A stretch of 45,070 nt of DNA from Acidimicrobiia bacterium (GTDB lineage Bacteria; Actinomycetota; Acidimicrobiia; Acidimicrobiales; Bin134). The notes beneath the pieces were generated by a model. It made no database searches and was not told where the DNA came from. It saw only the letters and a list, made by a program, of their open reading frames with translations. The stretch is taken from contig JAJDTA010000049.1 in assembly GCA_022827405.1 (NCBI GenBank), positions 1 through 45,070 of the forward strand, given 5' to 3'. Made by a program: the position numbers and the translations under genes. Every line of letters starts with the position of its first letter. Position 1 is the first letter of the stretch. Positions 1 to 45,070 of this stretch are shown here, one piece after another.

Positions 1-78
1 GCCCCCTGACCCGCAGCTCCCACCACGCCCAAGAGGCCCACGCTCAGGCGTTGGCTTCTCCCGCCGGGACTGTCAGAG

Positions 79-84
79 TAGGTT
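79..84 (+). promoter_or_regulatory. -10 box TAGGTT of the Xaa-Pro peptidase gene
   Basis: TAGGTT lies 7 nt before the ATG at 92, with no Shine-Dalgarno sequence between them. This suggests a leaderless or near-leaderless transcript and favours the ATG at 92 over the in-frame TTG at 83, which overlaps the box. No convincing -35 hexamer is visible. Confidence 0.45.
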
Positions 85-91
85 GACCTCG

Positions 92-1198
92 ATGTTCAGT
101 CAGCGAATCGACCGTGTGCGGGGCCTCATGGCCGAACAACAGGTGGACGTCCTGTTGCTGTCGGTGGGGGCAGATCTGCCCTACTTCTGCGGCTACGAGG
201 CCATGCCTATGGAGCGGCTGACCATGCTGGTGGTGCCCCGCGACGGCGATGCCCGGCTGATCGTCCCCCGGCTGGAGGCCCCCCGGGTGGTGGAGCGGCC
301 CGATGTGTTCAAAGTCGTAGCGTGGGATGAGACCGAAGACCCCATCGAACTAGCCCGCTCGCTCATCGGGCCGGCATCGGTGGCGGCCATCGGCGACCAT
401 ACCTGGGCCGGGTTCCTGGTAGATCTGATGAGGGTGCTGCCATCGGTGGAGTTCCGCCGGGCATCGGAGCTGACCAGTCCGATTCGACAGGTCAAAGATG
501 CCGCCGAGGTTGAGTCGCTGCGGGCCGCGGCCGCCGCCGCCGACCGGGTTGCGGTCGACCTCCGATCAGGGAACATTGAGCTGGTCGGCAAGACCGAGGC
601 CGAGTTATCGGCTGAGCTCGGTCGTCGACTGCTGGCCGAGGGTCATCAACGGGTGAACTTCGCCATCGTGGCTGCGGGGGAGAACGCGGCCAGCCCCCAC
701 CACGAGGCCGGGGAGCGGGTGATCAAACCGGGCGAGGTCGTGCTGTGTGACATCGGGGGGACGATGATGGATGCCGACGGAGTGGGCTATTGCTCCGACA
801 TCACCCGGTGTGTGCATTTGGGCGAACCGCCTGCTGATCTGGTCGAGGCCTACGACGTGCTCTTCGAGGCGCAAGCGGCTCAAGTAGCTGCTGCGGTGGT
901 TGGAAACAGCTGTGAGTCGGTCGACCGGGTGGGGAGGGGCATGATCGCCGAAGCCGGGTTCGGCGACAACTTCGTCCACCGCACCGGCCACGGCATCGGT
1001 ACCGAGGCCCACGAAGACCCCTACATCGTGGAGGGGAACACCCAGGAATTGCGTCCTGGCCACGCCTTCTCCATTGAGCCTGGCATCTATGTCCCGGGTC
1101 GATGGGGTCTGCGCCTGGAGGACATCGTGGTGGCCGCTACCGACGGCCCCGACAACCTGACCACCACCGATCACCGCCTGGCCGTAATCGACGCGTGA
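92..1198 (+). CDS. Xaa-Pro peptidase, M24 family
   Basis: Cytosolic metallopeptidase of the PepQ/PepP type, which removes an N-terminal residue before proline or splits Xaa-Pro dipeptides. Residues 1-130 form the creatinase-like N-terminal domain, and the rest is the pita-bread catalytic domain. Metal ligands are visible in order: DIGG and SDITRC (two Asp), GHGIG with the following HED (His), EPGIY (Glu) and LEDIVV (Glu). At 368 aa it is normal for the family. The ATG at 92 is preferred to the TTG at 83 because a TANNNT box sits just upstream. The stop overlaps the next gene's GTG by 4 bp, so the two are probably translated together. Whether it prefers dipeptides or longer peptides cannot be read from the sequence. 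Confidence 0.88.
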   Translation: MFSQRIDRVRGLMAEQQVDVLLLSVGADLPYFCGYEAMPMERLTMLVVPRDGDARLIVPRLEAPRVVERPDVFKVVAWDETEDPIELARSLIGPASVAAIGDHTWAGFLVDLMRVLPSVEFRRASELTSPIRQVKDAAEVESLRAAAAAADRVAVDLRSGNIELVGKTEAELSAELGRRLLAEGHQRVNFAIVAAGENAASPHHEAGERVIKPGEVVLCDIGGTMMDADGVGYCSDITRCVHLGEPPADLVEAYDVLFEAQAAQVAAAVVGNSCESVDRVGRGMIAEAGFGDNFVHRTGHGIGTEAHEDPYIVEGNTQELRPGHAFSIEPGIYVPGRWGLRLEDIVVAATDGPDNLTTTDHRLAVIDA

Positions 1199-2052
1199 TC
1201 GAGCTTCAGCCGGCCACGCTCCTGCTGCAACTGGCTGTCGGCGGACTGGCGTTTACCTGGCTCACCACCCGCCGGCGGGAGGCTGGGCTGGGTTACGGGT
1301 GGCTGATGCGCAGCACCTTCGGACTCGTGGCCGCCGGAGGAGCTTGGTTGGGATTTGCCACCGATCCGTTGGCACTGAGGGACTGGACCGCGGTAGCGAC
1401 CGCGGCGGCTGCTGGCCTGGCTTTGTCGGTGTCAGTCATCCGGCGCAAGGCGGGAGTGAGTGGCCAGCGGGAGAAGGTCGAGCAGCGCAGCGCTGAAGTC
1501 GCGGCCATGACGGGGATCGACCGGGCCGAGCAGCGGTTCGACCGAACCCAGCCTGAGTTTCCCCCGGTGCTGGATTTAATTGCGCCGGCGGTCGGACTAA
1601 TAGGGGTGGTAGCCGGTGGACTCGATGCGGGCGACCCGGCCGCGCTGGCGGTGGCCCGGACCGTAATCGGGGCGTTCTTCTTGGGAGCGGTCACCGACGC
1701 CATGCTCTTGGGCCACTGGTACCTCGTACAGCCCGGTCTCGCCCGAGGGTTGCTGTTGGAGCTTGTCCGCTGGACCGGGCTGTTGTGGCTGCCCGAGCTG
1801 GTAGTGATGCTGTGGCCCACCGGTATGGCGTCGGTGCTCAGCGGGAGTATCGACGACGGATACAACGGGCTGTTGGGCTGGTTCTGGGTAGCGTGCGTGG
1901 TGACGACCGCGGGACTGGTGATCTTGGCGCGAGCCGCGCTGAAGGAGCGGTTCTATTCGGCGGTGATGGCGGCAACCGGGTTGCTGTATCTGGGGATTCT
2001 GACGGGATTTGGGATGGACCTAGTGGCTCGGGTGTTGCTGGATACCACTTAG
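1195..2052 (+). CDS. Polytopic membrane protein of unknown function
   Basis: About 285 aa with roughly eight hydrophobic segments: two near the N-terminus, then a charged stretch at about residues 85-120 rich in Arg, Lys, Glu and Gln, then five or six more. Start is taken as GTG 1195, which overlaps the preceding stop (GTGA); the frame is open further upstream, but only inside the peptidase gene. A conserved-looking motif GHWYLVQPGL sits between two membrane segments. I do not recognise a named family. Coupling to the peptidase suggests co-expression but not a function. It ends convergently with metH, overlapping it by 4 bp. Confidence 0.7.
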   Translation: MIELQPATLLLQLAVGGLAFTWLTTRRREAGLGYGWLMRSTFGLVAAGGAWLGFATDPLALRDWTAVATAAAAGLALSVSVIRRKAGVSGQREKVEQRSAEVAAMTGIDRAEQRFDRTQPEFPPVLDLIAPAVGLIGVVAGGLDAGDPAALAVARTVIGAFFLGAVTDAMLLGHWYLVQPGLARGLLLELVRWTGLLWLPELVVMLWPTGMASVLSGSIDDGYNGLLGWFWVACVVTTAGLVILARAALKERFYSAVMAATGLLYLGILTGFGMDLVARVLLDTT

Positions 2053-5000
2053 CGGGCCACGAAGTACTTCGCTTGGGGGTGGTGGCAGATGAGGGCGGAG
2101 GTGGTTTGCTCGGGCTGGTATTGGTAGCTGGTCTCCTCACCGACTTGGATGCCGATGCGCTCGGCCTCAAGAAGCTCAGCCACGGTGAGGTTGTCTTCGA
2201 GGTCGGGGCAGGCGGGGTAGCCCCAGGAGTAGCGGCCGCCCCGGTATTGCTGGCGGAACAGTCCAATGAGGGTGGGGCCGTCCTCGTCCACGAAGCCCCA
2301 TTCGGTGCGGATGCGGTGATGCCAGTGCTCGGCCAACGCCTCGGCCATCTCCACTCCGAGGCCGTGCAGCAGCAAATAGTCCTGATAGCGGTTATCGGCG
2401 AACAGTTTGGCGGCGGCTTTGGACACCTCGGCTCCCATGGTCACGATATGGAAGGCGGCGTAGTCCACCTCATCGCCGTCGGCAGGCCGGAAGAAGTCGG
2501 CGATGCACAAGTACGGGTCTTTGGGCTGGCGGGGATACCGGAAGCGGCAGACCTCGGCGGTTCGATTGGGGCTGTCCCACACCACCAGGTCGTTGCCGCT
2601 CCCGTTGACCGGGAAGTACCCGTACACCACTTGGGGCACCAGCAGGCCCTGGGCAGTGGCCGAGGTGAGCTGCTCGCGCATAGTGGGGCGGATGCGCTCT
2701 TTGAAGGCAGCGTCGTCCTCGCCGTCGACGGGGCGGAATTGCCATTGGTTGCGGAACAGGGCGGTCTCGTTCACGTACTCGGCAATGTCGGCCACTGGGA
2801 TGCCCTTGACCACTCGAGAACCAGTGAATGGAGGCTCGAACACCGGGTTGTCGACAGCCACCGAGGGGGCCCGTTCGGGCAGGTCCTCGCCTGCGGCGCC
2901 TGCCGCGTCGCGGCGAGGACGGCGGGGCAGGTCGCGGCCCCCGGGGCGGCGACCGAACTCGGGATCGTCAACTCCGGTACGGCGCAGTTCTCCCAGTCGG
3001 TCCATAACCGCCAGGCCCTCGAAGGCGTCCTTGCCGTAGAACACCCGGCCCTGGTAGGTCTCCCGCATGTCGCGTTCCACATAGGTGCGGGTCAGGGCTG
3101 CCCCCCCGAGCAGCACCGGGAGGTGGTGGAGGTCTCGGGTGTTCAACTCCTCCAGGTTGTCCCGCATGATCAGGGTGCTCTTCACCAGCAGCCCGCTCAT
3201 GCCGATGGCGTGGGCATCCACCTCCAGAGCCCGGTCGATCATCTCGGCGATCGACACCTTGATGCCCAGGTTGTGAACGTCGTAGCCGTTGTTGGTCAAG
3301 ATGATGTCCACCAGGTTCTTGCCGATGTCGTGGACGTCGCCCTTTACGGTGGCCAGCACAATCCGGCCCTTGCCTCCGGTGTCGTCGGCCTTCTCCATGT
3401 GGGGCTCCAGATACGAAACCGCGGTCTTCATGGTCTCGGCCGACTGGAGCACGAACGGAAGCTGCATCTCACCAGAGGCGAACAGCTCGCCCACCACCTT
3501 CATCCCCGCCAGCAGCGTGTTGTTGACGATGTCCAGCGCCGGGGTACTGGCCAGCGCCTCGTCCAGATCGGTCTCCAGCCCATCTCGCTCGCCGTCGATG
3601 ATGCGCCGTTCCAGGCGCTGTTCCACTGGCCACCCGGAGCGGTCCTCTTTCACAGCCGCAGTGGCGGTCACGTTCTCGAACGCGGCCAGGAGCTCGGTCA
3701 GCGGGTCGTAGTCGTCCCGGCCCTCTGAGGCGAGGCCGTCCGGCCCCCGGCGGTCGTAGATCAAATCCAGGCACACGTCGCGGTGGTGGGGATCGATCCG
3801 GTTCAGCGGGATGATCCGTCCGGCGTGAACGATGGCAGAGTCGAGACCGGCCTCCAGGCACTCGTGCAAGAACATGGAATTGAGCACGTGGCGGGCGGCG
3901 GGCTTCAGCCCGAACGACACATTGGACACTCCCAGCGTGGTGTAGGCCCCCGGCAGCTCGGCCTTGATGCGTCGGATGGCCTCGATGGTGGCCAGTCCGT
4001 CTTTGCGCAGGTCGTCGTCGCCGGTCGAGAGCGGGAAGGTCAGGGCATCGAATATCAGATCGGACGGCGCCAGCCCGTAGCGTTCTGTGGCCAGGCGATA
4101 GAGGCGATGGGCCACCCGCATCTTCCACTCCAGGTCGCGGGCCTGGCCCTCCTCGTCGATGAGCAGGCACACCACCGCGGCGCCGAACTCCCGGGCCAGC
4201 GACAGCACCCGGTCGAGGCGCGACCCCTCGGCCTCGCCGTCTTCCAAATTGGCCGAGTTGAGCACCGCCCGACCGCCGATCCACTCCAGCCCCGCCTGCA
4301 TAACGTCGGGCTCGGTGGAGTCGAGCACCAGGGGGGCGGCCACTCCGGTGGCGAACCGTCGGGCGAGTTCGTCCATGTCGGCAGTGCCGTCGCGGCCCAC
4401 ATAGTCCACGCATAGGTCCAGCAGGTGCGCGCCCTCGCTCACCTGGTCGCGGGCGATCTGGAGGCAGCCGTCCCAGTCGCCCTCCAGCATGGCGTCGCGG
4501 AACTTGCGCGACCCGTTGGCGTTGGTGCGCTCGCCCACAATGAGAAACGACGTGTCTTGGGCGAATGGCACCGCGGTGTAGATGGAGGTGGCCGCAGGGG
4601 GAAGCTGGCCGAGTCGGGGGCCGGGCACGAGATCGGCACAGCGGTCGATCACCGCCTGGAGGTGCTCGGTGGCGGTGCCGCAGCACCCGCCAATCACCGA
4701 CACCCCCAGCTCGGTCACATAGCGGGCCAGGTAGTCGGCTAATTCGTCAGGCCCCACGTCGTAATGCATGCAACCATCCACCACCTGGGGGAGTCCGGCG
4801 TTGGGAATGCAGGCCACCGGCACCGGAGACTGCTCCGAGAGAACCCGCAAGTGCTCACCCATCTCAGCTGGACCGGTGGCGCAGTTCAGTCCGAACACAG
4901 CCGGACCCAGGGGGGCCAGCGCGGCCAGCGCGGCACCGATCTCGGTGCCAGGCAGCATTCGCCCGGTCATCTCAATGGTTACCTGCACTTGCAGCGGCAC

Positions 5001-5552
5001 CTCTTGGCCCACGGCAGCCATGGCCCGACGGCATCCGTTGATGGCCGCCTTGGCCCCCAGGAGGTCGTATTGGGTCTCGATCATCAGGAGATCGACGCCG
5101 CCATCCAGCAGGCCCCTGGCCTGGACTTCGAAGGCGTCGCGCAGCTCGGCGTAGCGGATCTGGCCCAGCGAGGCCAGCTTGGTGCCCGGTCCCACCGAAC
5201 CGGCCACCCACCGGGGCTGTCCGCCAGTTGCGTAGCCCTGGGCCACCTCTTTGGCGATGCGGGCTGCGGCCAGGTTGATCTCATAGGCCTGATCGGCGAT
5301 GCCGTACTCGGCTAAGGGCACGGCAAAGGCCCCGAAGGTGGCGGTTTCCACCGCGTCCACCCCGATGCCCAGATAGAGGTCGTGCATTTCAGCGATGAGG
5401 TCGGGCCGAGTCAAACACAAGAGCTCGTTGCAGCCTTCCAAGTCGGGGCCGCCAAAATCGTCGGCACTCAGCGGCTGCTCTTGCACATAGGTTCCGAAGG
5501 CACCGTCGTAGATGAGGACGCGCTCGCGTGCCTCCTCCGAATACGAAACCAT
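2049..5552 (-). CDS. metH: Cobalamin-dependent methionine synthase
   Basis: Transfers a methyl group from methyltetrahydrofolate through cobalamin to homocysteine. All four modules of the family are present in 1167 aa. The homocysteine-binding barrel (about 1-320) has the zinc cysteines in FGLNC and GGCCG (near 288). The pterin-binding barrel (about 335-610) contains VGERTNANGS. The cobalamin cap and Rossmann module (about 640-870) has DVHDIGKN near 739, including the lower-ligand His. The C-terminal reactivation domain has RYSWGYPACPDL. A low-complexity Arg/Gly/Pro linker precedes that last domain. The start is placed at the ATG just before VSYSEEARERVLIYDGAFG, because TAGCCT lies 8 nt upstream. 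The gap to the divergent pepA is 82 bp, too short for a cobalamin riboswitch. Confidence 0.95.
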   Translation of the reverse strand: MVSYSEEARERVLIYDGAFGTYVQEQPLSADDFGGPDLEGCNELLCLTRPDLIAEMHDLYLGIGVDAVETATFGAFAVPLAEYGIADQAYEINLAAARIAKEVAQGYATGGQPRWVAGSVGPGTKLASLGQIRYAELRDAFEVQARGLLDGGVDLLMIETQYDLLGAKAAINGCRRAMAAVGQEVPLQVQVTIEMTGRMLPGTEIGAALAALAPLGPAVFGLNCATGPAEMGEHLRVLSEQSPVPVACIPNAGLPQVVDGCMHYDVGPDELADYLARYVTELGVSVIGGCCGTATEHLQAVIDRCADLVPGPRLGQLPPAATSIYTAVPFAQDTSFLIVGERTNANGSRKFRDAMLEGDWDGCLQIARDQVSEGAHLLDLCVDYVGRDGTADMDELARRFATGVAAPLVLDSTEPDVMQAGLEWIGGRAVLNSANLEDGEAEGSRLDRVLSLAREFGAAVVCLLIDEEGQARDLEWKMRVAHRLYRLATERYGLAPSDLIFDALTFPLSTGDDDLRKDGLATIEAIRRIKAELPGAYTTLGVSNVSFGLKPAARHVLNSMFLHECLEAGLDSAIVHAGRIIPLNRIDPHHRDVCLDLIYDRRGPDGLASEGRDDYDPLTELLAAFENVTATAAVKEDRSGWPVEQRLERRIIDGERDGLETDLDEALASTPALDIVNNTLLAGMKVVGELFASGEMQLPFVLQSAETMKTAVSYLEPHMEKADDTGGKGRIVLATVKGDVHDIGKNLVDIILTNNGYDVHNLGIKVSIAEMIDRALEVDAHAIGMSGLLVKSTLIMRDNLEELNTRDLHHLPVLLGGAALTRTYVERDMRETYQGRVFYGKDAFEGLAVMDRLGELRRTGVDDPEFGRRPGGRDLPRRPRRDAAGAAGEDLPERAPSVAVDNPVFEPPFTGSRVVKGIPVADIAEYVNETALFRNQWQFRPVDGEDDAAFKERIRPTMREQLTSATAQGLLVPQVVYGYFPVNGSGNDLVVWDSPNRTAEVCRFRYPRQPKDPYLCIADFFRPADGDEVDYAAFHIVTMGAEVSKAAAKLFADNRYQDYLLLHGLGVEMAEALAEHWHHRIRTEWGFVDEDGPTLIGLFRQQYRGGRYSWGYPACPDLEDNLTVAELLEAERIGIQVGEETSYQYQPEQTTSALICHHPQAKYFVAR

Positions 5553-5560
5553 GAGAAGCG

Positions 5561-5566
5561 AGGCTA
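5561..5566 (-). promoter_or_regulatory. -10 box TAGCCT of metH
   Basis: On the minus strand TAGCCT stands 8 nt before the metH ATG, and no Shine-Dalgarno sequence intervenes. The pattern matches other genes in this window and suggests a leaderless message. Confidence 0.4.
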
Positions 5567-5634
5567 CCTGGCATAGGGCCGAGAATTGCTGCCAGATAAC
5601 ATCGCTGGCGCTTGAATCAATCCGAGGAGACCTG

Positions 5635-7104
5635 GTGATCGCGTTTCGAACCGGCAGAAAAATCCCGGCCAGCGCCGAGCTGCACGCAGTGGGGGTGTGC
5701 TCAGGGGGCGACGGCCAGCGGCCCGACGAGTTGGACTGGGAGGTGCTCGACAGTCGGGGATTCGAGGCCAATCCTGGTCAGGTGGAGATCGTGTCGGGAC
5801 AAGACCGCCCGATTGCGGCGGTCGGGCTGGGACCGTCCGACAAGGTCACCGCCGCGGTGATCCGTCGGGTGGCGGCCTCGCTGGCCCGGTCGGCCAAGCG
5901 GATGAAGCGCATCGCGGTGTCGGTGCTCGACGCCGTGCCCGACAGCGTCGACCGCGCCGAGGCGCTGCGGGCCCTGGCCGAGGGCATGACGCTGGGGGCC
6001 TACTCCTACGGCGACTTCAAGTCGGAGCATAAGCCCAACAAGCTGGAGAACGTGCATGTGATCGGCCCAGGGGGCCGGGCGGTGACCGAGGCGCTGGAAC
6101 AAGGCCAGCGGGTGGCCGAGGCGGTGTGCTTTGTGCGCGACCTGGTGAATGAGCCCGGTGGATCGCTCACCCCCATCCGGTTCGCCGAGTTGGCCGAGGA
6201 GATGGCCGAGCGGGAGGGCTTGGAAATCACCGTTCTCGACCTGGATACCATTCGCGAGGCCGAACTAGGCGGCCTCCTGGGAGTGAACCGGGGGTCGGAG
6301 CAGCCGCCGCGGTTTGTGGAAGTGTCGTATGCCCCCGACCCGGAGGCCGAGTGCCGGGGGTCGGTGGCGCTGGTGGGCAAGGGCATCACCTTCGACTCCG
6401 GTGGCCTGTCGATCAAGACCGGCACCGGGATGATGACCATGAAGTGCGATATGAGTGGGGGAGCGGCGGTTCTGGGCGTGATGGCCGCCATCGCTGCGGT
6501 GGCCCCTCCGGTGAAGGTCACCGGCTATGTGCCGATGACCGACAACATGCTGGGGGGCGACGCCACCCGGCCCGGCGATGTTCTCACCATGGCCAACGGC
6601 AAGACGGTGGAGGTGCTCAACACCGATGCTGAGGGCCGCCTGGTGCTGGCCGACGCCTTGTCGCTGGCCTGTCGGGCCGAGCCCGACGCCATTGTGGATC
6701 TGGCCACCCTTACCGGGGCGTGCATGGTGGCGCTGGGTCCCAAGGTGGCCGGCCTTATGGGCAACAACGAGGCATGGGTCGACCAGCTGGCTGACGCCGC
6801 TGAGCGCACCGGCGAACGGGTGTGGCGGCTCCCGCTGCCCGACGACTACAAGGCCCAGCTCGACTCGCCGGTGGCCGACATGAAGAATATCGGCGGTCCC
6901 CACGGCGGAGCGCTCACCGCCGGGCTGTTCTTGTCCAACTTCGTGGAGGAGGGCATCCCCTGGGCCCACCTAGACATCGCCGGCCCCGCCTTCACCGACG
7001 CCGAAGACAGCGAGACCAGCAAAGGCGGCACCGGCTTCGGCGTGCGAATGCTCCTCGACGCCCTCGTCAACTTCGAACCCCCTACGGCTCCCGAGGACGA
7101 CTGA
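5635..7104 (+). CDS. pepA: Leucyl aminopeptidase, M17 family
   Basis: Cytosolic di-metal exopeptidase that removes N-terminal residues from peptides. The N-terminal macro-like domain covers about residues 1-170 and the catalytic domain the rest of the 489 aa. Visible active-site motifs are VGKGITFDSGGLSIK (near 245-260), MKCDMSGGAAV and the family signature NTDAEGRLVLADAL (near 328). Start is GTG 5635, preceded by a strong GAGGAG Shine-Dalgarno sequence at 7-nt spacing; longer in-frame starts run into metH. It is divergent from metH. The chemistry is well supported; the physiological substrate is not. Confidence 0.93.
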   Translation: MIAFRTGRKIPASAELHAVGVCSGGDGQRPDELDWEVLDSRGFEANPGQVEIVSGQDRPIAAVGLGPSDKVTAAVIRRVAASLARSAKRMKRIAVSVLDAVPDSVDRAEALRALAEGMTLGAYSYGDFKSEHKPNKLENVHVIGPGGRAVTEALEQGQRVAEAVCFVRDLVNEPGGSLTPIRFAELAEEMAEREGLEITVLDLDTIREAELGGLLGVNRGSEQPPRFVEVSYAPDPEAECRGSVALVGKGITFDSGGLSIKTGTGMMTMKCDMSGGAAVLGVMAAIAAVAPPVKVTGYVPMTDNMLGGDATRPGDVLTMANGKTVEVLNTDAEGRLVLADALSLACRAEPDAIVDLATLTGACMVALGPKVAGLMGNNEAWVDQLADAAERTGERVWRLPLPDDYKAQLDSPVADMKNIGGPHGGALTAGLFLSNFVEEGIPWAHLDIAGPAFTDAEDSETSKGGTGFGVRMLLDALVNFEPPTAPEDD

Positions 7105-7129
7105 GTCAGGTGCCCTAGCGCTGAAAGGT

Positions 7130-7855
7130 CTACGAGGGCTCGAAGCGGGCGCGCAGGGAGGCGAGCTCGGCCTCGGCGGCATTGGCCCGGACCTCGGCGG
7201 CTTTGGCGCGGGCCTCGGCAGAGTTGGCCCGGGCGGCTTCGTCTTCGTGGTCTCGCAGCCACATGCCGGTGGCGGGGTGGTAGAGGCGGAGTTTGGGAGG
7301 CGCCCAGCACAGGTCGAGGCCCAGGGCATCGCTGTGGCCTCTGAGCTGGACTCCGTTGCTGCTGGGCGACTCGGCGGTGACGGCGATGGGTTCCCAACGG
7401 CCCATCCGCCAGCGTTCGCCAGCCAACGGGGTGCCGAGGAGTTCACCGCCCGTGGGGTCAAGCCGCCAATACTCGGCGACGCCGAGGGCGGCGAATGTGG
7501 CGGGCTTTTCGTGCAGGTCTCTCTTGTGGGTGGTGGGTGAGGCGATCTCCAGCGCGAACGCCGGAACGGCGCCGGCCTCCCAAACCTTGTAAGTGCCTTT
7601 GTTCTCGACGGCGGCGGTGTAGACGCCGAACGCGACCGCCACATCGGGGGCTACGACGACCCGTGGGTCGCCCTGTTGGTAGTAAATGTTGATGTCGCTA
7701 CACACCCACGCGTCGGGGTGGTGTTCGGCCAGCCAACCCCGCAAAGCCACGACCAGCTCCATGCGGCGGCGGGTTTGCATGTCGCCTTCGGGCACCCGCG
7801 GTCCTTCCGGATAGCAGACCTCGGCTCCCGGTTGGCGGGCCGCCAACATGCTCAC
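7130..7855 (-). CDS. Uma2 family (DUF820) restriction-endonuclease-fold protein
   Basis: 241 aa. The core (about 25-190) carries the Uma2 pattern: RRMELVVALRGWL, PDVAVAF and FALEIASPTTHKRDLHEK, which supply the Asp, Glu and Lys residues of a PD-(D/E)XK-like nuclease fold. The last about 35 residues are an Ala/Arg/Glu-rich heptad repeat (RANSAEA, RAKAAEV, RANAAEA), a predicted coiled coil often seen at the end of these proteins. The family is abundant in cyanobacteria and actinobacteria and its role is unproven. An AT-rich promoter region lies upstream. It converges on pepA. Confidence 0.8.
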   Translation of the reverse strand: MSMLAARQPGAEVCYPEGPRVPEGDMQTRRRMELVVALRGWLAEHHPDAWVCSDINIYYQQGDPRVVVAPDVAVAFGVYTAAVENKGTYKVWEAGAVPAFALEIASPTTHKRDLHEKPATFAALGVAEYWRLDPTGGELLGTPLAGERWRMGRWEPIAVTAESPSSNGVQLRGHSDALGLDLCWAPPKLRLYHPATGMWLRDHEDEAARANSAEARAKAAEVRANAAEAELASLRARFEPS

Positions 7856-8051
7856 CGGAGCGACTTTCTGAACACGTCGCCCACACTACTTCCTACCTGT
7901 TAGACGTACAACCAAATATGTATGAAATGATATATAATACATGCACAATCGACGCCACCATAGGCAACGGCTGGCTCTTGTCGCCCAAGCAGCCCCTGCC
8001 ACCGGCACAAGCGCTTCGACCTGGCGTCGGGTCGACTTGGTTTTGGTGAAT
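7856..8051. other. AT-rich intergenic region with promoter-like sequence
   Basis: About 195 bp without a gene. Positions 7905-7950 are strongly AT-rich in a GC-rich genome and contain a perfect TATAAT at 7933-7938 on the plus strand, without a good -35. On the minus strand TAGTGT lies 7 nt before a GTG that opens a 7-codon frame ending just before the Uma2 start. The 11-mer at 7939-7949 (ACATGCACAAT) occurs again, inverted, at 10289-10299. I see no RNA gene here. Confidence 0.4.
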
Positions 8052-8549
8052 TCAACTGAGAGCAGGGCGGCTGAGCCAGGTGAACACTCCGTAGGCTCCT
8101 CCTGCTACGACGACGGCGAAGGGGGCTAGTAGCCACTTTTGGGTGTCGAAGAGTTGGTCGATGGCCTCGACTGGCCAGGAGGCGGCTGCCAGTCCGGCCA
8201 CCACGGCCAGGATGTTCACGATCACATGGCGCCGGGAGGCGGGCATTTCGATCCGGCCGAAGCAACCGCAGGGCTCCTCGGATCCTGAGCGCACCATGGC
8301 GGCGGCGACTACCGCGAACCCGGCGTACAGCGCGACCAGGGCGGTGGCGGGGACTATGCCTCCCAGGATGAAGGCACTTACCGCCACCACCAGCTCTACT
8401 AGTCCCAGGAACCGCACGGCCCATGGGTTGTGGTAGAGCTGGAGTCGGGCCAGCGCGGCCGATGCCGGCTCAGGGGTGACTGCCTTGGATGCACCTGCCG
8501 CGCCCAGGAGGACCGCGGCCATCAGATAGACCGCGGCCACGTACTCCAT
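8052..8549 (-). CDS. MauE/DoxX-like membrane protein
   Basis: 165 aa with four to five hydrophobic segments. The motif EEPCGCFGRIEM near residue 92 lies in a loop between membrane helices. It is the hallmark of MauE-type proteins, which belong to the same superfamily as DoxX and are linked to disulfide formation in exported proteins. The two cysteines of CGC could be redox active. No mau gene cluster is nearby, so a methylamine dehydrogenase role is unlikely. It follows the DUF1214 gene on the same strand, 40 bp downstream, probably in one transcript. Confidence 0.65.
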   Translation of the reverse strand: MEYVAAVYLMAAVLLGAAGASKAVTPEPASAALARLQLYHNPWAVRFLGLVELVVAVSAFILGGIVPATALVALYAGFAVVAAAMVRSGSEEPCGCFGRIEMPASRRHVIVNILAVVAGLAAASWPVEAIDQLFDTQKWLLAPFAVVVAGGAYGVFTWLSRPALS

Positions 8550-8589
8550 GGGCTATCTGATCTCCGCGGGTTGAGGCATCTCCAGCGAG

Positions 8590-9777
8590 CTACCGCGTGA
8601 AGCGGCGCAGGGCGTGGCGGCGGCGCTCGGCGTCGAGCGCGGCGCGGCCGTCGGAGCTGAGCCGGGGGGTGTCGGGGTGGAGGCAGTCGGCTATCTCGGA
8701 GATGGGCAACAGCCGAAGCGTGGGCACCGGCGCGCTGTCGGCGTTGTTCCAGCGGTAGGTGATGGCGCCCTGAGGGCAGCCACCTAGGGCGATCCAGTTC
8801 TGGATTCCGGGGTCTTGATGGGAGATGACCACCCGGAGCACGCCGTCGGGGTCAAGGCGGGCTTGGGAGTCGTTCATCGTGGAGGGCAGGTTGATGTAGT
8901 CGAGGCTCTGATACCAGGTGTCGCCCACCTGGATGTTCCAGTACAGGCAGTCAGGCGGGGTTACCTCGAAGAGCAGCGCCTCGTCGGAGGCCACCTCGTA
9001 CCAGCACTGCCCGTAGGACTGCTTTTCGCTTCCCCCCTGGGCGCTTTGGCTCACTTTGTGAGGGGGAACATGGTCGAAGGAGTTGATTTGGCCTCGGTCG
9101 CGCTGGCCCCCCGCGAAGTCGGTCCAGAACCTGGGCACGGTGTCCACCTCCCGGGCCAGCTCGTCGAACAGCTCGCTGGTCCGCACCGGATCGAGCCGGG
9201 CGGGCGGACCCGATGGGTCGAGGCATTCGAAATGGAGCTCGGCTTGGCTCTCGGCAGCCCAGTCGGAGAAGAACTGGCGCACGAACAGCCGACTCTCGCG
9301 CGGCTCCACCTGGAACCAGTCGCCAATGTGGTCGCCGGGGTCGGGGTCGGGGCTGAAGATCACGTTTATGCGGCCATCGCCGATGTCGGTCAGATCTGTG
9401 CTGCCGACGTCGACGAGCTGGATGATGCGCCCCCGGCCGAAGCTGTGGTCCATCAGCGACACCCCCAGGTAGCGCAGCGTGTCTATGCGGCCGGTGAGGC
9501 GGTAGGTGTGGCTCAGGTCCACCGGAGCGGTCATGTACATCGCATCGGGATTGTCCTGGCCCACCTTGAAGGGGTACACCCAGCCCAGTTCGGGGTGGTT
9601 GGGATCGTTGTTCTCCACGATCCGGTCATAGGCCCAGAACAGCATCCGTAGGTGGTGGCGCAAGCCCTCAGCCTGTTCAGAGGCATCCGCCCCCCGTGCC
9701 GGGTCGAACACGTAGTCGGCCGACTGTTTAAGCGTGTCGCACAAACGGTCCCAGGAAGCTTTCAGTTCGTTGTCCAC
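8590..9777 (-). CDS. DUF1214 domain protein
   Basis: About 395 aa. The C-terminal half carries the DUF1214 pattern: YWNIQVGDTWYQSLDYINLPSTMN, then RVVISHQDPGIQNWIALGG and ITYRWN. The N-terminal part is helical, without a signal peptide. DUF1214 proteins are widespread in actinobacteria and have no assigned reaction. Start is taken as the GTG two codons after the first possible TTG, since a TAGACA box lies 6 nt before it. It lies between a small winged-helix-like gene upstream and the MauE-like gene downstream, all on the minus strand. Confidence 0.7.
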   Translation of the reverse strand: MDNELKASWDRLCDTLKQSADYVFDPARGADASEQAEGLRHHLRMLFWAYDRIVENNDPNHPELGWVYPFKVGQDNPDAMYMTAPVDLSHTYRLTGRIDTLRYLGVSLMDHSFGRGRIIQLVDVGSTDLTDIGDGRINVIFSPDPDPGDHIGDWFQVEPRESRLFVRQFFSDWAAESQAELHFECLDPSGPPARLDPVRTSELFDELAREVDTVPRFWTDFAGGQRDRGQINSFDHVPPHKVSQSAQGGSEKQSYGQCWYEVASDEALLFEVTPPDCLYWNIQVGDTWYQSLDYINLPSTMNDSQARLDPDGVLRVVISHQDPGIQNWIALGGCPQGAITYRWNNADSAPVPTLRLLPISEIADCLHPDTPRLSSDGRAALDAERRRHALRRFTR

Positions 9778-9801
9778 GACCAATGTCTAGCGTCTTGGGC
9801 C

Positions 9802-10257
9802 TCAGGCTGCGGGCTCGGCCAGCGAGTAGTAGGAGGAGTGGGAGCGTTGGAGGTGTTGGGGCAACCGGCGGAGTTGGGCGTGGTTGAGCGGAGGCAGCCG
9901 GCGCCGTATGGCGAAGCCGGCGTGGCCCTCTGACGCCAGGCGGAACATCACCAATCGGTCCAGGGTCCGATGGAGGCCGCCGCGAGGCCCGGCCTTGGGG
10001 CTGATCCCCAATTGCAATGCGATGTCGGTCACGGGAAGCTCGAATCCGTCAGGTGATCTGTCAAACTCGTGAGCCACGTGGCGCATGAGCCAAGCGGCAG
10101 TCGGGCCGATCACCCCCAGCCAGAATTGCTCCACGTATCTGGAGCGGGGGTCATGCCCCTTCTCCTCGGTGATCAGATCACGCCACGGCTCGATCCAAAG
10201 GGAAGAATGCAAAGCGGGAATAGTCATGGAAAGATCATTTCTCCTGGCATTCGCCAT
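9802..10257 (-). CDS. Small hypothetical protein, possible winged helix
   Basis: 151 aa and cytosolic. The central part (VEQFWLGVIGPTAAWLMRHVAHEF, then LPVTDIALQLGISP and LHRTLDRLVMFRLA) has the helix-turn-helix-wing layout of a DNA-binding domain, and the end is basic. I recognise no named family; an actinobacterial transcription factor-like protein is the best guess. The ATG at 10257 is assumed; a second ATG ten codons inside is possible. A consensus-like promoter lies upstream. Confidence 0.55.
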   Translation of the reverse strand: MANARRNDLSMTIPALHSSLWIEPWRDLITEEKGHDPRSRYVEQFWLGVIGPTAAWLMRHVAHEFDRSPDGFELPVTDIALQLGISPKAGPRGGLHRTLDRLVMFRLASEGHAGFAIRRRLPPLNHAQLRRLPQHLQRSHSSYYSLAEPAA

Positions 10258-10286
10258 ACTCGATACTTAGGGGAAGCTTTAGGTGT

Positions 10287-10316
10287 ATATTGTGCATGTT
10301 CGTGTAATCTTGTCAA
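10287..10316 (-). promoter_or_regulatory. Promoter with perfect TTGACA -35
   Basis: On the minus strand TTGACA (10316-10311) is followed after 18 bp by CAATAT (10292-10287), ahead of the small hypothetical gene. It lies in a short AT-rich gap shared with the divergent sirtuin gene. The -10 match is weak. Confidence 0.4.
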
Positions 10317-10325
10317 GGGCCATTT

Positions 10326-11099
10326 ATGCGACCAATCGAAGAACTTGACGGCGAGATCGCCGCGGCGGGGGCGGTCCTGAGGGATGCGCAACGGGTAGTG
10401 GTACTGACCGGTGCGGGGATCTCCACCGACAGCGGCATACCTGATTTCCGGGGGCCGGAGGGGCTGTGGACCAAGAACCCTGAGGCGGAGAAAACGGCCA
10501 CGTTGTCTTCGTACGTGTCCGACCCCGAACTGCGACAGCGCAACTGGCAGCGGTTGGCCGAAGGGTCGATGTGGGAGGGCAAGGCGCCGAACCCCGGCCA
10601 CCGGGCGCTGGTGGAGCTCGAGCGCCAGGAGAAGCTGCACCTGCTGATCACCCAGAACGTGGACGGCCTGCACCGGGCGGCGGGAACTTCGGAGGGGCGG
10701 CTGGTGGAGATCCACGGCACCACGTCCAAGGTCCGTTGTTTGGACTGCGGAGACACCGCCCCGATGGAGCGAGCCTTGGAACGGGTCAGGGCCGGGGAGG
10801 CCGACCCGCCGTGCCGGCGGTGCGGGGGCATCTTGAAATCGGCCACCATCTCGTTCGGCCAGAACCTGGTCATGGCCGACTTGCACCGGTCGGAGCAGGC
10901 CGCCATGGACTGCGATGTGATGCTGGCGGTGGGATCCACCCTCACCGTGTACCCGATAGCCAACGTGGTCCCCATCGCCCACCAGGCCGGTGCGGCGGTG
11001 GTGATCGTGAACGCGGAGCCCACCCCGTTCGACGGTCTGGCCGCCGCGGTAGTGCCCGCCTCCATCAGCGAGGCCCTGCCTCTGATTGTGGCTCCGTGA
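10326..11099 (+). CDS. cobB: NAD-dependent protein deacylase, sirtuin family
   Basis: Removes acyl groups from protein lysines using NAD. In 257 aa it shows the sirtuin motifs in order: GAGIS (near 30) with the following SGIPDFRGPEGLW, TQNVDGLHRAAG (near 115), the catalytic His in EIHGT (near 130), the zinc cysteines CLDC and CRRC, then FGQNL, GSTLTVYP and VNAEPTP. The residues that mark SIRT5-type desuccinylases are not obvious, so substrate class is open. It is divergent from the small winged-helix-like gene. A weak TAATCT box lies 15 nt upstream of the ATG. Confidence 0.92.
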   Translation: MRPIEELDGEIAAAGAVLRDAQRVVVLTGAGISTDSGIPDFRGPEGLWTKNPEAEKTATLSSYVSDPELRQRNWQRLAEGSMWEGKAPNPGHRALVELERQEKLHLLITQNVDGLHRAAGTSEGRLVEIHGTTSKVRCLDCGDTAPMERALERVRAGEADPPCRRCGGILKSATISFGQNLVMADLHRSEQAAMDCDVMLAVGSTLTVYPIANVVPIAHQAGAAVVIVNAEPTPFDGLAAAVVPASISEALPLIVAP

Positions 11100-11117
11100 A
11101 CCGGCCGGAGATTGGTA

Positions 11118-11142
11118 AAATCGGACTAAGTCGGTAGGATTT
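11118..11142. promoter_or_regulatory. Candidate operator upstream of the rhodanese-MoeB gene
   Basis: An AT-flanked inverted repeat, AAATC (11118-11122) and GATTT (11138-11142), encloses GGACTAAGTCGGTAGG, which itself contains the palindrome GACTAAGTC. It stands in the 102-bp gap before the rhodanese-MoeB gene. The layout is like binding sites of Rrf2-type regulators of sulfur and Fe-S genes; that link is inference. Confidence 0.35.
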
Positions 11143-11201
11143 ATGGGGAATCCTCCCTTTGCCTGACCCGATGTCCCGCCAACACCGAGGTGACCGTAGC
11201 G

Positions 11202-12365
11202 ATGCCCACATTCAGAGATCTTCTGAGAGAAGCCAAAGCTGAAATCCGAGAGACCGACCCCGCGGGAGCCGAAGCGATGCTGGCCGAGGGAGCGGTGCTG
11301 CTGGACGTGCGAGAGCCCGACGAATTCGAGCAGGGGGCCGTGCCGGGTTCGGTCCACATCCCTCGGGGCAACCTCGAGCCCAACGTGGAGAACCGCCTGA
11401 CCGACAAGGATGCCGCGGTGGTGGTCATGTGCGCCGGCGGAGTGCGATCGGCGTTCGCTGCTCAGACCCTCCAGGAAATGGGCTATGGCGACGTGGTGTC
11501 CATGGACGGCGGGTTCAACCGCTGGAAGGACGAGGGCCGGGACTGGGCCCTGCCGGTGACCCTCACCCCCGACCAGCGCAACCGCTACCACCGCCACCTT
11601 CTGTTGCCCGAAGTGGGCGCCGAGGGCCAGCTCAAGCTGCTGGAGGCCAAGGTGTTGTGCCTGGGTGCCGGCGGGCTGGGCTCTCCTGCGGCCCTGTACT
11701 TGGCCGCCGCAGGGGTGGGAACCGTGGGCATCGTGGACATGGACGTGGTGGACGCCTCCAACCTCCAGCGCCAAATCCTGCACAACGTCGACCGGGTGGG
11801 CGAACGCAAGGTGGACTCGGCCAAAAAGACGCTCAACGCCCTGAACCCCGATGTGAACGTGGTGACCTACGACGTGCGGCTGGGGGCCGACAACATCGTG
11901 GACATCATCAAGGACTACGACGTGATCGTGGACGGCGCCGACAACTTCCCGGTGCGCTATATGCTCAACGACGCCTCGGTGAAGCTGGGCATCCCCGTGG
12001 TCCACGGGTCGATCTTCCGGTTTGAGGGCCAAATCACGGTTTTCGATCCCCGCAGCGGCCCTACCTACCGGGACATGATTCCCGAGCCGCCTCCCGCCGA
12101 GATGGCCCCAAGCTGCGCCGAGGCCGGGGTGCTGGGCGTGCTGCCCGGCATCGTGGGGTCGATCCAAGCCCTGGAGGCCATCAAGCTGATCTTGGGCCAC
12201 GGCGACACCCTGGTGGGCCGGCTGCTGGCCTTCGACGCCAGCGAGATGTCGTTTAGGGAGTACAAGCTGCGGCCTGATCCCGACCAGCCCATCACCTGGG
12301 AGAACCGCGACAAGATCCAGGTGGTGGAACTCGACGGTCTCTGCGCCCCTGCTCCAATGGGCTAA
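11202..12365 (+). CDS. Rhodanese-MoeB/ThiF fusion (sulfur-carrier adenylyltransferase)
   Basis: 387 aa. Residues about 10-115 are a rhodanese domain with LLDVREPDEFEQGAVPGS and the active-site loop CAGGVRSA (Cys near 77). Residues about 125-387 are an E1-like adenylyltransferase with RYHRHLLLPEVG, the ATP loop GAGGLGSPAA, DxDxVDxSNLQRQ and DGADNFPVRY. Such proteins activate the C-terminal glycine of small sulfur carriers for molybdopterin, cysteine or thiamine synthesis. The CxxC zinc pair usual in MoeB (CYRC before the PEPPP segment) is replaced by TYRD, while PSCAEAGVLG is kept. Start ATG 11202 has GAGGTGA 8 nt upstream, better than the GTG at 11190. The rhodanese is N-terminal, the reverse of mycobacterial MoeZ. 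Confidence 0.88.
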   Translation: MPTFRDLLREAKAEIRETDPAGAEAMLAEGAVLLDVREPDEFEQGAVPGSVHIPRGNLEPNVENRLTDKDAAVVVMCAGGVRSAFAAQTLQEMGYGDVVSMDGGFNRWKDEGRDWALPVTLTPDQRNRYHRHLLLPEVGAEGQLKLLEAKVLCLGAGGLGSPAALYLAAAGVGTVGIVDMDVVDASNLQRQILHNVDRVGERKVDSAKKTLNALNPDVNVVTYDVRLGADNIVDIIKDYDVIVDGADNFPVRYMLNDASVKLGIPVVHGSIFRFEGQITVFDPRSGPTYRDMIPEPPPAEMAPSCAEAGVLGVLPGIVGSIQALEAIKLILGHGDTLVGRLLAFDASEMSFREYKLRPDPDQPITWENRDKIQVVELDGLCAPAPMG

Positions 12366-12417
12366 CCGTGATCCAAATCGGCTAGCCCCCGCCCCGGTGG
12401 ACTAGCGCCAAGCGCGG

Positions 12418-14388
12418 CTAGCGCACCGTCTCTCCGGCCAACTCCCGCCCCCAGCACTCCACGCTCTGGTCGGGACGCAGACCGCAAGAGATGTTCCCGC
12501 CGGCGTCCAACGCCAGAAACACCCCGGCAGGCGGTTCGGACCGCCCGTGGTCGTTGTTGCCCCAGCACCGGGCCTCGCCATTGGCCAGCAGTCCGCATGT
12601 GTGCCGCTCGCCGGTGGCCACCGACACAAACTCCCCATCGGGCGCCTCCGTCTCGCCGTACAGATTGGCTCCCCAGCACTCGACCGTACCGTCGGCCCTC
12701 AGGCCGCAGGTGTGGATCTCGCCCGCGCTCAGCGACGTGAACTGCCCGCCGGGCGGGCTTGCCTGGCCATGGGAATCGTCTCCCCAGCACACCGCCGAGA
12801 GGTCGGGAACAAGCCCGCAGGAATGCCACCGCCCGGCGCTGACCATGGCGAACTCGATGTCAGGCGGGGTACTGCGGTCGTACAAGTTGTCGCCCCAGCA
12901 GACCGCCCTCCTATCGGGCCTGAGGGCGCAGGAATGGCGCTCTCCGATCGTGACATTGGTATAGATCCCCGCCGGGGCTACCGCCATGTTCGCCACCGGG
13001 GTGCCCCAGCATTGCACCTGCCCCGACGGTCTGATCCCACACGCGTGCCACGCTCCGGCCACCACCGACTCGAAGGCGTCCCCCGGTATGTTGCCGCGAC
13101 CGTCCAAGTCGTCGCCCCAGCATGTGGCGGTCGAGTCAGCCGCCCTCAGGGCGCACACTTGGTTCCAGCTGGCCGACACCGACTCATACTTCCCCGGGGG
13201 CCTGAACAGCGGTGCGGCCCGATCGGTCGGCCAGCAGACGAGTTCTCCGTCGGGCAGCTCGGCGCAGGTTTCCTCCCCCTCAGTGCCGTCCCCTCGGCCT
13301 TGGCCAGCGTCCGCCCTGGCCCTCCAACAGATGGCGCCGTCCTCAGCGGCGGTGCCACACTGGCCTTCCCAAACCGCGGCAACGGCTTTCACCACCTCAT
13401 GGGACACCCAGGACGAGCCCGTACGATTGAGATGAATCCCGTCATCCATGCGCACTCGCACTGGCGACCCACCGGCCGGCGGCGCCACTTTTTCTGCGTA
13501 GGGCGCCCCTCCGAACAGATCCCAAATGTCAATCATCACCGCCTGGGGATAGTCGGCGACGACGGCGGCTGCGGCGGCGTTGATGGCCGGCACCCCGGCA
13601 ATGCTCCACGCGACCCGCATCGGCGGTAGGCCGACCCAAACCACCAGTCGATGGTCAGCCGAGAGCACGTCGAGCGCCACGCTCAAGCGCCACGACCACT
13701 CTTCTAGCCATTCCGGGGTCCCCGGTTCCACCAGGCTGCCGTCTCTGGCCTCCATGTTCTGCCATTCGCTGGCCCCGAGGAACAGCACCACCACGTCGGG
13801 GTCGTCTCGAATGGACACCTTCAACAGCTCTGCCGGCCAGTTGAAGTAGTCGGGCCGAACCAGGCTGGTCGAGTTGCGGCTGTTGACCGTCACGTCGAAC
13901 AGGCCGCCGGAGGCTTCTTGCAGAGTGTGCCCAACATCATCGGCCTGGCTGTCACCCGCGACATGGACGGTCAGTGGCCGATCGGGAGAAACCACCGTAA
14001 ACTCCACGGCAAACTCCGCAGCGACCTCGGTCGGCGCCGGGGCTACACGCTCAACCGCATCGGTGGGTTCGGCCAATTCCGGGAGAAACTGGTCTTGGCC
14101 GCTGTCTTCTAACGCCTCCACCACCTCGCCGACCGTGTCCAGTCGCTCTCCCACGTCTTGGCCCACTCCCCGCCAGTCGGCAATCAAGTCGTAAGGCCGA
14201 TTCAACGACAAGAAGTTGGCGGCCCGGTCCACAGCCTCTGCCATGCTCACCCAGCGGTCCCGACTGTCTCCCAGCGGCTGGCGCTCCGCTATCTCAACCA
14301 GCTTCCCGCTGGTGAGCAGGGCGGTGGAAACAAGGCAAAGCAAAACCACAAGAGAGATCCTCCTGCCCATGTTCGTGTGCCGGGTCAT
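12418..14388 (-). CDS. Exported SGNH (DUF459-like) protein with RCC1-type repeats
   Basis: 656 aa. An N-terminal signal anchor (about residues 9-27) directs it out of the cytosol. Residues about 135-345 resemble SGNH-fold DUF459 proteins: AGDSQADD (Ser 147), WPAELL, LFLGASEWQNM, VVWVGLPPMR and DDGIHLNRTGS. The C-terminal 300 residues hold nine C-x(9-10)-CW repeats of about 38 residues, typically CGLRPDGxVxCWG, an RCC1/BLIP-II-like beta-propeller in which each blade has a cysteine pair. In the first two repeats the CWG is CWR or CWP. Such repeats are common in surface proteins of Acidimicrobiia. Enzyme activity of the SGNH part and the ligand of the propeller are unknown. It follows the YyaL-type gene by 43 bp. 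Confidence 0.75.
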   Translation of the reverse strand: MTRHTNMGRRISLVVLLCLVSTALLTSGKLVEIAERQPLGDSRDRWVSMAEAVDRAANFLSLNRPYDLIADWRGVGQDVGERLDTVGEVVEALEDSGQDQFLPELAEPTDAVERVAPAPTEVAAEFAVEFTVVSPDRPLTVHVAGDSQADDVGHTLQEASGGLFDVTVNSRNSTSLVRPDYFNWPAELLKVSIRDDPDVVVLFLGASEWQNMEARDGSLVEPGTPEWLEEWSWRLSVALDVLSADHRLVVWVGLPPMRVAWSIAGVPAINAAAAAVVADYPQAVMIDIWDLFGGAPYAEKVAPPAGGSPVRVRMDDGIHLNRTGSSWVSHEVVKAVAAVWEGQCGTAAEDGAICWRARADAGQGRGDGTEGEETCAELPDGELVCWPTDRAAPLFRPPGKYESVSASWNQVCALRAADSTATCWGDDLDGRGNIPGDAFESVVAGAWHACGIRPSGQVQCWGTPVANMAVAPAGIYTNVTIGERHSCALRPDRRAVCWGDNLYDRSTPPDIEFAMVSAGRWHSCGLVPDLSAVCWGDDSHGQASPPGGQFTSLSAGEIHTCGLRADGTVECWGANLYGETEAPDGEFVSVATGERHTCGLLANGEARCWGNNDHGRSEPPAGVFLALDAGGNISCGLRPDQSVECWGRELAGETVR

Positions 14389-14431
14389 GACTTGTGGCTC
14401 GGCCCCCTCTGCGATGGTCTCGCCGTCAGAT

Positions 14432-16422
<1,991 letters not shown>

Positions 16423-16426
<4 letters not shown>

Positions 16427-16472
16427 GGCCTCGACACTCTCACGTCTTTTTCGCTCTCATGGCTTCGACACT
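16423..16472. repeat. Near-identical 16-bp direct repeat around the YyaL-type start codon
   Basis: TCATGGCCTCGACACT at 16423-16438 recurs with one change at 16457-16472. On the minus strand each copy reads AGTGTCGARGCCATGA. The distal copy has TAGTGT 7 nt before an ATG opening MRAKKT-stop; the proximal copy holds the real start codon. Confidence 0.6.
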
Positions 16473-16515
16473 AACGAACTCCGGCGATGGGCAAGACTTG
16501 TGGAGTGATGCTTCG

Positions 16516-17364
16516 ATGAGGCTATGGGTGCACGGGGCTCGGCCCCGGACCCTTCCCGCCGCGGTGGTGCCGGTGGCGGTGGGCACCGCGGCGGTCGCTC
16601 CCGATGTGGTGTGGTGGCGCGCCGCGGTGACGCTGGTGGTGGCCGTGGCCCTCCAGGTGGGGGTGAACTACGCCAACGACTACTCCGACGGGATTCGGGG
16701 CACCGATGCCAGCCGGGTGGGTCCGGCCCGGCTGGTGGGCGGCGGCATGGTGGCGCCGGCTGCTGTGTGCCGGGCCGCGTTCGGCGCCTTTGCAGTGGCG
16801 GCGGTGGCCGGCCTGGTTCTGGCCATTGCGGTGGCGCCGTGGCTGATTGCGGTGGGACTGGCCTGCATCGTGGCCGCCTGGTACTACACCGGCGGAAAGC
16901 GGCCCTACGGCTATGCCGGTTTGGGAGAGGTGGCGGTGTTCGTGTTCTTCGGCCAGGTGGCCACCGCGGGCACGGCCTTCGTGCAGACCGAGGAGCTGAC
17001 CGGGCTGGCCGTTGTGGCCGCGGTGCCGGTGGGCCTTTTGGCCTCGGCGCTGCTGATGGCCAACAACCTGCGGGACATCCCCCAAGACCGGGCCGCGGGC
17101 AAACGGACCTTGGCGGTGCGCCTCGGCGACCGGCGGGCCGCCTGGTTCTACGTGTTTCTGGTGGTGGCCGCCCTGGCGGTGGGCCTCATCATGTCTGTGA
17201 CCCTTTCGTGGGCGCCGCTGACGGTGGCTTCTCTTACCCTGGCCATTCCCGCCATTCAGCTTGCGCTGTCTTCGGGGCCCAAAGCCCCCCTGCTCAACCT
17301 CACCGCTCGCCTGCACCTGCTGTTCGGGGTGCTGCTGACACTCGGTCTGGCCCTTTCGGCGTAG
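16516..17364 (+). CDS. menA: 1,4-dihydroxy-2-naphthoate polyprenyltransferase
   Basis: Membrane enzyme that attaches the polyprenyl chain to dihydroxynaphthoate to give demethylmenaquinone. The 282 aa contain about eight membrane helices and the two Asp-rich prenyl diphosphate motifs of the UbiA family: NDYSDGIRGTD (54-64) and NNLRDIPQDRAAGKRTLAVRLG. The ATG at 16516 gives the usual N-terminus (RLWVHGARPRTLPAA) and has GGAG upstream; an ATG at 16459 would add 19 uncharacteristic residues. menG lies about 1.6 kb away on the other strand, so two late menaquinone steps are encoded close together. Confidence 0.92.
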   Translation: MRLWVHGARPRTLPAAVVPVAVGTAAVAPDVVWWRAAVTLVVAVALQVGVNYANDYSDGIRGTDASRVGPARLVGGGMVAPAAVCRAAFGAFAVAAVAGLVLAIAVAPWLIAVGLACIVAAWYYTGGKRPYGYAGLGEVAVFVFFGQVATAGTAFVQTEELTGLAVVAAVPVGLLASALLMANNLRDIPQDRAAGKRTLAVRLGDRRAAWFYVFLVVAALAVGLIMSVTLSWAPLTVASLTLAIPAIQLALSSGPKAPLLNLTARLHLLFGVLLTLGLALSA

Positions 17365-17397
17365 CTCTTTCAGCTTCGGCTCGCGCCGCTGGGTCGC

Positions 17398-18945
17398 CTA
17401 ACTCTTCCAGAAGGGGGCGCGCAGGGCCTGCTTGTTGATTTTGCCCATGGCGGAGCGGTCCAGATGCTCCTCGCTGATGAGGTCCACCGTGCGGGGGCAC
17501 TTGTAGTGGGCGATGCGATCGCGGCAAAAGGCGATGATCTCAGCCTCGGTGGGCGGCTGGCCGGGGTCAGTGGGCACCACCAAGGCCTTGAGCTGCTCGC
17601 CCATCTCCTGGTCGGGCACGCCGATGCAGGCTGCGTCGGCCACACCGGGGTGCTCCACCAGCACCTGCTCGGTTTCGGCCGGGTAGATGTTCACCCCGCC
17701 CGACACCACCATGTCGGAGAACCGGTCGGTGAGGTACAGGAATCCCTCTTCATCCACATAGCCGATTTCGCCCAGCGTGAACACCCCCGGTCGCAGGTGG
17801 GCATCCGCCGTCTTCTCGGGGGCGTTCCGATAGCTGATGCCCCGGCCGCTGGTGTCGATGAAATACACCCGCCCCTCCTGACCCAGCGGCAGCTCGTTGC
17901 CGTGGTCGTCCACGATGAGCACTTCGAAGGGAGGCACCGGTTGCCCCACCGAGCCGGGGTGGGCCAGCCAGTCCTCGGAGTTGATGTGGCATGATCCGCC
18001 CACCTCGGTGGAGCCGTATCCCTCGGAGATGATGGGCCCGAGCCAATCGATGATTGCTCGTTTCACCGATACCGGACACGGCGCCCCGCTGTGGGTTATC
18101 GACACCAGACTGTCGGTGCTGTACTTCTCCCTCACTTTTGTGGGCAGGGCCAGTAACCGGCTGAAGTGGGTGGGCACCATGAACACGGCGTTCACCTGGT
18201 AGCGGTCGATGGCCGCCAGGGTGGCCTCGGCGTCGAAGCGGCCCATCACCACCACCGGGGCTCCGCCCATGAGGTTGCGGGTGGCCGAGAATGGCCCGGC
18301 GTGGTACATCGGCCCCACCACCAGATGAGTGCCGATGGCCGCGTTGGGGGTGGCGCAGGTGGCGAAGTACTCGGCCACTGTTTCCCCGCCCCGGAACAGG
18401 GCGGGGGGCGCGTCCACCCCTTTGGGCCGACCGGTGGTGCCCGAGGTGTAGAACAGGTGGGGGACCGGCGGGATGTCGGTGGGCGGGGGATCGGCTGGTG
18501 CTTGGGCCAGGCCCTGTTCCCAGGAGGACACCTCGGGGTGGTCGGAGCAGCGCCATCCCATCACGGCAATGGGAGGCCTGCTGGTGGCATTCGACACCGC
18601 CTCGGCAGCCAGCAGGCCCCGTTCTGCTGTCTCGGGGCCCACCAGCAGCAGGGCAGAGGCCGAGTCTTCCACGATGTAGGCCAGCTCGTCGGGGGTGAGG
18701 TGGAAGTTCACCGGCACGGCGGAGACTCCGGCCAAGGCGGCGGCCACGTAGGCGATCACCGTTTCGGTGGAGTTCTCAGCGAACACCGCCAGCCGACGCT
18801 CCGGCCCCAAATCGAGCGAGTGCAGCAGGTTGGCGGCCCGGTTCATCACCCGGTCGAGCTCGGCCCAACTCAAAGTGGTCTGCTGATCGGTGAGCGCCAT
18901 CTGTTCGGGGTTGTCAGCGGGTATGTGCTGGGCCAGCAGGGACAT
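17398..18945 (-). CDS. Acyl-CoA ligase, AMP-forming
   Basis: 515 aa of the ANL superfamily, which activates a carboxylic acid with ATP and joins it to CoA. Motifs are YTSGTTGRPKG (166-176), EGYGSTEVGG, YLTDRFSDMVVSGGVNIYPAE, and the catalytic Lys in SAMGKINKQALR near the end. It lies 12 bp after menG and converges with menA, which raises the possibility of o-succinylbenzoate-CoA ligase (MenE). However, its length and overall pattern are equally those of FadD-like or bile-acid-CoA-ligase-like enzymes. The substrate is not decided by the sequence. Confidence 0.85.
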   Translation of the reverse strand: MSLLAQHIPADNPEQMALTDQQTTLSWAELDRVMNRAANLLHSLDLGPERRLAVFAENSTETVIAYVAAALAGVSAVPVNFHLTPDELAYIVEDSASALLLVGPETAERGLLAAEAVSNATSRPPIAVMGWRCSDHPEVSSWEQGLAQAPADPPPTDIPPVPHLFYTSGTTGRPKGVDAPPALFRGGETVAEYFATCATPNAAIGTHLVVGPMYHAGPFSATRNLMGGAPVVVMGRFDAEATLAAIDRYQVNAVFMVPTHFSRLLALPTKVREKYSTDSLVSITHSGAPCPVSVKRAIIDWLGPIISEGYGSTEVGGSCHINSEDWLAHPGSVGQPVPPFEVLIVDDHGNELPLGQEGRVYFIDTSGRGISYRNAPEKTADAHLRPGVFTLGEIGYVDEEGFLYLTDRFSDMVVSGGVNIYPAETEQVLVEHPGVADAACIGVPDQEMGEQLKALVVPTDPGQPPTEAEIIAFCRDRIAHYKCPRTVDLISEEHLDRSAMGKINKQALRAPFWKS

Positions 18946-18957
18946 GGGCTGTGTGTT

Positions 18958-19674
18958 CTAGGGCCTTCGAGTTGCGGTTATCAACTGGGCGATGCCGCCG
19001 GAGAGCATCCTGTGGTCTACGGCGTCGAACCCGTGGCCGGCCAAAAGATCGAGCACTTCGTGCACGGGGGGCAGATAGGCCACCGATTTGGGTAGGTATT
19101 GATAGGCAGACCGATTCGAAAACAGCCCGCCCACCAGGGGAATGACTTTGCCGAAATAAAACCAGTGCCCGGCCCGCATGATCGGGTTGGACGGCTCGGA
19201 CACCTCTAACAGCGAGACCCGCCCGCCCGGGCGCACCACCCGGGCCAGTTCGGCGAACAACTGGTCTAGGTCCACCACATTGCGCAGGGCGAATCCGCAG
19301 GTGATCCCGTCGGCGCTTTCGGCCGGAACGGGGAGGCACAGGGCGTCTCCCAGCACCAGCGGGGCGTGCAGCTTGGCCGAAGTCCGGTATTTCTGGGCCA
19401 CTTGGAGCATTCCGGCTGACAGGTCGAATCCCACCGGCTTGAATTCGGCGGCCTCCAAGTCTCGGCACAGGTCTCCGGTTCCGCAGGCCAGGTCGAAAAC
19501 CAGCGATTCCGATGGCAGACGCAGCTCTTGCACCGACCGCCGCCTCCATCGACAGTCCATGCCGAAGGTGAGCAGGCGATTGAGCAGGTCGTAGCGAGGG
19601 GCGATGGCATCGAACATCGACCGCACCGCGGCCACTTTGTCTTGACCCTGGGGCAGCGAGGGGTCGGTGCTCAT
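18958..19674 (-). CDS. menG: Demethylmenaquinone methyltransferase
   Basis: Methylates demethylmenaquinone with S-adenosylmethionine, the last step of menaquinone synthesis. The 238 aa match UbiE/MenG: FDAIAPRYDLLNRLLTFGMDCRW near the N-terminus, the SAM loop FDLACGTGDLC (60-70), LGDALCLPVPAESADGITCGFALRNV and PGGRVSLLEVSEP. Start ATG overlaps the mshD stop by 4 bp (ATGA), so the two are probably translationally coupled. The acyl-CoA ligase gene follows by 12 bp. Confidence 0.92.
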   Translation of the reverse strand: MSTDPSLPQGQDKVAAVRSMFDAIAPRYDLLNRLLTFGMDCRWRRRSVQELRLPSESLVFDLACGTGDLCRDLEAAEFKPVGFDLSAGMLQVAQKYRTSAKLHAPLVLGDALCLPVPAESADGITCGFALRNVVDLDQLFAELARVVRPGGRVSLLEVSEPSNPIMRAGHWFYFGKVIPLVGGLFSNRSAYQYLPKSVAYLPPVHEVLDLLAGHGFDAVDHRMLSGGIAQLITATRRP

Positions 19675-20369
19675 TGCACAGTGAGCCGGTAGGCCCGATT
19701 GGTGGAGTGGTGGTGGAAGCCCAGGCTGAAATACGTGGCCACAGCGGGATCGTTGTCCGATTCCACGTAGAGGAAGCCCACGGTGAGGCCCTGGTCGGCC
19801 AGGTAATCGAGCCCGGCCAAGGTCATGGGCTTGCCCAGCCCTTGACCGTGGAAATCGGGGTCTACCGCGATGGCGTAGATCTCGCCGCCTGGCGGGGTCT
19901 CGTGGGAGTGGACCTTGGTCCAGCAGAAGCCGGCCAATCGGCCATCTCGCTCATGGAGCCGGAATCCCTTGGCGTCGAACCAGTCCTCGGACATGCGGTC
20001 GGCCAAATCGGCCGCGGTCATGCCCCCCTGTTCGGGGTGCCAGTGGAATGCCCGATTGTTGACCTCAATGAACCGGTCGTCGTCAACACCGGGAACAAAG
20101 GCCCGGGTGGAAATGGTAGAGCGGTCGGCGGGCAGCGGTCGCTGCATCCGCCACAAGTCCCGATACGGCTGAAACCCGAGACCCGCGGCAAACTCGTCGT
20201 CGCCATCGATGGCCCGCTCGATCCAAAGTTGTACCGAATCGCCAGTGGCTGCGTGGGCGATCGTTGCTTGAATCTGGTCGACGGCGGACTCGTCTCGGGG
20301 GTGGTCGGGGTCCATGGTGATCGACCAGGCAAACTCTCCCTGGTCGAGTCGGACAACCGTCAGCGTCAC
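19671..20369 (-). CDS. mshD: Mycothiol acetyltransferase, short form
   Basis: Acetylates the cysteinyl-glucosaminyl-inositol precursor in the last step of mycothiol synthesis. The C-terminal GNAT domain is clear: YRDLWRMQRPLP, VNNRAFHWHPEQGGMTAADL, WFDAKGFRLHERDGRLAGFCWTKVH, EIYAIAVDPDFHGQGLGKPMTLAGL and LYVESDNDPAVATYFSLGF. Known MshD proteins have about 300 aa and two GNAT domains. Here only about 65 residues precede the RDLW segment, so the N-terminal domain is reduced. Start GTG 20369 is chosen because TACCGT lies 7 nt upstream; the next in-frame GTG (20378) overlaps that box. Divergent from nth. Confidence 0.82.
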   Translation of the reverse strand: MTLTVVRLDQGEFAWSITMDPDHPRDESAVDQIQATIAHAATGDSVQLWIERAIDGDDEFAAGLGFQPYRDLWRMQRPLPADRSTISTRAFVPGVDDDRFIEVNNRAFHWHPEQGGMTAADLADRMSEDWFDAKGFRLHERDGRLAGFCWTKVHSHETPPGGEIYAIAVDPDFHGQGLGKPMTLAGLDYLADQGLTVGFLYVESDNDPAVATYFSLGFHHHSTNRAYRLTVQ

Positions 20370-20376
20370 CCAATCC

Positions 20377-20382
20377 ACGGTA
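20377..20382 (-). promoter_or_regulatory. -10 box TACCGT of mshD
   Basis: TACCGT on the minus strand ends 7 nt before the GTG start. No Shine-Dalgarno sequence is seen, fitting leaderless translation. Confidence 0.4.
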
Positions 20383-20411
20383 GCGGTCCCATTGGCGGTT
20401 GCTCGGGTCGC

Positions 20412-20417
20412 TACGAT
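20412..20417 (+). promoter_or_regulatory. -10 box TACGAT of nth
   Basis: TACGAT ends 7 nt before the ATG at 20425, again without a Shine-Dalgarno sequence. It faces away from the mshD box about 30 bp to the left. Confidence 0.45.
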
Positions 20418-20424
20418 CCGGGCG

Positions 20425-21066
20425 ATGGCGAGGCCGCGCACCCCCAAGGGAAGAGCCAGACGAACACACGAGCTGCTGGCCGAGGAGTATCCAGAGGCAG
20501 TGTGCGAGCTGGACCACGAAAACCCATTCCAGTTGCTGGTGGCCACCATCTTGTCGGCCCAGTGCACCGACAAGCGGGTGAATATGGTCACCCCCGATCT
20601 ATTCGCCGCCTATCCCACCCCGGAGGCTTTGGCCGAGGCGCCCCTGGCCCACGTGGAGGAACTCATCCGCTCAACCGGGTTCTTCGCCACCAAGGCCCGC
20701 AACATCGTGGGCATGGCCCAAGACCTGGTCAACCACTTTGACAGCCAAGTTCCCGGCAAGATGTCCGATTTGGTCAGCCTGCCCGGCGTGGGGCGAAAGA
20801 CGGCCAACGTGGTGCGCAGCGTGGCCCTGGGTCTGCCCGGTCTGCCGGTGGACACCCATGTGGCCCGAATCGCCGGCCTTTTGGAAATTACTGAGCACAA
20901 AGACCCGGTCAAGATCGAGTTGGAGCTGAATCCCATGGTGCCCGCGGCCGAGCGGGGCGAGTTCTCTTTGCGGCTCATTCTCCACGGCCGTCGCGTGTGC
21001 ATCGCCCGCCGCCCCCGCTGCCACGAGTGCGTGCTGGCCTCGTTCTGCCCCTCCGCGGGCGACTAA
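20425..21066 (+). CDS. nth: Endonuclease III
   Basis: Base-excision-repair glycosylase/AP lyase that removes oxidised pyrimidines. The 213 aa show LLVATILSAQCTDKRVN, the helix-hairpin-helix LPGVGRKTANVV with the catalytic Lys, the catalytic Asp in PVDTHVARI, and the C-terminal [4Fe-4S] cluster loop C-x6-C-x2-C-x5-C. Length is normal. Start ATG 20425 is preferred over longer frames that overlap the divergent mshD because of the TACGAT box. Confidence 0.95.
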   Translation: MARPRTPKGRARRTHELLAEEYPEAVCELDHENPFQLLVATILSAQCTDKRVNMVTPDLFAAYPTPEALAEAPLAHVEELIRSTGFFATKARNIVGMAQDLVNHFDSQVPGKMSDLVSLPGVGRKTANVVRSVALGLPGLPVDTHVARIAGLLEITEHKDPVKIELELNPMVPAAERGEFSLRLILHGRRVCIARRPRCHECVLASFCPSAGD

Positions 21067-21137
21067 GAGGCAGCCTCCCAAGAGCGACCATTAGGGTTTG
21101 CATTCTCACCCAGAATTGAAAAACAGGAGATTTCACC

Positions 21138-22172
21138 ATGCAAGCGGCACGATTGGTAGAAGGCAATCTTCGGATCTTGGACGTTCCGGCCCCCGAGCCG
21201 GGGTTCGAAGAAGCGCTGATTCGCATCAGCTCTTCGGGGGTGTGCCACTCCGACCTCCACTTGGCCCGAGGCGATTGGATGGGGGTCTCCGGCATTGAGG
21301 TGCTGGGCCATGAGGCCATCGGCGTGGTCGAGGCGCTCGGGCCGGGGGCAGAGCGGTATAGCCAGGTGGGCGATCGGGTGATCCTCGGGCTTGGGGGTAC
21401 CGGCGGCGGCTACTGGTGCGGGGCATGCGAGTTCTGCCTCCAGGGTGAGCCCCGGCACTGCGCGCAGACCCAGGGGATCATGGGCACTTTCGCCGAGCAG
21501 TTCTGCGTGTGGGCCAAATCGCTGGTGGTGCTGCCCGATTCGGTGGGCGACGAGGAGGCCGCTCTGGCCTGCGGGGGGCTCACTGCCTACGGAGCGGTGA
21601 AGAAGCTCTTCCGCAACCAGGTACCCCCCGGCCGCTGGGTGGCCATCATCGGCGCGGCTGGCGGGTTGGGCCACTATGCCGTGCAGATCGCCAAGGCGCT
21701 GGGCTACAAGGTGGTGGGCGTCGATGTGGGTGCCGACCGGCTGGGGTTCGTGGAGTCGCTCGGGGCCGACATGGTGGTGAGTGCTGACGACGCTCTAGAG
21801 GCAGTGCCACGCGAGATCGGTCGGGGCGGGGTGGATGCCAGCATCGTGTTCTCCGCGGCGATGGCCGGCTTTACCCTCGGGTTCCGGCTCCTGCGGCCCA
21901 AGGGGCTCTTCGTGGCCGTGGGGCTGCCCCCGACCAGCGAGGGCAATATCGAGTTGAATCCGTTCGAGTTCTTCATGAGGGATGCCACCCTCATCTACTC
22001 CGCGGTGGGCACCGTGCAGGACATGCGCGAGCTGGTGGACATGGCCGCCGCCGGACAGGTCAAGACCCACGTCGGGCGCACCGGCGCCCTGTCGGAACTC
22101 GACGACATCTTCGAGGAGCTCCAATCGGGCAAGTATGTGGGCCGGGCGGTGATCGACGACCTGGCCAACTAG
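21138..22172 (+). CDS. Zinc-dependent alcohol dehydrogenase, MDR family
   Basis: 344 aa of the medium-chain dehydrogenase family; oxidises an alcohol or reduces an aldehyde with NAD(P). Catalytic zinc ligands are Cys36 (GVCHSD), His58 and Glu59 (GHE), and probably Cys146 region (ALACGGLTAYGAV). The structural zinc site is C94-x2-C97-x2-C100-x7-C108. The nucleotide loop is GAAGGLGHYAVQIAK. The pattern is closest to AdhP/propanol-preferring enzymes. A good AGGAG Shine-Dalgarno sequence precedes the ATG, so unlike its neighbour nth it has a real leader. Substrate is unknown. Confidence 0.88.
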   Translation: MQAARLVEGNLRILDVPAPEPGFEEALIRISSSGVCHSDLHLARGDWMGVSGIEVLGHEAIGVVEALGPGAERYSQVGDRVILGLGGTGGGYWCGACEFCLQGEPRHCAQTQGIMGTFAEQFCVWAKSLVVLPDSVGDEEAALACGGLTAYGAVKKLFRNQVPPGRWVAIIGAAGGLGHYAVQIAKALGYKVVGVDVGADRLGFVESLGADMVVSADDALEAVPREIGRGGVDASIVFSAAMAGFTLGFRLLRPKGLFVAVGLPPTSEGNIELNPFEFFMRDATLIYSAVGTVQDMRELVDMAAAGQVKTHVGRTGALSELDDIFEELQSGKYVGRAVIDDLAN

Positions 22173-22174
22173 CG

Positions 22175-22189
22175 CCGCCCTGTGGGCGG
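22175..22189. terminator. Hairpin between convergent genes
   Basis: CCGCCC-TGT-GGGCGG, a 6-bp perfect stem with a 3-nt loop, directly after the alcohol dehydrogenase stop and before the stop of the convergent LLM gene. There is no T tract, so it would be an atypical, bidirectional terminator. Confidence 0.45.
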
Positions 22190-22191
22190 GG

Positions 22192-23169
22192 TTATGAGCC
22201 CTCGGCGAGGGCGGGCATGACCTTGTCGACTACCAATTCCAGCGTCTCCCAGCCGATGGCGGGGTCGATGCCGCCGCACAGGGGATGGAGGGTGGCTGCG
22301 CCCTTGGTCCGCACCAGCTCGACGCACTCATCCGGGGTGAGCACCTCGAACTGTCCCGAGGCCTTGAGCCCGGCGATGTCCTCGGCGTCCACGTGCCAGC
22401 CGGAGCGCTGGTCGGGGTACTGCCAGCTGGCATAGGCCGCGGCGTCGTACAGCATGTTGGGGCCGATCTTGGCCCACAGCGCTTCGGGATCCTCGGTCAC
22501 CAGCACCAGGCCGGGACCGTCGGGGGCCATGGCAAACGCCCCCTCGAATCCAATCTCAGCCGCCTCGGCGTAGTAGAGGTCCACCAACTCTTGGTCGCCG
22601 ATGGGCGGCATGTAGGGCAGCCGCAGCCGGGCCGCCCGCTTGGCCGATGCCGGCACCGAGCCGCCCACCATCACGATGGGGTGGGGCTGGGTCACCGGCT
22701 TGGGGGTCACCCACACGGTCCGCCCCTCGTACTCGAACGGCTCCCCGGTCCACGCCTGCTGCATGATCCTGATGGCCTCCTCGGTGTCGCGGCCCCGGCG
22801 GGTTCGATCCTTGCCGAACATCTCGAACTCGAACTCCCGGTAGCCCAGCCCGGCGATGACGATGAACCGGCCCGGCGCCATCAAGTCGATGGTGGCGATG
22901 TCCTCGGCCAGCCGCAGCGGATCGTGGTAGGGCACCAGCAGGGCCGACAGGGTGCACATCAGGTTGTCGGTGGCCCCCAGGATGGCCGCAGAGATGGCCA
23001 GAGGCGCCGACATGAACCCGTCCTCAGTGCCGTGGTGCTCGCTGGTGATGGCCCCGGCGAAGCCCCGGGTGTCGGCCCACTTCACCATCTCCAACATGGC
23101 GCGGTACTGGTCGCCATGGGTCACGTCAGTGAATGGAGGGGTTCGCAGGTCAAATCGCAGATTGAACAT
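22192..23169 (-). CDS. LLM-class flavin-dependent oxidoreductase
   Basis: 325 aa with the luciferase-like TIM barrel. Motifs are FDLRTPPF at the N-terminus, ADTRGFAGAITSEHHG, APGRFIVIAGLGYREFEFEMFGKD, and PHPIVMVGGSVPASAKRAARL. Members use FMN or F420; which one is not evident here, although F420 is common in actinobacteria. A GGGAGAA Shine-Dalgarno sequence precedes the ATG. A small helical protein gene lies 36 bp upstream on the same strand. Substrate unknown. Confidence 0.85.
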   Translation of the reverse strand: MFNLRFDLRTPPFTDVTHGDQYRAMLEMVKWADTRGFAGAITSEHHGTEDGFMSAPLAISAAILGATDNLMCTLSALLVPYHDPLRLAEDIATIDLMAPGRFIVIAGLGYREFEFEMFGKDRTRRGRDTEEAIRIMQQAWTGEPFEYEGRTVWVTPKPVTQPHPIVMVGGSVPASAKRAARLRLPYMPPIGDQELVDLYYAEAAEIGFEGAFAMAPDGPGLVLVTEDPEALWAKIGPNMLYDAAAYASWQYPDQRSGWHVDAEDIAGLKASGQFEVLTPDECVELVRTKGAATLHPLCGGIDPAIGWETLELVVDKVMPALAEGS

Positions 23170-23205
23170 TTCTTCTCCCGGTCAGTTCATTGGGTATGGG
23201 TAGGT

Positions 23206-23409
23206 TTACAGACTTCGAGTGAGCCGGTCGAGACGGCGGGTTGCTCCTCGCAAGCCTCGCTCCACTTCGTAGAGCTCAAACGACACGTCCTCCCGATCAG
23301 TGCCCTCGTAGCGCCGGGCTACTTCCGACACTCGCTCTACCAGATCACGAATAACGCTGCTCAATGAGCTGAGCTCCGCCCCGTCCGCCGCCATCGACTT
23401 GTCGTCCAC
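23206..23409 (-). CDS. Small helical protein of unknown function
   Basis: At most 67 aa, starting at GTG 23409 or at an ATG five codons later. It is predicted to be all-helical and charged (LSSVIRDLVERVSEVARRY, then DVSFELYEVERGLRGATRRLDRLT), with heptad-like spacing that could form a coiled coil. It fills the gap between the divergent hisD and the LLM gene. It is not recognised as a family member; codon choice and position favour a real gene. Confidence 0.5.
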   Translation of the reverse strand: MDDKSMAADGAELSSLSSVIRDLVERVSEVARRYEGTDREDVSFELYEVERGLRGATRRLDRLTRSL

Positions 23410-23490
23410 AGAGAGGTTCTACCGCAAAACCTGCCGGCTGGTTTCCTTGAGGACCGGGCAAACCCTTCGTTGGCGGGACATGGGTGCCTG

Positions 23491-23496
23491 TAGTTT
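23491..23496 (+). promoter_or_regulatory. -10 box TAGTTT of the his operon
   Basis: TAGTTT ends 8 nt before GTG 23505. This supports that GTG as the hisD start and a leaderless his message, with no room for a translated leader peptide. Confidence 0.45.
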
Positions 23497-23504
23497 TGGG
23501 GGTC

Positions 23505-24815
23505 GTGCTAAGCCGAGTGGACTTGCGAGGGGTGGCCGACATCTCTGGTCGCCTGCCCCGTCCTGAGCCCGTTTCTGAGGGCTCGGTGGCCGCGGTCCGC
23601 GAGATCGTCGACGCGGTGCGGGCCGAAGGCGATGCCGCACTGGCCCGCTATACCAAGCAATTCGACGGGGCCATCCCCTCGAGTTGGCGAGTTCCTCCAA
23701 CCGAGGTAGCCGCGGCCCGAGAACGGGTCGACCCATCGTTGCGGTCGGCTCTGGAGGAGGCGGCCGACTCAATCGCCGAGTTCCACCGAGGTCAGGCTTC
23801 GAAAGAGCAGACCCACAACCGCCAGGGCATCACCATCCGCAGCTGGGAACAGCCGGTGGGCCGAGCGGGCTGTTATGTGCCCGGAGGGCGGGCCGCCTAC
23901 CCGTCTACTGTGCTGATGACCGCGCTTCCCGCTCGGGCCGCCGGAGTGGACCAAGTGGTGCTGTGCGTTCCCCCCGACTCCAACGGCTGCGTGGCCGATG
24001 TCACCCTGGCCGCGGCCGCCATTGCCGGGGTCGACGAGGTTTACGCAGTGGGCGGCGCGCAGGCCATTGCCGCATTGGCCTTCGGCACCGAGTCGGTGGG
24101 GGCAGTGGACGTGGTCGTTGGGCCGGGCAACGTATACGTTGCCATCGCCAAGCAGTTGGTGGCCGGGTCAGTCGGGGTGCCGGCGGCGTTCGCCGGGCCG
24201 TCGGAGGTTGTGGTGGTGGCCGATGGCTCAGTCCCGGCAGAGTTTGCCGCTATCGACCTCATTGTGCAGGCCGAGCACGGCCCCGACGGTTTGGCCTGGC
24301 TAATCGCCTGGGATCCCGGTGCCGCCGACGCGATAGAGGCCGCCATTGCCGATCTACTGGCCGTCGCGGCCCGCCGAGACGACATCGCGGCCACATTCGA
24401 CCGCAGTGGGCACATCGTGCTCGTCGATGGTCCGGAGGCCGCCGCCGAGGTGGTCAACTTCATCGCCCCTGAGCACCTGCAAGTCATGACTAATGCTCCC
24501 GAAGCGGTGATTAGCCAGGTCCGCAACGCCGGGGCCATCTTCCGCGGTCCGCTGGCGCCGGCATCCATTGGCGACTATGTGGCCGGCCCCTCCCACGTGC
24601 TGCCCACCAACAGCACCGCTCGTTTCGCCGGTGCCCTCAGCGTGCGGGACTTCACCAAGCCCATGCACGAGATTTCGGTGGACTCCGAGGGATTGGCCGC
24701 GGTCGGCCCCTACGTAGCGGCCATCGCCGACGCCGAGGGACTGGAAGCCCACGCCCAGTCGGTCCGCCTGCGCGGCATCGGCGACAAGGTTCAGAAAGGA
24801 ACCCGCAATGAATAG
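23505..24815 (+). CDS. hisD: Histidinol dehydrogenase
   Basis: Catalyses the last two oxidations, histidinol to histidine, with NAD and zinc. The 436 aa show RAGCYVPGGRAAYPSTVLMTALPARAAG in two overlapping family blocks, GGAQAIAALAFGTESV, VGPGNVYVAIAKQLV, the zinc-site IDLIVQAEHGPDG, the catalytic Glu-His in IAPEHLQ, and VAGPSHVLPTNSTARF. Start GTG 23505 gives the usual LSRVDLRG N-terminus; the frame is open to 23484. First gene of hisDCBHAF, overlapping hisC by 8 bp. Confidence 0.95.
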   Translation: MLSRVDLRGVADISGRLPRPEPVSEGSVAAVREIVDAVRAEGDAALARYTKQFDGAIPSSWRVPPTEVAAARERVDPSLRSALEEAADSIAEFHRGQASKEQTHNRQGITIRSWEQPVGRAGCYVPGGRAAYPSTVLMTALPARAAGVDQVVLCVPPDSNGCVADVTLAAAAIAGVDEVYAVGGAQAIAALAFGTESVGAVDVVVGPGNVYVAIAKQLVAGSVGVPAAFAGPSEVVVVADGSVPAEFAAIDLIVQAEHGPDGLAWLIAWDPGAADAIEAAIADLLAVAARRDDIAATFDRSGHIVLVDGPEAAAEVVNFIAPEHLQVMTNAPEAVISQVRNAGAIFRGPLAPASIGDYVAGPSHVLPTNSTARFAGALSVRDFTKPMHEISVDSEGLAAVGPYVAAIADAEGLEAHAQSVRLRGIGDKVQKGTRNE

Positions 24816-25887
24816 CCCCGACCGCCTGGCGGTGAGAGAGAACCTGGCCCTCATGTCCGGCTACCACTCACCACAGCTCGACGTGGCTGTGCGACTCAAC
24901 ACCAACGAATCGCCGGTGCCCCCTCCCGAAGGGTGGGCTGAGGCTCTCCGGGCCGCCCAGGCCGAAATCGATTGGCACCGCTATCCCGACCGGGGCGCTC
25001 ACGAGCTGCGGGCCGCCTTGGCCAAGCACGAGGATGTGGCCCCCGAACAGGTGTTCGCGGCCAACGGATCCAACGAGGTGCTCCAGTGCCTGATGCTGGC
25101 GTTCGGAGGACCGGGCCGAGCTGCGCTGACCTTCGAGCCCACCTATGCACTTCACTCCCACATCTCCCGGCTGGCCGCTACTGAGGTGGTCACCGGCGAG
25201 CGGAAGGAAGACTTCTCGCTTGACGCCGACTACGCCTCGGCCATGGTGGCCGAGCACCGCCCGGCCGTCACCTTTCTCTGCTCGCCCAACAATCCCACCG
25301 GCATGGTCGAGCCCCCGGAGTTGGTGGAGAGGTTGCTGGCCGACGTGGCGGCGCTGCCCGGGTTGTTGTTGATGGACGAGGCCTACGGCCAGTTCGACCC
25401 CTTTACCGCGGTAAGCCTGGTGGACGAGAGCCGGCCGCTAGCCGTGGCCCGCACCTACTCCAAGACCTGGTCGATGGCCGCCGCCCGCCTCGGTTACCTG
25501 GTCGCGCCATCGTGGGTGGTGGCCGAGCTGGAGAAGTCGGCGTTGCCCTATCACCTTGACACCATGAAGCAGATCGCCGGACGCCTGGCCCTTGACTACG
25601 AGGACGAGATGAACGAGCGGGTGGGCATGCTGGTGGCCGAGCGAGAGCGGATCGCCGCCGCGCTCGACAAGCTCCCGGCTCGCCATTGGGCGTCGGGGGC
25701 CAACTTCATATTGCTGCGCCCCGACTCTGGCGATGGCGAGGCGGTTTGGGAGGGTCTCGTGGAGCGGTCGGTGCTCGTGAGAGACTGTTCTTCTTGGCCC
25801 CGGCTGTCGGGTTGCCTGCGGGTTACCGTGGGAACCCCGGCTGAAAACGACGCGTTCCTGTCTGCTCTGCGCGAGGTGCTGACATGA
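24808..25887 (+). CDS. hisC: Histidinol-phosphate aminotransferase
   Basis: PLP enzyme converting imidazole-acetol phosphate to histidinol phosphate. In 359 aa it shows RLNTNESPVPPP, RYPDRGAHELRAALA, NGSNEVLQCLMLAF, CSPNNPTGMV, MDEAYGQFD and the PLP lysine in RTYSKTWSMAAARLGY. It overlaps hisD by 8 bp and hisB by 4 bp, so the cluster is translationally coupled. Confidence 0.94.
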   Translation: MNSPDRLAVRENLALMSGYHSPQLDVAVRLNTNESPVPPPEGWAEALRAAQAEIDWHRYPDRGAHELRAALAKHEDVAPEQVFAANGSNEVLQCLMLAFGGPGRAALTFEPTYALHSHISRLAATEVVTGERKEDFSLDADYASAMVAEHRPAVTFLCSPNNPTGMVEPPELVERLLADVAALPGLLLMDEAYGQFDPFTAVSLVDESRPLAVARTYSKTWSMAAARLGYLVAPSWVVAELEKSALPYHLDTMKQIAGRLALDYEDEMNERVGMLVAERERIAAALDKLPARHWASGANFILLRPDSGDGEAVWEGLVERSVLVRDCSSWPRLSGCLRVTVGTPAENDAFLSALREVLT

Positions 25888-26483
25888 CAACCCCAACTCG
25901 AACCGCCACGGCGTCTCGGACCACCGCCGAGACCAGCATCGACATCGCCATAGACATCGACGGCAACGGCCAAGGCACCGCAACCACCGGATTGCCGTTT
26001 TTCGACCACATGCTGAGCCAGCTCGGCCGCCACGGCGGCTTCGAGTTGCGGGTGGAGGCCTCCGGTGACTTGGAGATCGACGCCCACCACACCGTGGAGG
26101 ACGTGGGCATCCTGCTGGGGTCGTGCTTTGCCGAGGCTTTGGGCGACAAGGCCGGAGTCCGCCGGTTCGCGTCAATCGCGGTGCCGCTGGATGAGGCCTT
26201 GGTGGAAGCCGTGGTCGACCTGTCGGGTCGCCCGTTTTTGCACTACGACGTTAGCCCTCCCGGCCAGAAGATCCTGGGGGATCCGCCGTTTGACCCCCAG
26301 CTCTGCGAGGAGTTCTGGCGGGCGTTCGCCACATCGGCCGCCCTGACCCTTCACATAACCATGGTGCGGGGCCGCAACACCCACCACATCATCGAGGCCA
26401 GCTTCAAGGCGGTGGCCCGCGCGCTGCGCGACGCCGTGCGGGTGGAGGGCACCGGTATTCCCTCCACCAAAGGGGTTCTGTGA
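25884..26483 (+). CDS. hisB: Imidazoleglycerol-phosphate dehydratase
   Basis: Manganese enzyme that dehydrates imidazoleglycerol phosphate. The 199 aa contain both metal-binding motifs, DAHHTVEDVG and NTHHIIEASFKA, plus LPFFDHMLSQLGRHG and RFASIAVPLDEALV. Only the dehydratase is present; the phosphatase half found in enterobacterial HisB is absent, as is usual in actinobacteria. ATG overlaps the hisC stop (ATGA). Confidence 0.95.
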   Translation: MTTPTRTATASRTTAETSIDIAIDIDGNGQGTATTGLPFFDHMLSQLGRHGGFELRVEASGDLEIDAHHTVEDVGILLGSCFAEALGDKAGVRRFASIAVPLDEALVEAVVDLSGRPFLHYDVSPPGQKILGDPPFDPQLCEEFWRAFATSAALTLHITMVRGRNTHHIIEASFKAVARALRDAVRVEGTGIPSTKGVL

Positions 26484-26513
26484 GAGTTCGCTCTCGATGA
26501 GCTGGAGCGTTCG

Positions 26514-27140
26514 GTGACCAGGCCGCTCATCGCGGTGTTGGACTACGGCATCGGCAACCTCCGATCGGCCCAAAAGAGCCTGGAGCGCATGGGGGCCGAC
26601 GCCCGGCTGACCGCCGATTCCGGGCTGATCGCCGACGCGGCCGGTGTGGTACTGCCCGGCGTGGGCGCGTTCGGGCCGTGCATGGCTGCGCTCGAGGACA
26701 CCGGACTCGACGAGCAGGCTCGAACCGCGGCGGCCGACGGCCGGCCCTTTCTGGGCATCTGCATCGGCTTGCAGCTTCTCTACGAAGGGTCTGAGGAAGC
26801 GCCCGGCACCGCTGGTCTCGGAATCTTGCCCGGCACCGTACGCCTGCTGCCCGGCAACGTGAAGCGGCCTCAGATGCAGTGGAACCGATTGGAGGTGCGG
26901 ACTCCCGGCCCCCTGCTCGAAGGGCTGGACGACGCCTGGGTGTACTTCGTTCACTCCTTTGCTGCCCCGATGGACGACAGCGTTGTTGCTACCTGCGACT
27001 ACGGCGGCCCGGTGGCGGCGGTGGTGGGCGACCGTAATGTGTGGGCCACCCAGTTCCACCCCGAGAAGTCGGCTCGCCCCGGCCTCCGGCTGTTGGAGAA
27101 CTTCGTAAACCAGGCCCGAGCCACCGCCGTGGGGGTCTGA
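26514..27140 (+). CDS. hisH: Imidazole glycerol phosphate synthase, glutaminase subunit
   Basis: Class I glutamine amidotransferase that feeds ammonia to HisF. The 208 aa begin IAVLDYGIGNLRSAQKSLERMG. The nucleophile is the Cys in GICIGLQLLYEGSEE, and the partner His and Glu are in TQFHPEKS. Start is GTG 26514, 30 bp after hisB. It acts in a complex with HisF, encoded two genes downstream. Confidence 0.94.
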   Translation: MTRPLIAVLDYGIGNLRSAQKSLERMGADARLTADSGLIADAAGVVLPGVGAFGPCMAALEDTGLDEQARTAAADGRPFLGICIGLQLLYEGSEEAPGTAGLGILPGTVRLLPGNVKRPQMQWNRLEVRTPGPLLEGLDDAWVYFVHSFAAPMDDSVVATCDYGGPVAAVVGDRNVWATQFHPEKSARPGLRLLENFVNQARATAVGV

Positions 27141-27141
27141 G

Positions 27142-27867
27142 ATGCAGCTCTTTCCGGCCATTGATCTGCGGGGTGGCCGTTGCGTGCGGCTTTACCAGGG
27201 GTCGTACGACGCCGAGACCGTCTACAGCGACGACCCAGTGAGCCAGGCCCAACAGTTCGCTGACGCTGGGGCCTCGTGGCTGCACGTGGTGGATTTGGAC
27301 GCAGCCCGCACCGGGGAACAGGTCAACCTGCCGGTTATCGCCGCCATCGCCGATGCGGTGGACGTGCTCGTGCAGTCCAGCGGCGGCATCCGCAGCATGG
27401 ACGCGGCCTCCGCCCTGGCTGACGCCGGCGCATCCCGCGTAGTGATCGGCACCGCCGCGGTGGAGAACCCCCAGTTGGTGGAGCAGGTGGCCGCTCGCCA
27501 GCCCGTAGCGGTGGGGTTGGACGCCCGAGGCCGGGATGTGGCCACCCACGGTTGGGAAAAGGGCGGTGGGGGAGACTTGCTGGAGCTGGCGGCCCGCTTT
27601 GAGTCGTCGGGGGCCGAGGCGGTGGTGGCCACCGAGATCAGCCGAGATGGGACTCTGAGCGGTCCCGACATCGAAGGCCTGACGGCGGTGCTGGCTGCCA
27701 CCGGATTGGCAGTTATCGCCTCCGGAGGGGTGGCATCGCTGGACGACCTGACCGCGCTGTCCGCTATCAGCGATGGCAGGCGGCGGCTGAGCGGAGTCAT
27801 CGTGGGCCGGGCGCTGTATGAGGGGTGCTTCACCGTGGAGCAGGCCCTGGAGACGCTGGTCTCATGA
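27142..27867 (+). CDS. hisA: ProFAR isomerase
   Basis: Isomerises the aminoimidazole ribotide intermediate (ProFAR to PRFAR). The 241-aa TIM barrel has the catalytic Asp in [17 protein letters not shown] and the second in GLDARG, with [25 protein letters not shown] and IASGGV phosphate loops. In many actinobacteria this gene is priA, serving both histidine and tryptophan synthesis. Here a separate trpF lies 5 kb away, so dual activity is not required. The ATG follows the hisH stop by 1 bp. Confidence 0.93.
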
Positions 27868-28658
27868 GCACACTGGCAACGGTGTCCAGCAATGCCCGGG
27901 TCATCCCCTGTCTGGACGTGGATGCCGGTCGAGTGGTCAAAGGAGTCAACTTCGTGGACCTGACCGACGCGGGCGACCCGGTGGAGTTGGCCGCCCGCTA
28001 CGACCAGCAGGGGGCCGATGAGGTGGTGTTTCTGGACATCACTGCGTCGTCGGATCGGCGGGAAACCACTGTGGAGCTGGTGCACCGAACTGCCGAAGAA
28101 GTGTTCATCCCCTTCACCATCGGGGGGGGAATCCGCACAGTGGACGACGCTCGCCTCCTGCTGCGGGCCGGGGCTGACAAGGTCTCGGTGAACACCGCGG
28201 CGGTAAATCGCCCCGAGTTGGTGGCCGAGATCGCTGACGAGTTCGGCAGCCAGTGTGCGGTGGCGTCCATCGATGCCCGCCGCACCAACGGCGGTCCCTT
28301 CCCGTTCGAGGTGTTCACCCACGGGGGCCGCACCCCAACCGGGGTCAACGCCATTGAGTACGCCATCCGGGTAACCGAGCTGGGCGCAGGGGAGATTCTC
28401 CTCACCTCCATGGACCGCGACGGCACCCGGGATGGTTTCGACCTGGAGTTGACTCGGGCGGTTGTCGAGGTGACCAACGTGCCGGTGATCGCCTCTGGTG
28501 GAGTCGGCACCCTCGACCACCTGGTAGAGGGCGTGCTCGGAGGAAAGGCCGACGCCGTGCTGGCCGCCTCCATCTTCCACTTCGCCGAGCACACCGTGGC
28601 CGAGGCCAAAGCGCACATGGCCGCTGCCGGCATCCCCATCCGCCCATCCGACGCCTGA
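27864..28658 (+). CDS. hisF: Imidazole glycerol phosphate synthase, cyclase subunit
   Basis: Makes imidazoleglycerol phosphate and AICAR from PRFAR with ammonia from HisH. The 264-aa barrel has [19 protein letters not shown] (catalytic Asp), [37 protein letters not shown] in consecutive blocks, and [14 protein letters not shown] (second Asp). Start ATG 27864 overlaps the hisA stop by 4 bp (ATGA). Last gene of the operon; a small hairpin follows. Confidence 0.95.
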
Positions 28659-28659
28659 G

Positions 28660-28673
28660 CAGCGGCCCCGCTG
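28660..28673. terminator. Hairpin at the end of the his operon
   Basis: CAGCGG-CC-CCGCTG, best folded as a 5-bp stem with a 4-nt loop, just after the hisF stop and before the stop of the convergent hydrolase. No T tract is present, so terminator function is inferred from position. Confidence 0.4.
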
Positions 28674-28675
28674 GA

Positions 28676-29326
28676 CTAGAGAGCAGCCAAAAAGCTGTCG
28701 AAGAGGGCGTTGAGCTTTTCTGTGCGGCCCACTAGGAAGTGGTCGGCGCCACCGATGGGGTGGATCTCGGCGTTGGACCAGTTGGCGACAGTGGCTTGGG
28801 CCTGATCGGGAGGATTGAACTGGTCCCGCTCGGGCACAGCCAGCCACTTGGGGCGAGGATCGGGGGCGGCCTTGAATCGGTCGACGCTCAGTACTCGCAA
28901 CGGGGGAGCCACGAGGAACCATCCGGTCAATTCGGAGGCGTCGCAGGTCAAAGCCAGGTCAGCGCCGAACGACCACCCAGCCAGCACCAGGGGGCACTCG
29001 GCATCGCTGGCTTCGGCCATAGCGGCCACCGCAGCCCGAACATCGAGTTGCTCACCCTCGCCGAAGTCGTGCTCGCCTTCGGAGCCCCCCACCCCTCGGA
29101 AGTTGAACCGCAACACCGCACAACCGGCGCCCGACAGGTGGGTGAACAGGGTCGATACCACCAGCGAATGCATGTTGCCCCCGTGCTGGGGGTGGGGATG
29201 GGCAATCACCACTTTGGTGCGGTGCTCGGCGGGCAGCACGCATTGGGCCTCGAGGCTTAGGCCGTCGCCTGTCGTCAATCTCGTAGGGGTCGGCGTGGTG
29301 GCGCTCAGCCCGAAGTCGTCGGTCAT
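28676..29326 (-). CDS. Alpha/beta hydrolase, COG2945 type
   Basis: 216 aa. Motifs are HPHPQHGGNMHSLVVSTLF, RFNFRGVGGSEG, EGEQLDVRAAVAAM, the nucleophile elbow GWSFGADLAL, and the C-terminal GGADHFLVGR with the catalytic His. This matches the small COG2945 hydrolases, whose substrates are unknown. Start is the ATG at 29326, placed 9 nt after a TACCGT box; longer frames run into the divergent groES-like gene. Confidence 0.8.
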   Translation of the reverse strand: MTDDFGLSATTPTPTRLTTGDGLSLEAQCVLPAEHRTKVVIAHPHPQHGGNMHSLVVSTLFTHLSGAGCAVLRFNFRGVGGSEGEHDFGEGEQLDVRAAVAAMAEASDAECPLVLAGWSFGADLALTCDASELTGWFLVAPPLRVLSVDRFKAAPDPRPKWLAVPERDQFNPPDQAQATVANWSNAEIHPIGGADHFLVGRTEKLNALFDSFLAAL

Positions 29327-29335
29327 ATCCCTGTC

Positions 29336-29345
29336 ACGGTAGCGT
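29336..29345. promoter_or_regulatory. Symmetric bidirectional -10 element
   Basis: ACGGTAGCGT contains TAGCGT on the plus strand (29340-29345) and TACCGT on the minus strand (29341-29336), sharing the central TA. Each ends exactly 9 nt before a start codon: groES-like ATG 29355 to the right, hydrolase ATG 29326 to the left. Confidence 0.5.
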
Positions 29346-29354
29346 TGGCACCCC

Positions 29355-29711
29355 ATGGCCAAGGCAGCCAAGAGCGCGAGTCGGGTCGCGCCCGAGGACA
29401 AACTCCCCATCAAGATGCTCAACGACCGCATCCTGGTGCAGCTGGACGTCCCCGAGGGAGAGCGGCGCTCCACCGGCGGCATCCTCATTCCAGCCACCGC
29501 CCAGGTGGGCAAGCGCCTGGCCTGGGCCGAGGCCATCGCGGTGGGCCCCAACGTCCGCACGGTGGAGTCGGGCGACCAGGTGCTCTTCAACCCCGAAGAC
29601 CGCTATGAGGTAGAGGTGCGGGGCGCCGACTACCTCATCTTGCGGGAGCGGGACATCCATGCGGTGGCCGCCCCCCGCCTCGACGAGGGAAGCACCGGCC
29701 TCTACCTCTGA
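29355..29711 (+). CDS. GroES-like co-chaperonin
   Basis: 118 aa of the Cpn10 fold: LNDRILVQLD, the mobile-loop type GGILIPATAQ, WAEAIAVGPN, SGDQVLFNPED and DYLILRERDIHAV. It is about 20 residues longer than usual GroES, mainly through an N-terminal Lys/Ala-rich extension and a C-terminal tail. No groEL lies beside it, so this may be an extra, specialised copy. The mobile loop appears altered (STGGILIPATA). It is divergent from the hydrolase, with a shared promoter. Confidence 0.8.
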   Translation: MAKAAKSASRVAPEDKLPIKMLNDRILVQLDVPEGERRSTGGILIPATAQVGKRLAWAEAIAVGPNVRTVESGDQVLFNPEDRYEVEVRGADYLILRERDIHAVAAPRLDEGSTGLYL

Positions 29712-29767
29712 TTCAGTATCTCTGATTCAGGCTCGCAAATGGCTCTAACCGGGCCGGAGTCTGCTCC

Positions 29768-29773
29768 TACGAT
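29768..29773 (+). promoter_or_regulatory. -10 box TACGAT of hisI
   Basis: TACGAT ends 6 nt before the hisI ATG at 29780; no Shine-Dalgarno sequence. It indicates a separate, leaderless promoter for hisI away from the main his operon. Confidence 0.45.
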
Positions 29774-29779
29774 GGGGCC

Positions 29780-30154
29780 ATGCCTGCAATCACGCCCATA
29801 GAAGCTGCCCCGGGAACGCTGGATCACGTGACGTTCAACAGCGACGGGCTGGTACCAGCCATCGTGCAGGATCATGACGGGGGCCGGGTGCTGATGATGG
29901 CGTGGATGAACCGGGATTCCCTGGAGCGCACCTTGGAAACCGGGCGCACCTGGTTTTGGAGCCGATCCCGACAGGAGTACTGGTGCAAGGGAGAGACCTC
30001 TGGCGATCGCCAGTACGTGCGGGAGGCGTTCTACGACTGCGACGGCGACACGTTGCTGTTCATCGTGGAGCAGGAAGGCAGCGGCGCCTGCCACCTCGGG
30101 AAGTACTCGTGTTTCTTTCGGTCATTCGACGAGCCGTTGCCGCCGTCTTCGTGA
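29780..30154 (+). CDS. hisI: Phosphoribosyl-AMP cyclohydrolase
   Basis: Opens the ring of phosphoribosyl-AMP in the third step of histidine synthesis. The 124 aa carry [39 protein letters not shown], the metal-binding DCDGDTLLF and the Cys in [14 protein letters not shown]. The HisE domain (pyrophosphohydrolase) is not fused and is not in the window. It is detached from hisDCBHAF and sits just before trpE. Confidence 0.94.
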
Positions 30155-30202
30155 TCTGGACGGCATGACCGTGATCGGTCCCGACCCCAGCCGAGCGCTC
30201 GC

Positions 30203-31711
30203 ATGACCGCGATAAGCCCCGATCGCCGCGAGTTCCACCAGCTCGCCGCCGAGTGGACGGTCGTCCCGGTGTGGCGGGAGTTGGTGGCCGACCTCACCAC
30301 TCCGGTGGCCGCGTTTGTTCGTACCGTGGGCAACGAGCCCGGTTTTCTGCTGGAGTCGGTGGATCACGGCGAGCGCTGGAGCCGATTTTCGTTCATCGGG
30401 CGCCGACCCCTGGGCACGCTGGTGGCCCGCGGTCGCCGGGTGGCTGCCACCGGTGAGTTCCCCGAGGGCACCCCGCTCGACCAAGGGATATTGGCCGCAG
30501 TGGAGCACATCTTGTCGCGGTGGCGCTCTCCGGCAATCGACGAGCTGCCGCCGCTGCACGGTGGCCTCATGGGCTATCTGGGCTACGACGTGGTGAGAGA
30601 AGTGGAGCATCTGCCCAACGTGCCCGACGACGATCAGGGGCTGCCCGACGCGGTTATGTCGGTGATCGGGGAGCTGGCGGTATTCGACCACTGGCGACAG
30701 CGGGTGACCCTGATCGAGAACGTGATCATCCCCCCCGACGCCTCATCAGCCGAGATCGATGACGCCTACGACCGGGCGGTGGCCGCCCTCGAGGAATTGG
30801 CCGCCGATGGGGCCCGCCCAGTGGCCGAGCCGCTGTTGGAGCCCCCGGAGGAAGACGAGGAGCTGCCCGAGGTGGTGTCCAGCATGGGCTCGCAGAGCTT
30901 TTGCGACGCGGTGGAAGCCGCCAAAGAGCACATCTTGGCCGGCGATATCTTCCAGGTGGTGCTGGCCCAGCGATACGACTTCGACCTGCAAGCCGAGCCC
31001 TTTGACGTGTACCGCTCGCTGCGCCAGGTCAACCCCAGCCCCTACATGTACTTCGTGCGCTTGCCTGAGCTGTCGCTGGTGGGCTGTTCTCCTGAGCCGA
31101 TGGTGCAGCTCCTCGACGGCCGGGTCATCTCCCGCCCCATTGCCGGCACCCGCCGCCGAGGCCGCACCGACGCCGAGGAGCGCCTGATGGCCGCCGAGCT
31201 GTCGGAGCACCCCAAAGAGATCGCTGAGCACATCATGTTGTTGGATTTGGCCCGCAATGACGTGGGCCGAGTGGTGACCTTCGGCACCGAGACGGTGGAC
31301 GAGATGATGACCTTGGAGCGCTACAGCCACGTCATGCACCTCACCTCGCAGGTGTCGGGCGATCTGGCCCCCGGCCGCACCCCGGTGGATGTCCTACGGG
31401 CCACTTTGCCCGCGGGCACAGTGTCGGGAGCACCCAAGGTGCGAGCCATGGAGATCATCGACGACCTGGAACCGGTAAAGCGCGGCCCCTACGCGGGGGT
31501 GGTCGGCTACCTGGACTTCTCGGGGAACATCGACACCGCCATCGCCATCCGCACCATGGTCATCCAGAGGGAACGAGCCTCGGTGCAGGCCGGCGCGGGC
31601 ATCGTGGCCGACAGCATCCCCGAACAGGAAGACCTGGAGTGCCGCAACAAGGCCCGAGCCCTCTTGTTGGCCGTGCCCGCCGCCCGGCGGATGAGCCGAA
31701 GCCGACTGTAA
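30203..31711 (+). CDS. trpE: Anthranilate synthase component I
   Basis: Converts chorismate to anthranilate with ammonia from the glutaminase TrpG. The 502 aa include the feedback-binding LLES motif (FLLESVDHGERWSRFSFIG), IFQVVLAQRYDF, NPSPYMYFV, RPIAGTRRRGRT, LDLARNDVGRV and GAPKVRAMEIIDDLEPVKRG. The retained LLES pattern suggests inhibition by tryptophan. trpG is not in the window. ATG 30203 is assumed; no Shine-Dalgarno sequence or TANNNT box is obvious, and it may be transcribed with hisI, 48 bp upstream. Confidence 0.94.
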   Translation: MTAISPDRREFHQLAAEWTVVPVWRELVADLTTPVAAFVRTVGNEPGFLLESVDHGERWSRFSFIGRRPLGTLVARGRRVAATGEFPEGTPLDQGILAAVEHILSRWRSPAIDELPPLHGGLMGYLGYDVVREVEHLPNVPDDDQGLPDAVMSVIGELAVFDHWRQRVTLIENVIIPPDASSAEIDDAYDRAVAALEELAADGARPVAEPLLEPPEEDEELPEVVSSMGSQSFCDAVEAAKEHILAGDIFQVVLAQRYDFDLQAEPFDVYRSLRQVNPSPYMYFVRLPELSLVGCSPEPMVQLLDGRVISRPIAGTRRRGRTDAEERLMAAELSEHPKEIAEHIMLLDLARNDVGRVVTFGTETVDEMMTLERYSHVMHLTSQVSGDLAPGRTPVDVLRATLPAGTVSGAPKVRAMEIIDDLEPVKRGPYAGVVGYLDFSGNIDTAIAIRTMVIQRERASVQAGAGIVADSIPEQEDLECRNKARALLLAVPAARRMSRSRL

Positions 31712-31738
31712 TGATTGGTTTGGCATGATTGGCCCAGC

Positions 31739-32590
31739 ATGACCGGCCCTGTTGATCTGTCGACAACCGTGGGGACCTGCCCTACCGATCGAGGTGTGCT
31801 AGCGGTTACCGGGCCCGATGCCGAGGACTTCTTGCAGGGCCAGCTCAGCCAGGACATTGCCGGGTTGGCCGAAGGCCAGTCGGCCTGGTCGCTGATCCTG
31901 CAACCCCAAGGGCGCATCGACGCCTTGGTACGGGTGACCCGCCAAGGGGCCGATCGGTTCATCCTCGATACCGACGGCCCGCTGGAGCAGGTCGTCACCC
32001 GGCTCCAGCGGTTCATGCTGCGAACCGATGTGGCCCTGGAGCCGCTGGACTGGCGGTGCATCGCGGTGCGCGGCCCAGGCGCCGCAGAGGCGGCCGTAGC
32101 CGGCGAGATCGTCGGCCCGGTCCCCGCCGGGGGGATCGATGTGATCGGCCCCTCACCTCAGGTGTCGGCCGATATGCCCACAGTCGACCCCGAGACCCTG
32201 GAGGCCCACCGGATCAAGGCGGGGTTTCCCCGAATGGGAGTCGACATCGACGACCGCACCATTCCCGCCGAAGCCGAGGTGGTGCCTTTCACAGTGAGCT
32301 TCACCAAGGGGTGCTTTACCGGACAAGAGCTGGTCGCCCGCATGGACTCTCGGGGCAGCACCGCTCCCCGTTATCTGCGGGTGCTGACCCTCCAAGGCCG
32401 GGCCAACCTGGCCAGCGGCGACCAAATCACCAGCGCCGACGGGGCCGACGTCGGCGCCGTGACCAGCGCGGCGTGGGACGCAGCCGCCGATTCAACGGTG
32501 GCGCTGGGCTATATCAAGCGGGCCGTGGAGATGCCCTCCGAGGTAAACGTGGCCGGTGGCCAGGCCCGGGCGTCGGCTGTTCCTCGGTGA
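31739..32590 (+). CDS. ygfZ: Folate-binding protein YgfZ-like
   Basis: 283 aa of the aminomethyltransferase-like fold, needed in other bacteria for maintenance of certain Fe-S enzymes. Visible are LAVTGPDAEDFLQGQLSQDI at the N-terminus, a short AHRIKAGFPRMGVDID segment, and the signature KGCFTGQELVARM near 190 with its conserved Cys. The gene lies between trpE and trpF, an arrangement with no obvious metabolic link. Start ATG 31739 is favoured over the GTG at 31715 by alignment to the usual N-terminus. Confidence 0.82.
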   Translation: MTGPVDLSTTVGTCPTDRGVLAVTGPDAEDFLQGQLSQDIAGLAEGQSAWSLILQPQGRIDALVRVTRQGADRFILDTDGPLEQVVTRLQRFMLRTDVALEPLDWRCIAVRGPGAAEAAVAGEIVGPVPAGGIDVIGPSPQVSADMPTVDPETLEAHRIKAGFPRMGVDIDDRTIPAEAEVVPFTVSFTKGCFTGQELVARMDSRGSTAPRYLRVLTLQGRANLASGDQITSADGADVGAVTSAAWDAAADSTVALGYIKRAVEMPSEVNVAGGQARASAVPR

Positions 32591-32627
32591 TCGGGCACAT
32601 AACCCATCCATTGAGGACTTGAGCCGG

Positions 32628-32633
32628 TAGTTT
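32628..32633 (+). promoter_or_regulatory. -10 box TAGTTT before trpF
   Basis: TAGTTT ends 8 nt before GTG 32642. It overlaps the possible TTG start at 32633 and so argues for GTG 32642 as the trpF start. Confidence 0.4.
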
Positions 32634-32641
32634 TGGAACCA

Positions 32642-33319
32642 GTGTTCATCAAGATCTGCGGCATTACCACCGTTGACGACGCTCTGCTGGCCACCGCCTT
32701 GGGCGCCGACGCCGTGGGGTTCATATTGGCTCCCTCACGCCGCCAGATCGTCCCGCCCCGGGTGGAGGAGATCGCCCGCCGCCTCCCACCGGACGTTTTG
32801 ACCGTGGGGGTGTTCCGAGACGAAGCCCCCCAGCGGGTGATCGAGATCGTCAACCGCTGCGGCCTCAAAGCCGCCCAGCTTTCCGGCCGGGAGAGCATGG
32901 AGGAAACTCGCCTGATCCGACAGAGCGTCCCCGCGGTGATCAAGGCCTTTCCCGGCGGCAGTCCAGCCCTGTCGGTGGCCGACCGGTACGGGGCCGACAT
33001 CGTGATGGTGGACTCCGACACTCCCGGATCAGGCCAGGTGTTCGACTGGTCTCTGGCCGAAGGGGCCCCAGGCGGTATCCGGCTCCTTATGGCTGGCGGG
33101 CTGACCCCAGAAAACGTGGCCACGGCCATCGTCAAAGTCCGGCCCTGGGGGGTGGATGTGGCCACCGGGGTGGAGATGTCGCCGGGGCGCAAGGACCCGG
33201 CCAGGTTGCGAGCCTTCATCAACGCCGTCCGAGAAGCCGAGCCAACTCACTCCGAGGCCGTCGAGCAGGAGCCGGATGAAGACGCCCCCTATGACTGGCA
33301 GGAGGAGCTGTTGCCGTGA
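32642..33319 (+). CDS. trpF: Phosphoribosylanthranilate isomerase
   Basis: Isomerises phosphoribosylanthranilate in tryptophan synthesis. The 225-aa barrel has the catalytic Cys in [43 protein letters not shown], the catalytic Asp in [15 protein letters not shown] and [11 protein letters not shown]. The C-terminal 25 residues are an acidic tail beyond the usual fold. Start GTG 32642 is chosen from the upstream TAGTTT box; TTG 32633 is the alternative. The stop overlaps the trpB GTG. Its presence means HisA need not act in tryptophan synthesis. Confidence 0.93.
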
Positions 33320-34488
33320 CCATGGCCGAGCCCGTGGGCGGACGGTTCGGGGACTTCGGCGGGCGGTTCGTCCCCGAGACCCTGGTGCCCGCCTGCGAGG
33401 AATTGGAGGCAGCGTTTCGCTCCGCCTGGGCCGATGAGGATTTCCGAGGCGAGCTGAACGGGCTGCTGGCCGACTACGCCGGCCGGCCGTCGCCGCTCAC
33501 CGAATGCCATCGCCTGTCCGAAGAGCTGGGTCTGCGCCTGTTGCTGAAGCGGGAAGACCTCAACCACACCGGCTCCCACAAGATCAACAACGTGCTGGGC
33601 CAGGCCTTGTTGGCCGTACGCATGGGCAAGACCCGGTTGGTGGCCGAGACCGGGGCCGGCCAGCACGGCGTCGCCACCGCCACCGCCGCGGCCCTATTGG
33701 GCCTGGACTGCGTGGTGTACATGGGCGAGGTCGACATGAAGCGCCAAGCCCTCAACGTGTTCCGCATGCAATTGCTGGGCGCCGAAGTGCGGTCGGCCCT
33801 CTCGGGCAGCCGGACGCTGAAGGACGCCATCAACGAGGCCATGCGCGACTGGGTGGCCACCGTGGAGAGCTCCCACTACTGCCTGGGCTCAGTCATGGGG
33901 CCCCATCCCTATCCCTGGATGGTACGGGAGCTGCACCGGGTGATCGGCGACGAAGCCCGTGAGCAGTGCCGCCAGCTGCTGGGAACCGATCCGGACGTGG
34001 TCACCGCCTGTGTGGGCGGTGGCAGCAACGCCATCGGCATCTTCAGCGGCTTCGTCGACGGCGATGCTGCGCTGGTGGGGGTGGAGCCAGCCGGGGGTGC
34101 GGCCATCGGCCGGGGCGTGCCCGGTGTGGTCCACGGCTCCAAGTCGTATTTGATGCAAGACGAGCACGGCCAGGTGCTGGAAGCCGAATCGATCTCTGCG
34201 GGACTCGACTATCCCGGCATCGGGCCCGAGCACTCACATCTGGCGGCCATCGGCCGGGCTCGCTACGAGACGGTCACCGACGATGAGGTGGTGGCCGCCT
34301 TCGAGCTGCTGTCGCGCACCGAGGGTATCATTCCCGCGCTGGAGCCGGCCCACGCCTTGGCCTGGGTATCGCGGGCCCGCCAGGAGATGGCCGACCAGTC
34401 GGTTCTGTTGAACCTCAGCGGGCGGGGCGACAAAGACGTGGACCAGATGATGGGCCGCGTGGTGGTCGACGGCGGGCGAACTGAGTGA
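33316..34488 (+). CDS. trpB: Tryptophan synthase beta chain
   Basis: PLP enzyme joining indole and serine to make tryptophan, in complex with TrpA. The 390 aa show [15 protein letters not shown], the PLP lysine in [17 protein letters not shown] (near 89), [29 protein letters not shown] and [14 protein letters not shown]. It is the TrpB1 type that pairs with TrpA. GTG 33316 overlaps the trpF stop; ATG 33322 is the alternative start. Confidence 0.95.
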
Positions 34489-35264
34489 GCGCCAGCCCCG
34501 GCCCTTTGGAGGCCGCCCTGCGAAATCGCCGCTCCCAGGGCGGCAAGGCGCTCGTTCCCTATCTGACCGGAGGGCTGGGCGACTGGCAGGGGGCGCTGGC
34601 GGCGGCCGCCGACGCCGGAGCCGATGCAGTGGAGGTGGGTATCCCGTTTTCTGACCCGGTGATGGACGGACCGGTCATCCAGGAGGCCAACGACCGGGCG
34701 CTGGCCGCCGGGATCACCCCGCTGGGTGTGCTCGACGCCCTGGGACGACTCGACATCGGCATCCCGCTGGCCGTGATGACCTACTACAACATCGCCTTCC
34801 GATTCGGGCTGGAACGATTTGCCTCTGTTCTCGCCGAGCAGGGCGTGGCTGCGGCCATCCTGCCCGATCTCCCCCTGGAGGAGGCCGGAACGTGGACCGA
34901 GGCCGCCGATGCGGCCGGAGTGGAGACAGTGCTGTTGGCTGCCCCCACCGCCTCTGATGAGCGGCTGGGCCGGATCTGCGCCCGCGCCCGGGGATTCGTC
35001 TACGGAGTTGGGCTCTTGGGAGTGACTGGAGTGCGCGACGAGTTGGCTGCATCGGCGGTGGTCATGGCCAAAAGGCTCAAGCAGATGACCGACGTGCCCG
35101 TGCTGGTGGGCGTGGGGGTGGGTACCCCCGAGCAAGCCCAAGAGGTGTGCCAGGTGGCCGACGGCGCCGTGGTGGGCTCCGCGGTCGTGCGCCGGATGCT
35201 GGACGACGGCCGTCCGATGGCGGTGGGCGAATTGATCGGGCAATTCCGCCGGGCTTTGGACTGA
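34485..35264 (+). CDS. trpA: Tryptophan synthase alpha chain
   Basis: Cleaves indole-3-glycerol phosphate to indole for TrpB. The 259-aa barrel has the catalytic Glu and Asp in [17 protein letters not shown] (near 50 and 61), [35 protein letters not shown] and [11 protein letters not shown]. The usual YxxSxxGVTG is [10 protein letters not shown], slightly divergent. GTG start overlaps the trpB stop by 4 bp. Confidence 0.94.
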
Positions 35265-35343
35265 AGCTGAGCTTTCCTCGCCCGAACTTGGCATTTTTCC
35301 CGTGCGGGCTGCTTGACTCTTGGAACTTTGTGTAAGAAACCAA

Positions 35344-35367
35344 CTGAATTACACTCTGGTAATTCAG
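35344..35367. promoter_or_regulatory. Perfect 9-bp inverted repeat upstream of the HU gene
   Basis: CTGAATTAC (35344-35352) and GTAATTCAG (35359-35367) flank the 6-nt loop ACTCTG. The repeat ends 6 nt before the AGGAGG Shine-Dalgarno sequence of the HU gene. It contains a possible -10 (TACACT, 35350-35355). It could be an operator or a leader hairpin controlling ribosome access. Confidence 0.5.
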
Positions 35368-35384
35368 ATTTTCAGGAGGATTCC

Positions 35385-35663
35385 ATGAACAAGTCAGAGT
35401 TGGTCAGCGCCATCAGCGAGCGCACCGGTGAGAGCAAAAGTGCTGTGGACGCGGTGCTCAGTAGCCTGGAGACTGTTGTCACCGAGCAAGTGATCCTGGG
35501 CGACAAGGTTGCGATCACCGGCTTCGTGTCCTTCGAGCAGACCTCTCGAGGCGCCCGCACCGGTCGCAACCCCCGCACTGGCGAGACCATCCAGATTGCC
35601 GCCGCCAAAGGCTGCAAGGTGAGCGCTGGCGCCCGGCTGAAGGCAGCCGTCAAGGGAACCTGA
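35385..35663 (+). CDS. HU-family DNA-binding protein
   Basis: Small basic nucleoid protein of 92 aa. It has NKSELVSAISERTG at the N-terminus, VAITGFVSFEQTSRGARTGRNPRTGE covering the beta-arm (with the GRNPRTGE tip) and AAKGCKVSAGARLKAAV at the end. It lacks the long Lys/Ala-rich C-terminal tail of mycobacterial HupB. The ATG has a very strong AGGAGG Shine-Dalgarno sequence, in contrast to neighbouring leaderless genes, and a perfect inverted repeat lies just upstream. IHF-type identity is less likely because of the HU-like arm. Confidence 0.9.
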   Translation: MNKSELVSAISERTGESKSAVDAVLSSLETVVTEQVILGDKVAITGFVSFEQTSRGARTGRNPRTGETIQIAAAKGCKVSAGARLKAAVKGT

Positions 35664-35668
35664 TCCGA

Positions 35669-35674
35669 TAGAGT
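35669..35674 (+). promoter_or_regulatory. -10 box TAGAGT of the Bcp gene
   Basis: TAGAGT ends 6 nt before ATG 35681, with no Shine-Dalgarno sequence, matching the leaderless pattern. It supports this ATG, which lies 141 nt before the in-frame UGA. Confidence 0.45.
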
Positions 35675-35680
35675 CGATCC

Positions 35681-36145
35681 ATGGCTGATTGGCTGTTGTC
35701 TCCCGGCGATCAAACGCCGGCGTTCACGCTGGAGGACCAGAACGGCAACCAGGTGTCGCTGGGTGACTTTGCCGGACGGAAGCTGGCGATTTTCTTCTTT
35801 CCCAAGGCGCTCACCCCTGGTTGAACCAATCAGGCAATCGGCGTGCGTGACATCGCCGCAGAACGGGGTATCGCCGCAGTAGGAATCAGCGGAGACAAAC
35901 CCGACCGCCAGAAGCGGTTCGACGAGAAGTGCGACCTCGGCTATTCGCTGCTGTCCGACCCTCACCACGAGGTCGCGGAGGCCTTTGGGGTATGGCGGGA
36001 GAAGAAGATGTACGGCAAGACGTATTGGGGGGTGGTCCGCTCGGCGTTTTTGGTGGACGGAGACGGCCGAATCGAGCATGCCTGGTACAAGATCAGCCCC
36101 AAGAACACCGCGGCCAACCTGGCTTCGGCACTGCCTGAGGAATAG
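35681..36145 (+). CDS. bcp: Bcp-type peroxiredoxin with in-frame UGA (probable selenocysteine)
   Basis: Thiol (here selenol) peroxidase that reduces hydroperoxides. Read through a single TGA at 35822-35824, the frame gives 154 residues, the normal Bcp length. The N-terminal part (LLSPGDQTPAFTLEDQNG, then LAIFFFPKALTPG) and the C-terminal part (TNQAIGVRDIAAE, GISGDKP, LLSDPHHEVAEAFGVW, RSAFLVDGDGRI) both match the family. The UGA is codon 48, exactly the peroxidatic cysteine of the TPGCT motif. The Cys often found five residues later is Ile, but Cys84, 36 residues on, matches the resolving cysteine of Xanthomonas/Xylella Bcp. Nothing else in the frame is broken, which argues against a simple pseudogene. 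No sel genes are in the window. Alternative: a recent nonsense mutation or sequencing error. Confidence 0.8.
35839..35858 (+). promoter_or_regulatory. Candidate bacterial SECIS hairpin
   Basis: CGGCG (35839-35843) pairs with CGCCG (35854-35858) around the 10-nt loop TGCGTGACAT. The loop starts 19 nt after the UGA and includes GU at 35847-35848, within the range described for bacterial SECIS elements. A competing stem TGCG/CGCA is possible. Folding was done by eye only. Confidence 0.4.
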
Positions 36146-36164
36146 CGGAGCAGAAGCGCTTCCC

Positions 36165-36587
36165 ATGAGACCTCCGGCCGAGGTTCTCCCGCACCGCCAT
36201 CCGTTTCTCTTTCTGGACGAGGTCACCTCCATGGTGGCCGGGGAGCGGGCTGAGGGCTACTGGCAGCTCACCGGCGACGAGCCGTTCTTCGCCGGGCACT
36301 TTCCCGGTCGACCTACGCTTCCTGGTGTGCTTATGGCCGAGGCCATTGCCCAGCTAGGGGCATACATCGTGCTCAATGACGACAGGTTCGCTGGCAAGCT
36401 CCCCCTGTTCGGCGGCCTTGACAGCGCCCGCTTCCGCCGCCAGGTCAGCCCCGGCGATCGCTTAGACCTCGAAGTGGAGATGACCCGCCTGTCGGCTCGG
36501 GCTGGCCGAGGACAGGGAAGGGCGTCGGTGAACGGCGAACTGGCCTGTTCATGCGAGCTCTTGTTCGTGGTAGTCGACGCTGGCTAG
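36165..36587 (+). CDS. fabZ: 3-hydroxyacyl-ACP dehydratase, FabZ type
   Basis: Dehydrates beta-hydroxyacyl-ACP in fatty acid elongation. The 140-aa hot-dog domain has LPHRHPFLFLDEV, the catalytic His in FAGHFPGRPTLPGVLMAEAIAQ and the conserved Glu in the same segment, then FRRQVSPGDRLDLEVEM. It lies on the plus strand, convergent with the fab operon, and is the only dehydratase candidate here. The ATG at 36165 follows the Bcp stop by 19 bp. Confidence 0.9.
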   Translation: MRPPAEVLPHRHPFLFLDEVTSMVAGERAEGYWQLTGDEPFFAGHFPGRPTLPGVLMAEAIAQLGAYIVLNDDRFAGKLPLFGGLDSARFRRQVSPGDRLDLEVEMTRLSARAGRGQGRASVNGELACSCELLFVVVDAG

Positions 36588-36606
36588 CGAATCCCGGCTA
36601 GCCAGC
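36579..36606. terminator. 10-bp hairpin between fabZ and fabF holding both stop codons
   Basis: GCTGGCTAGC (36579-36588) and GCTAGCCAGC (36597-36606) form a perfect 10-bp stem with an 8-nt loop. The fabZ TAG (36585-36587) and the fabF TAG (36600-36598) lie in opposite arms. No T tract follows. Position suggests a bidirectional terminator. Confidence 0.6.
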
Positions 36607-37782
36607 CGGTGGGGGACCGATGACAATGGTCCCGTTGTGCCCACCGAAGCCGAAAGAGTTGGACAGCGACGGTCCGGGAGTCCACGGGGCCGGCGCCCCA
36701 GCCACGATGTGGATGGGGGCCATATCGGGGTCGGGAGTCTCATACCCGTAGGTGGGGGGCACAAGGCTGTTCTCCATGGCCAATAGCACTGCCGCCGCCT
36801 CTATGGCTCCTGCTGCACCCAAGGCGTGGCCAGTCACCCCTTTGGTCGAGGTGACCAGCGGCCCCGGATTGCCGAACACCTTTTGAATGGCCTCGGCTTC
36901 GGCGGCATCGTTCAGCGGGGTGGACGTACCGTGAGCGTTGATGTGGACGATGTCGCCCGGCTCCAGCCCGGCATCGGCTAAGGCCAGCTCCATGCACCGC
37001 ACCGCACCGGCGCCTCCTGGCGATGGGGCGGTGATGTGGTAGGCGTCGGCCGTGCTGGCCGCGCCCAGGATCTCGCCCAAAATGGTTGCCCCCCGGCTCC
37101 GAGCCGCCTCCAGCTCTTCCAGTACCAACACTGCCGACCCTTCGGCTTGGATGAAGCCGTCGCGCTCCAAGTCGAAGGGGCGGCTGATGTGGCAACTGGA
37201 AACCGCCGTCATGTTCTTGAAGGTGGCTTCGCCGGTAATGGAGTTTGAGGCCTCGCTGCCTCCGGTGATGACCGCGTCGCAGCGATTGGCGCGAATCAGC
37301 ATGGCGGCATTGGCGATCGATTGGGTTCCCGCGGCACAGGCGGTAACCGTGTTCTCGCAAGGGCCCGAGTAGCCATAGCGCATGGAGATGGCCGCTGATG
37401 CGGCGTTGGCCATCAGCATCGGCACCAAGAATGGCGATACCCGGCGCTCGCCCTTCTCAATGCGGACCTGGATCTGATCCTCCAGAGTCCGCAGGCCGCC
37501 CACGCCCGTTCCCACCCACACGCCTATCCGGTCGGGGTCGGCGCTGAGCTCGCCCGCCTGCTCCAGCGCCTCTGCTGCCGCAGCCAGGGCCATCTGAGCA
37601 AATCGGTCGGTGCGACGGGCTTCTTTGGGGCTGTCGAAGTGGGGGAGGGGGTCGAAGTGGTCCATCACCCGCCGGCCTTCGGCGGGGGTCTCCAACAGCC
37701 CCTGCCAGAAGGCGTCGCGCCCGAGGCCGGGCCAGGCCAAGACGCCGATACCGGTAACTGCGACCCGGCGCGGAGCGGTCAT
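36598..37782 (-). CDS. fabF: 3-oxoacyl-ACP synthase II
   Basis: Condensing enzyme of fatty acid elongation. The 394 aa begin RRVAVTGIGVLA. The catalytic Cys149 is in NTVTACAAGTQSI, and the two His are in HINAHGTSTPLND and TKGVTGHALGAAGAIEAA, with NSFGFGGHNG at the end. It is slightly shorter than the usual about 410 aa. Last gene of the fabD-H-G-acpP-F unit, 55 bp after acpP. Confidence 0.94.
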   Translation of the reverse strand: MTAPRRVAVTGIGVLAWPGLGRDAFWQGLLETPAEGRRVMDHFDPLPHFDSPKEARRTDRFAQMALAAAAEALEQAGELSADPDRIGVWVGTGVGGLRTLEDQIQVRIEKGERRVSPFLVPMLMANAASAAISMRYGYSGPCENTVTACAAGTQSIANAAMLIRANRCDAVITGGSEASNSITGEATFKNMTAVSSCHISRPFDLERDGFIQAEGSAVLVLEELEAARSRGATILGEILGAASTADAYHITAPSPGGAGAVRCMELALADAGLEPGDIVHINAHGTSTPLNDAAEAEAIQKVFGNPGPLVTSTKGVTGHALGAAGAIEAAAVLLAMENSLVPPTYGYETPDPDMAPIHIVAGAPAPWTPGPSLSNSFGFGGHNGTIVIGPPPAG

Positions 37783-37837
37783 CGGCCGGTGCTCCTCAAT
37801 CGGGGGTCGGTACTGCTTTCGTCAGATTGCTGCGAGG

Positions 37838-38077
37838 TCATCCCAGTTTGACGGTCACCAAGTCGAAGGCTTGGCCGACGGTCTCGATGTCCTCTAGCTC
37901 TTCTTCGTCGATGGCGATGTCGAATTCCTCTTCGAGCGCCATGACCAACTCGACCAAGTCGAGACTGTCCGAGTCCAAGTCATCGGCGAAGCTGGCCTCG
38001 GGGGTGACCTGGCCGGCCTCCACCGAAAGCACCTCCACGGTGCAGTTCTGGAAACGGGTGAAGTTGTCGTCGCTCAC
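37838..38077 (-). CDS. acpP: Acyl carrier protein
   Basis: 79-aa acidic helical carrier. The phosphopantetheine attachment site is Ser38 in [20 protein letters not shown], followed by the acidic helix and [11 protein letters not shown]. It lies between fabG and fabF on the same strand, as in many fab operons. Confidence 0.93.
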
Positions 38078-38144
38078 GCTGATTCATCTCCTATTCGTGG
38101 ACTTGAAGCCCTTGGATGGGTTCGATCGTGCGATATACGGGCAT

Positions 38145-38867
38145 TCATCCTCCCATGCCCAAGCCCCCGTCTACCGGAATTACCGCCCCGGTGACATATC
38201 CGGCGGCATCGGAGGCCAAGAATGAGATGGAGGCTGCCACTTCGGTAGGTTCGCCCAATCGCCCGAGGGGCACCGCTTCAATGATCGCCGAGCGGCGCTC
38301 TTCGTCCAATTCGTTGAGCATGTCGGTGCCCACCGGGCCGGGGGCCACCACGTTGACGGTGATGTTCCTGCTAGCCAGTTCCTTGGCCAGCGATCGACCC
38401 AAACCGACCAGTCCGGCTTTGGAGGCGGCGTAGTTGGCCTGTCCGGCCTGTCCCATGATCCCCACCACCGACGACACGAACACGATGCGCCCCCAGCGGT
38501 TGCGCATCATCGACCGGGCCGCCCGCTTGGCGACCCGGTAGCCCGCGGTCAGGTTGGCGTCGATCACGTCGGTGAAGTCGTTCTCGCTCATGCGCATGAC
38601 CAACCTGTCCCGGGTGATGCCCGCATTCGACACCAGCACCTCCACTGGTCCCAGGCTCTCTTCGATCTCCGCGAAGGCGGCGTCGATCTGGCTCTCGTTG
38701 GTCACATCGCAGTGCACGCCCAACAGGTCCACCTGTCCGTTTGTCGTTGGAGGCTCGCTGCGATAGGTCACGGCCACCCGGTGGCCTGCTTCGACTAGCT
38801 CGGTGGCTGTGGCCAACCCGATGCCCCGGTTCCCTCCGGTAACCAGGACGACCCTGGATGTGCTCAC
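38145..38867 (-). CDS. fabG: 3-oxoacyl-ACP reductase
   Basis: NADPH-dependent short-chain dehydrogenase that reduces 3-oxoacyl-ACP. The 240 aa contain the nucleotide loop TGGNRGIG, NAGITRDRLVMRM, the catalytic Ser in VFVSSVVGIMGQAGQ, the Tyr and Lys in NYAASKAG and VAPGPVGTDM. Placement between fabH and acpP supports the assignment over other SDR roles. The ATG overlaps the fabH stop by 4 bp. Confidence 0.93.
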   Translation of the reverse strand: MSTSRVVLVTGGNRGIGLATATELVEAGHRVAVTYRSEPPTTNGQVDLLGVHCDVTNESQIDAAFAEIEESLGPVEVLVSNAGITRDRLVMRMSENDFTDVIDANLTAGYRVAKRAARSMMRNRWGRIVFVSSVVGIMGQAGQANYAASKAGLVGLGRSLAKELASRNITVNVVAPGPVGTDMLNELDEERRSAIIEAVPLGRLGEPTEVAASISFLASDAAGYVTGAVIPVDGGLGMGG

Positions 38868-39796
38868 TTGCCCCAGCGTAGCAGCGCGGCAGCCACGCTC
38901 ATGCCCGCACCGAAGCCCACCAGCAGCACCAGGTCGCCGTCACCGATGGCTCCCTTCGACACCGCATCGTCCATGGCCAACGGGATCGAGGCCGACGACG
39001 TGTTGCCCGTCTTCTCGAGCACGACGGCCGCCTTCTCCAGGGGGATGCCCAGGCGCTTCATGGCGCTCTCGATGATCCGGAAATTGGCTTGGTGGGGAAC
39101 CACTGCGGCCACATCCGACGCTTCCAGTCCGGCGTCGGCCAGCACTCGCAGGCTGGCTGAGACCATGACCCGCACCGCTTGGCGAAACACCTCTTTGCCG
39201 TCCATGCGGATTAAGAGGTCGCTGAAATCACACGTCAGCAGGTCGGCGAACCGCCCCTCGGAGCCCATGTAGGTGCTGAGCACGCCCCGATCTTCGCGGC
39301 TGATTGGCTCCATCACCACCGCCCCGGCCCCGTCGCCGAACAAAATGGCGGTGGAGCGGTCGTCCCAGTCGGTGAAACGGCTGAGGGTATCCACCCCCAC
39401 CACCAGTACCCGTTCCATCCCCGCGGCGATCTGGGCTTGGGCCAACGAGACGCCGTAGGTGAACCCCGAGCATGCCGCGTTCAGGTCAAATGCGCCGCAT
39501 GTTGCTCCCAGCTCGTTTTGGATGCGGTTGGACACGGCGGGGAACACCTGGTCGGGGGTGCAGGTGGAGCAGATGATCAGGTCGAGGTCGGAGGCGTCTA
39601 TCTCGGCTTCCTTCATGGCGATCCGGGCCGCTTGGGTGCCCAGTTCCAGACAGCTGCCCCCGATCCGGCGCTCGTGAATGCCGGTTCGCTCCACGATCCA
39701 CTCGTCGCTGGTGTCGAGGGTCTTGGCCAAGTCGTGGTTGGTCACCACATTGTGACCGGCGGCTGTTCCCAGGCCGGTGATGCCCGCTCTCGTCAT
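38864..39796 (-). CDS. fabH: 3-oxoacyl-ACP synthase III
   Basis: Starts fatty acid synthesis by condensing acyl-CoA with malonyl-ACP. The 310 aa carry SDEWIVERTGIHERRI, the catalytic Cys in FDLNAACSGFTYGVSLA, the His in VPHQANFRI and the Asn in GNTSSASIPLA. Normal length. It follows fabD by 13 bp and overlaps fabG. Confidence 0.94.
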   Translation of the reverse strand: MTRAGITGLGTAAGHNVVTNHDLAKTLDTSDEWIVERTGIHERRIGGSCLELGTQAARIAMKEAEIDASDLDLIICSTCTPDQVFPAVSNRIQNELGATCGAFDLNAACSGFTYGVSLAQAQIAAGMERVLVVGVDTLSRFTDWDDRSTAILFGDGAGAVVMEPISREDRGVLSTYMGSEGRFADLLTCDFSDLLIRMDGKEVFRQAVRVMVSASLRVLADAGLEASDVAAVVPHQANFRIIESAMKRLGIPLEKAAVVLEKTGNTSSASIPLAMDDAVSKGAIGDGDLVLLVGFGAGMSVAAALLRWGK

Positions 39797-39809
39797 CAGC
39801 CCGTTCTCC

Positions 39810-40985
39810 TCATTGTGTCCGCAGCCAGGCGATGGGCTGGCTGGCGGTGACCCGCTCGCCGTCCACAGCCAAGAAACCCATGATCACCCCGGCCCAGGGG
39901 GTGCGGACCTCGGTATCGCCCACATGGCCCAAGAGCTGTCCAGCGGGCACCCCGGTTCCCATCAAATCGTCCTCGGTGGGCTGGAAGACGCCGACTGCCG
40001 GGCTCACCACCAGTCGCTCGGTGGCGAATAGGGCCTCGCCCTCCAGGGGACCGGCGGCGGCCACCGGCGGTCCGGCCAGTGCCTCGAGCACCGCGTCGAT
40101 GTCGGCCGGGGCATTCACCTTGAGCGACTGGCAGTCTTTGGCGGTTCGCTTCACCGTTCCGGTGAGCACCGCGCCCGGCCCCAGCTCCACAAAGGTGGTG
40201 TAGCCGTCATCGCACATGTTGTGGACCGACTGGCGCCAACGCACCGGGCTCGTCAGCTGTGAGTTCAGCAGGTCAATCCAGGAGTGGGCACCGGTGTGGG
40301 CGGAGGCGTCCACGTTGGCATACACCGGGTGGTCGGGGGTTCGGAACTCGGTCTTGTCCACCGCTTTGGCGAGCCGGTCTCGGGCCGACGCCATGAACGG
40401 GGTGTGAAAGGCACCGCCCACGGGCAGGGCGATGACCCGCTTGGCCCCCAGGTCTTTGGCGATTGCGCCGGCTTCCTCCACCATCGCGGGGGACCCGGCG
40501 ATCACCACCTGTCCGGGGGCGTTGTAGTTGGCCACCCACACGTCACCGTCGGCCTGCTCACAGGCCTGCTCCACCAAGTCGTCGTCGAGGCCCATGACCG
40601 CGGCCATGGTGCCGTCTTGCTCTTCGGCGGCCACCTGCATGGCCTCGCCCCGCTCCGACACCAGCCGCACACCGTCGTAAAAGTCGACCACTCCGGCGGC
40701 GACCAGCGCGGAGTACTCACCCAGGCTGTGGCCAGCGTGCCCCGCGGTCTCGATTCCCACCCGGGTAACGGCGTCCAGAGCGATCATCGAGACCATGAAC
40801 GTGGCGAGCTGGGAGTTGCGGGTGTGGCGCAGCTCGTCGTCATCGGCGTCGAGCAACAGCCGACCCACGTCGCGCCCCGCTGCCTCAGAAGCCTCGGCCA
40901 CCAGCTCCCATGAAGGATGGTCGACCCAAGCCGAACCCATGCCGGCCTTTTGGGATCCCTGGCCGGGATAGGTGAAACAGATCAT
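39810..40985 (-). CDS. fabD: Malonyl-CoA:ACP transacylase fused to a biotinyl/lipoyl-like domain
   Basis: Loads malonyl groups onto acyl carrier protein. Residues 1-305 are a normal FabD: YPGQGSQ, the nucleophile Ser87 in GHSLGEYSAL, NYNAPGQVVIAG, His194 in GGAFHTPFM and ELGPGAVLTG. Residues about 322-391 form an extra domain with the alternating beta pattern of biotinyl/lipoyl domains (VVSPAVGVFQP, VPAGQLLGHV, VRTPWAGVIMGFLAVDGERV, QPIAWLR). The turn that normally holds the modified Lys reads AGVIMG, and the whole extra domain contains no lysine. First gene of the fab operon; a GAGAGGT Shine-Dalgarno-like sequence precedes the ATG. Confidence 0.92.
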   Translation of the reverse strand: MICFTYPGQGSQKAGMGSAWVDHPSWELVAEASEAAGRDVGRLLLDADDDELRHTRNSQLATFMVSMIALDAVTRVGIETAGHAGHSLGEYSALVAAGVVDFYDGVRLVSERGEAMQVAAEEQDGTMAAVMGLDDDLVEQACEQADGDVWVANYNAPGQVVIAGSPAMVEEAGAIAKDLGAKRVIALPVGGAFHTPFMASARDRLAKAVDKTEFRTPDHPVYANVDASAHTGAHSWIDLLNSQLTSPVRWRQSVHNMCDDGYTTFVELGPGAVLTGTVKRTAKDCQSLKVNAPADIDAVLEALAGPPVAAAGPLEGEALFATERLVVSPAVGVFQPTEDDLMGTGVPAGQLLGHVGDTEVRTPWAGVIMGFLAVDGERVTASQPIAWLRTQ

Positions 40986-41122
40986 CAGGTGTCAGACCTC
41001 TCAGACGACAGTGGGGTTTCAACACTCTACGGGAGACAGGAGCCCAGACAATATATCCAGCGAGCCTCTCTGCCCATACGCTGGGTAGACTCCCCATTCC
41101 CCAGCCAGCGTGCTGGCCGCCC

Positions 41123-41206
41123 GCCCGGGTGGTGGAATTGGTAGACGCGCCGGACTCAAAATCCGGTTCCCGCAAGGGAGTGAGGGTTCGAGTCCCTCCC
41201 CGGGCA
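41123..41206 (+). tRNA. tRNA-Leu (CAA anticodon)
   Basis: 84 nt fold as a class II tRNA. The acceptor stem is GCCCGGG with CCCGGGC and discriminator A. The D arm contains TGGTAGA, the anticodon stem CCGGA/TCCGG encloses loop CTCAAAA (anticodon CAA), the long variable arm pairs CCC with GGG around GCAA, and the T arm is AGGGTTCGAGTCCCT. CCA is not encoded. Confidence 0.95.
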
Positions 41207-41222
41207 CTGCGTAAGTGCAAGC

Positions 41223-42995
41223 ATGGGCGCCATGGAACAGGGCGATTTAGCTGATCAGCGTCGGATTCGGTTTGAGCCTGACGACAAGCCGCCTACCGCG
41301 CTGACGGCGGGGATGGGGCTTCAGTTTGCGGTTCTGTCGATCGCGGGCATTGTGCTCACACCGGCGATCGTCATTCGAGCCGCGGGTGAGAGCGATTCGT
41401 ATCTGACGTGGGCGGTGTTTGCGGCGGCAGTGGTCAGCGGCATCAGCACAATCCTCCAGGCGGTCAAGTTCGGGCGCATCGGCGCCGGGTACGTACTGCT
41501 CATGGGGACGTCGGGGGCGTTCATCGCCGTGTGCGTGGCGGCCTTGGTCGAGGGAGGCCCTGGCTTGCTGGCCGTGTTGGTGGTGGCGTCGTCGCTGTTC
41601 CAGTTCTTGCTCGCCTCGAGGCTCTCGCTGTTCAGGAGACTCATCACGCCCGTGGTGGCCGGCACCGTGCTGATGCTCATTGCGGTGACCGTGATGCCGC
41701 TCATATTCGACATGGTGACAGCGTCACCGGAAGGCGAATCCGACTGGAGCGCACCGACGAGCGCCCTGGTCACCATTCTTGTGGTGATCGCCATCGCGCT
41801 GAAGTCTTCTGGCAGCCTGCGGCTGTGGGCGCCGGTCATCGGCGTGGTGGCCGGCTCGATTGTGGCCGCCGCCTCCGGGCTATACGACTTCGATCAGGTG
41901 TCCGACGCCGCCTGGATCGGTGTGCCCGACGGCGGTTGGCCCGGTTTCGATTTCTCATTCGACTCGGCGTTCTGGAGTCTTTTGCCCGCGTTCGTGATCG
42001 TCACGATCATCGGAGCGGTGGAGACCATTGGCGACTCAGTGGCCATCCAGCGCGTGTCGTGGCGCAAGCCGCGAGCGGTGGACTACCGCGTCGTGCAGGG
42101 AGCGGTGGCCGCCGACGGCACCGGCAATCTGCTTTCGGGGGTGGCCGGCACGGTGCCCAACACCACCTACTCGACGAGCGTCTCGATCACCGAGCTGACT
42201 GGCGTCGCCGCCCGCCGGGTGGGTGTCGCCATCGGCGTCATATTCATCATGCTGGCCTTCTTGCCCAAGTTCTTGGCGCTGGTGCTCGCCATCCCCGACG
42301 CGGTTGTGGCGGCGTATGTCACCGTGCTGATGGCGCTGCTGTTCGTGGTCGGCATGAGGATCGTCTCCGAAGAGGCTTCGGACTACCGAAAGGGCCTGAT
42401 CGCGGGCATCGCCTTCTGGCTCGGCGTCGGATTCCAGAACAACCTGATCTTCCCGGAATATCTGGAGGGCTTCGCCGGCGGGCTGTTGGAGAACGGCATG
42501 ACTTCAGGCGGCCTCGTGGCCATCGTGCTGACCTTGTTCACCGAGGCCACCCAATCCCGCCGCCATCGGCTGCGCACCAATCTGGCAATGCCGGAGCTTC
42601 CCCGCATCCAGGAGTTCCTCAGTGGCTTTGCGAAGCGCCACGCCTGGGCGACGTCGATGTCGCAGAGGCTCGACGCGGTGGCCGAGGAGACGCTGGTCAC
42701 CCTGCTCGAAGCCGAGCAGGCCGGAGACGCCCCCGATGACCGAACGCTGCGCGTCACGGCCGGCAAGCAGGACGGACGGGCGGTGCTCGAGTTCGTGGCC
42801 GCGGCCCGGGGCGAGAACATCGAGGACCGTCTGGCGGTGCTCGACGAGCCGACGGCAGACCGGCCCGTCGAACGCGACGTGTCACTGCGGCTGCTTCAGC
42901 ACTACGCCACCTCGGTGCTCCACCAGCAGTACCACGAGCTCGAGATCGTCACCGTCCACGTCAACCCGCCAACCGGTGGTGCGTCGCATGAGTAG
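41223..42995 (+). CDS. NCS2 family purine/pyrimidine permease with soluble C-terminal domain
   Basis: 590 aa. Residues about 25-455 hold 12-14 membrane helices with the nucleobase-cation symporter-2 pattern: GLQFAVLSIAGIVLTPAIV, LMGTSGAFI, the transport-site Glu in GAVETIGDS, and GVAGTVPNTTYSTSVSITELTGVAARRVG. It probably imports xanthine, uric acid or uracil with protons. Residues about 458-590 are a cytosolic extension, LPRIQEFLSGFAKRHAW then AVAEETLVTLLEAEQ and RAVLEFVAAARGENIEDRL, which resembles a degenerate RsbW-like ATPase fold. An ATG nine nucleotides after the first is an alternative start. It begins 17 bp after tRNA-Leu and overlaps the next frame by 8 bp. Confidence 0.8.
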   Translation: MGAMEQGDLADQRRIRFEPDDKPPTALTAGMGLQFAVLSIAGIVLTPAIVIRAAGESDSYLTWAVFAAAVVSGISTILQAVKFGRIGAGYVLLMGTSGAFIAVCVAALVEGGPGLLAVLVVASSLFQFLLASRLSLFRRLITPVVAGTVLMLIAVTVMPLIFDMVTASPEGESDWSAPTSALVTILVVIAIALKSSGSLRLWAPVIGVVAGSIVAAASGLYDFDQVSDAAWIGVPDGGWPGFDFSFDSAFWSLLPAFVIVTIIGAVETIGDSVAIQRVSWRKPRAVDYRVVQGAVAADGTGNLLSGVAGTVPNTTYSTSVSITELTGVAARRVGVAIGVIFIMLAFLPKFLALVLAIPDAVVAAYVTVLMALLFVVGMRIVSEEASDYRKGLIAGIAFWLGVGFQNNLIFPEYLEGFAGGLLENGMTSGGLVAIVLTLFTEATQSRRHRLRTNLAMPELPRIQEFLSGFAKRHAWATSMSQRLDAVAEETLVTLLEAEQAGDAPDDRTLRVTAGKQDGRAVLEFVAAARGENIEDRLAVLDEPTADRPVERDVSLRLLQHYATSVLHQQYHELEIVTVHVNPPTGGASHE

Positions 42996-43359
42996 CCGCA
43001 CAGAATTGGGTTCTGTCGTTGAGACGACACATGGGCCGGTTCAGGAGACGGTTGTTGGCACGCCCCATGGGCCGGTTTGCCAGTACTTGGGGATTCCGTA
43101 TGGCAAGCCGCCACTGGGAGAGCCCGTCAGGGTGGTCGCGTGCGGTGGCGCGGTCATGGTTTTCAAGTACGACATCAGGCGAACTAACGACGTGGACGTC
43201 ATTTCCGAGCCCTTCCCAACCGAATTGCGCCAGGCGACCGAGGTGGTGGCCCGGCGCCGCGGTCTCGCCGAAGGGTGGATGAACGACGCTGCGAAGATCT
43301 CCGTGCCCCGCCCCCAGCTGATCGAAAGCCAGGATGTGGACTTGGCCAAGCTGGAGTGA
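42988..43359 (+). pseudogene. Chimeric remnant: carboxylesterase N-terminus joined to a DUF6036-like segment
   Basis: Open frame of 123 codons whose ATG overlaps the permease stop. Residues 10-45 (VVETTHGPV, then VCQYLGIPYGKPPLGE) are the start of a type B carboxylesterase, a family of about 500 aa. From about residue 48 on (VVACGGAVMVFKYDIRRTNDVDVISE, split here as two blocks, then RRRGLAEGWMNDAAK) it resembles a DUF6036/nucleotidyltransferase-like toxin-antitoxin protein without its start. The junction lies near 43125. The sequence CATGGGCCGGTT is duplicated in the esterase part. Probably a deletion product; whether it is translated is unknown. Confidence 0.6.
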
Positions 43360-43439
43360 GCCCCAGGGCGGGCACTTCTGCAACACGAGTGCCTCTCAGG
43401 CTGCTGCGGGCACTTGTGTGGGGTTCGCTTTGTTGGGGG

Positions 43440-43625
43440 ATAGGCGGCCATCCAGCGTCGCAGAGTGGCGCGGTTTCGCACCGTGCGGCCCTGTTCGTGG
43501 ACATGGCGCTCGGCTATGCGGTTCACGTAGCCGTCTAGGAAGGCCCTAGCCGACCGCGGGGAGCGGCCGACGAGCGCTGGAAGGCCCGAGCCGGTGATCT
43601 GCTCGGCGTAATCGTACCAAAACGA
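43440..43625 (-). pseudogene. Fragment of a DUF4143 (AAA_14-like) ATPase gene
   Basis: Translation of the minus strand gives WYDYAEQITGSGLPALVG, RSARAFLDGYVNRIAERHV and EQGRTVRNRATLRRWMAAY in one frame. This resembles the middle of DUF4143-type ATP-binding proteins. An in-frame TAG lies upstream (43634-43632) and the P-loop part is missing; the match ends abruptly at 43440. These are typically about 400-aa proteins, so only about 60 residues survive. Confidence 0.55.
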
Positions 43626-43674
43626 CGGTTTCTACTGTACCAATACGACGGCTCTAAACGCACCGACACGACGT
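43614..43674. repeat. Three 15-bp repeats with 23-bp period
   Basis: GTACCAAAACGACGG at 43614, GTACCAATACGACGG at 43637 and GCACCGACACGACGT at 43660. The copies start exactly 23 bp apart, about two helical turns. The 8-bp spacers differ (TTTCTACT, CTCTAAAC). Confidence 0.65.
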
Positions 43675-43781
43675 ATGCCAGTCTGAGTATCCCCCTATGA
43701 CTGGTCACCTCCATTTGAGGCGATGGCGCCGTTCGCTCTCTTCACTTTGTCGGATACCGAACAGTTACTTGTTTGTGGATG

Positions 43782-43795
43782 TAACCGGACGGTTA
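43782..43795. promoter_or_regulatory. Inverted repeat upstream of hipB, candidate autoregulatory operator
   Basis: TAACCG-GA-CGGTTA, a perfect 6+6 bp inverted repeat, lies 4 bp before ATG 43800. TTGTTT (43769-43774) and TTATAC (43793-43798), 18 bp apart, form a plausible promoter overlapping it. HipB proteins usually repress their own operon at such sites. Confidence 0.45.
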
Positions 43796-43799
43796 TACG

Positions 43800-44108
43800 A
43801 TGCTCGGTGTGGTAAGCGAGGGGATCGCTCCGATAAGGGTACCGCTGCGTACCGCAGTTGAGTTCGGCGAGTTCATCCGCGCCGCCCGCAAGCGCGCCGG
43901 TATAACCCAAGCCGACCTAGCCTACCGACTCGGTGTTTCCCGAAAATGGGTGTCCGAGGTAGAGAGGGGGAAGCCCACTGTCGAATTCGGCATGGTTCTA
44001 ACCGCTCTTCGGTTCCTCGGCTTCACCCTTCAGGCCACCACATCTCCCGCACCGGCCATTGTCGTAGACGACCTCCTTGACGCGCTTACCGAAGGTGGCC
44101 AAGCATGA
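43800..44108 (+). CDS. hipB: HipB-type antitoxin, XRE family
   Basis: 102 aa. The helix-turn-helix is clear: FGEFIRAARKRAGITQADLAYRLGVSRKWVSEVERGKPTVEFG, given here as one continuous domain spanning residues about 22-65. It would bind the operator and neutralise HipA. The ATG at 43800 lies very close to the likely -10, so GTG 43809 may be the true start. The stop overlaps the hipA ATG (ATGA), as usual for these pairs. Confidence 0.85.
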   Translation: MLGVVSEGIAPIRVPLRTAVEFGEFIRAARKRAGITQADLAYRLGVSRKWVSEVERGKPTVEFGMVLTALRFLGFTLQATTSPAPAIVVDDLLDALTEGGQA

Positions 44109-45070
44109 AGCTGGCAGTGCTGCTTGGTAGGCGCATAGCAGGGACCCTTGTCTTGTCCGACAGCAGGCCGACATTTGCCTACGACCCTGCGTACGCTGGC
44201 TATGACGGCCCGCCTCTGTCAGTGCGATTCCCGATCGCCGCTGGTGGTGCAGAGGGCGACGACCTGAATAACTGGCTCTTGGGGCTGTTGCCTGATGACT
44301 CAGGCACGCTGAATGCCCTGCGGGCGGAACACGACCTTCCCCCAAGCAGTACGCTGCACCTGCTCGGAACACCGATGGGGGCTGATTGTGCGGGAGCCGT
44401 GCGGTTTTGCTCACCCGATCAAGCGGCGACCCTTGCGGATGCCGCGGGAGGGGCCAGCCCGATCTCGGAATCCGAGATCGCTGAATGGCTAAGGGCGCTC
44501 CAGCGAGACCCTGCCCGCCGCGGCCTGCGCACGCCAGATGCCGACTCGGGATTCAGCCTTGCCGGTGTGCAGCCGAAGGTTGCTGTCCGCCGCACGGAAA
44601 ACGGGGGATGGGCTGTGCCGCACGGTGCTCTGCCCACCACTCACATAATCAAGGCCACGCGTCCTGGGACCTTCCCCCATGAGGCCATAGTTGAGCACCT
44701 TACTCAGGTGGTCGCGTCGTTGATCGGGCTGCCCGCTGCCCGCACATCCGTGGCCACTTACGAAGGAGTCGAGGTAATCATCGTCGAGCGCTTCGATAGG
44801 CCAGCAGACGGCTTGTCCCGCATTCACCAAGAGGACTTTTGCCAGGCCCTCGGCAAACCACCGAATATGAAGTACCAGCGGGACGGTGGTCCCGGACCCA
44901 GGGAGATTGCAGACCTCCTCCGCGGCCAGGGCCATGCTGCCGACCTCAACAGGTTCTGCGACTACCTCCTTTATCAATGGATCACCGCATCCTCTGACGG
45001 ACACGCAAAAAACTATGGCCTGCTCCTGCCCGGTGCCGGCGTGGTGCGCCTGTGCCCCCTCTACGACACG
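44105..45070 (+). CDS. hipA: HipA-type serine/threonine kinase toxin, cut by the window end
   Basis: 322 codons without a stop at the window edge; full HipA proteins have about 400-440 aa. HipA phosphorylates a target (glutamyl-tRNA synthetase in E. coli), causing growth arrest. Visible are the N-terminal subdomain (LLPDDSGTLNALRAEH), the GAVRF segment, the ATP-loop type FSLAGVQPKVAVR (near 150), the Lys in HIIKATRPG, IIVERFDR, the catalytic SSDGHAKNYGLLL (near 297) and PLYDT at the edge. All key residues seen are intact, so the pair looks active. It sits beside decayed genes, typical of a mobile defence or toxin patch. Confidence 0.9.
   Translation, partial: MKLAVLLGRRIAGTLVLSDSRPTFAYDPAYAGYDGPPLSVRFPIAAGGAEGDDLNNWLLGLLPDDSGTLNALRAEHDLPPSSTLHLLGTPMGADCAGAVRFCSPDQAATLADAAGGASPISESEIAEWLRALQRDPARRGLRTPDADSGFSLAGVQPKVAVRRTENGGWAVPHGALPTTHIIKATRPGTFPHEAIVEHLTQVVASLIGLPAARTSVATYEGVEVIIVERFDRPADGLSRIHQEDFCQALGKPPNMKYQRDGGPGPREIADLLRGQGHAADLNRFCDYLLYQWITASSDGHAKNYGLLLPGAGVVRLCPLYDT

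Follow-up and report, generated by a model that had tools for sequence, protein, structure and literature searches.

An in-frame UGA at the peroxidatic position of a Bcp-type peroxiredoxin almost certainly encodes selenocysteine in one genus of the Acidimicrobiales

Results

The locus and its product

The window, the whole stretch of 45,070 nucleotides that was analysed here, carries on its forward strand a gene that runs from ATG to TAG and is interrupted by a single in-frame TGA, in the context FFFPKALTPG-U-TNQAIGVRD. Its neighbors are a PALP-family gene, read by its position as trpB-like, a trpA gene, and a gene for an HU-like DNA-binding protein, whose TGA stop codon (35661–35663) is found 17 bases before the peroxiredoxin gene; a FabA-like gene follows downstream. 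The features to which we refer below are:

35681..36145, + strand: gene of a Bcp-type peroxiredoxin predicted to contain selenocysteine (Sec), 154 aa, ATG to TAG
35822..35824, + strand: UGA codon 48, read as selenocysteine, at the peroxidatic position (P41xxxT45xxU48)
35837..35839, + strand: codon 53 (Ile), by codon alignment the site of the +5 cysteine in the Cys-containing relatives read
35839..35858, + strand: candidate SECIS hairpin, a stem with a bulged U and the loop CGUGA (35846–35850); core sequence invariant, fold not settled
35930..35932, + strand: codon of Cys84, the sole other cysteine of the window's protein, off the column of the Xanthomonas resolving cysteine and not conserved across the genus

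With cysteine written in place of U, the 154-residue product scores 156.1 bits against the NCBIfam model NF006960 (Bcp/thiol peroxidase, COG1225; cut-off 140), and a match to PF00578 (AhpC/TSA) spans residues 8–133. The UGA falls within PKALTPG-U-T, corresponding to the peroxidatic motif PxxxTxxC/U, which in Bcp-type peroxiredoxins goes together with a later arginine. P41, T45, U48, and R120 are kept in all 20 orthologues of the genus in the codon alignment. The motif itself, without the arginine, is given in the available text of a 2026 review. An earlier note on this DNA had described one TGA at the peroxidatic site of an otherwise intact frame, and the read-through product of normal length, passing its family cut-off, agrees with that description. 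The same note had expected standard gene calling to report the C-terminal 100 residues, and the table-11 list of open reading frames of at least 100 aa indeed shows in this frame only the C-terminal ORF at 35843–36145.

The UGA is conserved within the genus and aligns with cysteine in the homologues read outside it

Orthologues were sought in 60 genomes, among them 22 from the window's genus. An orthologue is present in 20 of the 22 (E at most 6.5e-60), always with a single TGA, and codon alignment places this TGA at codon 48 in all 20 copies, including one that is cut by a contig end (L037). The two other genomes, G008 (68% complete) and G016 (98% complete, 1.8 Mb), gave weak matches only (E 3.9e-4 and 8.8e-5, respectively). 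Outside the genus, every row among the matches listed down to E 1.2e-23 is free of stop codons, and all of the non-genus homologues read at the codon level (the first ten listed) have cysteine at the site of codon 48 and, in translation, a second cysteine at the +5 position. The central claim of the earlier note, that the UGA stands for selenocysteine, is supported by this pattern: close relatives, which it had proposed to inspect for U or C at codon 48, have U in all 20 genus copies and Cys in the ten homologues read outside the genus, and the scattered stops in relatives that it had named as evidence to the contrary did not occur. Among the 19 full-length genus copies (171 pairs), median dN/dS is 0.156 before the UGA (170 finite pairs) and 0.185 after it (160 finite pairs), which indicates purifying selection on both parts of the gene.

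A broader set of 296 genomes from the class, the window's own included, yielded 157 that matched at E 1e-35 or better. Among the matches listed, three members of the genus have the TGA, a fourth member (G016) being unmatched, and one non-genus row, G117, contains a TGA. The latter was considered as an independent acquisition of selenocysteine and rejected, the TGA being the terminal stop of the G117 gene. A plasmid search matched 125 records, all at less than 60% identity, and among the ten of the 125 that were listed, those with an annotated feature are called bcp.

Selenocysteine machinery

The window's assembly encodes SelA (405.8 and 405.1 bits, cut-off 267.9), SelB in genes adjoining selA (274.5 and 273.8 bits, cut-off 242.25), and SelD (352.3 bits, cut-off 125); selD is itself interrupted by an in-frame TGA, at GAG-U-AGK. 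The two selA–selB copies, on contigs G000:C226 and G000:C163 (L021 and L022), are 87% identical over 5.2 kb. This duplication points to another related species or strain in the bin, and one of the copies may stem from such an organism; given two copies and a bin contamination of 5.34%, the assignment of either to the window's organism is not settled.

A tRNA-Sec gene (selC) was not found in the draft assembly by an Rfam search that scored 150 of 803 candidates, and the DNA of a relative's tRNA-Sec retrieved from the window's genome, as its best match, a 29-base piece at 86%. A generic tRNA-Sec pattern had one match in the genome, which was judged by eye not to be a tRNA. The 29-base piece, near the end of one selA–selB contig (G000:C226:17590-17618), resembles the 3' part of tRNA-Sec (E 0.0068), and no tRNA is called there. 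In the eight relatives that have both genes on one contig, tRNA-Sec precedes selA and shares its strand. With G005, the alignment extends to the final base of contig C226 (81% over the last 1.8 kb), and the tRNA-Sec of G005 lies 51 bases beyond; alignment with G007, G010, and G012 ends about 140–150 bases before the end of C226, and their tRNA-Sec genes lie 26, 741, and 803 bases past the end of the alignment, respectively. Because of this synteny, a contig break at the end of C226 likely explains the missing gene. The earlier note had predicted a Sec system elsewhere in the genome, which holds for selA, selB, and selD, all over their cut-offs, with tRNA-Sec probably just past the end of C226; the absence of the sel genes altogether, by which it would have withdrawn the claim, did not occur.

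Across the genus, selA scores over the cut-off in 21 of 22 genomes, selB in 14 of the 15 searched, and tRNA-Sec in 12 of the 15 searched (missing in G000, which is the window's genome, G002, and G008). ARAGORN calls tRNA-SeC(tca) at all 16 loci that passed the tRNA-Sec cut-off, 13 in the genus and three outside, and among eight non-genus genomes searched, tRNA-Sec occurs in exactly the three that have selA (G025, G027, and G028). One genus member counts against the association: G013 has the UGA gene and tRNA-Sec but neither selA nor selB, perhaps owing to a gap in its 93%-complete assembly. Of 38 genomes outside the genus, 23 pass the selA cut-off, and six of these (G031, G034, G035, G040, G046, and G050) encode Bcp with cysteine; a Sec system alone therefore does not bring about a Sec-containing Bcp.

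A constrained element follows the UGA

Downstream of the UGA, all 20 genus copies share the string CGTGCGTGAC without change. It includes the loop CGUGA, a small apical loop with a G that begins 21 nt past the UGA and that, in the window's copy, is closed by UG/CA, with a U bulging below from the longer stem at 35839–35858. When 22 nt are folded alone, the CGUGA hairpin is the best structure in every copy (20/20, 11 distinct sequences), and in the two most divergent copies (L043 and L044), in which stem bases are changed, the stem still forms around the same loop. With longer flanks it is the best fold in 11 of 20 copies at 30 nt, eight at 45 nt, and six at 60 nt, and the window's copy and its closest relatives favor a shifted hairpin in another register. 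Folding the region after the UGA, as the earlier note had advised, thus returned the CGUGA hairpin at 22 nt, and a different register was often preferred once the flanks were extended.

Folding stability is ordinary, with z-scores from −0.72 to +0.74 in six stretches, one of which (L036) forms the CGUGA hairpin, and synonymous recodings of ten copies were at least as stable in 0.075–0.52 of cases. Given ordinary z-scores, recodings that fold about equally, and another fold in most longer flanks, we rejected folding as proof of a SECIS. RNAalifold, applied to 14 of the 20 copies (13 distinct), obtains the CGUGA hairpin with a covariation term near zero. Of the cells in hairpin pairs, 91.2% are paired, versus 86.7% in shuffled alignments (8/500), and four are changed on both sides, versus 1.6 (8/500). 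Of 500 shuffles, 67 reached the covariation score, 456 the count of pairs with changes on both sides, and 493 that of pair types, so that covariation in the candidate hairpin is modest.

Codon usage is more informative. Of 30 four-fold codons whose first and second bases are fixed, five (47, 55, 56, 101, and 147) also have a frozen third base; codons 55 (V55, GTG) and 56 (R56, CGT), both frozen in 20/20, lie inside the hairpin, and none of the others among the 30 does. Arg56 is CGT in every copy, and elsewhere in these genes CGT accounts for 9 of 127 arginine codons. These frozen codons and the invariant string are better evidence for a SECIS than folding, and they point to an element under constraint after the UGA, the exact SECIS fold of which is not settled.

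Cysteines of the window's protein and its relatives

The resolving cysteine of Bcp proteins is located at the +5 position or, as in Xanthomonas, on the following helix, and some members of the family lack one. From a spacing of 36 residues, the earlier note had proposed that Sec48 pairs with Cys84. We aligned the protein, both as a single sequence and as a 13-row profile, with the solved chains 3gkk and 5iox, which we take to be Xanthomonas Bcp with Cys84 as the resolving residue. The Cys84 of those chains falls on Asp81 of the window's protein, whose own Cys84 aligns with glutamine, the window's protein being shorter than the solved chains between the peroxidatic and resolving sites. In the 20 genus copies, the position aligned with the Xanthomonas resolving cysteine is Asp in 19 and Ala in one. 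Cys84 itself is present in 14, the closest orthologues included; five copies (L038, L040, L042, L043, and L044) lack any other cysteine, and the only other one of L041 is its residue 71, corresponding to position 70 of the window's protein. At +5, where the ten relatives read have cysteine, all 20 copies carry Ile, Val, Asn, or Lys. The proposed pair is thus not supported by the alignments. Since the +5 cysteine is missing genus-wide and Cys84 is found in part of the genus only, these sequences suggest an external reductant for the whole genus rather than a fixed internal Sec–Cys bond, with Cys84 being at most accessory in some members.

With regard to mycothiol as a low-molecular-weight reductant, an MshC-like protein reaches 437.5 bits for MshC (cut-off 485.1), more than its 353.8 bits for cysS, which pass that family's cut-off of 340; none of 23 genomes passes the MshC cut-off, and no mycothiol ligase could be called. 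A frame of MshC/CysS type in G027 (G027:C1:2006015-2007121) contains one internal TGA.

Other frames with an internal TGA

An active-site TGA (TKG-U-T) is also present in a second peroxiredoxin of the window's genome (L139, G000:C14:21418-21828); downstream of this TGA, the sequence can fold into a hairpin with CCGUGA in its loop. Similar second matches with one TGA occur in 17 of the 22 genus genomes, the place of the TGA having been read in the window's genome only. Weaker rows of the 60-genome search include other peroxiredoxin types with a TGA, of which those of G055 and G046 were read: L146 (G055:C12) and L147 (G046:C290), from other families of the order, are distant-type peroxiredoxins with an active-site TGA (TPG-U-T), and L146 retains the +5 cysteine. 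A weakly similar family of single-TGA frames of 386–424 aa, a possible further selenoprotein, is present in six genus genomes (G003:C19:29989, G005:C213:2731, G007:C5:12335, G014:C1:719305, G017:C526:7801, and G018:C53:1303).

Discussion

Our analyses of this locus revealed a codon that looks like a stop but almost certainly stands for selenocysteine in a peroxide-removing enzyme, a conserved trait of one genus. Because the conserved UGA is paired with cysteine in relatives and the genes for selenocysteine incorporation are present, we assign a probability of about 0.95 to the product of 35681–36145 being a selenoprotein in which selenocysteine replaces the peroxidatic cysteine of a Bcp-type peroxiredoxin, an assignment made from sequence comparison and left unchanged by the folding results. 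We propose the following model for its synthesis and action. A SECIS just 3' of the UGA would recruit SelB with Sec-tRNA(Sec), such that UGA48 is read as selenocysteine rather than as a stop. The selenolate would, judging from the family, reduce hydroperoxides, and the oxidised selenium may then be re-reduced mostly by an external thiol, either thioredoxin or a low-molecular-weight thiol.

Could the TGA instead be a mutated or misread cysteine codon in a dead or mis-assembled gene? The window derives from one draft assembly with 5.34% contamination, in which an error of this kind might arise, but an identical TGA in every one of the 20 genus copies, a frame free of any other stop, and low dN/dS downstream of the TGA make such an origin scarcely credible. 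A genome-wide reassignment of UGA to another residue, as to Trp or Gly in some lineages, would also fit a frame that is open when TGA is read as a sense codon. We give it next to no weight, considering that TGA ends 15 of the 31 large ORFs of the window (a mechanical pick, shadow ORFs included), that it stops the HU gene once the HU domain is complete, and that selA, selB, and selD are present.

Two further alternatives concern what is made from the gene and how the enzyme works. Regulated readthrough could yield two products, a peptide truncated at 47 residues or a C-terminal protein of 100 aa with a start of its own, for which a GTG-started ORF at 35843–36145 exists. That ORF begins within the candidate hairpin and is devoid of the active site, and the N-terminal part of the gene is under similar purifying selection, which renders this scenario very improbable. 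A selenoprotein with Sec48 and Cys84 as its resolving pair is a less remote prospect, Cys84 being the sole other cysteine of the window's protein, shared with its closest orthologues, and only three residues off the place of the Xanthomonas resolving cysteine. We nevertheless consider it doubtful, with the Xanthomonas residue aligned to Asp81 and six of the 20 orthologues lacking Cys84, five of them any other cysteine. The reading that we favor remains a Sec-containing Bcp recycled by an external reductant.

How does this protein relate to known selenoproteins? The available text of the Sargasso Sea paper lists a Sec peroxiredoxin as COG1225 with the motif TXXU (43 sequences), that of a 2022 review as COG1225 (Bcp) with TxxU, and that of a 2026 review with TxxU; on these grounds, bacterial Sec-containing Bcp is already known as a selenoprotein family. 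The published proteins resemble the one described here in having selenocysteine at the peroxidatic position, in TxxU, and in bearing the same COG name. The likeness to the Sargasso Sea set is one of description, not sequence, and the available text makes no mention of the genus, of conservation within it, or of the missing +5 cysteine. Among titles and abstracts of open-licence papers, we found none describing a selenoprotein of the window's genus. PrxU of Eubacterium acidaminophilum likewise contains selenocysteine in a peroxiredoxin. Against NF040737, which from its name we take to be the PrxU family, the window's protein scores 21.2 bits (cut-off 270) and hence belongs to another peroxiredoxin subfamily. 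Cys-type Bcp proteins of known structure (3gkk, 5iox, and related entries) are homologous to it over nearly the whole length, but have a peroxidatic cysteine where it has selenocysteine and a resolving Cys84 where it has no cysteine. Unlike its Cys-containing relatives of the same class, it also lacks the +5 cysteine.

A gene search returned 18 loci, of which 14 are 75–94% identical; those whose coordinates were compared correspond to the genus genomes analysed above. Among the carriers are Candidatus Poriferisocius aerobius (L124, at the coordinates of G011), from a genus that NCBI places in the Acidimicrobiales, and bin134 (MPNQ), a sponge bin from the Sva0996 marine group (L123, at the coordinates of G013). 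Only bin134 is shown here to come from a sponge; for Poriferisocius, the name suggests it. In a 2017 study of sponge metagenomes (PMC5649159), SelA and SelB are stated to co-occur in most symbiont bins and to be absent from most close references, and its available text does not name a selenoprotein as their user. The bin134 genome, one of the bins of that study, carries the UGA gene, yet it is the one noted above to show no selA or selB.

The gene described here, of which a standard table-11 ORF list makes only the C-terminal 100 residues visible, gives the Sec system a concrete candidate user across the genus. It is probably not the sole reason for that system, since G016, a 1.8-Mb genome that is 98% complete, keeps selA without a clear Bcp orthologue. 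We speculate, at somewhat less than even odds and on comparative grounds, that exchange of cysteine for selenocysteine together with loss of the internal resolving cysteine may have converted a two-Cys Bcp to a glutathione-peroxidase-like enzyme with one Sec, recycled by an external, perhaps mycothiol-like, thiol, and that this enzyme may be one reason why the genus, sponge symbionts included, keeps a Sec system. The missing resolving cysteine makes the protein a testable case for the effect of a Cys-to-Sec change on the catalytic cycle of a peroxiredoxin.
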